Source of the DNA: Extensimonas soli
GTDB taxonomy: Bacteria > Pseudomonadota > Gammaproteobacteria > Burkholderiales > Burkholderiaceae_C
DNA length: 64,000 bases
Reading direction: 5' to 3'
NCBI RefSeq assembly: GCF_029211265.1
Contig: NZ_JARGEL010000006.1
Span: 62,001-126,000 of the forward strand
Shown: piece after piece, positions 1 through 64,000 of the stretch
How the letters are laid out: every line of letters starts with the position of its first letter
Numbering within the stretch: the first letter of the stretch is position 1
Notes under the pieces: model-generated
Seen by the model: the letters and a program-made list of their open reading frames with translations, nothing else
What the model was told of the DNA's origin: nothing
Database searches by the model: none
Made by a program: the position numbers and the translations under genes

Positions 1-348
1 AAGGAAGCCAAGAACGGCGTGAACGTCAAGGTCTTCCCGCCCACGCACGGCGCCGTGATCTTCATCGACACCATGGCGATCCCCGCCGACGCCAAGCACG
101 CCGAGAACGCGCACAAGTTCATCAACTACCGCCTGCAGCCCAAGGTCGTCGCGGCCGATTCCAACACCGTGTATTACGCCAACCCGGTGCCCGCATCCGT
201 GTCCATGGTGCTGCCGCGCGTGAAAGACAACGACTACGTCTTTCTTACGCCCGAGATGATGGGCAAGCTCATTGCGCCCAAGGTCTATAGCAGCGAGGAA
301 CGCCGCCTCGTGACGCGCCTGTACACCAAGTTCAAGACGGGGCTGTAA
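1..348 (+). CDS. potF: Polyamine ABC transporter substrate-binding protein, C-terminal part (5' end outside window)
   Basis: The frame is open from base 1 and ends at TAA 346-348, so only about 115 C-terminal residues are present. They match the end of PotF/SpuD-type periplasmic putrescine-binding proteins: the HGAVIFIDTMAIPADAKH stretch, then the NAHKFINYRLQP helix typical of class-D solute-binding proteins, and a C-terminal TRLYTKFKTG. The protein would capture putrescine or a related polyamine in the periplasm and hand it to the PotGHI transporter encoded just downstream. The identification rests on context plus these motifs; substrate choice (putrescine or spermidine) cannot be decided from this fragment. 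Confidence 0.85.
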   Translation, partial: KEAKNGVNVKVFPPTHGAVIFIDTMAIPADAKHAENAHKFINYRLQPKVVAADSNTVYYANPVPASVSMVLPRVKDNDYVFLTPEMMGKLIAPKVYSSEERRLVTRLYTKFKTGL

Positions 349-466
349 AAAAGAAAAAGAGGGGGTGGCTGCAGCGCTCGGGCGCGGGCGTGCGGCACGG
401 CTTGCGCACGCAGCCGAACCGGCAGCCACCTGCAATCTGCACGGCATGGGATCACGAAATCACACC

Positions 467-1588
467 ATGGCTCAAACCAGCACTGCAGCCGCAAGCGCGG
501 CGCAAGCCGACGAGGCCTTCCTGCGCATCGCGGCCGTGAGCAAACGCTTCGGCGAGGTCGTCGCGGTCCACGAGATCGACCTGGACATCGCGCGGGGCGA
601 AATCTTTGCGCTGCTCGGCTCCTCGGGCTGCGGCAAGTCCACACTGCTGCGCATGCTTGCGGGCTTCGAGACGCCGAGCAGCGGGCGCGTCTTTCTCGCG
701 GGCGAGGACATCACCGAACTGCCGCCCTACGAGCGGCCCATCAACATGATGTTCCAGTCCTACGCCTTGTTTCCGCACCTCACGGTGTTCGACAACATCG
801 CGTTTGGCCTGCGGCGCGACGGCATGGACAAGGCCGCGCTGACGCAGCGCGTCGAAGAGATGCTCGAGCTCGTGCAGCTGCGCCCCTACGCCAAGCGCAA
901 GCCGCACCAGCTCTCGGGCGGGCAGCAGCAGCGCGTGGCGCTCGCGCGCAGCCTGGCCAAGCGGCCCAAGCTGCTGCTGCTCGACGAGCCGCTCGCGGCG
1001 CTCGACAAAAAACTGCGCGAGCGCACCCAGCTCGAACTCGTCCACATCCTGCGCAAGGTGGGCGTGACCTGTGTGCTGGTCACGCACGACCAGGAAGAAG
1101 CCATGACCATGGCCGACCACATCGCCGTGATGCGCGAGGGGCGCTTTTTGCAGCTGGGCACCCCCAGCGAGCTGTACGAGCACCCCAAGAACCGCTTCGT
1201 GGCCGACTTCATCGGCAACGTGAACCTGTTCGAAGGCCAGCTCGTGACCGATGAGCCCGATTACTGCGAGGTGCAGACCGACGAAGCGCTGTTTCGCATC
1301 GGGCACGGCATCACGGGCCCGCTGGGCATGGCGCTGGTGGTGGCGCTGCGCCCGGAAAAAATCACGCTCCAGGACGGCCACCAGGCGGCATCCAGCAACG
1401 CCGTGCAGGGGCAGATCGCCGCGCGCTCGTACATGGGCAGCTACACAGCCTACGAGCTGCAGCTGCCCAACCAGCGGCGCCTGCGCGTCACGGTCGCCAA
1501 CACCGACCGCCACGCCGAGCCCTTCGAGGTGGGCGACGCCGTGACGGCTCAGTGGTCGGACACCGCGCCCATGGTCATTGCCGATTGA
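467..1588 (+). CDS. potG: Polyamine ABC transporter ATP-binding protein PotG
   Basis: This 373-residue ATPase energises polyamine uptake at the inner membrane. Walker A GSSGCGKST lies at residues 51-59, the signature LSGGQQQR near 149, Walker B LLLLDEP near 168, and the H-loop LVTHDQEE near 204. The C-terminal 80 residues form the TOBE-type regulatory domain usual for PotA/PotG. The ATG at 467 was chosen over an upstream in-frame start at 365 because PotG proteins begin shortly before the first beta strand and the extra N-terminus is arginine/alanine-rich and unlike the family. It is followed 11 bp later by potH in the same operon. Confidence 0.95.
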   Translation: MAQTSTAAASAAQADEAFLRIAAVSKRFGEVVAVHEIDLDIARGEIFALLGSSGCGKSTLLRMLAGFETPSSGRVFLAGEDITELPPYERPINMMFQSYALFPHLTVFDNIAFGLRRDGMDKAALTQRVEEMLELVQLRPYAKRKPHQLSGGQQQRVALARSLAKRPKLLLLDEPLAALDKKLRERTQLELVHILRKVGVTCVLVTHDQEEAMTMADHIAVMREGRFLQLGTPSELYEHPKNRFVADFIGNVNLFEGQLVTDEPDYCEVQTDEALFRIGHGITGPLGMALVVALRPEKITLQDGHQAASSNAVQGQIAARSYMGSYTAYELQLPNQRRLRVTVANTDRHAEPFEVGDAVTAQWSDTAPMVIAD

Positions 1589-1599
1589 AGGGACTTGCG

Positions 1600-2526
1600 A
1601 TGGAAGATGTCCAAGCCCCCGCAGTGCACCGGCGCAGGCGGTTTTTCCATGCCGGGCGCCTGGCCGTCATCGGCCTGCCGCAGCTCTGGTTCGTGGTGTT
1701 CCTGCTCGCGCCCTTTTTCATCCTGCTCAAGATCAGCCTGTCGGCCAGCAACGAGCTGGGCGTGGGCTTCGAGCCGCTGGTGTCTTTCCAGGATGAGGTG
1801 CTGCACATCCAGTTGCGCTTCAGCGCCTTTGCGGCGCTGCTGCGCGACCAGCTCTACCTGCTGACCTACCTGTCCTCGATCGGCTATGCGCTGCTCACCA
1901 CGCTGCTGTGCCTGGTGATCGGCTACCCGTTCGCGTACTTTCTCGCGCGCTCCAACCCATCGGTGCGCCCGGCCTTGCTGATGCTCGTGATGCTGCCGTT
2001 CTGGACCTCGTTTCTGATCCGCATCTACGCCTGGAAAAACCTGCTCGACATCAACGGCCTGGTGAACCAATGGCTGCTCTGGGCCGGCATCATCGACGCG
2101 CCGCTGCGCATGATGTTCACCACTTTCTCGTTCATGGTCGGCATGGTCTATGGCTACATCCCGTTCATGATCCTGCCGCTCTATGCGACGCTCGTGAAGC
2201 TCGATGGCCGCCTGCTCGAAGCCGCGGCCGACCTGGGCGCGACGCCGCTCAAGACCTTCTGGCTCGTGACCGTGCCGCTGTCGCGCGCGGGCATCATCGC
2301 GGGCTCGCTGCTCGTGTTCATCCCCGCAGTGGGCGAATACGTGATCCCCGAACTGCTCGCCGGCCCCTCGGTGCTCAACATCGGCCGCGTGATGTGGAAC
2401 GAGTTCTTCCTCAACCTCGACTGGCAGCGCGCCGCGGCCGTGACCATCGTGATGGTGCTGCTCATCCTCGTGCCGATCGCCTTCTTCCACCGCTACCAGA
2501 CCAAGGTCATGGAGGCTGCATCGTGA
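1600..2526 (+). CDS. potH: Polyamine ABC transporter permease PotH
   Basis: A 308-residue inner-membrane permease with six predicted hydrophobic segments. The EAA loop ahead of the last membrane segments reads EAAADLGATPLKTFWLVTVP, the coupling helix that contacts the PotG ATPase. The ATG at 1600 follows a GAAGGGA-like ribosome site that overlaps the potG stop codon. Its 3' end overlaps the start of potI by four bases. Together with PotI it forms the membrane channel of the putrescine importer. Confidence 0.95.
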   Translation: MEDVQAPAVHRRRRFFHAGRLAVIGLPQLWFVVFLLAPFFILLKISLSASNELGVGFEPLVSFQDEVLHIQLRFSAFAALLRDQLYLLTYLSSIGYALLTTLLCLVIGYPFAYFLARSNPSVRPALLMLVMLPFWTSFLIRIYAWKNLLDINGLVNQWLLWAGIIDAPLRMMFTTFSFMVGMVYGYIPFMILPLYATLVKLDGRLLEAAADLGATPLKTFWLVTVPLSRAGIIAGSLLVFIPAVGEYVIPELLAGPSVLNIGRVMWNEFFLNLDWQRAAAVTIVMVLLILVPIAFFHRYQTKVMEAAS

Positions 2527-3377
2527 AGCGGGTGTTTGCCTTCTCTTCGGTGTGGATGGCGCTGGTCTATCTGTTCCTCTACCTGCCCATCGTGGTGCTG
2601 GTCGTCTATTCGTTCAACGACTCGCGCATGGTCACGCTGTGGGGCGGCTGGACGCTGCGCTGGTACGCCGAAACGGTGCACGACGAAGCCGTGCTCAGCA
2701 GCCTGTGGCTGTCGCTCAAGGTGGCCCTGGCCACGGCCTGCGCCTCCATCGTGCTCGGCACGTTTGCGGCCTTTGCGCTCACGCGCTACCAGCGTTTTTG
2801 GGGCAAGGGCCTGCTCAATCTGTTCATCAACATCCCCCTGGTGATGCCCACCGTGGTGATCGCGCTCGCCCTGCTGCTCTTTTTCGTCACGGTGCAGGCC
2901 GCGCTGGGCTTTCCGCAAAAAGGCTTTTTCACGATCTTCATCGGGCACACGATGATGTGCGTTTCGTATGCAGCGGTGGTGATCCAGTCGCGCCTCAAGG
3001 AAATGGACCGCTCGGTCGAAGAGGCGGCGATGGATCTGGGCGCGCGCCCTTTGCAGGTGTTCATGCTCGTGACGCTGCCCGCCATTTCGCAGGCGCTGGT
3101 GTCGGCCTGGCTGCTGACCTTTTCGCTCTCGCTCGACGAAGTGGTCATTTCGGCGTTCCTCTCCGGCCCCGGTGCGACCACCTTGCCCGTGGTGATCTTC
3201 TCGCGCGCGCGCCTCGGCCTGAACCCCGAAATCAACGTCATCGGCGCCGTCACGGTGTACCTCGTGATCGTCGCCGTGGTGGTCAGCAGTCTGTGGATGG
3301 CGCGGCGCGAACGCCGCCGCGCACAGGAAAGCGCGGCGGCCTACCGCCAGGAAATGGAATTGCAAGCCGGCGCATAG
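2523..3377 (+). CDS. potI: Polyamine ABC transporter permease PotI
   Basis: This 284-residue partner permease begins at a GTG (2523) that overlaps the potH TGA as GTGA, implying coupled translation. It has a typical N-terminal membrane segment (LVYLFLYLPIVVLVVYSF) followed by the PotI-type FNDSRMVTLWGGWTLRWY, and an EAA loop EEAAMDLGARPLQVFMLVTL. PotH and PotI pair to make the translocation path for polyamines. The length and motif order are normal for the family; no ATG lies near the conserved N-terminus, which supports the GTG. Confidence 0.93.
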   Translation: MKRVFAFSSVWMALVYLFLYLPIVVLVVYSFNDSRMVTLWGGWTLRWYAETVHDEAVLSSLWLSLKVALATACASIVLGTFAAFALTRYQRFWGKGLLNLFINIPLVMPTVVIALALLLFFVTVQAALGFPQKGFFTIFIGHTMMCVSYAAVVIQSRLKEMDRSVEEAAMDLGARPLQVFMLVTLPAISQALVSAWLLTFSLSLDEVVISAFLSGPGATTLPVVIFSRARLGLNPEINVIGAVTVYLVIVAVVVSSLWMARRERRRAQESAAAYRQEMELQAGA

Positions 3378-3430
3378 CGCGTTTTCATGCGTTGGCCGCA
3401 CTGTTTTGTCACCAAGCCGAGGGAAAAACC

Positions 3431-4864
3431 ATGCACCACAAGTTCCGTCTTTCCATTCTGACCCTGGCCCTCGGCCTGGAGCCCGTGCTGGCGCGGGCCG
3501 ACACCAACGCCGATATCCTGCGCGAGATCGAGGCGCTCAAGGCCAAGGTGCAGCAGCTCGAAGCGCAGGTCAAGAGCCAGCAAACGCAGATCGAGGAAAA
3601 CCAGCGCGCCACCGCAGAGGCCGGCCAGACGGCCGACCGCGCCGACGTGCAGCTCAGCGGCGTCAAGCAGGCGCTGGAAACCTCGGGCTTTCGGGGGCTC
3701 ACGATCACCGGCATGATCGCGCCCGCGTACGTTTACAACCAGGCGCAGCAGTCGGGCTCGTTCGTGTTCCTGAACCGCTCCAACGGTGCCGCGGGCGACA
3801 GCACGATCTACAACTACGACAACTCGTATTTCGGCAGCGCTTACATCTCGTTCGCCAAAGAGACCGAAGAAGGCACCAAGTGGACGCTGGTGCTCGCGCC
3901 CGACCGCGGCGCGGGCGCCATCTCCAACGGCAGTTCCATCGTGCACGAGGCCTCGGTTTCGATCCCGCTCGAAGGCGACAAGACCACGCGCCTGATCGCC
4001 GGCCAGATTCCCGATTGGGAGGGCTACGAATCCACCTGGGGCAACCAGATGAAGCCCATCACCCACAACCTGCTGTTCGACTTTGCCGAGCTCACGTCCT
4101 ACACCGGGGTGGGCATAGACATGGTGCGCGGCAAGTGGGAAGTCAAGGCCATGCTGGCGAACATGAACTCCCCGCGCTACTACTACAGCGGCAACGGCGG
4201 ACGCGCGCCGGCCGCGGTGGTGCGGGCCGACTACGCCATCCCCGGCTACGACAACGCGGGCGTGGGCTTCTGGGGCATGGTGGGCAAGCTGCCGAACGCC
4301 AACGTGAGCCCTGCCGACGGTGCCACGGCGCTGTACCGCACGGGCACTTCGTCGGCTGCGATGTTCGAGGTCGATGGTTTCGTCGCCAAGGGCGACTGGG
4401 GCTACTACGGCCAGATCGGCTACGGCCAGCAAACCGGTGCGGCCTACAACGGCGACACCGCGAAGTGGTGGGGCCTCTCGGGCATGATGACCTACAACTT
4501 CAGCCCGCGCTGGCTCGGCTTTGCGCGCGCCGACTACCTCAACAACAAGAAGAACGGCGGTGGCCTGCCCGGCGGCTACATGAACGTGTCGAGCTCGGGG
4601 CAGGGCTTCAACGGCGTCAACGGCTTCGGGCCCGGCTATGTGCGCGATCCGCTCACCGGCGAATGGGTGACCGGGGACAGCAACGCGGGCGCAAACCGCT
4701 ACGCCCTGTCGCTGGGCATGAACTACCTCTACAACCAGTCCACCTCGCTCAAGCTCGAATACCGTTACGACCGCGCGAGCCGCGCGAGCTTCCTCAACAC
4801 CTCCGACGGCAGCTACCGCAAATACAACAACCTGCTCGCGGCCTCGGTGGTCGTGAGCTTCTGA
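3431..4864 (+). CDS. DUF3138-family outer-membrane porin-like protein
   Basis: A 477-residue exported protein. Residues 1-22 look like a signal peptide, then about 45 residues of coiled coil (ILREIEALKAKVQQLEAQ), then a long aromatic-rich beta-strand region with many YNY/YGQIGYG turns and a C-terminal VVVSF ending in phenylalanine, as in beta-barrel outer-membrane proteins. I recognise it as DUF3138, a Burkholderiales family of unknown substrate. The ATG at 3431 follows AGGGAAAAACC. It lies between the polyamine permease genes and the degradative enzymes, so an outer-membrane pore for polyamines is a reasonable inference, not a demonstrated function. Confidence 0.8.
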   Translation: MHHKFRLSILTLALGLEPVLARADTNADILREIEALKAKVQQLEAQVKSQQTQIEENQRATAEAGQTADRADVQLSGVKQALETSGFRGLTITGMIAPAYVYNQAQQSGSFVFLNRSNGAAGDSTIYNYDNSYFGSAYISFAKETEEGTKWTLVLAPDRGAGAISNGSSIVHEASVSIPLEGDKTTRLIAGQIPDWEGYESTWGNQMKPITHNLLFDFAELTSYTGVGIDMVRGKWEVKAMLANMNSPRYYYSGNGGRAPAAVVRADYAIPGYDNAGVGFWGMVGKLPNANVSPADGATALYRTGTSSAAMFEVDGFVAKGDWGYYGQIGYGQQTGAAYNGDTAKWWGLSGMMTYNFSPRWLGFARADYLNNKKNGGGLPGGYMNVSSSGQGFNGVNGFGPGYVRDPLTGEWVTGDSNAGANRYALSLGMNYLYNQSTSLKLEYRYDRASRASFLNTSDGSYRKYNNLLAASVVVSF

Positions 4865-4933
4865 TCGGTTTGCCAAGTCCCGTCGGTTGCCCGTTGCGGC
4901 AACTGGCCGACTCGAACTCGCTGGAGATGTCCC

Positions 4934-6448
4934 ATGAACGCCCCTTCCTCGCGTGATTTCTGGCACGCGCGTGCGGCCGAGCTGCTCGCGCGCGGCATCG
5001 ACGGCCGCATGTGGATCGAGGGCCGGCGTGAAGACGCAGCCGACGGCCAGTGCTTTGACTGCATCTCGCCGCTCGACGGCCGCGTGCTCACGCGCGTGGC
5101 GCGCGGCCAGGCGGCGGACATCCACCGCGCCGTCGCGTCTGCGCGCGCCGCTTTCGTCGATAGGCGCTGGGCGGGCAAGTCGCCGGCCGCGCGCAAAAAA
5201 GTGCTGCAAGACTTTGCCGCCGCCATGCTCGCGGCACGCGAGGAACTCGCCCTGCTCGAAACCCTGGACATGGGCAAGCCCATCCAGCACAGTCTCTCGG
5301 CCGACGTGCCCGGCGCGGCGCGCTGCATCCAGTGGTACGGCGAGGCCGTGGACAAGGTCTATGACGAAATCGCACCCACGGCCGACAGCGCGCTGGCGCT
5401 GGTCACGCGCGAGCCCGCGGGCGTGGTCGGCGCCATCGTGCCTTGGAACTACCCCATGCTCATGGCGGCGTGGAAGCTCGGGCCCGCGCTTGCCGCGGGC
5501 AACTCGGTGGTGCTCAAGCCAAGCGAAAAGTCGCCCCTGACGGCCTTGCGCATGGCCGAGCTCGCGCTCGAAGCCGGGCTGCCGCCGGGCGTGCTCAACG
5601 TGGTGCCGGGCTACGGCCACGAAGCCGGCGAGGCGCTCGCGCTGCACCTGGACGTCGATGTGATCGGCTTCACGGGCTCGACGCGCACGGGGCGGCGCAT
5701 GCTCGAATACGCGGGCCGCAGCAACCTCAAGCGCATTTACAACGAGCTCGGCGGCAAGTCGGCGAACATCGTGTTTGCCGATTTCGACGACCTCGAAGGC
5801 GCCGCCGCCACGGCCGCGGGCAGCATGTTCTACAACCAGGGCGAGAGCTGCAACGCGCCCTCGCGCCTGCTGCTGCAGGAGGACATCGCCGACGCCTTTC
5901 TTGAAAAACTGCTGGCGCAGGTGCCGCAATACGCGCCGGGTGATCCGCTCGACCCGCAGACCACGCTCGGCGCGCTCGTCGATGCCACGCAGACACAGAC
6001 CGTGCTGGGCTACATCGCGTCGGGCCTGGCCGAAGGCGCGCAATGCCTCGTGGGCGGCACGCGCGTGCTCGAGCACACGGGCGGCCAGTTCGTCGCGCCC
6101 ACGGTGTTCGACAAAGTGCACAAGCGCATGAAGATCGCGCAGGAAGAAATCTTCGGCCCGGTGCTCGCGGTGCTGCGCTTTCGCACCGAAGAAGAAGCCA
6201 TCGCCATCGCCAACGATTCCACCTACGGCCTGCACGCGGCGGTGTGGACGCGCAATCTCGACCGCGCCGTGCGCGTGTCGCGCGCGCTCCAGGCCGGCAC
6301 GGTGCACGTCAACCAGTACGACGAGGACGACATCACCGTGCCTTTCGGCGGCGTCAAGCAGTCGGGCAACGGACGCGACAAGTCGCTGCACGCCTTCGAC
6401 AAATACACCGAGCTCAAAACCACCTGGATGCGCATCGCGCCGCGCTGA
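4934..6448 (+). CDS. Aldehyde dehydrogenase, PuuC/AldH-like (gamma-aminobutyraldehyde type)
   Basis: A 504-residue NAD(P)-dependent aldehyde dehydrogenase. The Rossmann-fold PWNYP motif, the general base in NELGGKSANI near residue 270, and the nucleophile in NQGESCNAPSR near 305 are all present. Family and length match the enzymes that oxidise (gamma-glutamyl-)gamma-aminobutyraldehyde to the GABA level in putrescine breakdown. It is preceded by a polyamine importer and followed by gabT, which supports this role. It has a GGAGA ribosome site about ten bases before the ATG. Whether the substrate is free or glutamylated cannot be told, because no puuA-like ligase is in the window. Confidence 0.85.
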   Translation: MNAPSSRDFWHARAAELLARGIDGRMWIEGRREDAADGQCFDCISPLDGRVLTRVARGQAADIHRAVASARAAFVDRRWAGKSPAARKKVLQDFAAAMLAAREELALLETLDMGKPIQHSLSADVPGAARCIQWYGEAVDKVYDEIAPTADSALALVTREPAGVVGAIVPWNYPMLMAAWKLGPALAAGNSVVLKPSEKSPLTALRMAELALEAGLPPGVLNVVPGYGHEAGEALALHLDVDVIGFTGSTRTGRRMLEYAGRSNLKRIYNELGGKSANIVFADFDDLEGAAATAAGSMFYNQGESCNAPSRLLLQEDIADAFLEKLLAQVPQYAPGDPLDPQTTLGALVDATQTQTVLGYIASGLAEGAQCLVGGTRVLEHTGGQFVAPTVFDKVHKRMKIAQEEIFGPVLAVLRFRTEEEAIAIANDSTYGLHAAVWTRNLDRAVRVSRALQAGTVHVNQYDEDDITVPFGGVKQSGNGRDKSLHAFDKYTELKTTWMRIAPR

Positions 6449-6532
6449 GGGCGCTTTTTGTTGATCGCGGGGCCTGCGCTGCGCCGCGCTGGCCACTCCT
6501 GCCGCTCCTGTATTCTTCACGAGGAATTCCCC

Positions 6533-7816
6533 ATGAACCACTCCCGCAATGAACAACTGCTGGCGCGCAAGGCCTCGGCCACGCCGCGCGGCGTCGGCGT
6601 GATGGCGCAGTTTTTTGCCGCGCGTGCCGAAGGCGCCGAGCTTTGGGATGTCGAGGGGCGCCGCTTCATCGATTTTGCCGGCGGCATCGCGGTGCTCAAC
6701 GTCGGCCACCGCCACCCCAAGGTCGTGGCCGCGCTCACCGCGCAGCTGCAGCGCTTCACGCACACCTGCTACCAGGTCGTGCCCTATGAGAGTTACGTGG
6801 CGCTCGCAGAGAAGCTCAACGAACTCACGCCGGGCACGTTCGCGAAGAAAACCGCGCTGTTTTCCACGGGCGCCGAGGCCGTGGAGAACGCCATCAAGAT
6901 CGCGCGCGCCTACACCGGCCGCGCGGGCGTTATCGCCTTCGACGGCGCCTTCCATGGCCGCAGCCTGTTTGCCGTGGCGCTCACGGGCAAGGTGCAGCCC
7001 TACAAGGTGGGCTTCGGCCCGTTCCCGCCCGAGATCTACCACGTGCCGTTTCCGCGTGAGGGCGGCGGCCTTGCCGAGGCGAAAAAAGCACTCGAGCGCC
7101 TGTTCAAGTCCGACATCGAGCCCACGCGCGTCGCCGCGATCATCTTCGAGCCCGTGCAGGGCGAAGGCGGCTTCAACGTCATCGACGCCGCCGCCGTCAA
7201 GTGGCTGCGCACGCTGTGCGACATGCACGGCATCGTGCTCATCGCTGACGAGGTGCAAAGCGGCTTTGGGCGCACCGGCACGCTGTTTGCGATGGAGCAC
7301 TACCACGCGCAGACCGGCGTGCTGCCCGATCTGCTGACCAGCGCCAAGTCGCTCGCCGCGGGGCTGCCGCTGTCGGCCGTCACGGGCCGCGCCGAGATCA
7401 TGGACGCCCCGGCGCCGGGCGGCCTCGGCGGCACCTATGCGGGCAACCCGCTCGCGGTGGCGGCGGCGCACGCGGTGATCGAGGTCATGCACGAAGAAAG
7501 GCTCCCCGAGCGCGGCGCGCGGCTGGGCGCGCAGCTGCAGGAACGATTGCAAGCTTTGAGTGCGCAGGTGCCGCAGATCGCCGAGGTGCGCGGCCTCGGC
7601 GCCATGGTGGCCGTGGAACTGCGCGACCCGGCAAGCGGCGCCGCCGACGCTGAATGCACCCGCCGCGTGCAGGCCGAGGCGCTGGCGCGCGGGCTGATTC
7701 TGCTCAGCTGCGGCACCGAGGCGAACGTGCTGCGCTTTCTGTTCCCGCTCACCATCCCCGACGCGCTGTTTGCCGAAGCGCTGGACATCCTCGAAGCGGC
7801 GCTGCGCGCGGCCTGA
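6533..7816 (+). CDS. gabT: 4-aminobutyrate--2-oxoglutarate aminotransferase
   Basis: A 427-residue class-III PLP aminotransferase converting GABA to succinic semialdehyde. Visible features are the N-terminal GVGVMAQFFAARAEGAELWDVEG, the cofactor region STGAEAVENAIKIAR, the DEVQSGFGRTG motif, and the PLP lysine in SAKSLAAGLP near residue 271. The ATG at 6533 is preceded by GAGGAATT; the longer in-frame start at 6458 adds 25 residues unlike GabT. It is the last gene of the polyamine catabolic cluster. A succinic semialdehyde dehydrogenase (gabD) is not in the window. Confidence 0.92.
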   Translation: MNHSRNEQLLARKASATPRGVGVMAQFFAARAEGAELWDVEGRRFIDFAGGIAVLNVGHRHPKVVAALTAQLQRFTHTCYQVVPYESYVALAEKLNELTPGTFAKKTALFSTGAEAVENAIKIARAYTGRAGVIAFDGAFHGRSLFAVALTGKVQPYKVGFGPFPPEIYHVPFPREGGGLAEAKKALERLFKSDIEPTRVAAIIFEPVQGEGGFNVIDAAAVKWLRTLCDMHGIVLIADEVQSGFGRTGTLFAMEHYHAQTGVLPDLLTSAKSLAAGLPLSAVTGRAEIMDAPAPGGLGGTYAGNPLAVAAAHAVIEVMHEERLPERGARLGAQLQERLQALSAQVPQIAEVRGLGAMVAVELRDPASGAADAECTRRVQAEALARGLILLSCGTEANVLRFLFPLTIPDALFAEALDILEAALRAA

Positions 7817-7849
7817 GCGATTTCCGCGCGCCGTTCAGAGTGCCTTGGC

Positions 7850-7914
7850 AAAAAATAAGCAAAAAAGCCATCAAGCCAAGGTGTATCAAGCGCTGGCAGC
7901 TACGATTTTTGTAG
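7850..7914 (-). repeat. Short interspersed palindromic repeat, copy 1
   Basis: On the minus strand it carries TAGCTGCCAGCGCTTGATAC flanked by A-rich sequence, a diverged copy of the 13-mer family GAGCTGCTTGCGC. It covers the last codons and the TAG stop of the hemerythrin gene, in the same orientation as that gene. Confidence 0.6.
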
Positions 7915-8376
7915 ATTGCGCCGGATCACCACGGGCTTGCCGCCCAGGCGTCGCTTGCACATCCAGTGCGACAGCGCCGAGTCGAGGTAGTCGGCATGGC
8001 CCGGAAACCAGTTGGCGAGAGCCTGCGCGAGCGAGCGGCACACGTCGCTGCGTCCTTGCGCGAGCACTTCGCGCACCTCGAGCACCGATTTCATCACCGC
8101 CGCATGCTCGTCGGCATGGCAGCCGCGCGCCGGGAAGTCGGTTTCTTCCATCCAGGCTTCCTCCTCGCTGAAATGCCGCTGTGCGTGCTCGGCAAAGGCA
8201 TCGAGCAGGCCTGGCAGGTCGGCGTCGGGCGCGGTCTGCAACTGGTGCACGAGGGTCACGAACTCCTCGTGCAGCGCGTCCATGGGGCCGTAGCCGAGCA
8301 GGTAAGCGTCGCTCCACTGCATGGGCGCAGCGTCGGCTTCGGCGGAGGGGGAGGCGGGGGTTTCGGTGGGTGGCAT
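7900..8376 (-). CDS. Bacteriohemerythrin
   Basis: A 158-residue soluble protein with the hemerythrin four-helix iron-binding pattern: LHEEFVTLVHQL, then HAQRHFSEEEAWME, then CHADEHAAV, then FPGHADYLD, giving the expected histidines and carboxylates for a di-iron centre that binds oxygen. Residues 1-20 are a low-complexity leader; a start at M19 (8322) is also possible. The last codons (LQKS, stop) lie in a copy of the short repeat family. It is divergent from glcE. A role in oxygen sensing, storage or delivery is inferred from the family. Confidence 0.88.
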   Translation of the reverse strand: MPPTETPASPSAEADAAPMQWSDAYLLGYGPMDALHEEFVTLVHQLQTAPDADLPGLLDAFAEHAQRHFSEEEAWMEETDFPARGCHADEHAAVMKSVLEVREVLAQGRSDVCRSLAQALANWFPGHADYLDSALSHWMCKRRLGGKPVVIRRNLQKS

Positions 8377-8501
8377 GGTGGTCTGGGGCTCGTTGTGGCG
8401 GGGATTCCGGGAAAGTGTAGCGCGGCCCCGCTGCGCACGCTCCAGCGAGAGGCCAGAGGAATCCGCCGAGCCGCTACCATTGCACCCCCCACGGGAAGAT
8501 C

Positions 8502-9698
8502 ATGCACCCAGCTTTGCGCCAGACCATAGACCAGGTGCGCGCCGCAGCCGCGGCGCGCACGCCTTTGCGCCTGCGCGGTGGGGGTACCAAGGATTTTCAC
8601 GGCCCGCGGGGGCCGGCGGGGCTGCAGGGCAGTTTGCTCGATACGCGCGCGCTCGCAGGTATCGTGAGCTACGAGCCCAGCGAACTCGTTGTCACGGCCT
8701 GGGCCGGCACGCCGCTGGCGCAGCTCGAGGCCGCGCTGGCCGAGCGCAGGCAGTGCCTGCCGTTCGAGCCGCCGCACTTTGCCGCGCCCGATGCTGGCGC
8801 TGCTGCCACCGTGGGCGGCATGGTGGCGGCGGGCCTGAGCGGCCCCGCGCGCGTGAGCGTGGGTGCCGTGCGCGACTACGTGCTGGGCCTGCACCTGGTC
8901 AACGGCCGGGGCGAGGCGCTGTGCTTTGGCGGGCAGGTGATGAAGAACGTCGCGGGTTACGACGTCTCGCGCCTCATGGTCGGCGCCTGGGGCACGCTGG
9001 GTTTGATCACCCAGGTGAGTCTCAAGGTCTTGCCCGTGGCGCCGGCCGAGGCCACGCTGCGCTTTGCCTGCACCCAGGCCGAGGCCTTGCAGCGCGTGCT
9101 CGATGGGGCGCGCCAGCCCCTGCCGCTCAATGCGAGCAGCTGGGTGGCCGTGGGGAGCAATGGCGACAGCGACGCTGGCGGCGACGGCAATGGCGCGCGT
9201 CGTGGCGATATGCAGCAGCCGGGATGCCTGCATGTGCGCCTGCGCGGCGCCGCGGCGGCGGTCGAAGAGGCCTGCCGCACGCTGGGCGGAGAGCGGCTCG
9301 ATGCACAAGAAGCGGCTGCGCATTGGCAGGCCTGCCGCGAGCAGACCCTGCCTTGGTTTGCCACGCGCGCGCCCACGCATGCGCTGTGGCGCCTGTCGCT
9401 GCCAGCGACGGCGCCGGTGCTCGCCTTGCCGGCCACGGCCAGCGCGCCGCTGCTCGAATGGCACGGCGCGCTGCGCTGGGTGCAGGCGCCGCTCGCAGAT
9501 GCTGCGGCGCTCGCCGAGGCCGCGCGGGCCGTGGGCGGAAGTGCATCGATTTTCAGAGCGCATGATGCAGGTGGATACTTGCAGAAAGACCTTTTTGGCC
9601 TGCAATCTCCGGCGCTGCAAAAAATCCATGCGCGCGTGCGCGCGGCCTTCGACCCGGCGGGCATCTTCAACCCGGGGCGCATGGGTCTGGACGGCTAG
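8502..9698 (+). CDS. glcE: Glycolate oxidase FAD-binding subunit GlcE
   Basis: A 398-residue protein with the PCMH/FAD_binding_4 fold: RLRGGGTKDFHG at residues 23-34, the GGMVAAGLSGPARVSVGAVRD segment near 110, and the C-terminal AAFDPAGIFNPGRM typical of GlcE. With GlcD and GlcF it oxidises glycolate to glyoxylate at the membrane. The ATG at 8502 has a GGGAAGA ribosome site. glcF starts 8 bp after the stop. No glcD lies on either side: upstream is the divergent hemerythrin gene, so the catalytic subunit must be elsewhere. Confidence 0.92.
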   Translation: MHPALRQTIDQVRAAAAARTPLRLRGGGTKDFHGPRGPAGLQGSLLDTRALAGIVSYEPSELVVTAWAGTPLAQLEAALAERRQCLPFEPPHFAAPDAGAAATVGGMVAAGLSGPARVSVGAVRDYVLGLHLVNGRGEALCFGGQVMKNVAGYDVSRLMVGAWGTLGLITQVSLKVLPVAPAEATLRFACTQAEALQRVLDGARQPLPLNASSWVAVGSNGDSDAGGDGNGARRGDMQQPGCLHVRLRGAAAAVEEACRTLGGERLDAQEAAAHWQACREQTLPWFATRAPTHALWRLSLPATAPVLALPATASAPLLEWHGALRWVQAPLADAAALAEAARAVGGSASIFRAHDAGGYLQKDLFGLQSPALQKIHARVRAAFDPAGIFNPGRMGLDG

Positions 9699-9706
9699 AA
9701 AAAACC

Positions 9707-10972
9707 ATGCAAACCCAGCTCACCCCCGAATACCGCGCCACGCCCGAAGGCCGCGAGGCCGAGGCCATTGTGCGCAAGTGTGTGCATTGCGGCTTTTGCA
9801 CGGCCACCTGCCCGACCTACCAGCTGCTCGGTGACGAGCTCGACGGCCCGCGCGGGCGCATTTACCTCATCAAGCAGGTGCTCGAAGGCGCCACGCCCAC
9901 GCGCAAGACGCAGCAGCACCTGGACCGATGCCTGACCTGCCGCAACTGCGAAAGCACCTGCCCGAGCGGCGTGCAATACGGCCAGCTGATCGACATTGGC
10001 CGCCAGCTTGTCGAAGACAAGGTGCCGCGCCCCCTGGGCGAGCGCGCGCTGCGCTGGCTGCTCAAGGAGGGGTTGCCCTCGCCGCTGTTCGCGCCGGCGC
10101 TCAGGCTCGGGCGGGCGCTGCGCCCCTTGCTGCCCGCGGCGCTGCGCGCCAAGGTGCCGCCCGCGCAATCTGCCGGCGCCTGGCCCACGCGCACGCACGC
10201 GCGCAAGGTGCTGCTGCTGGCCGGCTGCGTGCAACCCGCGCTGCTGCCCAACATCCACGCGGCCACGGCGCGCGTGCTCGACGCGGCGGGCCTGCAGACC
10301 GTGCGGGCGCCCGAAGCGGGTTGCTGCGGCGCGGTGAAGTTCCACCTCAACGACCAGGAGGGCGGCAAGGCGCAGATGCGCGCGAACATCGACGCCTGGT
10401 GGCCGTGGATTGCGCCCGAGGGCGAGGAGGGTGGACAAGGCGGGCAAGGTAGGGTCGAGGCCATCGTGGTCAACGCCTCGGGCTGCGGCCTCATGGTCAA
10501 GGAATACGGCCACCATTTGCGCAACGACCCCGCCTACGTCGACAAGGCTGCGCGCATCAGCGCGCTCGCGCGCGATCTGAGCGAGCTCCTGCCCGACCTG
10601 GTGCCGCGCCTGCAGCCACGCATGCAGGACGCCAGCCCGGCGCGCGCGGCGCTGTACGCCTACCACCCGCCGTGCACGCTGCAGCACGGGCAGCAGCTGC
10701 GCGATGTGGTCGAGACGCAGCTGGCTGCACTGGGCCTGCGCCTGCAGCGCGCACCTGCCGAGGCGCACCTGTGCTGTGGCTCGGCGGGCACCTATGCGCT
10801 GCTCGAACCCCACACTGCGCAGACGCTGCGCGACCGCAAAATCGGCCAGCTGCAGACGCTGCAACCCGCCGCCATTCTGAGCGCCAACGTCGGCTGCATC
10901 ACGCACCTGCAAAGCGGCACCGAGCTGCCCGTGCGCCACTGGGTCGAATTGCTCGATGAATGCCTTTCCTGA
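9707..10972 (+). CDS. glcF: Glycolate oxidase iron-sulfur subunit GlcF
   Basis: A 421-residue subunit with two 4Fe-4S motifs, CVHCGFCTATCP and CLTCRNCESTCP, in the first 90 residues, followed by two CCG domains (AGCCGAVKFH and LCCGSAGTY with HPPCTLQHG). It passes electrons from GlcDE to the quinone pool. The gene follows glcE by 8 bp and its 3' end lies against the ProQ-domain gene. Length and motif order are normal. Confidence 0.95.
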   Translation: MQTQLTPEYRATPEGREAEAIVRKCVHCGFCTATCPTYQLLGDELDGPRGRIYLIKQVLEGATPTRKTQQHLDRCLTCRNCESTCPSGVQYGQLIDIGRQLVEDKVPRPLGERALRWLLKEGLPSPLFAPALRLGRALRPLLPAALRAKVPPAQSAGAWPTRTHARKVLLLAGCVQPALLPNIHAATARVLDAAGLQTVRAPEAGCCGAVKFHLNDQEGGKAQMRANIDAWWPWIAPEGEEGGQGGQGRVEAIVVNASGCGLMVKEYGHHLRNDPAYVDKAARISALARDLSELLPDLVPRLQPRMQDASPARAALYAYHPPCTLQHGQQLRDVVETQLAALGLRLQRAPAEAHLCCGSAGTYALLEPHTAQTLRDRKIGQLQTLQPAAILSANVGCITHLQSGTELPVRHWVELLDECLS

Positions 10973-11003
10973 CCACGCACGCCCCGTGCCCTCAACCATA
11001 AAA

Positions 11004-12041
11004 ATGGCCACCCTGCCTGACACCATGCCAGAACAAGAACTGCACACCCCTATCGCCCCGCCATCGCTCCCCGTGCACAACGTGGCCGGGATGCCCGACC
11101 CCGCCCAGACGATCACGGTGGCTACCGCACTTGCCGCACCCGATGCCCCTGAAACGCGCAGTGACGCCGGCGCGCAGATCCCCATGCCGCAAACCGCCGC
11201 GCCACAAGCGGCAGCGCCTGGCGAAGAAGCCGCCGCGCAGCGCCCAGGCCGTGCACACCGCAGGCGACGCAAGTCGGCAGGGCGCACCGAGGCCACCGAG
11301 GCGCAAGCGCAGGCACCGTCGTCCACGCCTGCGCCCGCACCAGGACAGCAAGCCGCTGCACGCGCGCCGCGGCGCACGCACCCCGTGCTCGAGCAGCTCG
11401 CCGCGCTCTATCCGCAGCTGTTCGGCGCCGTGTTCCGGCCGCTCAAGCGCGGCATTTTTCAGGACCTGATCGCCGCGCACCCCGACGCCTTCGAGCGCGC
11501 CGCGCTCAAGGAGGCGCTGGGCCTGCACACGCGCTCCACACGCTATCTGCACAGCGTGGCCGCGGGCGGCAAGCGCTACGACCTGGCAGGCCAGCCGGGC
11601 GAAGACCTGACGCCCGAGCATGTCTTGCATGCGCTGCTCGAGGTGCACCGCCGCCGCCAGGCGCGCACCGGCGCCGATGCTGCGGCCACGGCCGACGCCC
11701 AGGCCCAGCTGCGCCGGCGCATGGTGGCGGCTTTCGAGGCCTCGGGCCTCACTCGCGAGGCCTACACCGAGCGTGTGCGCAGCCGCGACGAGGCCGCCAA
11801 CGCCTTGCTCGAAGAAGCCCTGGCCGAATGGGCGGCACGCAACGCCAAAGACGAAGCCCTGCTGCGCGCCTTCGAGGCCAGCAGCACCAGCCAGGGCAGC
11901 GCCGAGGCGCACACGCCAGAAACCCAGCGCAGCGCCGAAGCGCAGTTTGCCGCCATGTACGGACTCGAGCCGCGCAGCGTCACGCAGGCGCTCGTCCGTG
12001 CGCGCCGTGCCCGGCGGCAGGCTGGCACGGTTTCCGGGTGA
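11004..12041 (+). CDS. ProQ/FinO-domain RNA-binding protein
   Basis: About 345 residues. The N-terminal 110 residues are low-complexity (Pro/Ala/Arg-rich, probably disordered and basic); the ProQ/FinO domain follows, recognisable from HPVLEQLAALYPQLFGAVF, PLKRGIFQDLIAAHPD and ALGLHTRSTRYLHSV with GKRYDLAGQP. A helical Ala/Arg-rich tail completes it. Such proteins bind structured 3' ends and small RNAs. The start is uncertain: ATG 11004 is used here, an in-frame ATG at 10956 would overlap glcF by 17 bp, and ATG 11025 is also possible; none has a strong ribosome site. Confidence 0.85.
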   Translation: MATLPDTMPEQELHTPIAPPSLPVHNVAGMPDPAQTITVATALAAPDAPETRSDAGAQIPMPQTAAPQAAAPGEEAAAQRPGRAHRRRRKSAGRTEATEAQAQAPSSTPAPAPGQQAAARAPRRTHPVLEQLAALYPQLFGAVFRPLKRGIFQDLIAAHPDAFERAALKEALGLHTRSTRYLHSVAAGGKRYDLAGQPGEDLTPEHVLHALLEVHRRRQARTGADAAATADAQAQLRRRMVAAFEASGLTREAYTERVRSRDEAANALLEEALAEWAARNAKDEALLRAFEASSTSQGSAEAHTPETQRSAEAQFAAMYGLEPRSVTQALVRARRARRQAGTVSG

Positions 12042-12060
12042 AGCGCGTCACCGCAAGAGT

Positions 12061-12122
12061 TACAGCAAAATTGGGGTTTGGTGCTTATTGAACCAGCGTA
12101 AGCAGCTCCCAGTATAGGAGCG
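12061..12122 (-). repeat. Short interspersed palindromic repeat, copy 2
   Basis: Minus strand reads GGAGCTGCTTACGC after an A/T-rich arm and ends in a CCAATTTTGC-type tail. It starts about ten bases beyond the lplT stop codon and has the same orientation as lplT. Confidence 0.65.
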
Positions 12123-12131
12123 CTGCGGCGC

Positions 12132-13433
12132 TCAGTGCGTATCGTGGCGCGCGGTGTGCAGCAACTGCTCCATCTCGGCGCCGTAGCGTTTGCAGTTGTA
12201 GGCATGCCAGCGCTGGATCAGCCACATCAGGCCCGCCACGGCGACGCCGAAGGCGGTGATGGCGCCAAACACCGACAGCCCCAGCTTGAGCGACAGGCTG
12301 TAGAACGCGCCCAGCCCGAGGATGCTGGCTTGTTCGTTGAAGTTCTGCACGGCGATCGAGCGCCCCGCGCCCATCAGTTTGTGCCCGCGGTGCTGCAGCA
12401 GCGCGTTCATGGGCACCACCAGAAAGCCGCCGAGCGCGCCAAGCAGCACCAGGTACGGCACCGCCAGGCCAATGTGGTGGATGAAGATGATCAGCACCAG
12501 CAGCACGCCCATGCCTATGCCCAGCGGCAGCACATGGGTGGCCTGGTCCAGGCGCATGCGCACCGACGCCGCCACGGCTCCCGCGGCCGTGCCCAGTGCC
12601 ACCACGCCCGTGAGCGACGAGGCCTGCGAGGTGTCGTAGCCGAGCGCCACGGCCGCCCAGGCCAGCACGATGTATTTGAGGTTGCCGCCCACGCCCCAGA
12701 ACAGCGTGGTCGTGGCCAGCGTGATCTGGCCGAGCTTGTCGAGCCACAGCCGCCGGTTGCAGTCCCAGAAGTCGGGCAGCAGCGCCATGGCGCTTTGCAG
12801 CACGCTGTGCCTCGGGTGCTGGCGCAGCGCGCGCATCTCCACCCCCGTGTGTGGAATGCGCGTGTTGAACCAGGCGGCGAGCGCATACACCACGATCAGC
12901 GCCGCGATGGCCGACTCGGCCGGCGTGTCCACGCCGGTGTCGATGAAGGGAAAGTCGAACTGCAGCAACCAGGCCGACAAATGCGACCCCACGAGCAGCC
13001 CGCCCAGCACCACGCCCAGGATGATGGAGGCGATCGTGAGACCCTCTATCCAGCCGTTGGCGCGCACCAGTTGCGAATGCGGCAGCAGCTCGGTGAGGAT
13101 GCCGTATTTGGCCGGCGAATACGCCGCGGCCCCGAGCCCGACGATGGCGTAGGCCAGCAGCGGGTGCGAGCCGAACAGCATCAGCAGACAGCCCAGCACC
13201 TTGATCGCATTGCTCAGCAACATCACCCGCCCCTTGGGCAGGGCATCGGCAAAAGCACCGACGAACGGCGCCAGCACCACGTAAAACAGCGCAAACATGG
13301 GCACCAGCGCAGCGCGCTCCCACTCGGGGGCGCCGTTGGTGCGCAGCAGTTCCACGGCGGCGACGAACAAGGCATTGTCGGCCAGCGAGCTAAAAAACTG
13401 CGCCGCCATGATGGTGTAGAAACCGCGCTTCAT
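12132..13433 (-). CDS. lplT: Lysophospholipid transporter LplT (MFS)
   Basis: A 433-residue major-facilitator protein with about twelve hydrophobic segments. The N-terminal FYTIMAAQFFSSLADNALF and the later AYSPAKYGILTELLP and ANGWIEGLTIASIILG motifs are those of LplT, which flips lysophospholipids from the periplasmic to the cytoplasmic face of the inner membrane for re-acylation. It is divergent from alr. A GAAAGAA-like site precedes the ATG at 13433 on its strand. The partner acyltransferase Aas is not fused here or adjacent. Confidence 0.88.
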   Translation of the reverse strand: MKRGFYTIMAAQFFSSLADNALFVAAVELLRTNGAPEWERAALVPMFALFYVVLAPFVGAFADALPKGRVMLLSNAIKVLGCLLMLFGSHPLLAYAIVGLGAAAYSPAKYGILTELLPHSQLVRANGWIEGLTIASIILGVVLGGLLVGSHLSAWLLQFDFPFIDTGVDTPAESAIAALIVVYALAAWFNTRIPHTGVEMRALRQHPRHSVLQSAMALLPDFWDCNRRLWLDKLGQITLATTTLFWGVGGNLKYIVLAWAAVALGYDTSQASSLTGVVALGTAAGAVAASVRMRLDQATHVLPLGIGMGVLLVLIIFIHHIGLAVPYLVLLGALGGFLVVPMNALLQHRGHKLMGAGRSIAVQNFNEQASILGLGAFYSLSLKLGLSVFGAITAFGVAVAGLMWLIQRWHAYNCKRYGAEMEQLLHTARHDTH

Positions 13434-13571
13434 TGCAGGAAAGAAAATGTCGCTGGCCAGCGCATAGGGTGCGGATGAAAGTTCAGTCGCGGCGGGTTAT
13501 ATCACGGCCCCTCTGCTGCGCTGCTTGCGATGCCAAAATGCCCGGCTGCCGACGGCGCCCCATCCAAAACC

Positions 13572-14684
13572 ATGCCACGCCCCATCCATGCCACCATCCA
13601 CCCCTGCGCCTTGCGCAACAACCTGGCGCGTGTGCGCCAGGCTGCGCAGGACGCCAGAGTCTGGGCCGTCGTCAAGGCCAATGCGTACGGCCACGGCATC
13701 GAGCGCGTCTATGCAAGCCTGCGCGCTGCCGACGGCTTTGCGCTGCTCGACCTGGCCGAGGCCGAGCGCCTGCGCGCGCTGGGCTGGCGCGGCCCCATTC
13801 TGCTGCTCGAAGGCGTGTTCGAGCCGCGCGACCTCGAGCTGTGCTCGCGTCTGGACTTGTGGCACGTGGTGCACTGCGACGAACAGATCGACATGCTCGC
13901 CGCGCACAAGACGCAGCAGCCGCACCATGTGTGGCTCAAGCTCAATTCGGGCATGAACCGCCTGGGCTTCACGCCGCAGCGCTACCGCAGCGCCTGGGCG
14001 CGGCTGAATGCGCTGCCGCAGGTCGATGAAGTCGGCCACGTGACGCACTTCAGCGACGCCGACGGCGCGCGCGGCATTGCGCACCAGGTCGATGCTTTCC
14101 TCGCGGCCACGCAAGACTTGCCGGGCGAGCGCAGCCTGGCCAACAGCGCCGCAATCCTGCGCCACGCGAGCGCCGCGCGAGTGCGCGCCGACTGGGTGCG
14201 CGCCGGCATCGCCCTGTACGGCAGCGCGCCCGACCATCCTGACGGCAGCGCCGCCCACTGGAGCCTGCAGCCCGCGATGACGCTGGCCACGCGCCTGATG
14301 GGCGTGCAGCGGCTCGCGGCCGGCGACAGCGTGGGCTACGGCTCGCGCTTCGTTGCCCCCGCGCCCATGACCATAGGCGTGGCCGCGTGCGGCTATGCCG
14401 ACGGCTACCCGCGCCACGCCGACACCGGCACGCCCGTGCTCGTCGCAGGCGTGCGCACGCGCCTCGTGGGGCGCGTGAGCATGGACATGCTCGCCGTTGA
14501 TCTGGAGCCCGTGCTGGCTGCGGGCGTGCACGTGGGTTTTGGCAGCGAGGTCACGCTCTGGGGCCACGCGACGCGCGGCGGCGCGATCTTGCCCATAGAC
14601 GAAGTCGCGCACGCCGCGGGCACGGTGGCTTACGAGCTCATGTGCGCGCTCGCGCCGCGCGTGCCGGTGGCGGATTGTTTGTGA
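13572..14684 (+). CDS. alr: Alanine racemase
   Basis: A 370-residue PLP enzyme making D-alanine for peptidoglycan. The PLP lysine sits in [10 protein letters not shown] at residue 35 and the second catalytic base, a tyrosine, in SVGYGSRF near residue 255; the RVSMDML segment follows as expected. ATG 13572 (MPRPIHATI) was preferred to an upstream start at 13530, which adds fourteen residues that do not look like the family. Confidence 0.93.
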
Positions 14685-14950
14685 GGCCGCGCCGCACGCC
14701 CATGCGCGCGCAACGTGGCGGATACAGATACACGTCCCCCCGAAACGATGGCCCTTGCAGCCGCTGAATCGGTACTCCCAGGAACAGGTTCTAGAATCGG
14801 CCCTATGCACCACGCCTACCGCCTGAATTCCTACGGGCTGACGCTTGCACCCTCCAAGCGTCGCCGGTTCGATATGCGGTTGCGCCATTGTGGGCCGCCG
14901 CACGTTGGCTGAACTTCTTTTTCGACGTTCCTGCCGCATGTGGAGTCCTC
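14685..14950. other. Intergenic region upstream of the hydrogenase-like operon
   Basis: 266 bp with no convincing gene. It should contain the promoter of the operon that begins at 14951, but I see no clear sigma-70, sigma-54 or FNR-type site. A GGAACAGGTTC string at 14781-14791 shares the core GAACAGGTTC with the inverted repeat at the cysM start; this may be chance. Confidence 0.4.
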
Positions 14951-15010
14951 ATGAAATCATTTAACCCCCCCATCGAGCCATTGACCTGCGTTTTGCCAGG
15001 GCAATCCTGA
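14951..15010 (+). CDS. Possible 19-residue leader peptide ahead of hyfB
   Basis: A short open frame, ATG 14951 to TGA 15008-15010, with a good GTGGAG ribosome site seven bases upstream. Its stop overlaps the hyfB start as TGATG, so a ribosome finishing it could re-initiate on hyfB. The peptide (MKSFNPPIEPLTCVLPGQS) has no run of one amino acid that would suggest classic attenuation. hyfB itself has no strong ribosome site other than this coupling, which is the main reason for calling it. Chance remains a real possibility at this length. Confidence 0.45.
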   Translation: MKSFNPPIEPLTCVLPGQS

Positions 15011-17016
15011 TGAACCAGCTCATTGCGGCCGCGCTGCTGCTGATGCTGGGCGGCGCATTGTGTCTTTTGCCCGCAAGCAACCGGCTGCGCGCGAGCGCAG
15101 GGCTTGCGTCGCAGGCCTTGGCGACCTTGCTGGTGTGGTCGGCCGTGTTTCCCGTGATGTTCGGTGCACCCGGTTTGACGCTGCAAATGCCATGGAGCTA
15201 TCCCATGGGGGCGCTGCACTTCCATCTGGACGCGCTGGGCGCCTTTTTTCTGAGCTGGTCCCTGCCCATGACGCTGCTGGGCAGCGTGTATGCCGTAGGG
15301 TATCTGCGCAAATACTTCGACAGCCCACGGCATCTGGGGGTGCATTTCGGCCTGCTGAACATGGTTTCGCTGTCGTTCATTCTGGTCTATACCGGCGAGC
15401 ACGCGGTGACGTTTTTGCTGGGATGGGAAATTGCGGCGCTTTCGGCCTGGTTGCTGGTGATCTGGGACTACACCAACCAGAAGGTGCGCTTTGCCGGTTT
15501 CAATTACCTGGTGTCCACCCACGTGGGGCTGATTTTTCTGGTGGCAGCGGTGATGATCCTCTACACCCACACCCAGTCCTGGTATCTGGACGATTTTGGC
15601 GACTGGATGCGGCACAACCCGGGCACCGTGCGCAACACCGTGTTTTTGCTGCTCGTGACCAGCTTCGGGTTGAAGGCGGCATTTTTTCCATTCCACTCCT
15701 GGCTGCCGCGCGCGCATGCGGCGGCGCCCGCGCACGTGTCGGCACTGATGTCCGGCGTCATCCACAAGGCGGGGCTTTATGCGTTGGTGCATTTTCTGGC
15801 CATTTCGGGACAACCGGACGAATGGATGGGCTGGTTTTTGCTTGCCTTCTCGGCCACTTCGGCGGTGGTGGGCGGCCTCTATACCACGGGGCAGCGCGAC
15901 TTGAAGCGTCTGCTGGGCTACTCGTCGACGGAGAACGTGGGCATCGCCGGCATGGGCTTCGGGCTGGGTTGTCTGGGCCTGAGCTGGAGCCAGCCCGCCT
16001 TGGTGGTGCTGGGTTTTGGCGGCGGTTTGCTGCATGTGCTCAACCATGCGTTTTTCAAGTGCCAGCTGTTTTATGCCGCCGGCTGCGTCTATCAGGCCAA
16101 ACACGTGGTCGATATCGAGCGCCTGGGCGGGCTGTTCGCACGCATGCCCGTGACGGCACTGTGTTTCCTCATTGGCGGCGTGGCCATTTCTGCGCTGCCA
16201 CCGTTCAATGGCTTTGCGAGCGAATTTCTGCTCTATTCCGGCCTGCTGGGTCAGGGGAGCCCGTCTCTCGGGGCCCAGTTGGTGCTGGTGCTGGCGGCGG
16301 CGGCGCTGGCCTTCGTGGGGGCGCTTTCGGTACTGAGCATGACCCGTGCCTATGGCGTGGTTTTTTTGGGCAGTGAGCGCGACACCAGCTTGGCCCCAGG
16401 CCAGGAAGCCAGTGCCTGGATGTTGGCTCCCATGGGCATCCATGCGGTGGGCAGCGTGCTGCTGGGCATGGCGCCGGGGCTCGGTTTTGCCCTGGTGGCG
16501 GCGCCTGTCGCGCAGTTCCTGCAAACTGCACCAGGCCCTGCGGCCGTGGCGGCACTGCACGCGGCGGCGCAGACCCTGAACCACGTCGGCATTTTTGGTG
16601 CCGTCTTGGCGACTGTGGTGCTGGCGGTGTTCTGGCTGCGCGAGCGGCTGCTGCCTGCCCGGCCCCTGCAAAGTGCCACCTGGGCGTGCGGCTATGGCGT
16701 GCCGCAAGCGCGCATGCAATACACCGGCGCGGGTTTTTCGGTGGACTTCACCGCGCACTTCAAAAACATCGTGCTCATGCTCAAACGCCAGAAAGCGCCC
16801 AGGGCTTATTTCCCGGACGATAGCTACGTGGTTGTCGATTGCGTCGATGCCGTCGAAAGACGCCTGTACGCGGTGATCGCCCAGGGGGATGCATCTGCGA
16901 GCGAACTGTCCGAAAAAATGCACGAGGACGATCCGCGTCTGGCTTTTGCCGTGGGGCTGGCCGCCATCGTGGTGATTGCCGCGCTGGTGGTGCTGGCCAG
17001 GGGAGCGCTGCCATGA
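15010..17016 (+). CDS. hyfB: Hydrogenase-4/complex I-like proton-translocating subunit HyfB (NuoL/Mrp family)
   Basis: A 668-residue membrane protein with about fifteen hydrophobic segments. The antiporter-like core residues are in place: glutamate in LLGWEIAALSAW near 140, lysine in SFGLKAAFFPFHSW near 222, and the His-Lys pair in GVIHKAG near 252. These form the proton half-channels in NuoL-type subunits. The C-terminus carries an extra soluble stretch and a last membrane helix. It overlaps hyfC by four bases (ATGA). In this operon it would couple electron transfer to proton or sodium movement. Confidence 0.9.
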   Translation: MNQLIAAALLLMLGGALCLLPASNRLRASAGLASQALATLLVWSAVFPVMFGAPGLTLQMPWSYPMGALHFHLDALGAFFLSWSLPMTLLGSVYAVGYLRKYFDSPRHLGVHFGLLNMVSLSFILVYTGEHAVTFLLGWEIAALSAWLLVIWDYTNQKVRFAGFNYLVSTHVGLIFLVAAVMILYTHTQSWYLDDFGDWMRHNPGTVRNTVFLLLVTSFGLKAAFFPFHSWLPRAHAAAPAHVSALMSGVIHKAGLYALVHFLAISGQPDEWMGWFLLAFSATSAVVGGLYTTGQRDLKRLLGYSSTENVGIAGMGFGLGCLGLSWSQPALVVLGFGGGLLHVLNHAFFKCQLFYAAGCVYQAKHVVDIERLGGLFARMPVTALCFLIGGVAISALPPFNGFASEFLLYSGLLGQGSPSLGAQLVLVLAAAALAFVGALSVLSMTRAYGVVFLGSERDTSLAPGQEASAWMLAPMGIHAVGSVLLGMAPGLGFALVAAPVAQFLQTAPGPAAVAALHAAAQTLNHVGIFGAVLATVVLAVFWLRERLLPARPLQSATWACGYGVPQARMQYTGAGFSVDFTAHFKNIVLMLKRQKAPRAYFPDDSYVVVDCVDAVERRLYAVIAQGDASASELSEKMHEDDPRLAFAVGLAAIVVIAALVVLARGALP

Positions 17017-17957
17017 CGCCCCTGGCTTTTGCTGCGCTGGCGCTGGTGCACGGGGTGCTGGTGCTGCTCATGCCCATCGTGCTTACAGGGGTGATCAACC
17101 GCACCAAATCGTGGTGGGCAGGACGCAAGGGGCCGCGGCTGCTGCAATTGGCGTCGGACTTGCGGCGGCTGCTGTACAAGCGCCCGGTGGTCAGCGTGGT
17201 GGCCAGTCCGCTGTTTCGCAGCGGGGCCTGGGTCGTGCTGGTGTGCAACCTGCTTGCCGCAGCCATGTCGCCCATGCTGGGCCCCTTTGCTCCGCTGCAG
17301 TTCGCCTACGACTTCATCGCGGTGGCTTACACGCTGGGGCTGGCACGCCTGGCGCTCATGGTTTCGGCCATGGACGTGGGCAGTTCCTTTGAAGGCATGG
17401 GGGCGGCACGCGAGGCGGGGTTTTCGGCGTTTGCCGAACCGGCCCTGTTTTTGCTTTTCGGCACGCTGCTTGCCGCCACGGGGCTGACCAGTTTTGCCGG
17501 CCTGATCGGGCATTTGCACCGCACGCCGTATTACCTGCTGGTGGTGGCGCCGCTGGCCTTCGCACTGCTCGTCCTGTTGCAGACCGAGGCCGCCCGGGTG
17601 CCCGTGGATGATCCGCTCACGCATCTGGAGCTGACCATGATCCATGAGGTGATGATCCTCGATCACAGCGGACCTGAACTGGCGGCCATGCAGTACGCCG
17701 CAGGCCTGAAGATGACGCTGTATGCCGGTTTGCTGGCCGCGTTGCTCAACCCGCTGGATGTGTACGCCGAGCCCTTCGCGGCAACGCTGGCGTCCATAGG
17801 CCTGATGCTGCTGGTGGCTTGTGTGGTGGGTTGTATTGAAGCGCTCACCGCCCGGCTGGCCATGCGCTGGGTGCCGCGTTATGTGCTGCTGGCCGCGGCC
17901 GCCGCGTTGCTGGGCATGCTGTTGGTGTGGCGGGCCGCTGGTGGTGCAGGGAGGTGA
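17013..17957 (+). CDS. hyfC: Hydrogenase-4/complex I-like subunit HyfC (NuoH family)
   Basis: A 314-residue membrane protein of the NuoH/HycD family. The amphipathic GRKGPRLLQLASDLRRLLYK, equivalent to the GRRGPxxLQ motif near the quinone-site loops, lies near residues 34-53, and the acidic PVDDPLTHLELTMIHEVM loop near 195-215 is also characteristic. NuoH-type subunits hold the membrane domain to the electron-transfer arm and line the quinone or equivalent site. Start ATG 17013 overlaps the hyfB stop. Confidence 0.9.
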   Translation: MTPLAFAALALVHGVLVLLMPIVLTGVINRTKSWWAGRKGPRLLQLASDLRRLLYKRPVVSVVASPLFRSGAWVVLVCNLLAAAMSPMLGPFAPLQFAYDFIAVAYTLGLARLALMVSAMDVGSSFEGMGAAREAGFSAFAEPALFLLFGTLLAATGLTSFAGLIGHLHRTPYYLLVVAPLAFALLVLLQTEAARVPVDDPLTHLELTMIHEVMILDHSGPELAAMQYAAGLKMTLYAGLLAALLNPLDVYAEPFAATLASIGLMLLVACVVGCIEALTARLAMRWVPRYVLLAAAAALLGMLLVWRAAGGAGR

Positions 17958-17959
17958 GC

Positions 17960-18607
17960 ATGGACGAGAGACTGCCGTTGATTCTTTTCTTGCTGGCCAC
18001 CGTGGTTCCGCTGTTTCTCGGCAAGACGGGCGCTGCCCCCGCTTGGCTGAGCCTGCAGGGACTGGCCATGGGCTGGATCAGCCTCACGCAGCACCATGTG
18101 CTGAGCGCCCATGCCTTGGCGGGCGGCCTGGAGGTGCTGCTGGTGCGCGCCTTGCTGGTGCCGACCTTGCTGCGCCGTGCCCTGGCCGGATCGGCCGCCG
18201 CACACGATGACCTGATGCCCTCGAATCTGTTGATCTGGGGCGTGGCCCTGGCCTTGATCATTCTGGCGTTCAAGTTTGGCGACGGCGCGCGTGCCGACGT
18301 GCGTGCCCTGACCTTGGGCGTGGTGGCGGCCACCGGCACGATGGCGTTTCTGCTGCTGTCCACCAATCGCGAGCCGGCCGCCCAATTGGTGGCGCTGCTG
18401 TTCATGGAAAACGCGCTGGCGTTGTTCGAGTCCCTGATGTCCGAGCCTTGGTCCGTGCCTGTGCATGTGGGCGTCAGCGGCTTGTATGTGGGCACCGTGG
18501 CGGTCGGAGTGTGGCTGGTGCGCGCGCCGGCTGCGCCCCTGCCGGCGCCCGACCCCGCGGCTGCGGCTTGTGCGGTTTCGGATGACGCAGTGGCGAGGGA
18601 GCCATGA
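17960..18607 (+). CDS. hyfE: Hydrogenase-4 subunit HyfE-like (NuoK-like) membrane protein
   Basis: 215 residues with six hydrophobic segments. The NuoK-like part includes GGLEVLLVRALLVPTLLRR and a glutamate in LFMENALALFES, matching the charged residues in HyfE. Start ATG 17960 follows a strong GGGAGGTGA ribosome site that overlaps the hyfC stop. Its end overlaps hyfF by four bases. Residues 198-215 form a Pro/Ala-rich tail. Confidence 0.85.
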   Translation: MDERLPLILFLLATVVPLFLGKTGAAPAWLSLQGLAMGWISLTQHHVLSAHALAGGLEVLLVRALLVPTLLRRALAGSAAAHDDLMPSNLLIWGVALALIILAFKFGDGARADVRALTLGVVAATGTMAFLLLSTNREPAAQLVALLFMENALALFESLMSEPWSVPVHVGVSGLYVGTVAVGVWLVRAPAAPLPAPDPAAAACAVSDDAVAREP

Positions 18608-20058
18608 ATACGGCCATGGACAGCGCACAACTTCATGCTCCTATGCCGCAGGCGGCGCCATCCGCCGGCAGTGCGCGCGGCAGCACCTGGGCGCCACTGG
18701 CGCTGGTCGGCATCGCGCTGCTGCTTTGGCTGGCTTCCATGGCGGTGTTTCTTGTGTTCCCGCTGGAGACATTGCCGCGGTATTTTGCGCGGCGTTATCT
18801 GGTGCTCGACGCCACCTCGCTGCTGTTCATCGTGGTGGTGAACACGGTGTTTTTGGGCATCAGCGTGTACCTTTTTTCGCGCCGGCGCACATCGGCTCGG
18901 CTGGCGCGCGACTTTCTGCCAAGAGCCGCGCTGTCGCTGCTGTTCATGCTCGTGACCAACCTGGCGGTACTGTCCAGCCACCTGATCGTGTTGTGGACTT
19001 TGCTCGAGGTCAGCACCCTGTGCGCTACGCCGCTGGTGGCGCGGGGGGATGCGGCTTTGCCCCGGACCGTGGCCTGGCGCTATTTGCTGTATTCGGCCAT
19101 GAGCCTGTCGCTCACCTTCATGGGCTTCATGTGCCTGACGCAGTCGGCCTCTTTGCGCGGCGTCGATATCGACTTCGCCATCGATGCGCTGGGCGGGGCA
19201 CTCAGCCCCACTGGCGATGGCTGGCAGCATCTGGGGCTGGCGTTCATGGTTTTCGGCCTGGGCGGCAAACTGGGTCTGGCGCCGCTGTACGGCTGGCTGC
19301 CGGAAACCTACGAGACCGCACCCACCAGCACCAGTGCCTTGCTGGCGGCGGTGCAGTTCAACATCAGCATGGTGGCGGTGTTTCGCATTCTGCAGGTGTG
19401 CCGCGGTGTGGACCTCAGCTTCGTGGCGCAGGAGTTGCTGGTCATGGGCTATTTGTCGCTGGCGGTGGCGGCCGTCAAGGTGATGGCGGTGCGCAATTAC
19501 AAACGCCTCATTGCCTACGCATGCATCAGCTCGTCCGGCGTGATCGCGCTCGGGCTGTCGGTAGGGCAAACGGCCGCCTACGGTGTGGTGCTGTACGTGG
19601 TGAGCAATGCCTTCGTCAAGGCCTTGCTGTTCCTGACCGCGGGGCGGCTGCGCGCCACCTACGGCACCAATGACGTTGCGGCACTGAGCGGCGTCATCCG
19701 CATCCTGCCGTTTTCCGGGTCCCTGTTTACCGTGGGGATTTTTGCCTTGCTGGGCTTTCCACCTTTTGCGGGTTTTCTGGCGGAAATGCTGACGCTCTCG
19801 GGCATCGTCCAGGCGGGCAACCTGATGGCGTTCACGCTGATGTGTGTGATGCTGACGGTGATCTTCGTGGCCACGGGACGCACCGTCTTTCCCATGCTCT
19901 GGGGCGCGCCCGAGCGCGAGGTGCCGACAGCGCACGAACCCAGGCTGACCACCATGCCCAAGCTGGGCTTCGTGGCCATCCTGATCATGCTCGGCACCTA
20001 CACGCCCGAGCCGTTCACCCGCCTGTTGCGGGCCGTGGCGCAGTCGATCGGGGGGTAG
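18604..20058 (+). CDS. hyfF: Hydrogenase-4 proton-translocating subunit HyfF-like (NuoN/NuoM family)
   Basis: 484 residues, about fourteen hydrophobic segments. Conserved charged residues are the glutamate in VLWTLLEVSTLC near 135, the lysine in LGGKLGLAPLYGWLP near 222, and KVMAVRNYKRLIAYA near 295-310. The GWLPETYETAPTSTSALLAA segment is the usual antiporter-subunit signature. Its first 30 residues are polar and poorly conserved, so the true start could be a little further in. It lies 4 bp before the large-subunit gene. Confidence 0.9.
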   Translation: MNTAMDSAQLHAPMPQAAPSAGSARGSTWAPLALVGIALLLWLASMAVFLVFPLETLPRYFARRYLVLDATSLLFIVVVNTVFLGISVYLFSRRRTSARLARDFLPRAALSLLFMLVTNLAVLSSHLIVLWTLLEVSTLCATPLVARGDAALPRTVAWRYLLYSAMSLSLTFMGFMCLTQSASLRGVDIDFAIDALGGALSPTGDGWQHLGLAFMVFGLGGKLGLAPLYGWLPETYETAPTSTSALLAAVQFNISMVAVFRILQVCRGVDLSFVAQELLVMGYLSLAVAAVKVMAVRNYKRLIAYACISSSGVIALGLSVGQTAAYGVVLYVVSNAFVKALLFLTAGRLRATYGTNDVAALSGVIRILPFSGSLFTVGIFALLGFPPFAGFLAEMLTLSGIVQAGNLMAFTLMCVMLTVIFVATGRTVFPMLWGAPEREVPTAHEPRLTTMPKLGFVAILIMLGTYTPEPFTRLLRAVAQSIGG

Positions 20059-20062
20059 TTGC

Positions 20063-21580
20063 ATGCCTGCACACGCATTTTTATCGCCCTGGACGCTGAA
20101 GACGCTGCGGGACATACCGCTGCAGGCGCTGCCTGATTTTGCGCAGACCTGTACGCAGCGGCTGGCGGCGGGAGCGCGGTTGGTGACTTTGTTCGGACGG
20201 CCCGCAGGCGCCGGCGAACCTGCTGGCTGCATTCTCACCGCCGTCTTTCAGCCTGCAGGGGGGCCCTTGGAGGTACTGCGTGGCACGGCGCAGGGCGGCG
20301 CGCGCTACCCCAGCCTGACTTGCGCGCATCCTGCGGCGCAGATGTACGAGCGCGAACTGTGGGAGCAGACCGGTCTGCTGCCCGAAGGGCACCCCTGGCT
20401 CAAGCCGGTGCGTTTCGAGGGCACGCGCCAGCAGCACATGGCAGACTACCCGTTTTTCCAGGTGCGCGGGCACAGTGTGCACGAGGTGGGGGTGGGCCCA
20501 ATTCATGCGGGCGTGATCGAACCCGGCCATTTCCGCTTCATGTGCCTCGGTGAAACGGTGTACCACCTGGAAGTCCAGCTGGGCTACCAGCACCGCGGCG
20601 TCGAAGCGCTGCTGCTGCAGCGCCCGGCCTGGACGCTGGCGCCTTTGCTGGAGTCCGTCTGCGGGGATTCCGCCGTTGCCTATGCCTGGGGCCATTGCGC
20701 AGCCATCGAGGCTTTGAGTGGCTGCAGCGTGGGCCGATCCGCCGAGCTGTCGCGCGCGGTGGCGCTGGAGCTCGAGCGCGTTGCGATACATGTCGCCACC
20801 CTCGGGGGCCTGGCCACGGACATTGCTTTTCTGCAAGGCGGCAGCACGTATGGCCGCTTGCGCACGGCCATCATCAACGCCACCCAGCGCGTCTGCGGCA
20901 ACCGCTTCGGCCGCGGCTGGATCCGGCCGGGACGCTCCAGCGTACTGAGCGACGCACTGCGCCAGGACTTGGTGCAGACCTTGCGCGCTTTCGCCGTCGA
21001 CTTTGCGGAAATCAACGAACGCATGCGCACGGCGCACAGCGTCACAGCGCGCTTGCGCGGTGTGGGGACGGTCAGCACGCAGGCGGCACGCGACCTGGGC
21101 CTGCTCGGTGTGGTGGCGCGCGCCAGCGGCGTGGCGCTGGATGTGCGCACCGAACTGCCGGGCCCGGTATATGGTGCCGCGCCTTTGCCCCTGGTGACCG
21201 AGCCGCAGGGTGATTGCTGGGCGCGCGTGCTTCTGCGCATGCGTGAAGTGGAGCAGTCCGTCGCCTGGCTGCTGCAGCTGCTGGAGGGGGGCGCGTTGGA
21301 TGGTGTATCACCCCAGAGCGTCAGGGAGGCTTCTTCCTTTGCAGCGCCGCCGGAGCTGCAGCCCGAGGCCTTGTGCGTTTCGCTGACGGAAGGCACGCGC
21401 GGGCCGGTGGTGCAGGTGCTGGAGACCGGCGCTGGCGGAGAGCTGCGCCACTACAAGGTGCAAGACCCCTCGCTGGCCAATTGGTACGGGCTCGCACTGG
21501 CCGTGCGTGACAACGCGATTTCCGACTTTCCCCTGTGCAACAAGAGCTTCGACCTCTCGTATTGCGGCAACGATCTATAA
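20063..21580 (+). CDS. hyfG: Hydrogenase large-subunit-like protein HyfG (NuoCD-like fusion) lacking [NiFe] ligands
   Basis: 505 residues. An N-terminal NuoC-like domain (YERELWEQTGLLPEGHPWLK) is fused to a NuoD/HycE-like domain (GPIHAGVIEPGHFRF, YQHRGVEALL). In true group-4 hydrogenases two C-x-x-C motifs hold nickel-iron. Here the first reads C200-G-D-S203, so its second cysteine is serine. The C-terminal motif reads D497-L-S-Y-C-G-N-D instead of D-P-C-x-x-C; in an ungapped alignment both cysteines are lost (Ser499, Gly502), with a cysteine shifted to 501. An active [NiFe] site is therefore unlikely; the complex fits the Ehr type. Confidence 0.85.
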   Translation: MPAHAFLSPWTLKTLRDIPLQALPDFAQTCTQRLAAGARLVTLFGRPAGAGEPAGCILTAVFQPAGGPLEVLRGTAQGGARYPSLTCAHPAAQMYERELWEQTGLLPEGHPWLKPVRFEGTRQQHMADYPFFQVRGHSVHEVGVGPIHAGVIEPGHFRFMCLGETVYHLEVQLGYQHRGVEALLLQRPAWTLAPLLESVCGDSAVAYAWGHCAAIEALSGCSVGRSAELSRAVALELERVAIHVATLGGLATDIAFLQGGSTYGRLRTAIINATQRVCGNRFGRGWIRPGRSSVLSDALRQDLVQTLRAFAVDFAEINERMRTAHSVTARLRGVGTVSTQAARDLGLLGVVARASGVALDVRTELPGPVYGAAPLPLVTEPQGDCWARVLLRMREVEQSVAWLLQLLEGGALDGVSPQSVREASSFAAPPELQPEALCVSLTEGTRGPVVQVLETGAGGELRHYKVQDPSLANWYGLALAVRDNAISDFPLCNKSFDLSYCGNDL

Positions 21581-21586
21581 AGTCCC

Positions 21587-22333
21587 ATGTTCAAATCTCT
21601 CGCCGTCCGAAGATCCCAGGGCACGCAATACATTGCCGATTTGCGCGCGGCGCAGGCCGCAGGCTTTCGCGGCAAGCCCGTCATCGGCGAAGCCGCATGT
21701 GCTGCCGGCTGCTCGGCTTGCGTGTCGGTGTGTCCGAGCCAGGCGCTGGCGCTGGAGCCGGTGCAGGTCGATCTGGGGCGCTGCGTGCTCTGTGGCGACT
21801 GCGCCGCCGTCTGCCCCAGCGGCAAGATCGGTTTCAGCAGCGATGTCAAACTGGCCGCCACGCAGCGCTCCGGCTTGGTGCTGAGCGCCGCGCGCCCCGA
21901 CGTGGATCCGGTGCAGGTGTCCGCGGCATTGCATAGTCGCTTCGGCCGCTCGCTCAAGCTGCGTTCGGTCTCGGCAGGTGGCTGCAACGGCTGCGAGATG
22001 GAAATCAACGCGCTGGGCAACGTCAACTTCGATCTGGGCCGCTACGGCATCGACTTTGTGGCCTCCCCCCGGCACGCGGATGGCCTGGTGCTGTCGGGGC
22101 CGCTGACGCGCAACATGGCGCAGGCGCTGCAATTGTGCTGGGACGCCATGCCAGAGCCCAAGCTGCTCATCGCTGTCGGGGCCTGCGCGATCTCGGGCGG
22201 TGTATTCGCGCAAAGCGCGGCCCTCGATCGGCAGTTTCTGGAGCGCATCCAGCCCACGCTGTATGTGCCCGGCTGCCCGCCGCACCCGCTCACTTTCATC
22301 TGCGGCATCCTGGATTTGCTCGGCATTCCTTGA
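21587..22333 (+). CDS. hyfI: Fused ferredoxin/NuoB-like small subunit (HyfH-HyfI)
   Basis: 248 residues joining two modules that are separate proteins in E. coli hydrogenase-4. Residues 38-76 hold two 4Fe-4S motifs; the second is regular (C66-x2-C69-x2-C72-x3-C76-P) but the first has a three-residue first gap (C38-x3-C42-x2-C45-x3-C49-P). The NuoB/HycG-like part keeps the proximal-cluster cysteines: GGC133NGC136E, GAC200AISGG and PGC230PPHP. An electron path up to the N2-like cluster is thus present even though the large subunit lacks nickel-iron ligands. It is the last gene of the operon; tgt converges on it. Confidence 0.88.
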   Translation: MFKSLAVRRSQGTQYIADLRAAQAAGFRGKPVIGEAACAAGCSACVSVCPSQALALEPVQVDLGRCVLCGDCAAVCPSGKIGFSSDVKLAATQRSGLVLSAARPDVDPVQVSAALHSRFGRSLKLRSVSAGGCNGCEMEINALGNVNFDLGRYGIDFVASPRHADGLVLSGPLTRNMAQALQLCWDAMPEPKLLIAVGACAISGGVFAQSAALDRQFLERIQPTLYVPGCPPHPLTFICGILDLLGIP

Positions 22334-22353
22334 GAGCGTGCCCGAAATAGGCG

Positions 22354-24048
<1,695 letters not shown>

Positions 24049-24110
24049 CGGTGCAGTGATCGGTATCCGGGCTTGCGCAGACTGTGGGCGGCGTCAGCGG
24101 GCGCTGGTTT

Positions 24111-24506
24111 TCAGGCCGCCTGGCGATAGTGCGCGTAAGACTCGGCGGGGCGCTGGAATTTGCCGTGCGGCAGGCTGCCCAGGCGCTGCAGCAGGCGCCG
24201 GCAGTAGCCCTGGATGCGCAGGCATTTGTTGAGTTCGTCCACGGGCAGCGGCCCCGAGACCACGACCAGATCATTGGCCACGTCGGGCGCGCCCGCGGCG
24301 CGCAGGCGCCGGCGCGCCATGCTGGCCCACGAAAGGATGCGCGTGGGGCTGCCATGCTGGTGCAATTGCCCCGTGTGGCGGTCGAAAGCCAGGGCCACCG
24401 TCTCCGTCTTGAGCCTGAAGCGGCGCTCGCCCGTGGCGGCGCTGGGCGCATCGCGCAGGTCGTACAGGTAGTAGCTGCCGGCTTTGATCTGGTATTGCAT
24501 GTCCAT
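24111..24506 (-). CDS. Hypothetical protein, 131 residues
   Basis: I do not recognise this protein. It has no signal peptide or membrane segment, a basic composition, and a beta-rich N-terminal half (MQYQIKAGSYYLYDLRD, FRLKTETVALAFDRHTGQL), followed by a helical C-terminal half with an arginine-rich GYCRRLLQRLG. AGAGGA lies eight bases upstream of the ATG on its strand. The coding bias matches its neighbours. It sits alone between uspA and pldA. Confidence 0.6.
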   Translation of the reverse strand: MDMQYQIKAGSYYLYDLRDAPSAATGERRFRLKTETVALAFDRHTGQLHQHGSPTRILSWASMARRRLRAAGAPDVANDLVVVSGPLPVDELNKCLRIQGYCRRLLQRLGSLPHGKFQRPAESYAHYRQAA

Positions 24507-24565
24507 GGCGTGTTCCTCTGGCGGAGCATTTTGCGGCTTGTGGCGCGCACCGATCCTGGGAATAA

Positions 24566-24600
24566 CGCGGGGAAGCCGGGGTTTTTTGTAACGATTTTTA
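24566..24600 (-). repeat. Short interspersed repeat, copy 3 (left half only)
   Basis: The minus strand reads AAAATCGTTACAAAAAAC followed by GGCTTC, matching the A-rich left half of the copies in mutS and rph. It begins at the pldA stop codon, in pldA orientation. The right half is not recognisable. Confidence 0.45.
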
Positions 24601-25881
24601 GAAATCCACCAGGCTCACCCCCAGGCTCAGCACCGTGCGCTTGCGGTTGTAGTCCACCAGGCTGTCGCCGTAACCGCTGAAGAGCTGCGTGTGCAGGCGC
24701 AGGTTGCTTTGCTTGCCGCCCAGCGTGTGCAGCCACTCGAGCCGCGCCGAGCCGCGCCAGGCACTGCCGAAAGAGTTGCGCAGCGTGGTGCTGACGGTGT
24801 TGACTTCGTCGGGGTTCCAGGTGGCCTGCAGTTCGGCGCGGCCCACGTAGTTGCTGATGCCGGGGTTGTCGTCGTTGGTGGCCCCTTCGGCAAGGCGCCG
24901 CCACAGGCGCGCGCTGACGCTCCAGCGTTCGTTGAGTTCCACGCCGGTCATCAGGTAGATGCGGTTCCAGCTGCGCGACAGCGGCAGGCTCTGGCCGTTC
25001 GATTGGTGCACCAGCCCCACGCCGCTGTAGCGCCAGCGCCAGCCCCAGGGCAGCTGCGCGTCGGTCGGATAGACATAGACGACTTCGGGCTCATGGTCGG
25101 TGTTGCGAAACGGGCGCGAGATGTTGCCGCTGAAAAGCTGCCAGTACGACTGCTGCGTGTAGCCGAACCACAGTGAATCGAGGCGTTGCGAGGCATCGGG
25201 GGTGAGCAGCCCTTGCGCGAGCTTGGTGCGCACCGACAGCTGCAGACGCATCTCGGTGCGCCGGTAGTCCACGGGCGTGGCGGTGTGGCCCGGCGCCGGG
25301 GAGCTGGGCTGTTTGTTGACGGTATTCGCGCCGACCACCGAGACAGAGATCGGCCGGTAGCCGCGAAAGCGCAAGGTGCCGCAGCTCGAACCCTGTTCGA
25401 GCTCCCAAAAGCGCGCGAGCAGGCTGTAGTGCGTGTCGCGGCAGCCATCGACCTGCACGAGGATGGGCTCAGGCGGCGGCGTGTCTGCGGGGGCGGGGAC
25501 GGCGGCGGTAGCTGCTGTGCTTGCGGTGGCGCTGGCCGGGGACGACGCTGCGGGCGCGGTGGCGGACTGCGCAGGCGCGGGCTGCCAGGCCTGCTGGCCC
25601 GCCCACTGGTCGAAGCAGGCCAGGCGCGCTGCGTCGCCTGACAGCGCGGTGCAGCGCTGCCAGGCGGTGGTGGCTGGAGCCGTGGCGGTCGATACGGTCG
25701 CAGGCGTTGCAATCGATGGGGATGTGGAAGGCGATGGTGTGGGTGAGGACGCCGGGGCGGGCTCGGGTGCTGGTCCGAGTGCAGGCGCAGCGGGGGCTTG
25801 GGCGAGCGCCGCGCCCGGGGCGAGCGCGCCGACGCAGCCGGTCAAAGCCAGCCATCCGGAAAGCAGGCGTGCCGTGTTCAT
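24598..25881 (-). CDS. pldA: Outer-membrane phospholipase A
   Basis: 427 residues: signal peptide (cleavage near AALAQAPA), a Pro/Ala/Ser/Thr-rich linker, then the OMPLA beta-barrel. The catalytic set is clear in VHQSNGQSLPLSRSWNR: histidine, serine two residues later and asparagine fourteen residues after the histidine, the same spacing as His142/Ser144/Asn156 of E. coli. The barrel ends LSLGVSLVDF with a terminal phenylalanine. The ATG at 25881 overlaps the stop of the secreted-protein gene (ATGA), so translation is probably coupled. The linker is longer than in E. coli. Confidence 0.9.
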   Translation of the reverse strand: MNTARLLSGWLALTGCVGALAPGAALAQAPAAPALGPAPEPAPASSPTPSPSTSPSIATPATVSTATAPATTAWQRCTALSGDAARLACFDQWAGQQAWQPAPAQSATAPAASSPASATASTAATAAVPAPADTPPPEPILVQVDGCRDTHYSLLARFWELEQGSSCGTLRFRGYRPISVSVVGANTVNKQPSSPAPGHTATPVDYRRTEMRLQLSVRTKLAQGLLTPDASQRLDSLWFGYTQQSYWQLFSGNISRPFRNTDHEPEVVYVYPTDAQLPWGWRWRYSGVGLVHQSNGQSLPLSRSWNRIYLMTGVELNERWSVSARLWRRLAEGATNDDNPGISNYVGRAELQATWNPDEVNTVSTTLRNSFGSAWRGSARLEWLHTLGGKQSNLRLHTQLFSGYGDSLVDYNRKRTVLSLGVSLVDF

Positions 25882-26311
25882 TCGGGCGCCTGCTTGCGCA
25901 GAACGAAGGGGATGCTGATCGGTGGGGTGGTGTCGCTGCTCCATATGCCGCGTATCTCCTTGCCGCAACTGCCATCTTGCACGGTGCCCAGCCAGTTCGC
26001 GCTGATGTGCTTGCCGTCGGTGGATTCTTCGAGCGTGAGCTGGCCTTGATCGACGTCGCCGCTGAGCAGCACCATGCTGCCGTCGCGCTGCAGCGTACCG
26101 TGCACGCTCTCGCGCAGCAGGGGGTGCGGCGTGAGCTGCAGCAGCACGGGCGCGCTGCGGCCTTGCAACTCGGCGCGCCAGCGGCCCAAAAGCTGCGCCT
26201 GGCTGGTGTCCACGGCAGCGGGGCAGGGCGCGGACGAATTTATATCATTTTTGCCTCTTGCGCTTGATGCGCAAGCACAAGCAGCTATCACAAAAAGAGC
26301 GAATCGATGGT

Positions 26312-26315
<4 letters not shown>
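25878..26315 (-). CDS. Small secreted protein of unknown function between rep and pldA
   Basis: 145 residues, not recognised. Residues 1-20 (MNHRFALFVIAACACASSAR) look like a signal peptide; the mature part has beta-strand pattern (LLGRWRAELQG, GTLQRDGSMVLLSGDV, ISANWLGTVQDGSC) and two or three cysteines, resembling small lipocalin-like or C-lysozyme-inhibitor-like domains, but I cannot assign it. The DNA for residues 5-26 is a copy of the short interspersed repeat. It overlaps rep upstream and pldA downstream by four bases each (ATGA), so it is embedded in the operon. Confidence 0.7.
26238..26302 (-). repeat. Short interspersed palindromic repeat, copy 4 (encodes a signal peptide)
   Basis: The minus strand contains GATAGCTGCTTGTGCTTGCG and then GCGCAAGAGGCAAAAATG, a near-consensus copy. 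It begins about ten bases after the rep stop codon, in rep orientation, and is read in frame as part of the leader of the next gene. Confidence 0.75.
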
Positions 26316-28429
<2,114 letters not shown>

Positions 28430-28716
28430 GGGAGCGAGAGCAGAGACAGAGGTGAGGGGGCAAGCGAGCGGGCCTGCGCAAAGACGCGAAGGGGCGCTGC
28501 GGGACGTGCAAAAACGTGCAGCGCATGCGGCGGGCAATGATAACGGCGCATCTTTGCCAGGATGGGGCGGTGTGCATCCGCGGCGCGGGTTCGCGCGCCA
28601 ACGCCCCCGCGGGCGCCGCGCAGGCGCGAAGGGCAGTCGTGAAGGGCAGGCGAAAAATACCCGCCTCAGAGACAATCCCCGCTCCATTTGCCTTCTTGCC
28701 TCTGGAGAGACTTGCC

Positions 28717-29811
28717 ATGAGCCTTTTGTTTTCCCCCTACCAGCTGGGCCGGCTGACGCTGCCCAACCGCATCGTCATCGCGCCCATGTGCCAATACTCG
28801 GCCGAAGACGGCAATGCGAGCGACTGGCATGTGCTGCACTTCGGCCGCATGGCCTTGTCGGGCGCGGGGCTGTTCATCATCGAGGCCGCGGCCGTCGAGC
28901 CCGTGGGGCGCATTTCGCCGCGCGACATCGGGCTGTGGTCGGACGCGAACGAGGCCGCGCTCGGCCGCGCGCTGCAGGCGGCGCGCGCTTATGCATGCAT
29001 GCCCATAGGCATACAGCTCGCGCACGCGGGGCGCAAGGCATCGACCGCCGTGCCCTGGGAGGGCGGGCGCGCGCTCACGCCGCCGCAGGGCGGCTGGCAG
29101 GTGGTGGCGCCGTCGCCGCTGCCTTTCGATGCGCAGGACGCGGCGCCGCAGGCGCTCGACGAGGCCGGCATAGAGCGCGTGGTGGCAGCGTTTGCGCAGG
29201 CCGCGCGGCGCGCCGAACGTCTGGGGCTGGACTTGATAGAGCTGCACGCCGCGCACGGCTATTTGCTGCACGAATTCCTCTCGCCGCTGTCCAACCAGCG
29301 CAGCGATGCTTACGGCGGCACGCTTGAAAACCGCATGCGCCTGCTGCTGCGCGTGTTCGACGCGGTGCGCGCGGCGGTGGCGCCGGACTTCCCCGTGGGC
29401 GTGCGCATCTCGGCCACCGACTGGGTCGAAGGCGGCTGGGACGTGGCGCAGAGCATCGAGCTCGCGCGCCGGCTGCACGCGCGCGGCAGCGCCTACGTGC
29501 ACGTGTCGAGCGCGGGCCTGTCGCCGCAGCAAAAAATTCCGCTGGGGCCGGGCTACCAGGTGCCACTCGCGCAGCAGGTGCGTGCGGCTACGGGTGCGCC
29601 CACGATCGCCGTGGGTCTGATCACCGAGGCACAGCAGGCCGAGACCATCCTCGCGAGCGGCCAGGCCGACCTCATCGGCGTCGCGCGCGCCATGCTCTAC
29701 GACCCGCATTGGCCCTGGCACGCCGCCGTCGCGCTCGGCGCGCAGGTGCAGGCCCCGCCGCAATACTGGCGCGCACTGCCGCATGGGGTGAAGAACCTGT
29801 TCGTGCAGTAA
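28717..29811 (+). CDS. NADH:flavin oxidoreductase, Old Yellow Enzyme (YqjM-like)
   Basis: 364 residues, FMN-dependent TIM barrel. Family motifs are TLPNRIVIAPMCQYSAEDG, IQLAHAGRKAS, ELHAAHGYLLHEFLSPLSN with RSDAYGGTLENR, and LIGVARAMLYDP at the phosphate-binding end. The CQYSAEDG and HAGRKAS features place it in the YqjM-like class that reduces activated C=C bonds; the physiological substrate is unknown. ATG 28717 follows CTGGAGAG. Divergent from rep, with a 287-bp gap that holds no other gene I can support. Confidence 0.92.
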   Translation: MSLLFSPYQLGRLTLPNRIVIAPMCQYSAEDGNASDWHVLHFGRMALSGAGLFIIEAAAVEPVGRISPRDIGLWSDANEAALGRALQAARAYACMPIGIQLAHAGRKASTAVPWEGGRALTPPQGGWQVVAPSPLPFDAQDAAPQALDEAGIERVVAAFAQAARRAERLGLDLIELHAAHGYLLHEFLSPLSNQRSDAYGGTLENRMRLLLRVFDAVRAAVAPDFPVGVRISATDWVEGGWDVAQSIELARRLHARGSAYVHVSSAGLSPQQKIPLGPGYQVPLAQQVRAATGAPTIAVGLITEAQQAETILASGQADLIGVARAMLYDPHWPWHAAVALGAQVQAPPQYWRALPHGVKNLFVQ

Positions 29812-29939
29812 TGCCGTCATGCAGTAACGCCGTGACGTAGTAACGCTGCCGTGCACGGCGGGTGTCCCGCCTTGCCTTGCTCGGCCTGGCGTGCCCGCGT
29901 TCCGGGCGCCGCGCCGCAGCTCGCGAACATTGCCGCACC

Positions 29940-30896
29940 ATGTGGGACATCCTGCGCATCACCTTCCCCTTTTTCGCGCTCGTGCTGTGCGGCTACCTGG
30001 CCACGCGGCGCGGGCTGCTGCCGCTCGCGGCGATCCCGGGGCTCAATGCCTTCGTGCTGTTTTTTGCGCTGCCTTGCATGCTCTACCGCTTTGGCGCGCG
30101 CACGCCGATCGGGCAGCTGCTCGATCCGGTCGCGGGCGGCGTGTATTTGCTGTGTGCGCTGCCGCTGGTCGCGGGCGGGGTGCTGGGCCTGCGCGCGCTG
30201 CGCTGCAACTGGAACGACGCAGCCTTTGGCGCGCTCGTCGCGGCCATGCCAAATTCGGGCTTCATGGGTGTGCCGCTGCTCGTGGCCCTGCTGGGCGCGC
30301 AGGCCGCGGGGCCGGTGATTTTGACCATGCTGGTGGACATGGTGTGCACCACCTCGCTGTGCATTGCGCTGTCGCGCCTCGACGGCGCGGGAGCGCACGG
30401 TGCGGCGGTGGCGCTGCGCCAGGCTTTGCGCGGCATGTCAGCCAACCCCATGCCCTGGGCGACCGCGCTGGGCGCGCTGGCCTCGGCGCTGCAGTGGCAG
30501 CTACCGGGGCCGCTGGACAAAACCGTGGCCATGCTGGCCGAGGCCGCGTCGCCCGTGGCGTTGTTTGCCATCGGCGCGGTGCTCGCACGTGCACAGATGC
30601 AGCAGCACGAGCACGTGCGCCCTGTCGATTACGTGCCGCTCGCGCTCGCCAAACTGTTCGCGCACCCGCTGCTGGTGTGGCTCGTGGGCCACGCTGCGCA
30701 GGCGCTGGGCGTGCCGCTGGCGCAGCAGACGCTGGTCGCGCTGGTGCTCGTGGCGGCATTGCCGAGCGCGAGCAACGTGTCGCTGCTGGCCGAGCGCTTC
30801 GGCGCACACACGGGGCGCGTGGCGCATGTCATCCTGGTATCGACCACGCTGGCCTTCGTGAGCTTTTCTGCCGCCGTGGCCTGGCTCGTGGGTTGA
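29940..30896 (+). CDS. AEC-family transporter (auxin efflux carrier-like permease)
   Basis: 318 residues with about ten hydrophobic segments in two halves. MWDILRITFPFFALVLCGYL and GLNAFVLFFALPCMLYRFG at the N-terminus and MPNSGFMGVPLLVALLG mid-protein are typical of the AEC family, whose bacterial members move organic acids such as malate or malonate. Substrate unknown. The ATG at 29940 was preferred to an upstream start at 29862 because it begins directly at the first membrane helix. Confidence 0.85.
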   Translation: MWDILRITFPFFALVLCGYLATRRGLLPLAAIPGLNAFVLFFALPCMLYRFGARTPIGQLLDPVAGGVYLLCALPLVAGGVLGLRALRCNWNDAAFGALVAAMPNSGFMGVPLLVALLGAQAAGPVILTMLVDMVCTTSLCIALSRLDGAGAHGAAVALRQALRGMSANPMPWATALGALASALQWQLPGPLDKTVAMLAEAASPVALFAIGAVLARAQMQQHEHVRPVDYVPLALAKLFAHPLLVWLVGHAAQALGVPLAQQTLVALVLVAALPSASNVSLLAERFGAHTGRVAHVILVSTTLAFVSFSAAVAWLVG

Positions 30897-30975
30897 GCAC
30901 GGGGCTGCGCACGGGGGTGCACGCGTGAGGCCGCAAGCCCGGCGCGTGGGCGGTGCGCAGACGGCGCGTGGGGGC

Positions 30976-32181
30976 TCAGGCCGCCCGCGGGCGCACCTTG
31001 CTGGCGGCGAGCTGGGCGCGGCTGCGCGCCGTGGCCACGTCGTCGGCGTGTGCGAGCGCCACGCCCATGCGGCGCTTGGCAAAGCTCTCGGGCTTGCCAA
31101 ACAGGCGCAGGTCGGTGCCGGGCACGGCCAGCGCCGCATCGACGCCATCGAACACGATGCCGCGCGCCTCCACGCCGCCGTAGATCACGGCGCTCGCGCC
31201 CGGGTTGCGCAGGCTGGTATCGACGGGCAGACCCAAAATGGCGCGCGCGTGCAGCTCGAATTCGCTCTGCCACTGCGTGACCATGGTCACCATGCCGGTG
31301 TCGTGCGGGCGCGGGCTGACTTCGCTGAACCAGACCTGCTCGCCCTTGACGAACAGCTCTACGCCAAAAATCCCCTGGCCGCCGAGGTTGTCGGTCACGG
31401 CGCGCGCAATCTGCTGGGCCTTGTCGAGCGCCGCGGGCGGCATGGGGTGGGGCTGCCAGCTCTCGACGTAGTCGCCGGCCACCTGCAGGTGGCCAATGGG
31501 CGCGCAAAAGTGGCTGGCGATCTGCCCGCCCGCGGCATCCGGCGCACGCACCGTGAGCAGCGTGATTTCGTAGTCGAAGTCGATGAAGCCCTCGACGATC
31601 ACGCGCGTCTGGCTCACGCGCCCGCCAGCCATGGCGTAGTCCCAGGCCTTGGCAACATCGGCAGGGCCGTCGATCTTGCTCTGGCCTTTGCCCGAGCTGC
31701 TCATCACGGGCTTGACGATGCAGGGGTAGCCGATGCCGCCGTCGATCGCGGCCTGCAGCTCGGCGAGCGAGTCGCAAAAGCGGTAGGGGCTGGTGGGCAG
31801 GCCCAGGGTTTCGGCCGCCAGGCGCCGTATGCCTTCGCGGTCCATGGTCAGGCGCGCCGCACGTGCAGTCGGGATCACGCGCACTGCGCCAGCGGCTTCG
31901 AGCTCCTGCAGCACGGGCGTGGCAATGGCCTCGATCTCGGGCACGACGAGGTGCGGGCGTTCGGCCTCGATCAGCGCCTTGAGCTGCGCCGCGTCGCTCA
32001 TCATGATGGTGCGCGCATGGTGCGCCACCTGCTGGCCCGGCGCGTGCTCGTAGCGATCGACCGCAATGGTCTCCACGCCCAGGCGCTGCAGCGCGATCAG
32101 CACCTCCTTGCCCAGTTCGCCCGCGCCCAGCAGCATGACTTTGGTGGCGTGAGGGGATAGCGGCGTTCCGAGGGTGGTCAT
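30976..32181 (-). CDS. purT: Formate-dependent phosphoribosylglycinamide formyltransferase PurT
   Basis: 401 residues, ATP-grasp enzyme that formylates GAR with formate and ATP in purine synthesis. Seen: [21 protein letters not shown] (first nucleotide-fold turn), [13 protein letters not shown], the ATP-grasp loop [27 protein letters not shown] and [20 protein letters not shown]. Normal length. Divergent from the NodJ-type permease gene. Confidence 0.96.
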
Positions 32182-32322
32182 GTGCAGGGCTCCGGGTCAA
32201 AACAAAAGCGTGACTGTAATCGAGCCCTCGCCGCGTGAATCAGCGCGCGCGGCGGTGGATTTGGCGGGTGCAAACGATAATTCCCGCCGCACCGTTTCTT
32301 CTCCCCACCCCGCGCAGCGCCC

Positions 32323-33150
32323 ATGACCCAAAGTCTCCAAACACCCCCGCCCGCCCCATCGCTGTGGCGCCCGCCCAGCCTGTCGCTGCGCTGGTGGCCG
32401 GTGTTTTTGCGCAATCTGCTCGTCTGGCGCAAGCTGGCCGTGCCCAGCCTGCTGGGCAACATCGCCGAGCCGCTGATGTGGCTCGTCGCCTTTGGCTACG
32501 GCATGGGGGCACTGGTCGGGCAGATCGACGTGGGCGGCGGACGGCAGGTGCCCTACATCCTGTTTCTGGCGAGCGGCTCGATCTGCATGAGCGCGATGAA
32601 CGCCGCGAGCTTCGAGGCGCTGTATTCGGCCTTTTCGCGCATGCACGTGCAAAAAACCTGGGAGGGCATCCTGAACGCGCCCCTGCGCCTGGACGACGTG
32701 GTGCTGGCCGAGATGCTCTGGGCCGCGTTCAAGTCGATCTTCACGGTCACGGCGATCATGGGCGTGATGCTCGCGCTGGGCATCAGCCACAGCCCCAAGC
32801 TGCTCGTGGCCTGGCTGGTGCTGCTGGCCGTGGGGCTGATGTTTTCGAGCCTGGCGCTGATCTTCAATGCGCTCGCCAAGAGCTACGATTTTTTCACCTA
32901 CTACTTCACGCTGGTGCTCACGCCCATGATGTTCCTCTCGGGCGTGTTCTTCCCGCGCGAACAGCTCCCGCCCCTGGTGCGCACCCTCTCGGCGGCGCTG
33001 CCGCTGACGAACGCGGTCGAACTCGTGCGCCCCCTGTTCATGGATCAATGGCCCGCCCAACCCCTGCGCCCCGCGCTGGTGCTCGCGCTCACCACCCTCG
33101 GCGCCTTCTGGCTCGCGCTCGCGCTCACGCGGCGGCGTTTTCGGGGGTGA
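32323..33150 (+). CDS. ABC-2 transporter permease, NodJ family
   Basis: 275 residues with six hydrophobic segments and the ABC-2/NodJ motifs LLGNIAEPLMWLVAFGYGMG and LTPMMFLSGVFFPREQLPP. NodJ-type permeases need a NodI-type ATPase; none is adjacent because purT lies divergently upstream. Transport substrate unknown (NodIJ exports lipo-oligosaccharides in rhizobia, but non-symbiotic homologues are common). Its last 237 bp recur at 34271-34507, after an inserted segment. Confidence 0.85.
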   Translation: MTQSLQTPPPAPSLWRPPSLSLRWWPVFLRNLLVWRKLAVPSLLGNIAEPLMWLVAFGYGMGALVGQIDVGGGRQVPYILFLASGSICMSAMNAASFEALYSAFSRMHVQKTWEGILNAPLRLDDVVLAEMLWAAFKSIFTVTAIMGVMLALGISHSPKLLVAWLVLLAVGLMFSSLALIFNALAKSYDFFTYYFTLVLTPMMFLSGVFFPREQLPPLVRTLSAALPLTNAVELVRPLFMDQWPAQPLRPALVLALTTLGAFWLALALTRRRFRG

Positions 33151-33209
33151 CGCTCTGGTAAAAGGAGCTGCTTGCGCGCGTTGGTTCTGCGTGGAAGGGG
33201 GTTTTTGAG
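33151..33209 (+). repeat. Short interspersed palindromic repeat, copy 5
   Basis: Contains AAAAGGAGCTGCTTGCGCGC directly after the stop codon of the NodJ-type permease gene, same orientation; the right half is diverged. A weaker relative may follow the duplicated gene tail at 34508-34565. Confidence 0.6.
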
Positions 33210-33283
33210 TAGGGGCGTCGTCGGGCGCAACACGCCCTCTGTTCTATCGCCAGCGCCCGAAAATTGGAGTCTGACCCCAATTT

Positions 33284-33463
33284 TTACATGTGAGGAAGCA
33301 TCATTAATTTCATATTGCTGAAGCCTCCGACCTCGGCGACGACTTCTTGCTTTAACGCATAAAGCAAGCCTTGCAAGATGGGGCGAATGACTGCAACGAG
33401 CGCAGAGACCTCGTCTCCAACCGGGTTCAGCTGACTTTCAGTTCGAATCTCGATTTGGCTCAA
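33284..33463 (-). CDS. Possible 59-residue cassette ORF, probably truncated
   Basis: A frame from TTG (33463) to TAA (33284-33286) with GGAG six bases before the TTG, starting about 27 bp past the attC boundary at 33490/33491, where the gene of a following integron cassette should begin. The peptide (LSQIEIRTESQLNPV..., ending MKLMMLPHM) looks like a real amphipathic helical protein. Base composition is more AT-rich than the chromosome. It ends at a repeated TCTGACCCCAATT motif rather than at an attC, so the cassette is probably broken. Start codon and reality are uncertain. Confidence 0.4.
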   Translation of the reverse strand: MSQIEIRTESQLNPVGDEVSALVAVIRPILQGLLYALKQEVVAEVGGFSNMKLMMLPHM

Positions 33464-33484
33464 GAGGTGCTCCGGTTAGTAGAC

Positions 33485-33556
33485 GCATAACGCCGAAGCT
33501 CAGCCGCGTCCTTGCTGCGAAGCGGCAAGGACGTCGGTTGGAGCGCCTTGTTGGGC
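33485..33556 (-). other. Integron attC recombination site
   Basis: A 72-bp imperfect palindrome. On the minus strand it begins GCCCAAC (R'') and ends GTTATGC (R'), with the inner pair CGACGTCC / GGACGCGGC and a stem TTGCCGCTTCGCAGCAA in the centre. GCCCAAC fits the RYYYAAC consensus and GTTATGC differs from GTTRRRY at one base, as many attC sites do. It lies 7 bp after the stop codon of the minus-strand gene, where a cassette attC belongs. Confidence 0.85.
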
Positions 33557-34099
33557 ATTGCGCTCAGTAGACGACCTCGCGCTTCGTCACCAAGCAGAGA
33601 TTGGATGCCTTCCCACCGGGCGTCAAATAGATGTCAACTGTTCCGTTGTCATTTTGCAGAATCAAGGTCTTTTCGTTGAGGTTACCCCGGTATTTCCAAC
33701 TTTTAAAGATTTCCTCTCTGACCAAAGCACACTGTGTTTCCCAGAGCATCGTCTCCGTATAAACAGCATCGCAGCCCGTTCCATTCGGCGCAAACTGCAT
33801 GCTCACTTGGCTATCTCCGTCGGAGTAACCGCGAGAGACAAAAAACGACAGCAGCCGCGAATCTGTTTCTTTGTTGTTCCAAGTGGTATCGGAACCGTGC
33901 CCAGCTTCTTTCAAGACGAAGTTGGACATTTCACGAACCTTAGCCAAGCACTTCTTTACTCCCAACTCCTGCGCTTTCTTGTAGGGCAGCGTGTCTGCGG
34001 CGTTGACCGCCATGGATTGGAACGAGATAGCAGCCGCAAATGTGCAAGCCAACACCACCTTCATCGGGACCTCCTTTTGGTCATGAATAAAATGCCCAA
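33491..34099 (-). mobile_element. Integron gene cassette (609 bp)
   Basis: Bounded by the recombination points in GCATAA/C (33490/33491) and GCCCAA/C (34099/34100). The cassette's leading core, GTTGGGC on the minus strand at 34094-34100, is the exact complement of the R'' core GCCCAAC of its own attC, as expected for a cassette whose circular form has one complete attC. It carries one gene with its attC at the 3' end. No integrase gene is in the window, so it is a lone cassette or the edge of an attC cluster without integrase. Confidence 0.8.
33564..34064 (-). CDS. Cassette-encoded secreted protein of unknown function
   Basis: 166 residues, not recognised. Residues 1-22 (MKVVLACTFAAAISFQSM, cleavage after AVNA) are a signal peptide. 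The mature protein has four cysteines, compatible with two disulfides, and mixed alpha/beta pattern (YKKAQELGVKKCLAKVRE, KTLILQNDNGTVDIYL). A perfect AGGAGG ribosome site stands before the ATG at 34064; an overlapping plus-strand frame lacks this. Composition is clearly less GC-rich than the neighbours, indicating acquisition. Its place in an integron cassette suggests an accessory periplasmic or extracellular role. Confidence 0.85.
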   Translation of the reverse strand: MKVVLACTFAAAISFQSMAVNAADTLPYKKAQELGVKKCLAKVREMSNFVLKEAGHGSDTTWNNKETDSRLLSFFVSRGYSDGDSQVSMQFAPNGTGCDAVYTETMLWETQCALVREEIFKSWKYRGNLNEKTLILQNDNGTVDIYLTPGGKASNLCLVTKREVVY

Positions 34100-34104
34100 C
34101 ATTC

Positions 34105-34130
34105 AGTATACGCCGCAAGCGGCGTATACT
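34105..34130. repeat. Perfect 26-bp palindrome beside the cassette boundary
   Basis: AGTATACGCCGC, then AA, then its exact reverse complement. It lies 5 bp outside the cassette boundary at 34094-34100; a partial third copy, CGGCGTATAAC, follows near 34144. It may be the remnant of the adjacent cassette's attC, or a terminator or protein-binding site. Confidence 0.6.
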
Positions 34131-34270
34131 CATTCAAAAATTCGGCGTATAACACAATTTTTCCACAGAGAGGCCCACTTGTAGCACACCTCTGCGGCCA
34201 GTATATGCCAGCAAACACCACGCCACAGCCCAAGCTGCGCAGCGATAACTGGACTCTGACCCCAATTCCA

Positions 34271-34507
34271 GTGCTCACGCCCATGATGTTCCTCTCGGGC
34301 GTGTTCTTCCCGCGCGAACAGCTCCCGCCCCTGGTGCGCACCCTCTCGGCGGCGCTGCCGCTGACGAACGCGGTCGAACTCGTGCGCCCCCTGTTCATGG
34401 ACCAATGGCCCGCCCAACCCCTGCGCCCCGCGCTGGTGCTCGCGCTCACCACCCTCGGCGCCTTCTGGCTCGCGCTCGCGCTCACGCGGCGGCGTTTTCG
34501 GGGGTGA
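34271..34507 (+). pseudogene. Duplicated 3' end of the NodJ-type permease gene
   Basis: 237 bp identical to 32914-33150 except for one base (GAT versus GAC in the FMDQW codons). It encodes the last 78 residues of the permease without its N-terminus or start. The left junction is immediately after a TCTGACCCCAATTCCA string. It marks a recent duplication that brackets the cassette-bearing insert; the intact copy is at 32323-33150. Confidence 0.95.
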
Positions 34508-34626
34508 TGCTCTTGTAATCGTAGCTTGCTACGCCCGTCATTTCTGCCTGAAATAGGGTGAAGATTTCACTTCCTGCTGGTCGATGAGGCATCCCAGAAG
34601 CTGGGCGACGCGGTTGCCGGCCGCGC

Positions 34627-34795
34627 CTAGGAGCCTGTCGGACTTTGGGCGTCGAAAGCGAAGATGCGGCCCAGCGAGGCCAGTTTTTGCCGGATTCGCC
34701 GCCCCATAGTGGTGCTATGGGGCAAGAAACCGGCAAAAAATGGGCCGCTGCGGCGCATCTGCAGCCGACGATTCCAAAGTCCGACAGGCTCCTAG
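34627..34795. mobile_element. 169-bp full-length palindromic element (MITE-like)
   Basis: Perfect 22-bp terminal inverted repeats beginning CTAGGAGCCTGTCGGACTTT, with nested inner pairs (CCAGTTTTTGCCGG / CCGGCAAAAAATGG and CCCCATAG / CTATGGGG), so the whole element folds as one long hairpin. No coding capacity. The flanks 34508-34626 and 34796-34906 hold no gene I can support; the left flank may include a worn copy of the short repeat. Confidence 0.8.
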
Positions 34796-34906
34796 GAGCC
34801 TGGACTGCCATCCAAAAGCGCAGGCAACGTCAGCCCGCAAATCGGCAAGCCAGCGTGCAGTCTGTAAAATGCAACCGTTTTGGTTCCATCATGTTTGGAG
34901 AGGGCC

Positions 34907-35149
34907 ATGCCTACAACGCTGACATTGAAAAACATTCCGGACGACGTGTACGAGCAGCTGAAAGTCGCGGCAGAAATGCACCGCCGCAGCCTGAACAGTG
35001 AAGCCATTGTGTGCCTTGAGACTGTGCTTACGCCGACCAAGATAAACCCTGCTGAACGACTTGCCCGTGCGCGCCAACTGCGAGCGGGACTCAGCGCGGA
35101 GTTTTGCGCCCGCGACATTGACGCCTTGAAGAAGCAAGGGCGTCCATGA
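34907..35149 (+). CDS. Arc/FitA-type ribbon-helix-helix antitoxin
   Basis: 80 residues. The N-terminal TTLTLKNIPDDVYEQLKVAA and HRRSLNSEAIVCLE match the ribbon-helix-helix DNA-binding fold of FitA-like antitoxins; the C-terminal RARQLRAG segment would wrap the toxin. ATG 34907 has GGAGAGG upstream; the longer in-frame start at 34880 is not needed. The stop overlaps the toxin start (ATGA). It probably represses its own operon. Confidence 0.88.
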   Translation: MPTTLTLKNIPDDVYEQLKVAAEMHRRSLNSEAIVCLETVLTPTKINPAERLARARQLRAGLSAEFCARDIDALKKQGRP

Positions 35150-35541
35150 GGGTCGTGGATTCAAACGTGTTGGCGTATCTGTATCTGCCAGGAGAATATA
35201 CGGCGGCAGCAGAGGCGCTGATGGAGCACGACCCTGATTGGGCCGCGCCGGTGCTTTGGCGCAGCGAATTTCGCAACATTCTGGCCGGATATCTGAGGCG
35301 CGGGAAGCTGACATTCGAGCAGGCGCATGCGCTCCAAAGCGAGGCCGAGGATTTGCTCTCGGGCGCCGAATACGAGGTCGACTCGCGTAGCGTCCTCGAA
35401 CTGGTGCGCGACAGTGAATGCTCCGCATACGATTGCGAGTTCGTTGCGCTCGCGAAGACGCTCGGAACGAAGCTCGTGACCATGGATGGCAAAGTGCTAC
35501 GGTCGTTCCCAGACATCGCGGTCGCGCTCTCTGCGGACTAA
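35146..35541 (+). CDS. PIN-domain toxin, VapC/FitB family
   Basis: 131 residues. The PIN acidic residues can be placed: D5 in VVDSNVLAYLYL, E41 in LWRSEFRNIL, D95 in SAYDCEFVALAK, and a last aspartate in LVTMDGKVL. Such proteins are Mg-dependent ribonucleases, often cutting tRNA or mRNA. Overlaps the antitoxin by four bases. The pair stands between a palindromic element and a copy of the short repeat, in an accessory patch. Confidence 0.9.
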   Translation: MRVVDSNVLAYLYLPGEYTAAAEALMEHDPDWAAPVLWRSEFRNILAGYLRRGKLTFEQAHALQSEAEDLLSGAEYEVDSRSVLELVRDSECSAYDCEFVALAKTLGTKLVTMDGKVLRSFPDIAVALSAD

Positions 35542-35547
35542 CGGTGT

Positions 35548-35615
35548 CAAAAAACTCCTAAAAAAGGAGCTGCTTACGCGCGCTGGCTCTGCGTCAGCGG
35601 CCATTTTTGCTTAAA
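35548..35615 (+). repeat. Short interspersed palindromic repeat, copy 6
   Basis: AAAAAAGGAGCTGCTTACGC with a GGCCATTTTTGC-type right end; begins six bases after the toxin stop codon in the same orientation. Confidence 0.7.
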
Positions 35616-35658
35616 GCGGCAAATAGCCCAACCCGCGCCCGTATCAAGGTCAGCCCGC

Positions 35659-36948
35659 TCACTCCGGCAAAAACAACTCCAGCAAGTCGTTCAAAAAATC
35701 AAACCCCCGCGCCGTCGGGCGCACGTGGCCCAAGTCGCGGGTGAGCAGGCCCTGGCGCTCGGCCTGCTCCAGCGCCGGGGCGATGGTCGAAAGCGGCAGG
35801 CCCGTGCGGTCGCAATAGTCTTGCAGCGCAAAGCCTTCGCGCAGGCGCAGCGCGTTGAGCATGAATTCGAACGGCAGGTCGGCGCGGCGCACCTCGTCGT
35901 CCTGGGCCACGGCCTGGCCCGCGAGCGCCTGCGTGATGTAGCGCTGCGGGTCGCGAAAGCGCACCTGGCGCACGATGCGGTGCGCGAAGCTCAGCTTGCT
36001 GTGCGCGCCCGCGCCCAGGCCCAGGTAGTCGCCAAACTGCCAGTAATTGCCGTTGTGTACGCAGGCGTGGCCGGGGCGCGCGTAGGCCGAGACTTCGTAG
36101 CGCTGCAGCCCCGCGGCCTGCGTGAGCGCGGTGATGCGGTCGAGCATGGCGTAGGCCAGGTCGTCTTCGGGCAGCGCGGGCGGCGGGTGCTTGGCAAAGT
36201 AGGTGTTGGGCTCGATGGTGAGCTGGTAGATGGAGAGGTGCGGCGGCGCAAAGGCAAGCGCGGTGTGCACGTCCTGCTCCAGTTCTGCGAGCGTCTGGCC
36301 CGGCAGGGCGTACATCAGGTCTAGGTTGAAGTGGTCGAACGCCTGCGCGGCCTCTTGCATGGCGGCCAAGGCTTGCGCGCGGTCGTGCACGCGGCCCAGC
36401 GCCTGCAAGTGGCGGTCGGAAAAGCTCTGCACGCCCACCGACAGGCGCGTGACGCCCGCGGCGCGAAAGGCGTGAAAGCGTTCGCGCTCGAAGCTGCCGG
36501 GGTTGGCTTCGAGCGTGATCTCGCAGCCCGGCAGCAGCGGCAGGCGCGCGCGGATCGCGCTCAGCAGCGCTTCGATGCGCTCGGGTGCGAACAGGCTGGG
36601 CGTGCCGCCGCCGAGAAAGACGCTCAAGACCTTGCGCCCCCACACGAGTGGCAGCGCGGCTTCGAGGTCGGCGACGAGCGCGTCGAGGTAGCGCGACTGC
36701 AGCGCCTCGGCCTCGGCCCCGCTGGCCGTCAGCGCGTGCGAGTTGAAGTCGCAGTACGGGCATTTTTTCAGGCACCAGGGCAGGTGCACGTAGAGCGAAA
36801 GCGGCGGCAGGCTGGGCAGGTGCAGCACGCCCGGGCGCATGGATTGTTGCAGGTCGCGCGGCGCAGCCGGGGCGGGCTCGGCAGATTCGGTAGGGAAGGC
36901 GCCGTGCTGCGCATCAGACGCAGCCGGGTGGATGGGGATGGTGGGCAT
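35659..36948 (-). CDS. hemW: Radical SAM heme chaperone HemW
   Basis: 429 residues. The radical-SAM cluster motif WCLKKCPYCDFNSH (C-x3-C-x2-C) lies near residue 58; GGGTPSLF and EANPGSFERERF follow. The absence of a fourth cysteine after the motif and the C-terminal LPFEFMLNALRLREGF fit HemW rather than coproporphyrinogen dehydrogenase HemN. HemW binds heme and is thought to insert it into respiratory enzymes. About 40 extra N-terminal residues are low-complexity. It follows rdgB by 4 bp in the same operon. Confidence 0.92.
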   Translation of the reverse strand: MPTIPIHPAASDAQHGAFPTESAEPAPAAPRDLQQSMRPGVLHLPSLPPLSLYVHLPWCLKKCPYCDFNSHALTASGAEAEALQSRYLDALVADLEAALPLVWGRKVLSVFLGGGTPSLFAPERIEALLSAIRARLPLLPGCEITLEANPGSFERERFHAFRAAGVTRLSVGVQSFSDRHLQALGRVHDRAQALAAMQEAAQAFDHFNLDLMYALPGQTLAELEQDVHTALAFAPPHLSIYQLTIEPNTYFAKHPPPALPEDDLAYAMLDRITALTQAAGLQRYEVSAYARPGHACVHNGNYWQFGDYLGLGAGAHSKLSFAHRIVRQVRFRDPQRYITQALAGQAVAQDDEVRRADLPFEFMLNALRLREGFALQDYCDRTGLPLSTIAPALEQAERQGLLTRDLGHVRPTARGFDFLNDLLELFLPE

Positions 36949-36952
36949 GGGG

Positions 36953-37558
36953 TCAGCCGGCGAGCCAGCGTTCGCGCAGCAGCTGCATCATCTGCCGCGC
37001 GGCCTGGCCGCGGTGGCTGTGCGCGTTTTTGGCTTCGGGCGGCAGCTCGGCAAAGGTCTTGCCGAGTTCGGGCAGGTACATCACGGGGTCGAAGCCGAAG
37101 CCGTGGCTGCCGCGCGGCGCCTCGGTGATCTCGCCTGCGGCGCGGCCCACGGCGATCAGCGGCTCGGGGTCTTGCGGGCTGCGCACGGCCACGAGCGTGC
37201 TCACGAGCGCGGCGCGCCGGTCGGTGATGCCGCGCATTTGTTCGAGCAGCGCGCGCACGTTGTTCGTGTCGCCCTTTTCGTAGCCGAATTGCGTGGCGTA
37301 GTAGGCGGTTTGCACGCCCGGCAGGCCGCCGAAGGCAGCGACGCACAGGCCCGCGTCGTCGGCGAGCGCGGGCAGGCCCGTGTGCTGCGCGGCAAAGCGC
37401 GCCTTGGCGAGCGCGTTTTCGACGAAGGTGCAGTGCGGCTCCTCGGCTTCGCCGACGCCGAGCGCGCCTTGGGGCAGCAGTTCCACGCCCAGCGGCGCGA
37501 GCATGGCTTGCAGTTCGGCGAGCTTGCCGGGGTTGTTCGATGCGAGCACGAGTTTCAT
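36953..37558 (-). CDS. rdgB: dITP/XTP pyrophosphatase RdgB
   Basis: 201 residues. Removes non-canonical purine nucleotides. Motifs: LVLASNNPGKLAEL at the start, FVENALAKARFAA, LADDAGLCV, and SHGFGFDPVMYLPELGKTFAEL. ATG 37558 is preferred to a TTG six bases upstream. Its upstream region is the copy of the short repeat that also covers the end of rph. Operon order rph-rdgB-hemW is common in this group. Confidence 0.95.
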   Translation of the reverse strand: MKLVLASNNPGKLAELQAMLAPLGVELLPQGALGVGEAEEPHCTFVENALAKARFAAQHTGLPALADDAGLCVAAFGGLPGVQTAYYATQFGYEKGDTNNVRALLEQMRGITDRRAALVSTLVAVRSPQDPEPLIAVGRAAGEITEAPRGSHGFGFDPVMYLPELGKTFAELPPEAKNAHSHRGQAARQMMQLLRERWLAG

Positions 37559-37559
37559 G

Positions 37560-37624
37560 GTCAAATTGGCCTCTAATCCTTATGTATCAAGCACAAGAAG
37601 CTCTTATTCGTATAGCGATTTTTG
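37560..37624 (-). repeat. Short interspersed palindromic repeat, copy 7
   Basis: The minus strand carries AAAATCGCTATACGAATAAG, then AGAGCTTCTTGTGC, then TTAGAGGCCAATTTGACC. It spans the rph stop codon and ends at the rdgB start, in the orientation of both. Confidence 0.75.
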
Positions 37625-38332
37625 CTGCAGCGCGAGCAGCTCGCGGATGCCTTTGTCGGCCAGCGTGAGCATCTGGTCGAGCTGCGCGCGCGTAAACGCC
37701 ACGCCTTCGGCCGTGCCCTGCAGCTCGACGAAGGCGCCTGCGGCGGTCATGACCACGTTCATGTCGGTGTCGCAGCCTTGGTCTTCGGCGTATTCGAGGT
37801 CGAGCAGCGGCGTGCCCTGCAGCATGCCCACCGACACGGCGGCCACGGCTTCGCGGATGGGCGACTGGCTCAGTTTGCCGCTTGCGAGCAGCTGGTGCAC
37901 GGCGTCCTGCGCGGCCACCCAGGCGCCGGTGATCGCCGCGGTGCGCGTGCCGCCGTCGGCCTGGATCACGTCGCAGTCGAGCGTGAGGGTGCGCTCGCCC
38001 AGCAGCCGCAGGTCGAACACCGCGCGCAGCGAGCGGCCGATCAGGCGCTGAATCTCTTGCGTGCGCCCGCTTTGCTTGCCGCGCGCGGCCTCGCGGACGT
38101 TGCGCTGGTGCGTGGCGCGCGGCAGCATGCCGTATTCGGCCGTGACCCAGCCCGCGCCGCTGCCGCGCTGGTGCGGCGGCACCTTGTCTTCGACCGAGGC
38201 CGTGCACAACACGCGCGTGTTGCCGAGTTCGATCAGCACCGAGCCTTCGGCGTGCATGGTGTAGTTGCGCGTGATGCGCACGGGGCGCATGGCGTCGGCG
38301 GGGCGTTGGTTGCTGCGGAAAATGGTGCTCAT
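37604..38332 (-). CDS. rph: Ribonuclease PH
   Basis: 242 residues; phosphorolytic 3' trimming of tRNA precursors. It has [57 protein letters not shown], and [25 protein letters not shown] 38332 gives the family start. The C-terminal residues QQKSLYE and the stop codon are encoded by a copy of the short repeat, so the very end differs from a typical tail. Confidence 0.95.
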
Positions 38333-38489
38333 GGGCAAGCTTTGTGAAGGAGAGAGGGGGTGATGCGGTGTGGGGCGCAAGGCATCCGGCCGACCTACCG
38401 GGGCAGCGGCCCGGCCCGACGTTCACTTGGGGGCGCTGCACGGGCCGTGCAAGGGGTGCCGCGATGGGTTGCGCGGCGTAGCGCTGGGC

Positions 38490-39404
38490 TCAGCGGCGGC
38501 GCTCGGCGGAGCGGCGGATGGCCTCGTTGATTTCGGCGATCGAGCGCTCGATCATCGCTTCGTCAAGCTCGCCCAGCAAGGCGTCTTCGAGGGCATCGGG
38601 CGGCTCGGCCTGGATGGTGGAGGCAAAGGCGCCTTCGTCGATGCTGTCGGTGGAAATGCCCATGGAAGACGGGAAGTCGTCGGGCGTTTCCCATTCGAGC
38701 GCGATGGCGGTGACGTTGTCGCTGGCCGCCCCCGCCTTGCGCAGGGCGTCTTCGACGAGATCGGGCACGGCATGTTCCACGGTTTGCTGGCCCAGGCGCT
38801 GCGCGATGGTGTCGTCGTCGAGCGCACTCCACAAGCCGTCCGAGCACAGCAGGATGCGGTCGCCCTGCGCCAATGTCACCGGACCGCCGAGGTCGAAGAC
38901 CGGCTTGATCGGCGAGCCCAGGCAGGTGAACAGCAGGTTGCGGTTCGCATACTTGGACTGCGCGGGCGGGCCATCGAGCAGCGCGTGGTAGGAATGATCG
39001 TGCGTGCGCGCCGCAATGGCGCCGCCGCGCACCAGGTACAGGCGCGAGTCGCCGCAGTGGATCCAGAAGGCTGCGCCCCCCTGCAGCACGGCAGCGACCA
39101 GCGTGGTGCGCGGCGCGTCGGGCAGCAGCTTGTCGTTGGCATAGCGCAGGACTTGATGGTGCGCCGCCAGCAGCGCAGAAGACAAAAACGTCGGCACGTC
39201 CGGGAGCTGCGGTGTGGCCTGGTTCTGGAACAGGTGGGCGATGGTTTGCAGCGCAATCTGTGCCGCTACCTCGCCTTCGGGGTGGCCGCCCATGCCGTCG
39301 GCGAGCAGAAAGAGGCTGGACTCCCGCGTGTAGCAGTAGCCCATGCGGTCTTCGTTCTTGGCGCGGCCGCCGCGACGGCTGACCTGGAATACCGAAAATT
39401 TCAT
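38490..39404 (-). CDS. PP2C-family serine/threonine protein phosphatase
   Basis: 304 residues. Metal-binding and catalytic motifs: KNEDRMGYC, LLADGMGGHPEGEVAA, WIHCGDSRLYLVRGG, LLCSDGLWSALDDD and ASDNVTAIALEW. After residue 235 an acidic Glu/Asp-rich tail follows. Overlaps the upstream kinase gene by four bases (ATGA), so the two are coupled and probably oppose each other on the same substrates. No FHA or type-VI secretion genes are nearby. Confidence 0.93.
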   Translation of the reverse strand: MKFSVFQVSRRGGRAKNEDRMGYCYTRESSLFLLADGMGGHPEGEVAAQIALQTIAHLFQNQATPQLPDVPTFLSSALLAAHHQVLRYANDKLLPDAPRTTLVAAVLQGGAAFWIHCGDSRLYLVRGGAIAARTHDHSYHALLDGPPAQSKYANRNLLFTCLGSPIKPVFDLGGPVTLAQGDRILLCSDGLWSALDDDTIAQRLGQQTVEHAVPDLVEDALRKAGAASDNVTAIALEWETPDDFPSSMGISTDSIDEGAFASTIQAEPPDALEDALLGELDEAMIERSIAEINEAIRRSAERRR

Positions 39405-40399
39405 TGCGGTTTGGCGCCAGCGGGGGCTTGCGCAGCGGGTTTTTTGGCATCCGACTTCATGAGCTGCAGGCGCATTTTTTCGGAGACTGACAGCTTGGTG
39501 TAGCGCCGCTCGCCCTCGCGGCTCAGGGCTTTTTGCAGCGCAAACACGGACTGCGGGCGCGACAGCGGGTCCAGCGCCATGCACCACTCGACGATTTCGA
39601 TCAGGCTGTCCGAATACACGCCGCGCAATTTGGTCAGCGCTTGCGCAATGCGGTCTTTGTCGTTGCGCTGCGGCGCCTCGCTCGGGGGGTAGCCCTGCAT
39701 GCAGGCGTAGATGCAGGCACCGATGGCGTAAATGTCCGTCCACGGCCCCATGCTGCTGTCGCGCCGGTACATCTCGGGCGCGGCGAAGCCGGGGGTATAC
39801 ATCGGGCGGATGAAGTTGCCCTCTTTGGACAGCACCTCGCGCGCCGCGCCAAAGTCGATCAGTACCGCCTTGTCGTCGTCGGTAATGAAAATGTTGGCCG
39901 GCTTGATGTCCAGGTGCAGCATCTTGTGCTGGTGCACGATACGCAGGCCGCGCAGCACTTCGTCGAACAGCGAGCGTATGGTCGATTCGCGGAACACCTT
40001 GGGTTGCTTGAGCTCGCGCGCGGTGACGATGAAGTCCTGCAAGGTCGCGCCTTCCAGGTAGTTCATCACCATGTAAACCGTTTCGTTCTCACGAAAGAAG
40101 TTGAGCACGCTGACCACCGCGGGGTGCGCAATCTGCGCCAGCGAGCGCCCCTCCTCGAAAAAGCTCTTGAGTCCCAGCCGGTACAGCGAGAGTTTTTCGG
40201 GCGGCACCTGGGGCAGCAACTCGCCCGGCGCGCGCGTGACCAGCGAAGAGGGCAGATACTCCTTGATCGCCACCTGCTGGCCTTCGGCGTCCTGGGCCAG
40301 ATACACCACGCCGAAGCCCCCTGAGGACAAATGGCGCAGCAGGCGGTAGCCGCCTAGGGTGCTGCCAGACGGTAAGGGGGCAGGCTTGATTTTGGACAT
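39401..40399 (-). CDS. Serine/threonine protein kinase (Hanks type, non-RD)
   Basis: 332 residues, cytoplasmic: no membrane helix or PASTA repeats. Glycine loop LSSGGFGVVYLA, ATP lysine in VAIKEYLP, catalytic loop HLDIKPANIF and metal-binding LIDFGAAR are present. The catalytic loop has leucine where most kinases have arginine (HLD rather than HRD), so it is a non-RD kinase and may not need activation-loop phosphorylation. The C-terminal 35 residues are lysine/alanine-rich. Divergent from yicC; coupled to the PP2C gene. Confidence 0.93.
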   Translation of the reverse strand: MSKIKPAPLPSGSTLGGYRLLRHLSSGGFGVVYLAQDAEGQQVAIKEYLPSSLVTRAPGELLPQVPPEKLSLYRLGLKSFFEEGRSLAQIAHPAVVSVLNFFRENETVYMVMNYLEGATLQDFIVTARELKQPKVFRESTIRSLFDEVLRGLRIVHQHKMLHLDIKPANIFITDDDKAVLIDFGAAREVLSKEGNFIRPMYTPGFAAPEMYRRDSSMGPWTDIYAIGACIYACMQGYPPSEAPQRNDKDRIAQALTKLRGVYSDSLIEIVEWCMALDPLSRPQSVFALQKALSREGERRYTKLSVSEKMRLQLMKSDAKKPAAQAPAGAKPQ

Positions 40400-40475
40400 G
40401 GTGCGCGCAGAGGTTCGGGATCGGGGCGTGGAACCAGGATAATCGCCCGATCACCAAGCAAGCCATCAAAGTCTC

Positions 40476-41393
40476 ATGCCAGTTTACAGTATGACCGGAT
40501 ACGCCAGCGTGCAGCATCGCCCTGGCGCCACGGAGGGCGAAACCGAGCCTGCGGCTTTGCCCAAGCGCGGGTTGGGGCTGGAGATTCGCGCCGTCAACAG
40601 CCGCTTTCTCGACCTGAGTTTTCGCCTGCCCGACGAGTTGCGCGCCGCCGAGCCGGCGTTGCGTAACCTGCTTACCGCGCAGCTCAAACGCGGCAAGATC
40701 GAAGTGCGCGCCGCGCTCGAAAGCAGCGACGGCGTGGACTTGCCAGACCTTTCGCCGCGCCTGCTGCAGCGCCTCAGCGTGTTGCAAGATGGCATACGCG
40801 CCTGGCTGCCGCAGGCCGCGCCTTTGAGCGTGGCCGAGGCCATGCGCCTGAGCGCCAGCGCCGGCACACAGGCGCAAGACTGGGGCTCCATCGTGTCCGA
40901 GCTCGCGCAGCAGGCGCTCGATGCCCTGCGCGCGGCGCGTGCGCGCGAGGGCGAGCGCCTGGCCGCCATGCTGCGCGACCGGCTCGTGCAGTTGCGCGCG
41001 CTCGCGCTGCAGGCGCAACCGCTCGTGCCCCAGCTCGTGCAACAGCAGCGCCAGCGCTTTCTCGAGCGCTGGCAAGAGGCCATGGCTGCCGTCGAAGGCA
41101 GCGTCCCGCCCGAAGCGGCGCGCGAGCGCGCGCTGACCGAGGCAACGGCCTTTGCGCTGCGCATCGACGTGGCCGAGGAACTCACGCGCCTGAACGCGCA
41201 TCTCGACGAGATCGAGCGCCTGCTGGACAAAGGCGGCGAAATCGGCAAACGCCTCGAATTTCTAATCCAGGAACTGCACCGCGAAGCCAACACCCTGGGT
41301 TCCAAGTCGGCCGCATTAGAGCTCACGCGCATCAGCGTGGACATGAAGGTGCTGATCGAGCAGATGCGCGAGCAGGTGCAAAACCTCGAGTGA
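40476..41393 (+). CDS. yicC: YicC-family endoribonuclease
   Basis: 305 residues. Family signatures: VYSMTGYASV at the start, EIRAVNSRFLDLSFRLP, LKRGKIEVR, and the C-terminal RLEFLIQELHREANTLGSKS with SVDMKVLIEQMREQVQNLE. YicC-type proteins are reported endoribonucleases that act on small RNAs in enterobacteria. An insert of about ten residues follows the first motif. gmk follows in the same direction. Confidence 0.93.
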   Translation: MPVYSMTGYASVQHRPGATEGETEPAALPKRGLGLEIRAVNSRFLDLSFRLPDELRAAEPALRNLLTAQLKRGKIEVRAALESSDGVDLPDLSPRLLQRLSVLQDGIRAWLPQAAPLSVAEAMRLSASAGTQAQDWGSIVSELAQQALDALRAARAREGERLAAMLRDRLVQLRALALQAQPLVPQLVQQQRQRFLERWQEAMAAVEGSVPPEAARERALTEATAFALRIDVAEELTRLNAHLDEIERLLDKGGEIGKRLEFLIQELHREANTLGSKSAALELTRISVDMKVLIEQMREQVQNLE

Positions 41394-41404
41394 CGGCCGC
41401 CGCA

Positions 41405-41437
41405 TGATGCTATGTATAAAATAGCTATCGGTGTAGA
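41405..41437 (+). repeat. Short interspersed repeat, copy 8 (partial)
   Basis: GATGCTATGTATAAAATAGC then TATCGG; only the left half and part of the core are recognisable. It lies 12 bp after yicC and before gmk, in the same orientation. Confidence 0.4.
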
Positions 41438-41443
41438 TAAATC

Positions 41444-42064
41444 ATGGACTATCCAGGCAATATTATTGTAGTTTCGGCGCCCAGTGGGGCCGGCAAGTCC
41501 AGCCTAGTGAAAGCCTTGCTCGAGCTCGACTCGCATGTGCGGCCTTCGGTTTCACACACCACGCGGGCGCCGCGCGGGCAGGAAAAGCATGGGCGCGAAT
41601 ACTATTTCGTCAGCCCGCAAGAGTTCGACGCCATGGTGCAGGCGCAGGCTTTCGTCGAATGGGCCAATGTGCACGGCAACCGCTACGGCACGTCCAAAAA
41701 AGCCATCGAGGAGCGCATTGCGCAAGGCGGCGACGTGGTGCTCGAAATCGACTTCCAGGGGGCCATGCAGATCCGCCAGGCATTTGCGCAGGCCGTGCTC
41801 ATCTTCATCCTGCCGCCCAGCTGGGAAGAATTGCGCGCCCGCCTGGAGCGCCGTGGCGAAGACGCGCCCGAGATCATAGAAATGCGCCTGAAAAACGCCG
41901 CCCAGGAGATGGCGCAGGCGCACAAATTCGACTACGTTATAATCAACGAACTCTTTGAGCGTGCGCTTTTCGATCTGAAAACCATAGTGCACGCCCAGCG
42001 CCTCAAGTACGCCGCCCAGTTGCGCGCCCGTGCCGAGACCTTCCAAGCGCTGCACATCATCTGA
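41444..42064 (+). CDS. gmk: Guanylate kinase
   Basis: 206 residues; converts GMP to GDP. P-loop [17 protein letters not shown] at residues 10-26, then [39 protein letters not shown] and the [20 protein letters not shown] lid. Complete and of normal length. Start ATG 41444; rpoZ follows 19 bp later and the two are probably co-transcribed. Confidence 0.97.
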
Positions 42065-42083
42065 ACACCCCCGGAGAACGCCG

Positions 42084-42287
42084 ATGGCACGCATCACCGT
42101 AGAAGACTGCCTGGAAAAAATCCCCAACCGCTTCCAACTCGTGCTCGCCGCCGCGTACCGCGCGCGCATGCTCAGCCAAGGCCATGCGCCGCGCATCGAA
42201 AGCCGCAACAAACCCGCAGTCACGGCGCTACGTGAAATCGCCGCGGGCAAGGTCGGCCTCGAAATGCTGAAAAAAGTGCCCGGCTGA
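42084..42287 (+). CDS. rpoZ: RNA polymerase omega subunit
   Basis: 67 residues: [55 protein letters not shown] precedes the ATG at 42084. It helps assemble RNA polymerase and forms part of a ppGpp site, consistent with spoT next to it. A strong terminator follows at 42337. Confidence 0.97.
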
Positions 42288-42336
42288 GCGTTTTCCTGAG
42301 GGAAAGCGCTGGCACTTTTTTGTCATGCAACTATCA

Positions 42337-42366
42337 TAAAAAGCACCGCAATGCGGTGCTTTTTAT
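42337..42366 (+). terminator. Rho-independent terminator after rpoZ
   Basis: Stem AAGCACCGC / GCGGTGCTT with an AAT loop, extended by flanking A and T runs and followed by TTTTTAT. It would separate the yicC-gmk-rpoZ unit from spoT. Confidence 0.9.
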
Positions 42367-42410
42367 TTGCAGGCTGCGCCTGCCCCTCTTTGCGCGCTAC
42401 ATTTGACGGC

Positions 42411-44675
<2,265 letters not shown>

Positions 44676-44679
44676 CTTT

Positions 44680-45255
44680 TCAGGCTTTTGGGGCGGGGGC
44701 GGCAGGATTTTCAGGGTAGCGCACCTGCAAAATCTCCAGCGTGCGCACGCCGCCCGGCGTGGGCAGTTGCACTTCATCGCCCTCGCGCGCGCGCAAGAGC
44801 GCACGCGCCACCGGCGAGATCCAGCTCACCTGTCCCTGGCTGCTGTCGGCTTCGTCGATACCGAGGATGGTCACCGTGCGCTCGTCCCCCAGGTCATCGA
44901 CATAGGTCACCGTGGCGCCGAAAAACACCTGATCGCTGCGCGCGTGCAGCGAGGGATCGACCACCTCGGAAATTTCGAGGCGCTTGGTCAGGAAGCGGAT
45001 GCGCCGGTCGATCTCGCGCAGGCGTTTTTTGCCGTAGAGGTAGTCGCCGTTTTCCGAGCGATCGCCGTTGCTCGCAGCCCAGTGCACCACCTCGACGACC
45101 TTGGGGCGCTCGTTATCGATCAAGTCGAGCAGTTCGGCGCGCAGGCGCGCGTAGCCTTGCGGCGTGATGTAGTTTTTGCCGCCTGCAGGCAATGGCGGCA
45201 GCGCCAGCTCTTCATCTTCTGGCGCGTCGGTTTCCTTGGTGAAGGCTTTGCTCAT
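44680..45255 (-). CDS. greB: Transcription elongation factor GreB
   Basis: 191 residues. NYITPQGYARLRAELLDL, the coiled-coil tip acids in NGDRSENGDYLYGKKRLREID, and the C-terminal FKBP-like VSWISPVARALLRAREGDEV are diagnostic; the longer form and YLYGKKRLREIDRRIRFL favour GreB over GreA. It rescues backtracked RNA polymerase by stimulating transcript cleavage. ATG 45255 was preferred to an upstream in-frame start that would run into the tRNA terminator. Convergent with spoT, 4 bp apart. Confidence 0.94.
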   Translation of the reverse strand: MSKAFTKETDAPEDEELALPPLPAGGKNYITPQGYARLRAELLDLIDNERPKVVEVVHWAASNGDRSENGDYLYGKKRLREIDRRIRFLTKRLEISEVVDPSLHARSDQVFFGATVTYVDDLGDERTVTILGIDEADSSQGQVSWISPVARALLRAREGDEVQLPTPGGVRTLEILQVRYPENPAAPAPKA

Positions 45256-45291
45256 GGCGCGAAAACGAAAAATCGAGGGCAAAATCGAAAG

Positions 45292-45335
45292 CCGGAAAAG
45301 GAAAAGCCCCGCAATCAAAGGTGATTGCAGGGCTT
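45292..45335 (-). terminator. Rho-independent terminator of tRNA-Arg
   Basis: On the minus strand, AAGCCCTGCAATCA / TGATTGCGGGGCTT forms a 14-bp stem (one G-U) with loop CCTT, followed by TTTTCCTTTTCC. It lies just 3' of the tRNA and before greB. Confidence 0.85.
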
Positions 45336-45345
45336 ACCCGAATGG

Positions 45346-45422
45346 TGGTGCGGCTGGCAGGAATCGAACCCACGACCCCTTGGTTCGTAGCCAAGTACTC
45401 TATCCAGCTGAGCTACAGCCGC
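45346..45422 (-). tRNA. tRNA-Arg (anticodon ACG)
   Basis: 77 nt including an encoded CCA. The acceptor stem is GCGGCTG / CAGCCGC; the D-loop region reads TAGCTCAGCTGGATAGAG; the anticodon stem CTTGG / CCAAG encloses CTACGAA, giving ACG; the T-arm is GTGGGTTCGATTCCTGC-like. ACG is modified to ICG and reads CGN arginine codons. Confidence 0.97.
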
Positions 45423-45522
45423 GAAGCCTCGAATTCTAGCAGAGAATGGGCAATGGCGGTAAAAATATCCGACTTTAATTATCGGCTTTCTGGCGCTTGC
45501 CGCCGGCTTGGGCGCGTGTTTG

Positions 45523-46353
45523 TCAGCCTTGCGGGGCCGATATCGCCGCTGCCACAGTAGCCGCCTTCTTTTGTACGAACGATTGCACCGCGGCGCCGAA
45601 GTCCTGCGTCATCAGCCCAAGCACCTGCGCGTGGTTTTCGAGTTCGAGCGCGGCGGCCAGGCTGGGCGCGTCGAGGTTTTGCCACATGAGCCGCTTGGTG
45701 TGCGCGGTGGAGTAGGGCGGATTGGCGGCGATCTGCTGTGCGCATTCGAGCGCGCGCGGCAGCAGCTGCTCGGGCGGCACGAGGCCGCTGAGCAGGCCCG
45801 CTTGCAATGCTTCGTCGGCGGGCATGGGGCGACCCGTGAGCATCAACTCGAACGCGCGGCCCGCGCCGATCAGGCGTGGCAAGTGGTAGCTGATGCCGCA
45901 CTCGCCCGCGGTCAGGCCGATGCGCACGGCGCCGATGTGAAACTGCGCGCGCGCGGTGCCAAAGCGCACATCGGCCGCGAGCGTCAGCGCCATGCCCGCA
46001 CCCACGGCCACGCCATCGACAGCGGCGATCACGGCGGCGTCGCTGGCGCGCAGGCGTTGGACCAAGCCCGCGAACGTCTGCTGCAGGCGCATGGCTTGCA
46101 GCACGTCCGCGTCATCGAAGCCTTTGCCCTCGACCCACGCCTTGAGGTCGAGCCCGGCGCAAAAATGCCCGCCCTCGCCGTACAGCACCAACGCGCGCAG
46201 CGCGCCGTCGGCCAGAATCTGGTCAAAGAGCTGGTGCAGCGCTTGCACCAGCGCCAGATGCAGCGCATTGCGGCGCGTGGGCCGTTGCAGGCGCAAGACG
46301 CCGATCCCCGGCGCGGGCGTGCTGTAGTCGAATTCACGTGGGGTTTGAGCCAT
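45523..46353 (-). CDS. Enoyl-CoA hydratase/isomerase family protein
   Basis: 276 residues of the crotonase fold. HFCAGLDLKAWVEG forms part of the oxyanion hole and VDGVAVGAGMALTLAADVRFG is the second turn. GLTAGECGISYHLPRLIG provides a glutamate where ECH catalysts have one, but the other catalytic glutamate is less clear, so exact activity (hydratase, isomerase or related) is open. Start ATG 46353 (MAQTPREF) has AAGGAG upstream on its strand and avoids running into the terminator. Confidence 0.88.
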   Translation of the reverse strand: MAQTPREFDYSTPAPGIGVLRLQRPTRRNALHLALVQALHQLFDQILADGALRALVLYGEGGHFCAGLDLKAWVEGKGFDDADVLQAMRLQQTFAGLVQRLRASDAAVIAAVDGVAVGAGMALTLAADVRFGTARAQFHIGAVRIGLTAGECGISYHLPRLIGAGRAFELMLTGRPMPADEALQAGLLSGLVPPEQLLPRALECAQQIAANPPYSTAHTKRLMWQNLDAPSLAAALELENHAQVLGLMTQDFGAAVQSFVQKKAATVAAAISAPQG

Positions 46354-46445
46354 GGTGCGTCTCCTTCGGTTTTCTATTCCGGTCGTGACTGGCAGAGGCC
46401 ATCTTACGCCATGGTTTTTCGGCCTGCAGGCCGTTTTTGCGCCAT

Positions 46446-46494
46446 AAAAAAGCAAAAAGCCGCACGTCCAAGCGACGGTGCGGCTCTTTGCTTT
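46446..46494 (-). terminator. Terminator downstream of tRNA-Leu
   Basis: Stem AGCCGCAC / GTGCGGCT extended on both sides by AAAGCAAA / TTTGCTTT, with T runs on the minus strand (TTTTTGCTTTTTT). It can also work partly in the other direction. It separates tRNA-Leu from the enoyl-CoA hydratase gene. Confidence 0.85.
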
Positions 46495-46534
46495 ACGATG
46501 TTTTGCTGTTCTTTTTGTGTTTGGCGCAAAACCC

Positions 46535-46619
46535 TGGTGCCCGGGGCCGGACTCGAACCGGCACGCCTCGCGGCGGGGGATTTTGAGTCCCCTGCGTCTA
46601 CCAATTTCACCACCCGGGC
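46535..46619 (-). tRNA. tRNA-Leu (anticodon CAA)
   Basis: 85 nt including CCA. Acceptor stem GCCCGGG / CCCGGGC, anticodon stem GGGGA / TCCCC around CTCAAAA giving CAA, a class-II variable arm (CGCCGCGAGGCGT) and T-arm GCCGGTTCGAGTCCGGC. It reads UUG leucine codons. Confidence 0.97.
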
Positions 46620-46661
46620 GGCTAAGCAGTGAAGCCGGAAATTATCGCACAGTTGAGCTTG

Positions 46662-46709
46662 GAACCTGTTCATAATCCTTGCATGCGCACCTCATGAATG
46701 AACAGGTTC
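46662..46709. promoter_or_regulatory. Inverted repeat across the cysM start
   Basis: GAACCTGTTCAT (46662-46673) and ATGAACAGGTTC (46698-46709) are exact reverse complements, 24 bp apart, and enclose the ATG at 46694. In RNA the arms would hide that start; as DNA it could be an operator. No factor can be named. Confidence 0.5.
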
Positions 46710-47623
46710 TTATGCAACACCCTCCGTACCCGACCATAGAAGACACCGTGGGCCGCACGCCGCTCGTGGCCTTGCAGCGCATCGGTGCGCAGGACAGCGC
46801 CGCGCGCGGCAATGTGATTCTGGCCAAGCTCGAGGGCAACAACCCCGCGGGCTCGGTGAAAGACCGGCCTGCGCTCTCGATGATCCGCCGCGCCGAGGAG
46901 CGCGGCGAGATACGCCCCGGCGACACGCTGATCGAGGCCACTTCGGGCAACACCGGCATCGCGCTGGCCATGGCCGCTGCCATCAAGGGCTACCGCATGG
47001 TGCTCGTGATGCCCGAAGACCTCTCGATCGAGCGCGCGCAGACCATGAAGGCGTTTGGCGCCGAACTCGTGCTCACGCCCAAGAGCGGCGGCATGGAATA
47101 TGCGCGCGACCTTGCCGAAGCCATGCAAAAGCGCGGCGAAGGCAAGGTGCTCGACCAGTTCGCCAACCCCGACAACCCGCGCAGCCACTACGAAACCACG
47201 GGGCCCGAGCTGTGGGAGCAGACGGGCGGGCGCATCACGCACTTCGTGAGCGCCATGGGCACCACGGGCACGATCACGGGCGTGGCGCGTTTCCTCAAGG
47301 AAAAGAACCCCGCCATTCAAGTGATCGGCGCGCAGCCGCAGGAGGGCGCGCGCATTCCGGGCATACGCAAGTGGCCCGAGGAATACCTGCCCAAAATTTA
47401 CGACCCTGGCCTGGTCGATGAACTGATCTACGTTGGCCAGGACGACGCCGAGGACATGTGCCGGCGCCTCGCACGCGAAGAGGGCATTTTTGCGGGCATT
47501 TCGGCGGCCGGGGCGTGCTGGGCGGCGCAGCAGCTCGGCGCGCGCGTGCAGCAGGCGACGGTGGTGTTCGTGGTCTGCGACCGCGGCGACCGCTATCTTT
47601 CCACGGGCGTGTTCCCGGTTTGA
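46694..47623 (+). CDS. cysM: Cysteine synthase B
   Basis: 309 residues from ATG 46694, or 303 from ATG 46712, which equals the E. coli length. The PLP lysine is in [36 protein letters not shown] and the C-terminal [13 protein letters not shown] complete the CysM signature (with the RW segment [11 protein letters not shown] that distinguishes CysM from CysK). It makes cysteine from O-acetylserine, supplied by CysE encoded at 58884, and can use thiosulfate. An inverted repeat lies across the start. Confidence 0.95.
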
Positions 47624-47646
47624 CGCAGGGCGGTGCTGTTCCAGAA

Positions 47647-50334
47647 ATGAAGCCACGCAACGACTTTTCTGCCGAGGCCGCAGCGGGCGCCGCGCCGGAC
47701 AAAAGCCACACGCCCATGATGCAGCAGTACCTGGCCCTCAAGGCCCAGTACCCCGACACGCTGCTGCTCTACCGCATGGGTGATTTTTACGAGCTGTTTT
47801 ACGCCGACGCGGAAAAGGCCGCGCGCCTGCTCGACATCACGCTGACGCAGCGCGGGCATTCGGCGGGGCAGCCGATTGCTATGGCGGGGGTGCCGTTTCA
47901 TGCGCTCGACAATTACCTCGCGCGGTTGATCCGGCTTGGTGAATCGGCGGCCATTTGCGAGCAGGTGGGTGATCCGGCGAGCAGCAAGGGGCCCGTGGAG
48001 CGCAAGGTGGTGCGCGTGGTCACGCCCGGCACCTTGACCGACGCCGAGCTGCTGCCCGACAAGGCCGAGGCGCTGTTGCTCGCGCTGCACCAGGGGCCGC
48101 GCGGGCGCTATGGGCTGGCGTGGGCGAGCGTCACGCAAGGGCTGGTGCACCTGGCCGAATGCACGGCGCAAGCGCTCGCGGATTGGCTGGCGCGCATCGC
48201 GCCGAGCGAGCTGATCTACAGCGCGGGCTGCAGCACGGCGTTCGAGCAGCAATTGCAGGCGCTGCGCCACAGCGGCACGCTGGCCTGCCCTTTGAGCCCG
48301 CGGCCCGAGTGGCAGTTCGACGGCGCCCTGGGCGAGCGCAAGCTGCTCGAAGTGCTGGGCGCGGCAAGTCTGCACGCCTGGAATGCGCAGGACCTGCCGC
48401 TCGCGCACGCCGCGGCGGCTGCTTTGCTGGCCTACGCAGAGCACACGCAGGGCCGGGCGCTGAGCCACATCCACGGCGTGCAGGTGCAGCGAGACGACGC
48501 GCTGATCGACCTGCCGCCGGCCACGCGGCGCAATCTGGAGCTGGTCAAGACGCTGCGCGGCGACGATGCGCCCACGCTGTTTTCGCTGCTCGACACCTGC
48601 TGCACGGGCATGGGCAGCCGCCTGCTCAAGACCTGGTTGCTCACGCCGCAGCGCGAGCGCAGCGCCGCGCGCGCGCGCCTTGCGGCGATCACGGCCTTGC
48701 GCGCAGGAGGTGACTTGGCGGCAGGGGCAGGCGCAGGAACGGGCGGCGATGGCGCCTGGAAGGCGCTGCGCGCCGCGCTGCAGGGCGTGAGCGACGTGGA
48801 GCGCATCACGGCGCGCATCGCCTTGCGCCAGGTGCGTCCGCGCGAGTTGCTGGCGCTGGGCAAAACGCTACAAAAAACAGAGCTGCTTGCGCAGGATGTA
48901 CCTGGGCAAGAGCCGTATTTGATGCAAATTTTTGCGGCGCTGCAGCCGCCCGCCGCCTGCGTCGATTTGCTCGCGCGCGCGATAGCGCCCGAGCCTGCGG
49001 CACTGGTGCGCGACGGCGGCGTGATCGCGCCCGGGTTCGATGCCGAGCTCGACGAGCTGCGCGCGATCCAAACGGGTTGCGACGACTTTCTGCTCGCGCT
49101 CGAAGAGCGCGAAAAAGTGCGCACCGGCATCCCGAATCTGCGCGTGCAGTTCAACAAGGTGCACGGGTTTTACATCGAGGTCACGGGCAGCTACCTGGAG
49201 CGCGTGCCCGCGGACTACCGCCGCCGCCAGACGCTCAAAAACGCCGAGCGTTTCATCACGCCCGAGCTCAAGGCCTTCGAGGACAAGGCGCTGTCAGCGC
49301 AGGAGCGTGCGCTGGCGCGCGAAAAATGGCTGTACGAGCAGCTGCTCGACCAGCTCCAGCCGCATGTGGGCGCGCTCACGCGGCTCGCGCAGGCGCTGGC
49401 GGCGCTCGACGTGTTGTGCGCGCTGGCCGAGCGTTCGCTCACGCTAGACTGGTGCGCGCCGCAGTTCGCGCCCGAGCCCTGCATAGAGATCGAAGCCGGG
49501 CGCCACCCGGTGGTCGAGGCGCGCCTGGCCGAAACCTCGCGCGGCGCCTTCATCGCAAACCACACGCGCCTGAACGCGAACATGCGCATGCAGGTCATCA
49601 CCGGCCCCAACATGGGCGGCAAGTCCACCTACATGCGCCAGGTGGCGCTGATCGTGCTGCTCGCGAGCATGGGCAGCTACGTGCCCGCGCGCGCCTGCCG
49701 CCTCGGGCCGATCGACGCGATCCACACGCGCATAGGCGCGGCCGACGACCTCGCGAACGCGCAATCGACCTTCATGCTCGAAATGACCGAGGCCGCGCAA
49801 ATTTTGCACAGCGCCACGCCGCACAGCCTGGTGCTGATGGACGAAATCGGGCGCGGCACCAGCACCTTCGACGGCCTTGCGCTCGCCAGCGGCATCGCCA
49901 CGCACCTGCACGACAAGACGCGCGCCTTCACGCTGTTTGCCACGCATTACTTCGAGCTCACCGAGCTGCCCGCGCGTGCGCGCCACGCCGTGAACGTGCA
50001 CGTGAGCGCGGCCGAGTCGGGCAGCGACATCGTGTTTTTGCACGAGATCCAGCCCGGTCCGGCGAGCCGCAGCTACGGCATCCAGGTCGCCAAGCTCGCG
50101 GGCATGCCGGCCGCCGTGCTGCAGCACGCGCGCCACACGCTCGCCACGCTCGAAGAACGTGCACGCGCTGGGGAATTGCAGATCGACTTGTTCGCCCCGC
50201 CGCCCGAACCCGACAGTGCGCTGGCGGCGCCGAGTGCGGTCGAAGAGGCACTCTCCACCATAGACCCCGACGCGCTGAGCCCGCGCGAGGCGCTCGAGGC
50301 GCTGTACCGGCTCAAGCGGCTGGGGCAGCAGTGA
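47647..50334 (+). CDS. mutS: DNA mismatch repair protein MutS
   Basis: 895 residues. The N-terminal mismatch-reading F-Y-E is in [10 protein letters not shown]. The lever/clamp region is followed by the ATPase with [14 protein letters not shown] near 650, [14 protein letters not shown] and [10 protein letters not shown]. The C-terminal helix region ([15 protein letters not shown]) matches tetramer-forming tails. Residues 405-428 ([12 protein letters not shown], ending near YLMQIF) are encoded by a copy of the short repeat, in the part between the connector and lever domains; overall spacing around it is close to E. coli MutS, so the repeat replaces sequence rather than lengthening the protein. 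ATG 47647 follows CCAGAA. Confidence 0.96.
48860..48933 (+). repeat. Short interspersed palindromic repeat, copy 9 (inside mutS)
   Basis: AAAACGCTACAAAAAACAG then AGCTGCTTGCGC, then GGGCAAGAGCCGTATTTGAT. In frame with mutS, same orientation. Confidence 0.75.
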
Positions 50335-50413
50335 AGGCTTTGCTGCCGTGCCGCAGCGCAGGTGCGGAGACAGCGCGTAGCTTGGTGGTGGCGGGCGGCG
50401 GGCGCGAAAATTT

Positions 50414-51322
50414 TCAGCGGCAGCAGCGGTACGCGAGCCCGATCGAAGCGGAAAAGCTCGTTGGACGCACGGTGATCGGGCTGCGCCGCGCATCCCCCTG
50501 CAACTGCGCCACGTGCAGTCCACCAAACAGCACCCAGGAGCGGGTTAGCGCGGTCATGGCGTCCATCCCGGCATCGATGCTGTAAAGCCCCGCGTCGGCA
50601 GCAAAAGCAGGCAAAGGGCTGCGCGGGGCCGCCGAGGCGGGCACGCTGTAATGGGTGCGCATGTAGGTTTGGTCGCCCCAGCTGGCGCCCACACCGAGGT
50701 TCAGCGAGGTTTGCTGCGTGATGTGCATGGTGTAGCCCATGCTGGCAGACCACTGGGAGCCTCCCGAACGGCCCAGTATGTCTTGCGCCACGCTCAGACC
50801 CAGCCCCCAGCGCGGCGTGATCGCATAGCCCAGGCCCAGGCGGGCGCGCAGCGTAGCGCGCACTTTCGGTAGCCCCACCAGCCGCGGCCCGTCGCCCTCG
50901 TCACGGCCGTTGTCGACGAGCAGGCTGGCACGCAGGCGCCAGCGGTCTTCGTCGATCAGGGCGGCGCTGACACCCGAGCCGATATCGACGGTCGCCAGCC
51001 CGTGGCCCATGATGGCGCTGCCGCGTGCCGTACTCAGCCGGAAACGTCCATGCTCTATGGCCCAGGCCGGACGCAGGCTGGTAGACCGCCCCTCGCCGCC
51101 CGCGTATTTGGGGCCGGATGAAACCAGCAGACCCGCCACGAAGTGCGTCGGCGTGGCAGAGGAGGTCGCATCCGTTGGGGCTGCTTCTGCAGGCTTGGCA
51201 GGCGCCGCTGGAGTGTCCTGCGGGGACTCCTGCGCCCAGGCCGGGAGGGTGCTGACCGCCAGCAGTGCGCCTGCGCAGGCAAAGCTGATAGGCCGAGCGG
51301 GTGAGGGTGTCATGCGGCGCAT
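50414..51322 (-). CDS. MipA/OmpV-family outer-membrane protein
   Basis: 302 residues from ATG 51322 (ATG 51313 is an alternative). Signal peptide ending TLPAWAQ, a Pro/Ala linker of about 40 residues, then beta-barrel strands (GPKYAGGEGRSTSLRPAW, LLVDNGRDEG, GLGYAITPRWGLGLSV, WSASMGYTMHI). The MipA/OmpV family includes a murein-hydrolase scaffold and osmo-regulated porin-like proteins; the exact role is unknown. It ends 29 bp into the region before uppP on the same strand, so the two may be co-transcribed. Confidence 0.85.
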   Translation of the reverse strand: MRRMTPSPARPISFACAGALLAVSTLPAWAQESPQDTPAAPAKPAEAAPTDATSSATPTHFVAGLLVSSGPKYAGGEGRSTSLRPAWAIEHGRFRLSTARGSAIMGHGLATVDIGSGVSAALIDEDRWRLRASLLVDNGRDEGDGPRLVGLPKVRATLRARLGLGYAITPRWGLGLSVAQDILGRSGGSQWSASMGYTMHITQQTSLNLGVGASWGDQTYMRTHYSVPASAAPRSPLPAFAADAGLYSIDAGMDAMTALTRSWVLFGGLHVAQLQGDARRSPITVRPTSFSASIGLAYRCCR

Positions 51323-51350
51323 TATCAGGCCTGCGAGGACAGCCCAGTCG

Positions 51351-52175
51351 TCAATCGATCCACTGCACCCAGCCCGTCCAGGCCGTGAGCAGCACGAGCA
51401 GGCCGAAGGCGATGCGGTAGTAGGCAAACGGGATGAAGTCGTGCGTGCTGATGTAGCGCAGCAGCCAGCGCACGCACAGCCAGGCGCTGAGAAACGAAAA
51501 CACCAGCCCGGTCAGAAAAAGCGGCATGTCGGCCAGCGACAACAGCGCGCGCTCTTTGTAGAGGCTGTAGGCGCCCGCGCCGATCAGCGTGGGAATCGCG
51601 AGGAAGAAGGAGAAGTCCGTCGCCGCCTGGCGCGACAGCCCGAGCAGCATGCCGCCGATGATGGTCGCGCCGCTGCGGCTCGTGCCGGGTACCATGGCCA
51701 GGCATTGCACCAGGCCGACCTTGAGCGCGTCGAACGCCGTGAGCTCGTCCACGCTGGCGATGCGCGTCGCACGCGGTGCGCGGCGCTCGGCCCAGAGAAT
51801 GATGAAGCCGCCCACGATGAAGGTGCTGGCCACGACCAGCGGCGTGAACAGGTGTTCCTTGATCGCCTTGCCCGCGAGCAGCCCCAGCACCACCGCGGGC
51901 AGGAACGCGATCAGCACGTTGAGCGTGAGCCGCTGCGCGCTGCGCTCGTGCGGCAGGCCCGCGAGCGTCGCGCGAATCTTGGGCCAATAGACCAGGATCA
52001 CGGCAAAAATCGCCCCGGTCTGGATCGCGATGTCGAATACCTTGGCTTTGGCATCGTCGAAGTGCAGCAGCGCACCCGCGAGGATCAGATGGCCGGTGGA
52101 GGAAATGGGCAAAAACTCGGTCAGACCTTCGACCACGCCCATGATGGCGGCCTTGATCAGCAAAACGATGTCCAT
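51351..52175 (-). CDS. uppP: Undecaprenyl-diphosphatase UppP (BacA)
   Basis: 274 residues with about eight hydrophobic segments. The two signature motifs are present: [18 protein letters not shown] near residues 13-30 (with the E-x3-E and P-S-S-T-G-H residues) and [14 protein letters not shown] near 160. It dephosphorylates undecaprenyl pyrophosphate, recycling the lipid carrier for peptidoglycan and conferring bacitracin resistance when abundant. Confidence 0.96.
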
Positions 52176-52425
52176 GGAGGTTCCGGGGAAAGGGGCTGTG
52201 AGAGCAAATGGCCGCGATTATGCTGCGCAAAGGCCGCAGGCTTGGCCTGGCCTGGGAGGTGTAGGGCGCTGGTGGCGCTGCGGGCCTGCAGTTGGCAAGG
52301 GCATCCGGTGCAGCAGGCGGGGCACACGAATTTCGATGCGAGAATGGCCGCCCGCTGGTTATGGCGCATAAAACGGCTTTGCGAACGACGAATTGTTACC
52401 CCTGAAACCTGCTATTTCGTTGAAG

Positions 52426-52497
52426 ATGCCCGGATGCCCGGATGCCCGGATGCCCGGATGCCCGGATGCCCGGATGCCCGGATGCCCGGATGCCCGG
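52426..52497 (+). repeat. Nine tandem copies of an 8-bp unit (ATGCCCGG)
   Basis: Perfect repeat of ATGCCCGG, nine copies over 72 bp, followed by ATT. Eight is not a multiple of three, so adding or losing a unit shifts the frame. Each unit contains an ATG, in rotating frames; those at 52426, 52450 and 52474 are in frame with the diguanylate cyclase gene that follows. It has no spacers and is not a CRISPR array. Confidence 0.97.
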
Positions 52498-52530
52498 ATT
52501 TTTCCTTGCTTGCCCAGTGCCCCCTCTGTG

Positions 52531-55524
52531 ATGTTGTCTTACCAAAAAACCAAAGAGAACGCGCAGGTGGTTGAATCGCGCCCGGGGCCGAGGCTGGAGC
52601 GGATGTTTTTTGATGCGCTCTTGTACCTGCCGCTGATTGCGATCGGCCTGGTTTCGCTGATGGCGTTCGTGGCGTGGGCGCCTGAGTACCCACAGGTTGC
52701 AGGCAAAGCGCTGCGCTTTCAGGCGGTGGAACAAACGGCGACCGAATGGACACCACAGCAGGCGTTGCAGGCGCTGTCAGGCCAGACCGAGCGTGCAAGG
52801 TTGGATACGCGGCTCTCCGAGGCGCCTTTCTGGCTGCTGTTTCAGCCGCTTGCGCCGAATGACCAGGAGCGCCAGCTGGTCGAGTTTGCTTCACGCCACC
52901 TGATGGAAATCGCGTGCTGGAATACGCGCAGTTGGGCCTCTTTGGGGCAAGCCGATCGTGAAAAGACGAGCGGACGCCTGGACGATATGAAAGCAGGGTT
53001 CGTCCTTGATCTGGGATATTCCTTGGAGCCAGGCGGCATTCTTTGCCGGGCCCGTTTCATAGGCCCGGCCCGCCTGACCGTGCTGCAGTGGCCCGAGAGC
53101 CAATTGCAACTCTCCGCCTGGGAGTTTCAGCGCAATTCCGGCTTGCTCGAGGGCGGCCTGCTCATGCTTGCGCTGTTCATGCTGTTCATTGCGGTGGCCA
53201 TACGCAACAAGACATACCTGCTGTTTTCGGTGTGGTTGTTTGTCAATCTGCGCATGGCGGCTTTGTCGGCCGGGTGGGATGTGCAATGGTTTGGCAGGCT
53301 GGTGCCTTTGGAGTGGTTGACACAGATGCGAGCCGTGACGCTTGCATTGTTTTATGCACTTACCTATGCACTATTTGTTTCTCTTTTCGAGGACAAATTG
53401 GAGAGGGCGGGTTTCCGACCATTGCTTCGACTTGCAAAGTTGAGTTGCCTTCCCTTACTTCTGCTCTCTGTATGCCTACCCTACGAATATTTTTTGCCTT
53501 GGATTTGGTGGACTACGATTGCAGGAAGTGCAGTTCTCATTTTCTTTTTGTGGCGCATTGTCCAACGAGAGCGCTCGCCAGCTGTTGCGTGGTATAGCGC
53601 ATCGATAGCTATTACATTATTTGCTAGTTTATATGAGGTTGCAGCAGCAGCGTGGGGTTTGCAAAGTTGGATCGGGTCTGTGAATAGCGTGACCGCTGCG
53701 CTGTCTTCAAGTTTATTGGCGGGCTTTGCCGTTGCGGCGCAGGTGCGGCAGGAGCACGAACAAAGGCTGGCCGCGCAGGCCGAGTTGCAGCACACCTACG
53801 AGGCGATTCCCATAGGCTTGTTCACGCTGGACTTGGAAGGGCATTTTCTGAGTGCCAATCCGGCCTTGCTTGCCATGCTGGGCCCGGCGGCGCTCGCGCC
53901 GGGCAGCAATCGCTGGGATCAGTATTTCAGCAAGGACGCCTGGCTGCGCCTGCGCCACATGGTGGGGATGCAGCAGGCGGCCGAGCTCGAAGAAGAGGGG
54001 CGCGCCAGTGCGCGCGTCACCGCGGCCCAGCGCTTCCTGGTCAAGGCCACGCTTGCCGGGGACCGCATCGAGGGCTCGCTGCAGGACGTGACGGAGAAGT
54101 CGCGTGCGCTTGCACACCTGGAGTTCCTGGCCCTGCACGACCCGTTGACCCGGGCGCTCAACCGCGTGGGCATGGAACGAGCCATCGAGGCGGCCTTGGG
54201 CGCCGATGGGCCTGCCTGGGCCACTGCGCTGGCCTATCTGAACCTCGATCGCTTCCGGCTCGTGAACAATATTTTCGGCCACCGGGCGGGGGACGATGTC
54301 TTGCGCCAGGTCTGTGAGCGCGTGGCCAGTCTGCTGCCCGATACGGCCAAGCTGGGGCGCATCGGCGGTGATGAATTCATCGTGCTCCTGCCCGGGATGA
54401 AGATCGCGCAGGCCACGGCCTTGTGCCAGACCATCGTCAATGCGCTGGCCAGTCGGCCTTACCGCGTGGGGGAGCAGGCTTTCCATGTGTATGGATCGGT
54501 GGGGCTCATAGAGCTCGCACGCGGCAGTGCCCTCAAAGAAGTGCTTTCCATCGTGGACCGCGCGTGCCGTGACGCGAAGGCCGAAGGGGGCCGGCGCCTG
54601 GTGGTGTACGCGCAGGACTCGCCGGCGTTCGCTGAGCTGGAAGCCACTGGCAAATTGGTGGCGCAGCTTTCGCAGACAAACCAGGAAGAGGCGCTACAGG
54701 GTTTGTACCTGGAGATGCAGCCCATCATGTCGCTGACCGCGCCGCGCCAGTCGCTGAACTTCGAGGTGCTGCTGCGCATGCGGGATGCACAAGGGGCGAT
54801 CGTTCCGACCGGAAGGCTGATCGGCGCGGCCGAAAGCTGTGGCCGCATGGGGGCGATAGACCGCTGGGTGCTTGCGAGTACGCTGCAGTGGCTGGAAACG
54901 CACGCGGCGACCTTGGAGCGCACACTGTTTGTGTGCGTGAATCTCAACGGTACCTCGCTCAATGACGATCGGTTCGTGCAGGATGCGTTTGCGCTGCTGG
55001 AGCGCCATCCGGATGCGGCGCGGCGCCTGTGCCTGGAAGTCACCGAAAGCGTGGCCTTGCACGATCTGGGCAATACCCGGCAGTTCATAGACCGCGTGCG
55101 CGGCATGGGCGCCAAGGTCGCGCTCGATGATTTTGGGGCTGGCTACACCTCGTTTTCCTACCTCAAGGACTTGCCCGCAGACATCATCAAGATCGACGGA
55201 AGCTTTGTGGTCGATATGGTCCAGCATCCGGCCAACATTGCCATTGTCGAGGCCATGGTGAACCTGGCGCACAACCTGGGCATGAAACTGATTGCCGAGT
55301 GGGCCGAGGATTGCGATACCGTGCAGGCGCTGGTGGAGATCGGCGTGGATTATGTGCAGGGCTTCGCCATTTCACGTGCCCGGCCACCGGAGCAGATCCT
55401 GGCGGCCCGCTCTGCGGCGGAGTTCATTGCGGACGAGTCGGTAGCCCGGTACGTTCAGTTTCTAGACGGAACGGCCGAGCTTCCACCGGCTGCGTTGCCT
55501 AGCTCGCCAAAGCGCTTGCATTAG
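52531..55524 (+). CDS. Membrane 7TM-PAS-GGDEF-EAL cyclic-di-GMP protein
   Basis: About 997 residues. Order: an N-terminal membrane helix; a periplasmic domain (about 45-200, 7TMR-DISM-like); seven hydrophobic segments (205-405); a short coiled coil; a PAS domain (about 420-530); GGDEF with RIGGDEFIVLL near 610; EAL with FEVLLRM near 743 (E-V-L), DDFGAGYTSFSYL near 866 and KIDGSFV. GGDEF is intact. The EAL glutamate survives, but AEGVE is altered (EWAEDC), so phosphodiesterase activity is uncertain. ATG 52531 is used; in-frame ATGs inside the octanucleotide repeat and a GTG at 52567 are alternatives. Part of the 7TM coding region (53330-53700) is clearly less GC-rich. Confidence 0.88.
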   Translation: MLSYQKTKENAQVVESRPGPRLERMFFDALLYLPLIAIGLVSLMAFVAWAPEYPQVAGKALRFQAVEQTATEWTPQQALQALSGQTERARLDTRLSEAPFWLLFQPLAPNDQERQLVEFASRHLMEIACWNTRSWASLGQADREKTSGRLDDMKAGFVLDLGYSLEPGGILCRARFIGPARLTVLQWPESQLQLSAWEFQRNSGLLEGGLLMLALFMLFIAVAIRNKTYLLFSVWLFVNLRMAALSAGWDVQWFGRLVPLEWLTQMRAVTLALFYALTYALFVSLFEDKLERAGFRPLLRLAKLSCLPLLLLSVCLPYEYFLPWIWWTTIAGSAVLIFFLWRIVQRERSPAVAWYSASIAITLFASLYEVAAAAWGLQSWIGSVNSVTAALSSSLLAGFAVAAQVRQEHEQRLAAQAELQHTYEAIPIGLFTLDLEGHFLSANPALLAMLGPAALAPGSNRWDQYFSKDAWLRLRHMVGMQQAAELEEEGRASARVTAAQRFLVKATLAGDRIEGSLQDVTEKSRALAHLEFLALHDPLTRALNRVGMERAIEAALGADGPAWATALAYLNLDRFRLVNNIFGHRAGDDVLRQVCERVASLLPDTAKLGRIGGDEFIVLLPGMKIAQATALCQTIVNALASRPYRVGEQAFHVYGSVGLIELARGSALKEVLSIVDRACRDAKAEGGRRLVVYAQDSPAFAELEATGKLVAQLSQTNQEEALQGLYLEMQPIMSLTAPRQSLNFEVLLRMRDAQGAIVPTGRLIGAAESCGRMGAIDRWVLASTLQWLETHAATLERTLFVCVNLNGTSLNDDRFVQDAFALLERHPDAARRLCLEVTESVALHDLGNTRQFIDRVRGMGAKVALDDFGAGYTSFSYLKDLPADIIKIDGSFVVDMVQHPANIAIVEAMVNLAHNLGMKLIAEWAEDCDTVQALVEIGVDYVQGFAISRARPPEQILAARSAAEFIADESVARYVQFLDGTAELPPAALPSSPKRLH

Positions 55525-56308
55525 CCCGTAGTTGTGTGAAGGGCAGCGCGGACATGCTGTCCAGGCTGCCGAAGCCGCTGTCTTGTGCCACGGGCTGCAC
55601 TTGCACATCCGGATGGTTCGTGTAGCAAATGAAGGGCAGCAATGGATGCCGGGCCGCCTGCCAGAGTGTGTGTGCGGAGTGCACGTTCAAGCACATCACG
55701 CGGTGCGGAAGATTGTTCACATGGCGCATGGGGATGTAGCCTCTATCTGGATACACATCTTCGAAAAGCAGGCGCTCGTACTGTCGATCCACGGGGGTGC
55801 GCGCGGTGATGACCATCCAATCGATACCCGTACCCAGGCAATACTGGAAAAACGCCTTGAACAGCACCGTGGTCACAAGGCGGCCCACTTTGTCATTGGT
55901 CACGCCCAGCCGGGTCGCCTCTGCCAGCGTCTGGTGGCGCAACCAGTCGGGTAGTTCGAGGGACTGCTCGAGCGTCAGCGGTTTGAAGCGATTGGTCTGC
56001 ACGCGCATGGTGCCCAGCGGTGAGCCGTCGAGGTGCGATTCCGCGAGCAGGATGGCCACGCCGTCCTCGTAGTCGGCAGTCTCGGGCAAGCCCAGGGTCT
56101 TGGCGAATTCCGGCAGGTGGCGGGCGTAGGCCGCCTGGCGGATGTGCACGGCTTTCATGAGGTCTTCCATGCTGGAGACCAGCCGGACGCTGAAGGGCAG
56201 ACGTTCCATGGGCAGGTCCGCAGCATCAAAAGAGCGTGCGCCTTGTGGCGATGTGACGGTCTGAAAAGTCGATTGCGAGGTCGACAAGTGAGCATGAGCG
56301 GCGTGCAT
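55499..56308 (-). CDS. FeeM-like N-acyltransferase (AHL-synthase/GNAT fold)
   Basis: 269 residues. The segment from VHIRQAAYARHLPEFAK through GTMRVQTNRFKPLTLE and TLAEATRLGVTN matches the FeeM-type N-acyl amino acid synthase domain, related to acyl-homoserine lactone synthases. The EATRLGV turn precedes the acyl-carrier binding half. Likely product is an acylated amino acid or similar signal or lipid, but no product can be deduced. No acyl carrier protein or LuxR-type regulator is adjacent. The gene converges with the cyclic-di-GMP gene and their last 26 bases overlap. An N-terminal extension above 56308 was not used. Confidence 0.75.
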   Translation of the reverse strand: MHAAHAHLSTSQSTFQTVTSPQGARSFDAADLPMERLPFSVRLVSSMEDLMKAVHIRQAAYARHLPEFAKTLGLPETADYEDGVAILLAESHLDGSPLGTMRVQTNRFKPLTLEQSLELPDWLRHQTLAEATRLGVTNDKVGRLVTTVLFKAFFQYCLGTGIDWMVITARTPVDRQYERLLFEDVYPDRGYIPMRHVNNLPHRVMCLNVHSAHTLWQAARHPLLPFICYTNHPDVQVQPVAQDSGFGSLDSMSALPFTQLRANASALAS

Positions 56309-56525
56309 GACAACTCTCCAGTGGTGTTGCGCCTGGCGGCAGGTTGTCCCAACTGTAGGCAGCAGGGCAGGGAGCAAAGCCGGAATAAGTGTCTTTTTAG
56401 AGTGCCATTTCCGGCGATCGTTTGCTGCATTTACCTGTAGTGACGAAGCCGGGTGTGTACTGCGCTATCGTTGCGCACCAGCCGCGCTGGGCCTCTTTCC
56501 GCTGAATGTCTCTGGAGATTTTTGG

Positions 56526-56846
56526 ATGCGTTTCTTTTTTCTCACGGTCGCCGCCGCAAGCCTGGGCATTGGCCTGCTCGCAGGTTGCGCTGCGCCGTCC
56601 GGGCAAGGCAATGTGGCCTTCCCCAGCCCCGGGCCGCGCGGCGGGGTGTGCAATGCGGGGCCGGCCCAGGCCGTGATCGGCAAGCAGGGCACGGCATCGG
56701 TGGTGGAGCAGGCGCGCGTGCTTTCGGGCGCGGCCATGGCGCGGGTGCTGCGCCAGGGGCAGGCAGTGACGCTGGAGTTCAACACCGAACGGCTGAATCT
56801 GACCGTCGATGCGCAGGGGCGCATCACGGCCGTGCGCTGCGGCTGA
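56526..56846 (+). CDS. I78-family peptidase-inhibitor-like lipoprotein
   Basis: 106 residues. Signal with lipobox LLAGC (cysteine near 21), then GGVCNAGPAQAVIGKQG, ARVLRQGQAVTLEF, NTERLNLTVDAQGRITAVRCG: the potato-inhibitor-like I78 fold, which in some family members inhibits serine proteases. The two cysteines flanking the domain could form a disulfide. ATG 56526 follows CTGGAG. It starts 217 bp from the divergent FeeM-like gene. Confidence 0.85.
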   Translation: MRFFFLTVAAASLGIGLLAGCAAPSGQGNVAFPSPGPRGGVCNAGPAQAVIGKQGTASVVEQARVLSGAAMARVLRQGQAVTLEFNTERLNLTVDAQGRITAVRCG

Positions 56847-56927
56847 GGGACTGCGGTTGAAAAGCTGCGGGCGTGTGCGCTATCTGCGTGCAGCGCACCG
56901 AGAGCGCCGCGATGGCGGCGCGTGTCT

Positions 56928-57890
56928 TTACGCTGCCGCCTCGCCGCTTTCCTTGCGTTCATCGGCGTCTTCTGGAGCGCTTGCGGCATCATCCTCGGCC
57001 GGCGTGGTGCCGGATGCGCCGGGCGCTTGTGCAGCGGGCGCATCCTGCGCCGCCTGGCGCACGGCGGCCTTGTCGCCTGCGTTGGCAAACTTGCTGTATT
57101 TGCCGAGCAGGTGCACGAGCTGGCCGTAGATGCGTGGCGTGCCGGCGAGGCACTCTTTTTGTTCGAGGAAGTCGGCTTCGCCCGTGAAGTTGCCCACCAG
57201 TCCGCCCGCTTCGGTGACGAGCAGCGCGCCCGCGGCCACGTCCCAGATGCTCAGGCCGGGCTCGAAAAAGCCGTCGGCGAAGCCCGCCGCGACGTAGGCC
57301 AGATCGAGCGCGGCGGCGCCGGGGCGGCGCAGGCCCGCGGTGCGTGGCATCAGCTCGGCCATCATCTGCAGATAGGTCTTGAAGTCGTCGCCGGGGCGGA
57401 ACGGAAAGCCCGTGGAGATCAGGCAGTCCTTGAGCTGGGTGCGCTTGCTCACGCGGATGCGGCGCTCGTTGAGGTAGGCGCCGCGGCCTTTGGTGGCGGT
57501 GAACAGGTCGTTGCGCGCGGGGTCGTACACCACGGCATGCTCGACCTTGCCCCGCACCATGAGCGCGATGCTCACGCAATACACCGGAAAGCCGTGGATG
57601 AAGTTGGTCGTGCCGTCCAGCGGGTCTATGACCCAGATATGTTCGGAATGCTTGGCGCCGTGCTGGCTGCCCGACTCTTCGGCCAGGATGCCGTGGCCGG
57701 GGTAGGCCGCGAGCAAAGTCTCGATGATGGCCTGCTCGGCCGCCTGGTCCACCTCGGTGACGAAGTCGTTGATCTGCTTTTGCGACACGCGCACGGCTTC
57801 CACGTCCAGCGCCGCGCGGTTGATGAGGGCGCCGGCGGCGCGGGCGGCCTTGATGGCCACGTTGAGCATGGGGTGCAGGTTGGACGACAT
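56928..57890 (-). CDS. suhB: Inositol monophosphatase family protein (SuhB)
   Basis: 320 residues. Metal- and substrate-binding motifs: [24 protein letters not shown], and [18 protein letters not shown]. SuhB-like enzymes dephosphorylate inositol-1-phosphate and the protein also associates with the rRNA transcription complex in E. coli. After residue 265 a 50-residue Ala/Glu/Asp/Pro-rich tail extends beyond the usual length. ATG 57890; an ATG seven codons later is possible. Confidence 0.93.
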
Positions 57891-58048
57891 GGTGTGCGGG
57901 GAGAGGGGCAAAGAGGGCGCAATAAGGCGCAAGAAAGCGCAAAGCGGCGACCGGCAGCGGCGCTGCGGCGACAATCGGGGCGAGGATTTTATCAACCGCC
58001 CAAGGGCGCGGTGCCCTGCGCGCCGGCCCGCTCGGGCCCGACGTCACC

Positions 58049-58840
58049 ATGCAAACCCGCTTCATCCTGATTCAACCGAGCCACGCCGGCAACGTGGGCG
58101 CCGTGGCGCGCGCCATGAAGGTCATGGACTTCGACGAGCTCGTGCTCGTCGCGCCGCGCTGGAGCAACGTGTTGCGGCGCGAAGAGACCATCCAGCGTGC
58201 GAGCGGCGCGCTCGACGTACTGCGCCAGGCGCGCATCGTGGCAACGCTCGACGAGGCGCTGGTCGGCATGGAGCACCTGTGCGCCACGGCGATGACGCCG
58301 CGCGACTTCGGCCCGCCCACGCGCACGCCGCGGGAGCACTTCGATTCGCTCCTAAAAAATGAGCTTCTTGCGCAGAATGAACAAGCGCAAGAGGCCGATT
58401 TGGCTTTGAATGTGGTGCGCCCGCAGAGCGTGGCCTTTCTGTTCGGCTCGGAGCGTTACGGCATGGCCAACGAGGACGTCTATCGCTGCCATGTGGCGCT
58501 GGCTATCCCCACGAACCCCGATTTCGGCTCGCTCAACCTCGCGGCGGCGGTGCAGGTGATCGCCTACGAGTGGCGTCTCGCGCTTGGCGGCTTTGCGCCG
58601 GCGGCGGCTCCTGCGCCTGTTCAAGAGCCCATGCTTGCCGACGCCGCGCAGGTCGCGGGCATGCTCGCGCATTGGGAGCAGGCGCTCACGGCACTCGGCT
58701 TTTTGGACCCCGCGGCGCCGAAAAAGCTCATGCCGCGCCTGCAGCAGCTTTTCAACCGCGCGCAACTGCGCCGCGAAGAAATCCACATCCTGCGCGGTGT
58801 TGCCAAGGCCATGATCGAGGCCGCGCAGGCAAAGCGCTAG
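58049..58840 (+). CDS. trmJ: tRNA (cytidine/uridine-2'-O-)-methyltransferase TrmJ
   Basis: 263 residues, SPOUT-class methyltransferase for position 32 of t[42 protein letters not shown] (the knot region) and [23 protein letters not shown] are typical. Residues 101-121 ([20 protein letters not shown]) are encoded by a copy of the short repeat and lengthen the loop before the knot by roughly 15-20 residues relative to E. coli TrmJ. The C-terminal helical domain follows an Ala/Pro linker. Divergent from suhB. Confidence 0.93.
58346..58410 (+). repeat. Short interspersed palindromic repeat, copy 10 (inside trmJ)
   Basis: CTCCTAAAAAATGAGCTTCT then TGCGC, then CAAGCGCAAGAGGCCGATTT. In frame with trmJ, same orientation. 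Confidence 0.8.
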
Positions 58841-58883
58841 ACTGCCAGCCCTTGCAAGCCGCAATGGCCCTTCCCAGCACACC

Positions 58884-59657
58884 ATGTTTTCCCGCCTGCG
58901 CTCCGACATCCAGTGCATCCTCGAACGCGACCCGGCCGCGCGCACGGCCTGGGAGGTGCTGACCTGTTACCCGGGCCTGCACGCGCTGGTGCTGCACCGC
59001 TGGGCGCATGCGTGCTGGCAGCATGGCTTCAAGTGGCTCGGGCGCTTCATTTCGCACTGCACGCGCTGGCTCACGGGCATAGAGATCCATCCGGGCGCGA
59101 AGATCGGCGCGCGCGTGTTCTTCGACCACGGCATGGGCATCGTGATCGGCGAGACGGCCGAGGTCGGCGACGGCTGCACGATCTACCACGGCGTGACGCT
59201 GGGAGGCACCTCGCTCTACAAAGGCGCCAAGCGCCACCCCACGCTGGGCCGCGACGTGGTCGTAGGGGCCGGCGCGAAGGTGCTGGGCGGCTTCACGGTG
59301 GGCGACGGCGCCAAGATCGGCAGCAATGCCGTGGTCACCAAGCCCGTGCCCGCGGGTGCCACCGCCGTGGGCAACCCCGCGCGCATCATCCAGGCCGAGG
59401 CCGACGCGCGGCGCGAAGCAGCGGCCTCGCGCATGGGGTTTTCGGCCTACGGCATCACGCAAAACGACGACCCGCTCTCGCTCGCGCTGCGCGGCCTGAT
59501 CGACAACGCCGCCACGCAGGAGCACCAGATTGCCCTGCTGTGGCAGGCGCTGGACAAGCTTTCGCGGACGCTGCACACCGCCGAATGCGTGCCCGGCGAC
59601 GCGGCGCGCGAAGAGCACTTCGAGGCTGACAAGCTCAATGCGCTGATTGGCAAGTGA
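58884..59657 (+). CDS. cysE: Serine O-acetyltransferase
   Basis: 257 residues. N-terminal helical part, then left-handed beta-helix hexapeptides: [40 protein letters not shown], and [19 protein letters not shown]. It activates serine with acetyl-CoA for cysteine synthesis; CysM (46694) uses the product. The C-terminal part after the beta-helix is 80 residues. Normal family architecture, 43 bp after trmJ. Confidence 0.96.
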
Positions 59658-59677
59658 GCGCCGCGAGCCGGTCCACG

Positions 59678-59843
59678 CTAGTGCAGTGTTTGATGCTTGA
59701 TACGACAAATAAAACCGATGGATTTTTGGTCAGGGCAAGGCGCAAACCGCAGCGATACCGGGTGGTATCGCGAGGATTTGCAACGCGGCCCGGGCCGAAA
59801 AGACGCGGTTTTATGTCGCAGATAGCGTCGAACACTGCACTAG
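59678..59843. mobile_element. 166-bp full-length palindromic element (MITE-like)
   Basis: Terminal inverted repeats CTAGTGCAGTGTTTGATGC / GCGTCGAACACTGCACTAG (two mismatches in 19), nested pairs GACAAATAAAACCG / CGGTTTTATGTCG and a central CGATACC-GGGT-GGTATCG hairpin. Similar size and CTAG ends to the 34627 element but different sequence. No gene; the apparent frames here come from the palindrome. Confidence 0.8.
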
Positions 59844-59876
59844 TGCCCAGGCGGCATGCGAGGCGATGGTCCTGGT

Positions 59877-59940
59877 TGCTATGTTTAGATGAGCTTCTAG
59901 CGCCCTTGCAACGGGCGCTAGAGCCCTATTTGACTTGCAA
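59877..59940 (+). repeat. Short interspersed palindromic repeat, copy 11
   Basis: GAGCTTCTAGCGCCC then GGGCGCTAGAGCCCTATTTG. It has a perfect 9-bp stem, CTAGCGCCC / GGGCGCTAG. It follows cysE in the same orientation, separated by the palindromic element at 59678. Confidence 0.75.
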
Positions 59941-59954
59941 TCTCAGCGAGCGCA

Positions 59955-61049
59955 TCAAGGCTTGATCGCCACCTTGAGCACGCCGTCGCGCTGGTGCGAG
60001 AACAGGTCGTAGGCCGCCACGATGTCGTCGAGCCGGTAGTGGTGCGTGACCAGCGGGCCCAGGTCCAGGCGCTGCGAGGCAATGGCGTTCATCAGGCGGC
60101 GCATGCGCTCCTTGCCGCCGGGGCACAGCGCGGTGTTGATCTTGTGGTCGCCCAGGCCCGCGGCGAAGGCCGACAGCGGGATGTGCAGGTCGGTCGAATA
60201 CACGCCCAGGCTCGACAGCGTGCCACCCGGCTTGATGCAGCGCAGCGCCGACTCGAAAGTGCTTTGCGTGCCCAGCGCCTCGATGGACGAATCGGCGCCG
60301 CGGCCGCCGGTGAGCTTCATGACCTCATCGACCACGTCGCAGTTCTTGAAGTTCAGCGTCACGTCCGCGCCCATTTTTTTCGACACGTCCAGGCGGTGGT
60401 CGTTGCCATCGACGGCGATGATGGTGGTCGCGCCGAGCAGGCGCGCGCCCGCCGTCGCGCACAGGCCGATCGGCCCCTGCGCAAAAACCACCACCGTGTC
60501 GCCGATGCGGATGTTGGCGTTTTCTGCGCCCTTGAAGCCCGTGGACATGATGTCGGGGCACATCAGCACCTGCTCGTCGCTGAGGCCGTCTGGGATGGGC
60601 GCGAGGTTGGCCTGCGCGTCCGGCACCAGCACGTACTCGGCCTGCGTGCCGTCGATCAGGTTGCCGAAACGCCAGCCCGCCGTGGCCTTGTAGCCGTGGC
60701 AGCCGCACAGCCCTTGCGGAATCAGGTAACTGCCGTCCTGCGAAGGCACGCCGTCCTGCGCGGCGTAGGAGTTGAAGTTGGGGCAGATGGCGCCCGCGAT
60801 GACACGCTGGCCCTCCTGGTAGCCGGTCACGGCGCTGCCGAGTTTTTCGATCACGCCCACGGGCTCGTGGCCCACCGTCAGGCCCTTGGCGACCGGGTAC
60901 TCGCCCTTGAGGATGTGCACGTCGGTGCCGCAGATCGTGGTCGTGGTGATGCGCACCAGCGCATCGTTGGGGCCCACGTCGGGGATGGGTTTTTCGGTGA
61001 TTTCGATACGGCCGGGTTCAACGAAGACGGCAGCTTTCATCTTGCGCAT
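59955..61049 (-). CDS. Zinc-dependent alcohol dehydrogenase
   Basis: 364 residues, medium-chain dehydrogenase/reductase. Catalytic-zinc region TTICGTDVHIL and VGHEPVGVIEKLG; nucleotide fold VVVFAQGPIGLCATAGARLLG. The structural-zinc lobe with four cysteines is not evident, and ALSDEQVLMCPDIMSTGFKG-like features resemble secondary-alcohol dehydrogenases. Substrate unknown. RBS AGGAGAG precedes ATG 61049; ATG 61040 is also possible. A 184-bp region upstream holds no gene I can support. Confidence 0.88.
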   Translation of the reverse strand: MRKMKAAVFVEPGRIEITEKPIPDVGPNDALVRITTTTICGTDVHILKGEYPVAKGLTVGHEPVGVIEKLGSAVTGYQEGQRVIAGAICPNFNSYAAQDGVPSQDGSYLIPQGLCGCHGYKATAGWRFGNLIDGTQAEYVLVPDAQANLAPIPDGLSDEQVLMCPDIMSTGFKGAENANIRIGDTVVVFAQGPIGLCATAGARLLGATTIIAVDGNDHRLDVSKKMGADVTLNFKNCDVVDEVMKLTGGRGADSSIEALGTQSTFESALRCIKPGGTLSSLGVYSTDLHIPLSAFAAGLGDHKINTALCPGGKERMRRLMNAIASQRLDLGPLVTHHYRLDDIVAAYDLFSHQRDGVLKVAIKP

Positions 61050-61233
61050 GGTGGCTCTCCTTTGCGGGCACAGGCCGGGGCGCGCCCATCGCGCCCCGTT
61101 GCCACAGATATAACCAGAATCTGTGACGCTGTGGTGAGCGCACGCCTGGTTTTGAGAGGAGGTCTGGTTGCATCCTCTGCCGTTATCTGTCACGTACCTG
61201 CCCACCCGCCCTTCTGGGGGCGAATGGGGGCCA

Positions 61234-61866
61234 TCAACCTGCCGGCCGCTGCGCCGACTTGGGCCGAAAGGCCTTGCACACGGCTTCGTGCGTTTCGAGG
61301 TAGGGGCCGCCGATCAGGTCTATGCAGTAGGGCACGGCGGCGAAGATGCCGGGCACCAAGACCTTGCCCGCGGCATCTTTGAGGCCCTCAAGCGTTTCGG
61401 CAATCGCCTTGGGCTGGCCCGGCAGGTTGATGATGAGCGACTGTTCGCGCACCACCGCGACCTGGCGCGAGAGGATGGCCGTGGGCACGAACTGCAAGCT
61501 GATCTGGCGCATTTGCTCGCCAAAGCCCGGCAGCTCCTTGTGCGCCACGGCCAGCGTGGCCTCGGGCGTCACGTCGCGCGGCGCGGGGCCGGTGCCGCCC
61601 GTGGTCAGCACCAGGCTGCAGCCTGCAGCGACGAGTTCGATCAGCGTCGCGCTGATGCGCTCTTGCTCGTCGGGAATCAGGCGCGGCTCGAAGGTGATGG
61701 GGTTTTGCAGCGCGCGCGCAAGCCAGTCCTGCAATGCGGGCAGACCCTGGTCGGCGTACACGCCGCTGCTCGCACGGTCGCTGATCGAGACGATGCCGAT
61801 CTTGACCGGTTCCAGGCCGCGTGCGGGGGCAGACAGTTTGGTGGGGCTGGGGCTGGAGTCACTCAT
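61234..61866 (-). CDS. mog: Molybdopterin adenylyltransferase Mog
   Basis: 210 residues. MoCF-domain motifs: IGIVSISDRASSGVYADQG, TTGGTGPAPRDVTPEAT, LPGFGEQMRQIS and INLPGQPKAIAETL. It adenylates molybdopterin ahead of molybdenum insertion. The first eighteen residues are an unconserved leader. Its start overlaps the darP stop by 8 bp on the minus strand. Confidence 0.94.
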   Translation of the reverse strand: MSDSSPSPTKLSAPARGLEPVKIGIVSISDRASSGVYADQGLPALQDWLARALQNPITFEPRLIPDEQERISATLIELVAAGCSLVLTTGGTGPAPRDVTPEATLAVAHKELPGFGEQMRQISLQFVPTAILSRQVAVVREQSLIINLPGQPKAIAETLEGLKDAAGKVLVPGIFAAVPYCIDLIGGPYLETHEAVCKAFRPKSAQRPAG

Positions 61867-62518
61867 CTTCGGGCGCGGAATCGGTGAGGCTTGGCGCAGT
61901 GTCGGGCGCAGCGAGCTGCGCGCGCAGCAGTTGAAAGAGCTCGCGGTAGGCGCGGCCCTTGCGTGGTGCGAGTCCTTGCGACTGAGCGGCCTGGTCGGCA
62001 GGCGGCGCGTCCTTGCGTGCCTGGCGGATCAGCGCGCGCAGCTGCTGCGTGTCGGTGGCGGGGTGCGCGGCCATCCACGCGGGCAGGGCTGCATCGTCGG
62101 CGAGCAGGCGTTCGCGCCATTGTTCGGCGGCGTGCAGTTCGAATTTTTCCGCGGCCGAGCCGTTGTGCTGCTCGTCGAGCGCGGCGCGAATGGCTTCGAG
62201 CGCCTCTTCGTCGAGCTGGCGCATGCGCTTGCCCACGTACTGCATCTGGCGGCGCCTGCCCTCGAAGTTCGTGATGCGCTGCGCCTCGGCGAGCGCGTCG
62301 CGCAGCGCATCGGGCAGCGGCAGGCGTGCGAACAGGTCGGCGCGCAGGCCCAGCAATTCTTCGCCCAGCGCCTGCAGCGCCGCGCTCTCGCGCTTGCGGT
62401 CGGTGCGGCTTGGGCCCTGCGTGCCTTTGCGCTCGGCCTGCAGTTGCACATCGAGCTCGCTGCCTGCGGCGACGAACTGGCCTTTGACGTAATAGCCTCT
62501 GGTGGGTTTGCGTGACAT
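61859..62518 (-). CDS. darP: Ribosome biogenesis factor DarP (YjgA, DUF615)
   Basis: 219 residues. TRKRESAALQALGEELLGL-type opening, LRDALAEAQRITNFEGRRRQ and YVGKRMRQLDEEALEAI are those of the DUF615/YjgA family, which associates with late 50S subunits. Divergent from pmbA, a pairing common in proteobacteria; the 128 bp between them should hold both promoters. Confidence 0.93.
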   Translation of the reverse strand: MSRKPTRGYYVKGQFVAAGSELDVQLQAERKGTQGPSRTDRKRESAALQALGEELLGLRADLFARLPLPDALRDALAEAQRITNFEGRRRQMQYVGKRMRQLDEEALEAIRAALDEQHNGSAAEKFELHAAEQWRERLLADDAALPAWMAAHPATDTQQLRALIRQARKDAPPADQAAQSQGLAPRKGRAYRELFQLLRAQLAAPDTAPSLTDSAPEDE

Positions 62519-62646
62519 GGGGGATGGGATAACGGCTTACGCACATGGGGGGTACCCATTTTTGCGGAAGTCCTCGGAATGGAACAGGGCCGCAGCTGGC
62601 ATGGCAAAGGCAGCCCGCAGCGTTGGCAAGTATCATAGCCGCCGCT

Positions 62647-64000
62647 ATGAAAACACCTGCCAGCCGGGCCTCGCGCCCCACTCGCTCCCCCCGAGCCTCG
62701 CGTACCGCATCGTCTTCCGGCGCCGCCATGGCCAACAGCCCGGAGGCGGGCTTCAGCTACGGCCGCGCGTTTTTCGAAGACCTGGTCGATCAGGCCCTTG
62801 CGCACGCCAAAAAGCTCGGCGCCACGGCGGCTGCAGCCGAGGCTTCGGAGGGCTGCGGCATGTCGGTCAGCGTGCGCAAGGGCGCGCTCGAAAACGTCGA
62901 GCGCAACCGCGACAAGTCGCTCGGGGTCACCGTTTATATGGGCCAGCGGCGCGGCAACGCGAGCACCTCGGACTTCTCCGCCGCGGCCATCGCGCGCACC
63001 GTGCAGGCGGCCTACGACATTGCGCGTTTCACGGCCGAAGACCCGCACGCTGGCTTGCCCGACGCGCAAGACATCGCCCCGCCCGGCACGCACCGCGACC
63101 TCGACCTGTTCCACCCCTGGCCCATAGACAGTGCCGAGGCCGCGCGCATCGCGCTCGCCTGCGAAGCCGCGGCGCTGGAGACCAGCCCGCGCATCACCAA
63201 CAGCGAAGGCGCCAGCGTGTCGGCGCAGCAAAGCCATTTTTTTAGTGCGCACAGCAACGGCTTTCGTGGCGGCTACGCGAGTTCGCGCCACAGCGTCGCG
63301 GTCGCACCCATCGCCGCGCTGCCCGGCAAGCACGCCGAAATGCAGCGCGATGCCTGGTACAGCTCCATGCGCGATCCGCGCGAGCTCGCCGATCCGCGCG
63401 CCGTGGGGCGCTACGCCGCCGAGCGCGCCTTGAGCCGTCTGGGCAGCCGCAAGATACCTACCACCGAGTGCCCGGTGCTGTTCGAGGCCCCGCTCGCGGC
63501 CGGCTTGCTCGGCAGCTTCGTGCAAGCCGTGAGCGGCGCCGCGCTGTACCGGCGCAGCAGCTTTTTGCTCGATTCGCTGGGCAAGCAGGTGTTCCCGCGC
63601 CACATCCTGATCGACGAAGACCCCTTCGTGCTGCGCGGCAAGGGCAGCGTGCCTTTCGACGATGAGGGCGTATGCGTGGCGCCGCGCCAGGTCGTCGAGG
63701 ATGGGCGCGTGCAGGGCTACTTCCTCAGCAGCTATTCGGCGCGCAAGCTCGGCATGAAGACCACGGGCAATGCGGGCGGCTCGCACAACCTGACGCTGCG
63801 CTCGCGCCTCACGCAGCCCGGCGACGACCTCGTCACCATGCTGCAAAAATTGGGCACCGGCCTGTTCGTGATCGAGCTCATGGGCCAGGGCGTGAACTAC
63901 GTCACGGGCGACTATTCGCGCGGCGCGAGCGGCTTTTGGGTCGAAAACGGCCAGATTGCCTATCCGGTGCAAGAGATCACCATCGCCGGCAATCTCAAGG
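62647..64000 (+). CDS. pmbA: Metalloprotease PmbA/TldE (3' end outside window)
   Basis: At least 451 residues, open to the last base. It begins with a basic, Ser/Thr/Arg-rich 30-residue leader; a start at the later methionine (MANSPEAGFSYGRAFF) is possible. Family motifs: VRKGALENVERNRDKSLGVTVY, ITNSEGASVSA, PLAAGLLGSFVQAVSGAALYRRSSFL, RHILIDEDPF, and the C-terminal NAGGSHNLTLR and ELMGQGVNYVTGDYSRGASGFWVENG. With TldD it forms a heterodimeric protease acting on peptides such as microcins and CcdA. Confidence 0.93.
   Translation, partial: MKTPASRASRPTRSPRASRTASSSGAAMANSPEAGFSYGRAFFEDLVDQALAHAKKLGATAAAAEASEGCGMSVSVRKGALENVERNRDKSLGVTVYMGQRRGNASTSDFSAAAIARTVQAAYDIARFTAEDPHAGLPDAQDIAPPGTHRDLDLFHPWPIDSAEAARIALACEAAALETSPRITNSEGASVSAQQSHFFSAHSNGFRGGYASSRHSVAVAPIAALPGKHAEMQRDAWYSSMRDPRELADPRAVGRYAAERALSRLGSRKIPTTECPVLFEAPLAAGLLGSFVQAVSGAALYRRSSFLLDSLGKQVFPRHILIDEDPFVLRGKGSVPFDDEGVCVAPRQVVEDGRVQGYFLSSYSARKLGMKTTGNAGGSHNLTLRSRLTQPGDDLVTMLQKLGTGLFVIELMGQGVNYVTGDYSRGASGFWVENGQIAYPVQEITIAGNLK

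Follow-up and report, generated by a model that had tools for sequence, protein, structure and literature searches.

The role of the energy-converting-hydrogenase-related (Ehr) complexes is a standing question. These complexes combine group-4-like subunits with NuoH-like and antiporter-like subunits, the NiFe cysteines being missing (PMC6349859, PMC4378227, PMC10284858, PMC7894505). The family is already known and widespread, and its function has been called unknown or uninvestigated (PMC4378227, PMC10284858, PMC7894505), in agreement with an earlier sequence-only reading of the DNA studied here, according to which electron donor and acceptor of Ehr are not established. An operon of Extensimonas (Comamonadaceae), located in the 64,000-nucleotide stretch of DNA that was analysed (the window), raises this question again: which chemistry is left to a complex-I-like complex whose nickel-iron site has been vacated?

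Organization and assignment of the operon

On the plus strand, six intact open reading frames in the order hyfB-C-E-F-G-HI overlap or almost abut one another between positions 15010 and 22333 (Table 1). By its sequence, the operon encodes a complex-I-like Ehr complex of six subunits: a group-4-type large and small subunit are combined with NuoH-like and antiporter-like membrane subunits, and the NiFe CxxC motifs are missing from the large subunit. HyfE gave no match in Pfam and NCBIfam searches and showed weak similarity to E. coli HyfE (hhalign E 0.044); its position within the operon is kept in relatives, and a GTG at 17927, upstream, is an alternative start.

Table 1. Features of the Ehr cassette (positions refer to the window)
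Feature	Position	Strand	Description
Cassette, ~7.7 kb	14672..22350 (approximate ends)		Not present between alr and tgt of sister species G513
Candidate small ORF, 35 aa	14805..14912	+	Precedes hyfB; conserved within a subgroup of Comamonadaceae
hyfB	15010..17016	+	Antiporter-like subunit; NCBIfam hydrogenase 4 subunit B 6e-133; PF00361; residue alignment
hyfC	17013..17957	+	NuoH-like subunit with E-channel acidic residues; PF00146 1e-18; conservation in 68 family members
hyfE	17960..18607	+	Small membrane subunit; named from position and weak E. coli HyfE similarity
hyfF	18604..20058	+	Second antiporter-like subunit; NCBIfam hydrogenase 4 subunit F 5e-57; E135/K222/K339
hyfG	20063..21580	+	Large subunit (30-kDa and 49-kDa parts), NiFe ligands replaced; PF00346, PF00329
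Former CxxC site, codons C200-G201-D202-S203	20660..20671	+	G201 and D202 invariant, 56/56 sequences
Former DPCxxC site, codons D497 to L505 (DLSYCGNDL)	21551..21577	+	S499 80/80; G502 78/80
hyfHI	21587..22333	+	Ferredoxin domain (two 4Fe-4S) fused to small subunit; Fer4 families; PF01058 1.5e-27

The Ehr assignment made from the sequence alone was supported by a phylogeny of the large subunit, an analysis which that reading had suggested. HyfG belongs to a Cys-less clade distinct from HycE/HyfG, Mbh and NuoD (support 100/99); these three groups were the comparators. The phyla recovered overlap those given for Ehr in PMC6349859. What the operon shares with the Ehr of others is the lack of the NiFe cysteines and the same subunit classes in one operon. 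It differs from them by its occurrence in a genus of Betaproteobacteria that includes named species, by its restriction to six genes, by the fusion of HyfH to HyfI and by the absence of a partner enzyme nearby.

The vacated nickel-iron site of HyfG

The two motifs reported earlier, C200-G-D-S203 and DLSYCGND, are both present in the intact hyfG reading frame. Alignment with E. coli HycE places the ligands C241, C244, C531 and C534 at C200, S203, S499 and G502 of HyfG, and all four positions are replaced or unconserved, while C501 falls outside the ligand positions. Hence, the four cysteine ligands in two CxxC motifs typical of a group 4 [NiFe] hydrogenase (Hyf/Hyc) are missing. The earlier interpretation of the first motif stood in so far as the motif is real, but C200 is no surviving ligand. 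Among 80 A-type sequences, cysteine occupies this position in 12, alanine or valine in most; judged from this alignment, C200 is no conserved remnant of a nickel ligand. Position 203 is Ser or Thr in relatives.

Replacement of the nickel ligands by conserved residues was found in 80 A-type and 46 B-type sequences. The motifs x-G-D-[ST] and NKSF[ND]LSYxGxD are kept in the 80 A-type relatives, which belong to many phyla, and therefore reflect neither a reading error nor decay. Chance or sequencing error at both cysteine motifs, an objection that the sequence-only reading had itself raised, was ruled out by the same signature in 80 independent loci. That the operon is a decaying remnant of a hydrogenase operon might be suspected from the one species of the genus that does not possess it. 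This is hardly credible in view of six intact frames, dN/dS values of 0-0.29 against E. perlucida and a replacement motif conserved across phyla.

That the complex is still a hydrogenase, with ligands of an unusual kind, is likewise very improbable. It is true that the best PDB match of HyfG was E. coli HycE (1.8e-36) and that the AF2 model (pLDDT 88.6; all AF2 predictions were made with single chains) resembled 7z0s_E most closely (TM 0.85), the overall fold thus being closest to HycE. However, the four ligand positions are replaced family-wide, and searches across the whole genome, in which maturation was represented by HypD and PF00374, detected neither hypD nor a [NiFe] hydrogenase (PF00374), whereas maturation genes are expected in the genome of a group 4 [NiFe] hydrogenase. 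With the E. coli hydrogenase-4 and formate hydrogenlyase (Hyf, Hyc), the complex has in common the subunit order, the fold and the spacing of the proximal-cluster cysteines. By contrast, it is devoid of the NiFe ligands, a HyfA/HycB linker, HyfD and a nearby hyp or fdhF gene, and its HyfB retains a lysine that E. coli HycC lost.

The sequence-only reading had also noted that hyp and formate dehydrogenase genes are absent nearby and had proposed a genome-wide search for hyp genes. For hypD, the absence extends to the whole genome. For formate dehydrogenase it holds only locally, as the alpha subunit is encoded on another contig. This enzyme bears on the possibility of a formate-driven pump, with a formate dehydrogenase docked to the complex. 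Such an FDH-Ehr has been proposed for Riflemargulisbacteria and Saganbacteria (PMC6349859), and Geobacter Ehr subunits were more abundant on formate (PMC7894505). Nevertheless, a formate-driven pump is unlikely here, since neither a formate dehydrogenase nor a HycB-like linker recurs beside the operon in 80 loci and the formate dehydrogenase of the host is of the NAD-linked, NuoG-like type.

Electron and proton pathways

HyfHI retains, as previously read, the cysteines of the proximal cluster (C133/C136/C200/C230) and in addition contains two sets of 4Fe-4S cysteines (C38/42/45/76 and C49/66/69/72); the AF2 model reached a pLDDT of 93.3. In the lineages L092, L095, L103, L115 and L097, one or both ferredoxin clusters are lost, and the B-type Ehr is without the ferredoxin domain, which indicates that this entry route is dispensable across the broader family. 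That cluster ligands have been lost in sets in some Ehr lineages is a new observation.

The residues E193, H284, R395, E437 and R478 of HycE have been assigned to active-site proton transfer (PMC9474812). Their equivalents are retained in nearly all 126 sequences. The HycE canopy Asp is Asn in most relatives and Asp in HyfG of the window. Since MbsL of the archaeal MBS has no well-defined proton pathway (PMC7684303), the retention of these residues points to a proton-consuming acceptor.

In MBS, a characterised relative, two of the four NiFe cysteines have been lost (PMC7684303), which makes a sulfane-sulfur reductase, whose proximal cluster itself reduces polysulfide, conceivable. Both complexes have a NiFe-derived pocket without complete nickel ligands and a ferredoxin-type input domain. 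However, MBS activity needs a motif shortened by three residues that leaves three cysteines and one iron without Cys (PMC7684303), whereas the motif of HyfHI has the length of MbhJ/HycG with four conserved cysteines, and the proton pathway is kept. An MBS-like activity is therefore quite improbable. Taken together, the vacated nickel site, the full four-cysteine cluster and the preserved proton route argue against both H2 chemistry and MBS-type sulfur reduction.

In the membrane arm, an alignment with E. coli Nuo/Hyf/Hyc confirmed the glutamate and lysines previously described as conserved in HyfB, HyfC and HyfF. HyfB has intact pump residues (E140, K222, K253, K350, E405), HyfC possesses the acidic residues E142, D199, E206, D217, E192 and E276, and HyfF keeps the residues listed in Table 1 plus a Glu aligned with NuoM E407; at the equivalent of K265 it has Asn, a feature shared with E. 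coli HyfF. Respiratory complex I (Nuo) shares the E-channel and pump residues, the homology of NuoD, NuoB, NuoH and NuoL and the absence of NiFe. It differs in its NADH module, which is not encoded in the operon, in the N2 tandem Cys, replaced here by a CxxC spacing, and in its quinone-site Tyr and His, at whose positions Gly201 and Ile152/Glu153 are situated in HyfG. The absence of these residues counts against quinone.

Proposed mechanism

The subunits, the missing nickel ligands, the cluster ligands, the proton-network and pump residues and the stand-alone cassette can be read from the sequence. On this basis we tentatively favour, at somewhat below even chances, an ion-translocating, ferredoxin-fed oxidoreductase that performs no hydrogen chemistry and has a non-metal acceptor, most likely quinone; ferredoxin, quinone, direction and ion are what we infer. 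Reduced ferredoxin would most likely donate electrons to the two 4Fe-4S clusters in the HyfH part of HyfHI, from where they would pass to the four-cysteine proximal cluster. The fused dicluster ferredoxin domain speaks for this donor, as do the 2-oxoacid- and indolepyruvate:ferredoxin oxidoreductase-type proteins that the host encodes. The acceptor would be reduced in the HyfG/HyfHI/HyfC pocket, where the ancestor held nickel-iron, with protons probably delivered by Glu153 (beta1-beta2 loop) and the His243/Arg353/Glu395/Arg446 network. The acidic channel of HyfC would pass the energy to HyfB and HyfF, by which protons (or sodium) may be moved.

Complex-I-type machines are reversible. The same complex might accordingly run in reverse, the proton gradient driving quinol oxidation to yield reduced ferredoxin for biosynthesis. 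The host has one ordinary complex I, whose NuoD/nuo locus on contig C5 serves forward respiration, so that the need for another quinone reductase working in the forward direction is not evident, and it encodes the ferredoxin-linked enzymes just named. On the other hand, nothing in the sequence shows the direction, and reduced ferredoxin could come from the 2-oxoacid:ferredoxin oxidoreductases themselves. Reverse operation appears rather unlikely.

Genomic context

The six-gene order is conserved across phyla and no partner oxidoreductase recurs beside the operon in 80 loci, which makes a diffusible donor likely. Neighbouring genes in Betaproteobacteria were rejected as a functional clue; the partners were inconsistent, with metG in four loci and the rest mixed. 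Pairing with a second Ehr operon was observed, and in other phyla an HTH-EIIA gene lies upstream. The candidate small ORF recurs upstream of hyfB in six other named loci and two further genomes, its variable columns being distributed 2/4/12 over the codon positions. Weak matches of the Comamonadaceae peptide search (E above 1e-5) did not contain the peptide core and were left uncounted. An Rfam search upstream of hyfB revealed no credible RNA family (best E 0.16, far below gathering). The pairing, the upstream HTH-EIIA gene and the conserved small ORF are new here.

It is possible, albeit doubtful, that the vacated pocket, with invariant Gly-Asp-[Ser/Thr] and Asn-Lys-Ser-Phe-x-Leu-Ser-Tyr, is a distinct substrate site that resembles neither that of complex I nor those of MBS and hydrogenases. 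The complex would then represent a separate class of ferredoxin-linked ion pumps, spread as a stand-alone cassette, which may pair with a second Ehr free of the ferredoxin domain and may be tied in other phyla to an HTH-EIIA (phosphotransferase-type) regulator.

Significance

The window offers a six-gene, partner-free cassette from a genus that contains named species, together with a sister species that is naturally free of it, as determined by blastn of the window against L149; the question of Ehr function thereby becomes testable. The comparison narrows the chemistry: H2 and MBS-type sulfur reduction are disfavoured, whereas the parts for pumping and for the delivery of protons and electrons are all kept. 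If the acceptor is quinone, the complex would stand between hydrogenase and complex I and would represent a ferredoxin:quinone ion pump in minimal form.

Subunits, host genome and assignment of the operon

The operon consists of six intact open reading frames whose ends overlap or nearly touch. Database matches of the products and the coordinates of all features are compiled in the table. For HyfG and HyfHI, AlphaFold models (pLDDT 88.6 and 93.3) had chains of formate hydrogenlyase as best matches. The host genome (3.44 Mb, 99.99% complete; the window is contig C47) encodes neither a PF00374 hydrogenase nor HypD, the latter being the outcome of the hyp gene search proposed in the sequence-only reading. 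One ordinary NuoD is present. Four molybdopterin enzymes were found. Three of them were examined, namely NarG, an FdhA that carries a NuoG-like portion, and a protein of NasA/Fdh type; the fourth adjoins nuoD.

In a search of 84,980 species genomes, relatives numbered at least 499, and the 80 best of them were analyzed. They originate from Betaproteobacteria, Bacteroidota, Ignavibacteria, Verrucomicrobia, Lentisphaerae, Spirochaetes, Acidobacteria, Elusimicrobia, Myxococcota, Gastranaerophilales and others. Among these 80, the order B-C-E-F-G-HI is held wherever the contig permits, and nearly all loci have the HyfH-HyfI fusion. We term this subfamily, that of the window, A-type. A second one, the B-type, is commoner in Burkholderiales: of 399 genomes, 111 match, and the majority of these carry it; its HyfG is 33-41% identical and shares the G-D-S motif, its HyfI has no ferredoxin part. 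Of 26 A-type loci from Betaproteobacteria, 8 have a B-type operon no more than about 9 kb away. Two different Ehr operons adjoin each other in loci L065, L066, L069, L070, L077, L078, L082 and L085 of other genomes, and also in L119 and L127. One operon of such pairs has the ferredoxin domain, the other, in the betaproteobacterial loci, lacks it. Locus L068, a contig titled Bifidobacterium breve, contains a typical betaproteobacterial Ehr operon; this assembly is probably mis-binned or mislabelled.

In a maximum-likelihood tree, A-type, B-type and further Cys-less sequences formed one clade (support 100/99), with HycE/HyfG, Mbh and NuoD outside. This phylogeny, which had been suggested as a check, separates HyfG of the window from the latter three. 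The operon is a member of the Ehr family, as the sequence-only reading had proposed, on the basis of the lost ligands, the subunit set and the tree rather than a direct comparison with Geobacter EhrL. Published accounts class Ehr complexes as Cys-less group 4 hydrogenase relatives of unknown function (PMC4378227, PMC10284858, PMC7304191). An association with formate dehydrogenase has been suggested (PMC6349859), and Ehr was more abundant in Geobacter grown on formate (PMC7894505).

Conserved pocket without nickel ligands

HyfG can be aligned with E. coli HycE over 420 residues. The positions of the HycE nickel ligands C241, C244, C531 and C534 are occupied by C200, S203, S499 and G502. The replacement motif is strongly conserved. 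Position 499 is Ser in all 80 A-type sequences, position 502 Gly in 78 and position 203 Thr or Ser in 79. In a set of 56 sequences, G201, D202, D488, F489, P490, N493, L498, S499 and D504 do not vary. The sequence-only reading of a dismantled [NiFe] site was correct, but C200 does not qualify as a remaining ligand: at position 200, Ala or Val prevails, and just 12 of the 80 have Cys. Almost all of the 126 A- and B-type sequences retain E153 (HycE E193), H243, R353, E395 and R446. In HycE, the corresponding residues have been assigned to the proton-donor loop, the canopy and the proton path (PMC9474812).

The HyfHI proximal cluster (C133-x2-C136, C200, C230) equals MbhJ and HycG in length. It differs from NuoB, which has tandem Cys, and, being full-length, from the shortened motif of MBS (PMC7684303). 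Residues at NuoL/M/N/H positions are conserved among 61-74 family members in HyfB (E140, K222, K253, K350, E405), HyfF (E135, K222, K339) and HyfC (E142, D199, E206, D217). HyfB has a Lys where HycC possesses Leu208. Because the proximal cluster and the pocket residues are retained, the supply of electrons and protons to the pocket appears to be kept. For a pocket with both but without metal ligands, a reducible organic molecule would be the simplest substrate, most likely a quinone.

Electrons may enter through the fused domain of HyfHI, which has two 4Fe-4S ligand sets. Four lineages lack exactly C38, C42, C45 and C76, which bind one of the clusters in the classical dicluster scheme, and one lineage lacks the entire ferredoxin domain. 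In HyfHI of L134, an Opitutaceae locus from a single metagenome assembly, exactly the four proximal-cluster cysteines are missing and both ferredoxin clusters are present. That ligands disappear as whole sets supports the cluster assignment and suggests the distal electron entry as the dispensable part. Ferredoxin chemistry is available to the host since it encodes one 2-oxoacid:acceptor oxidoreductase and two proteins of the indolepyruvate:ferredoxin oxidoreductase family.

Gene neighborhood

No recurrent oxidoreductase was detected among the proteins encoded around the 80 loci. The sole strong linkage outside Betaproteobacteria (loci L088-L139) is a gene with HTH_17 and PTS_EIIA_2 domains, which in 28 of 37 testable loci lies immediately 5' of hyfB, touching it and in the same orientation. 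Its product retains an IPH motif at the position of the phospho-His in this type of EIIA proteins. Several B-type and some A-type operons of Betaproteobacteria have a ribbon-helix-helix gene (RHH_9) ahead of them.

A small, unannotated ORF precedes hyfB in the window. The core SKRRxFDMRLxHxxPPH recurs in ORFs immediately 5' of hyfB of the A-type, in six additional named loci and two further genomes, and the ORF is conserved in a Comamonadaceae subgroup. Within the 17-codon core, 2 columns vary at the first, 4 at the second and 12 at the third codon position, a pattern as expected for a translated peptide.

Features of the window and of two related loci
Feature	Location	Strand	Description
Small ORF	14805-14912	+	35 aa, product MHHAYRLNSYGLTLAPSKRRRFDMRLRHCGPPHVG
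hyfB-C-E-F-G-HI	15010-22333	+	Ehr operon
hyfB			hydrogenase-4 B (NCBIfam/Pfam)
hyfC			NuoH-like (NCBIfam/Pfam)
hyfE			no family match (NCBIfam and Pfam)
hyfF			hydrogenase-4 F (NCBIfam/Pfam)
hyfG			30/49-kDa complex I subunit (NCBIfam/Pfam)
hyfHI			ferredoxin plus 20-kDa subunit (NCBIfam/Pfam)
Segment absent from operon-free species	about 14672-22350
hyfHI and tgt	21587-23526		low dS region
ABC-2 permease region	32323-34504		permease gene, about 1 kb with minus-strand ORF, partial permease 3'-end copy; looks like an insertion with duplication
FitA-like ribbon-helix-helix/PIN pair	34880-35538		likely toxin-antitoxin module
Tandem repeat	52425-52499		perfect 8-bp repeat GATGCCCG, 9.4 copies, at start of ORF with 7TMR-DISM, GGDEF and EAL domains; phase-variable start possible
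HTH_17/PTS_EIIA_2 gene	L090, 3187-3873
hyfHI of L134	L134, 10468-11268

Distribution of the operon

Of three Extensimonas species, one lacks the operon. In this species, the flanks alr and tgt align with ends just 58 bp apart. The nearest named relative, Extensimonas perlucida (91% in HyfG), shows the arrangement of the window. Relative to this species, dS is 0.01 for hyfHI and 0.05 for tgt, and 0.16-0.35 for hyfB to hyfG; the low values hint at recent recombination. Betaproteobacterial A-type operons have a patchy distribution (within the order, 3 of 399 genomes; within the phylum, 1 of 398 genomes with a full-length fused HyfHI), one resides on a 553-kb Variovorax plasmid, and in the tree they are nested among sequences of other phyla. 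The simplest reading is that the A-type has spread horizontally.

The operon belongs to a known kind of system and is a well-placed example of an open problem. What the analysis adds are constraints on Ehr chemistry and a natural pair of species with and without the operon.
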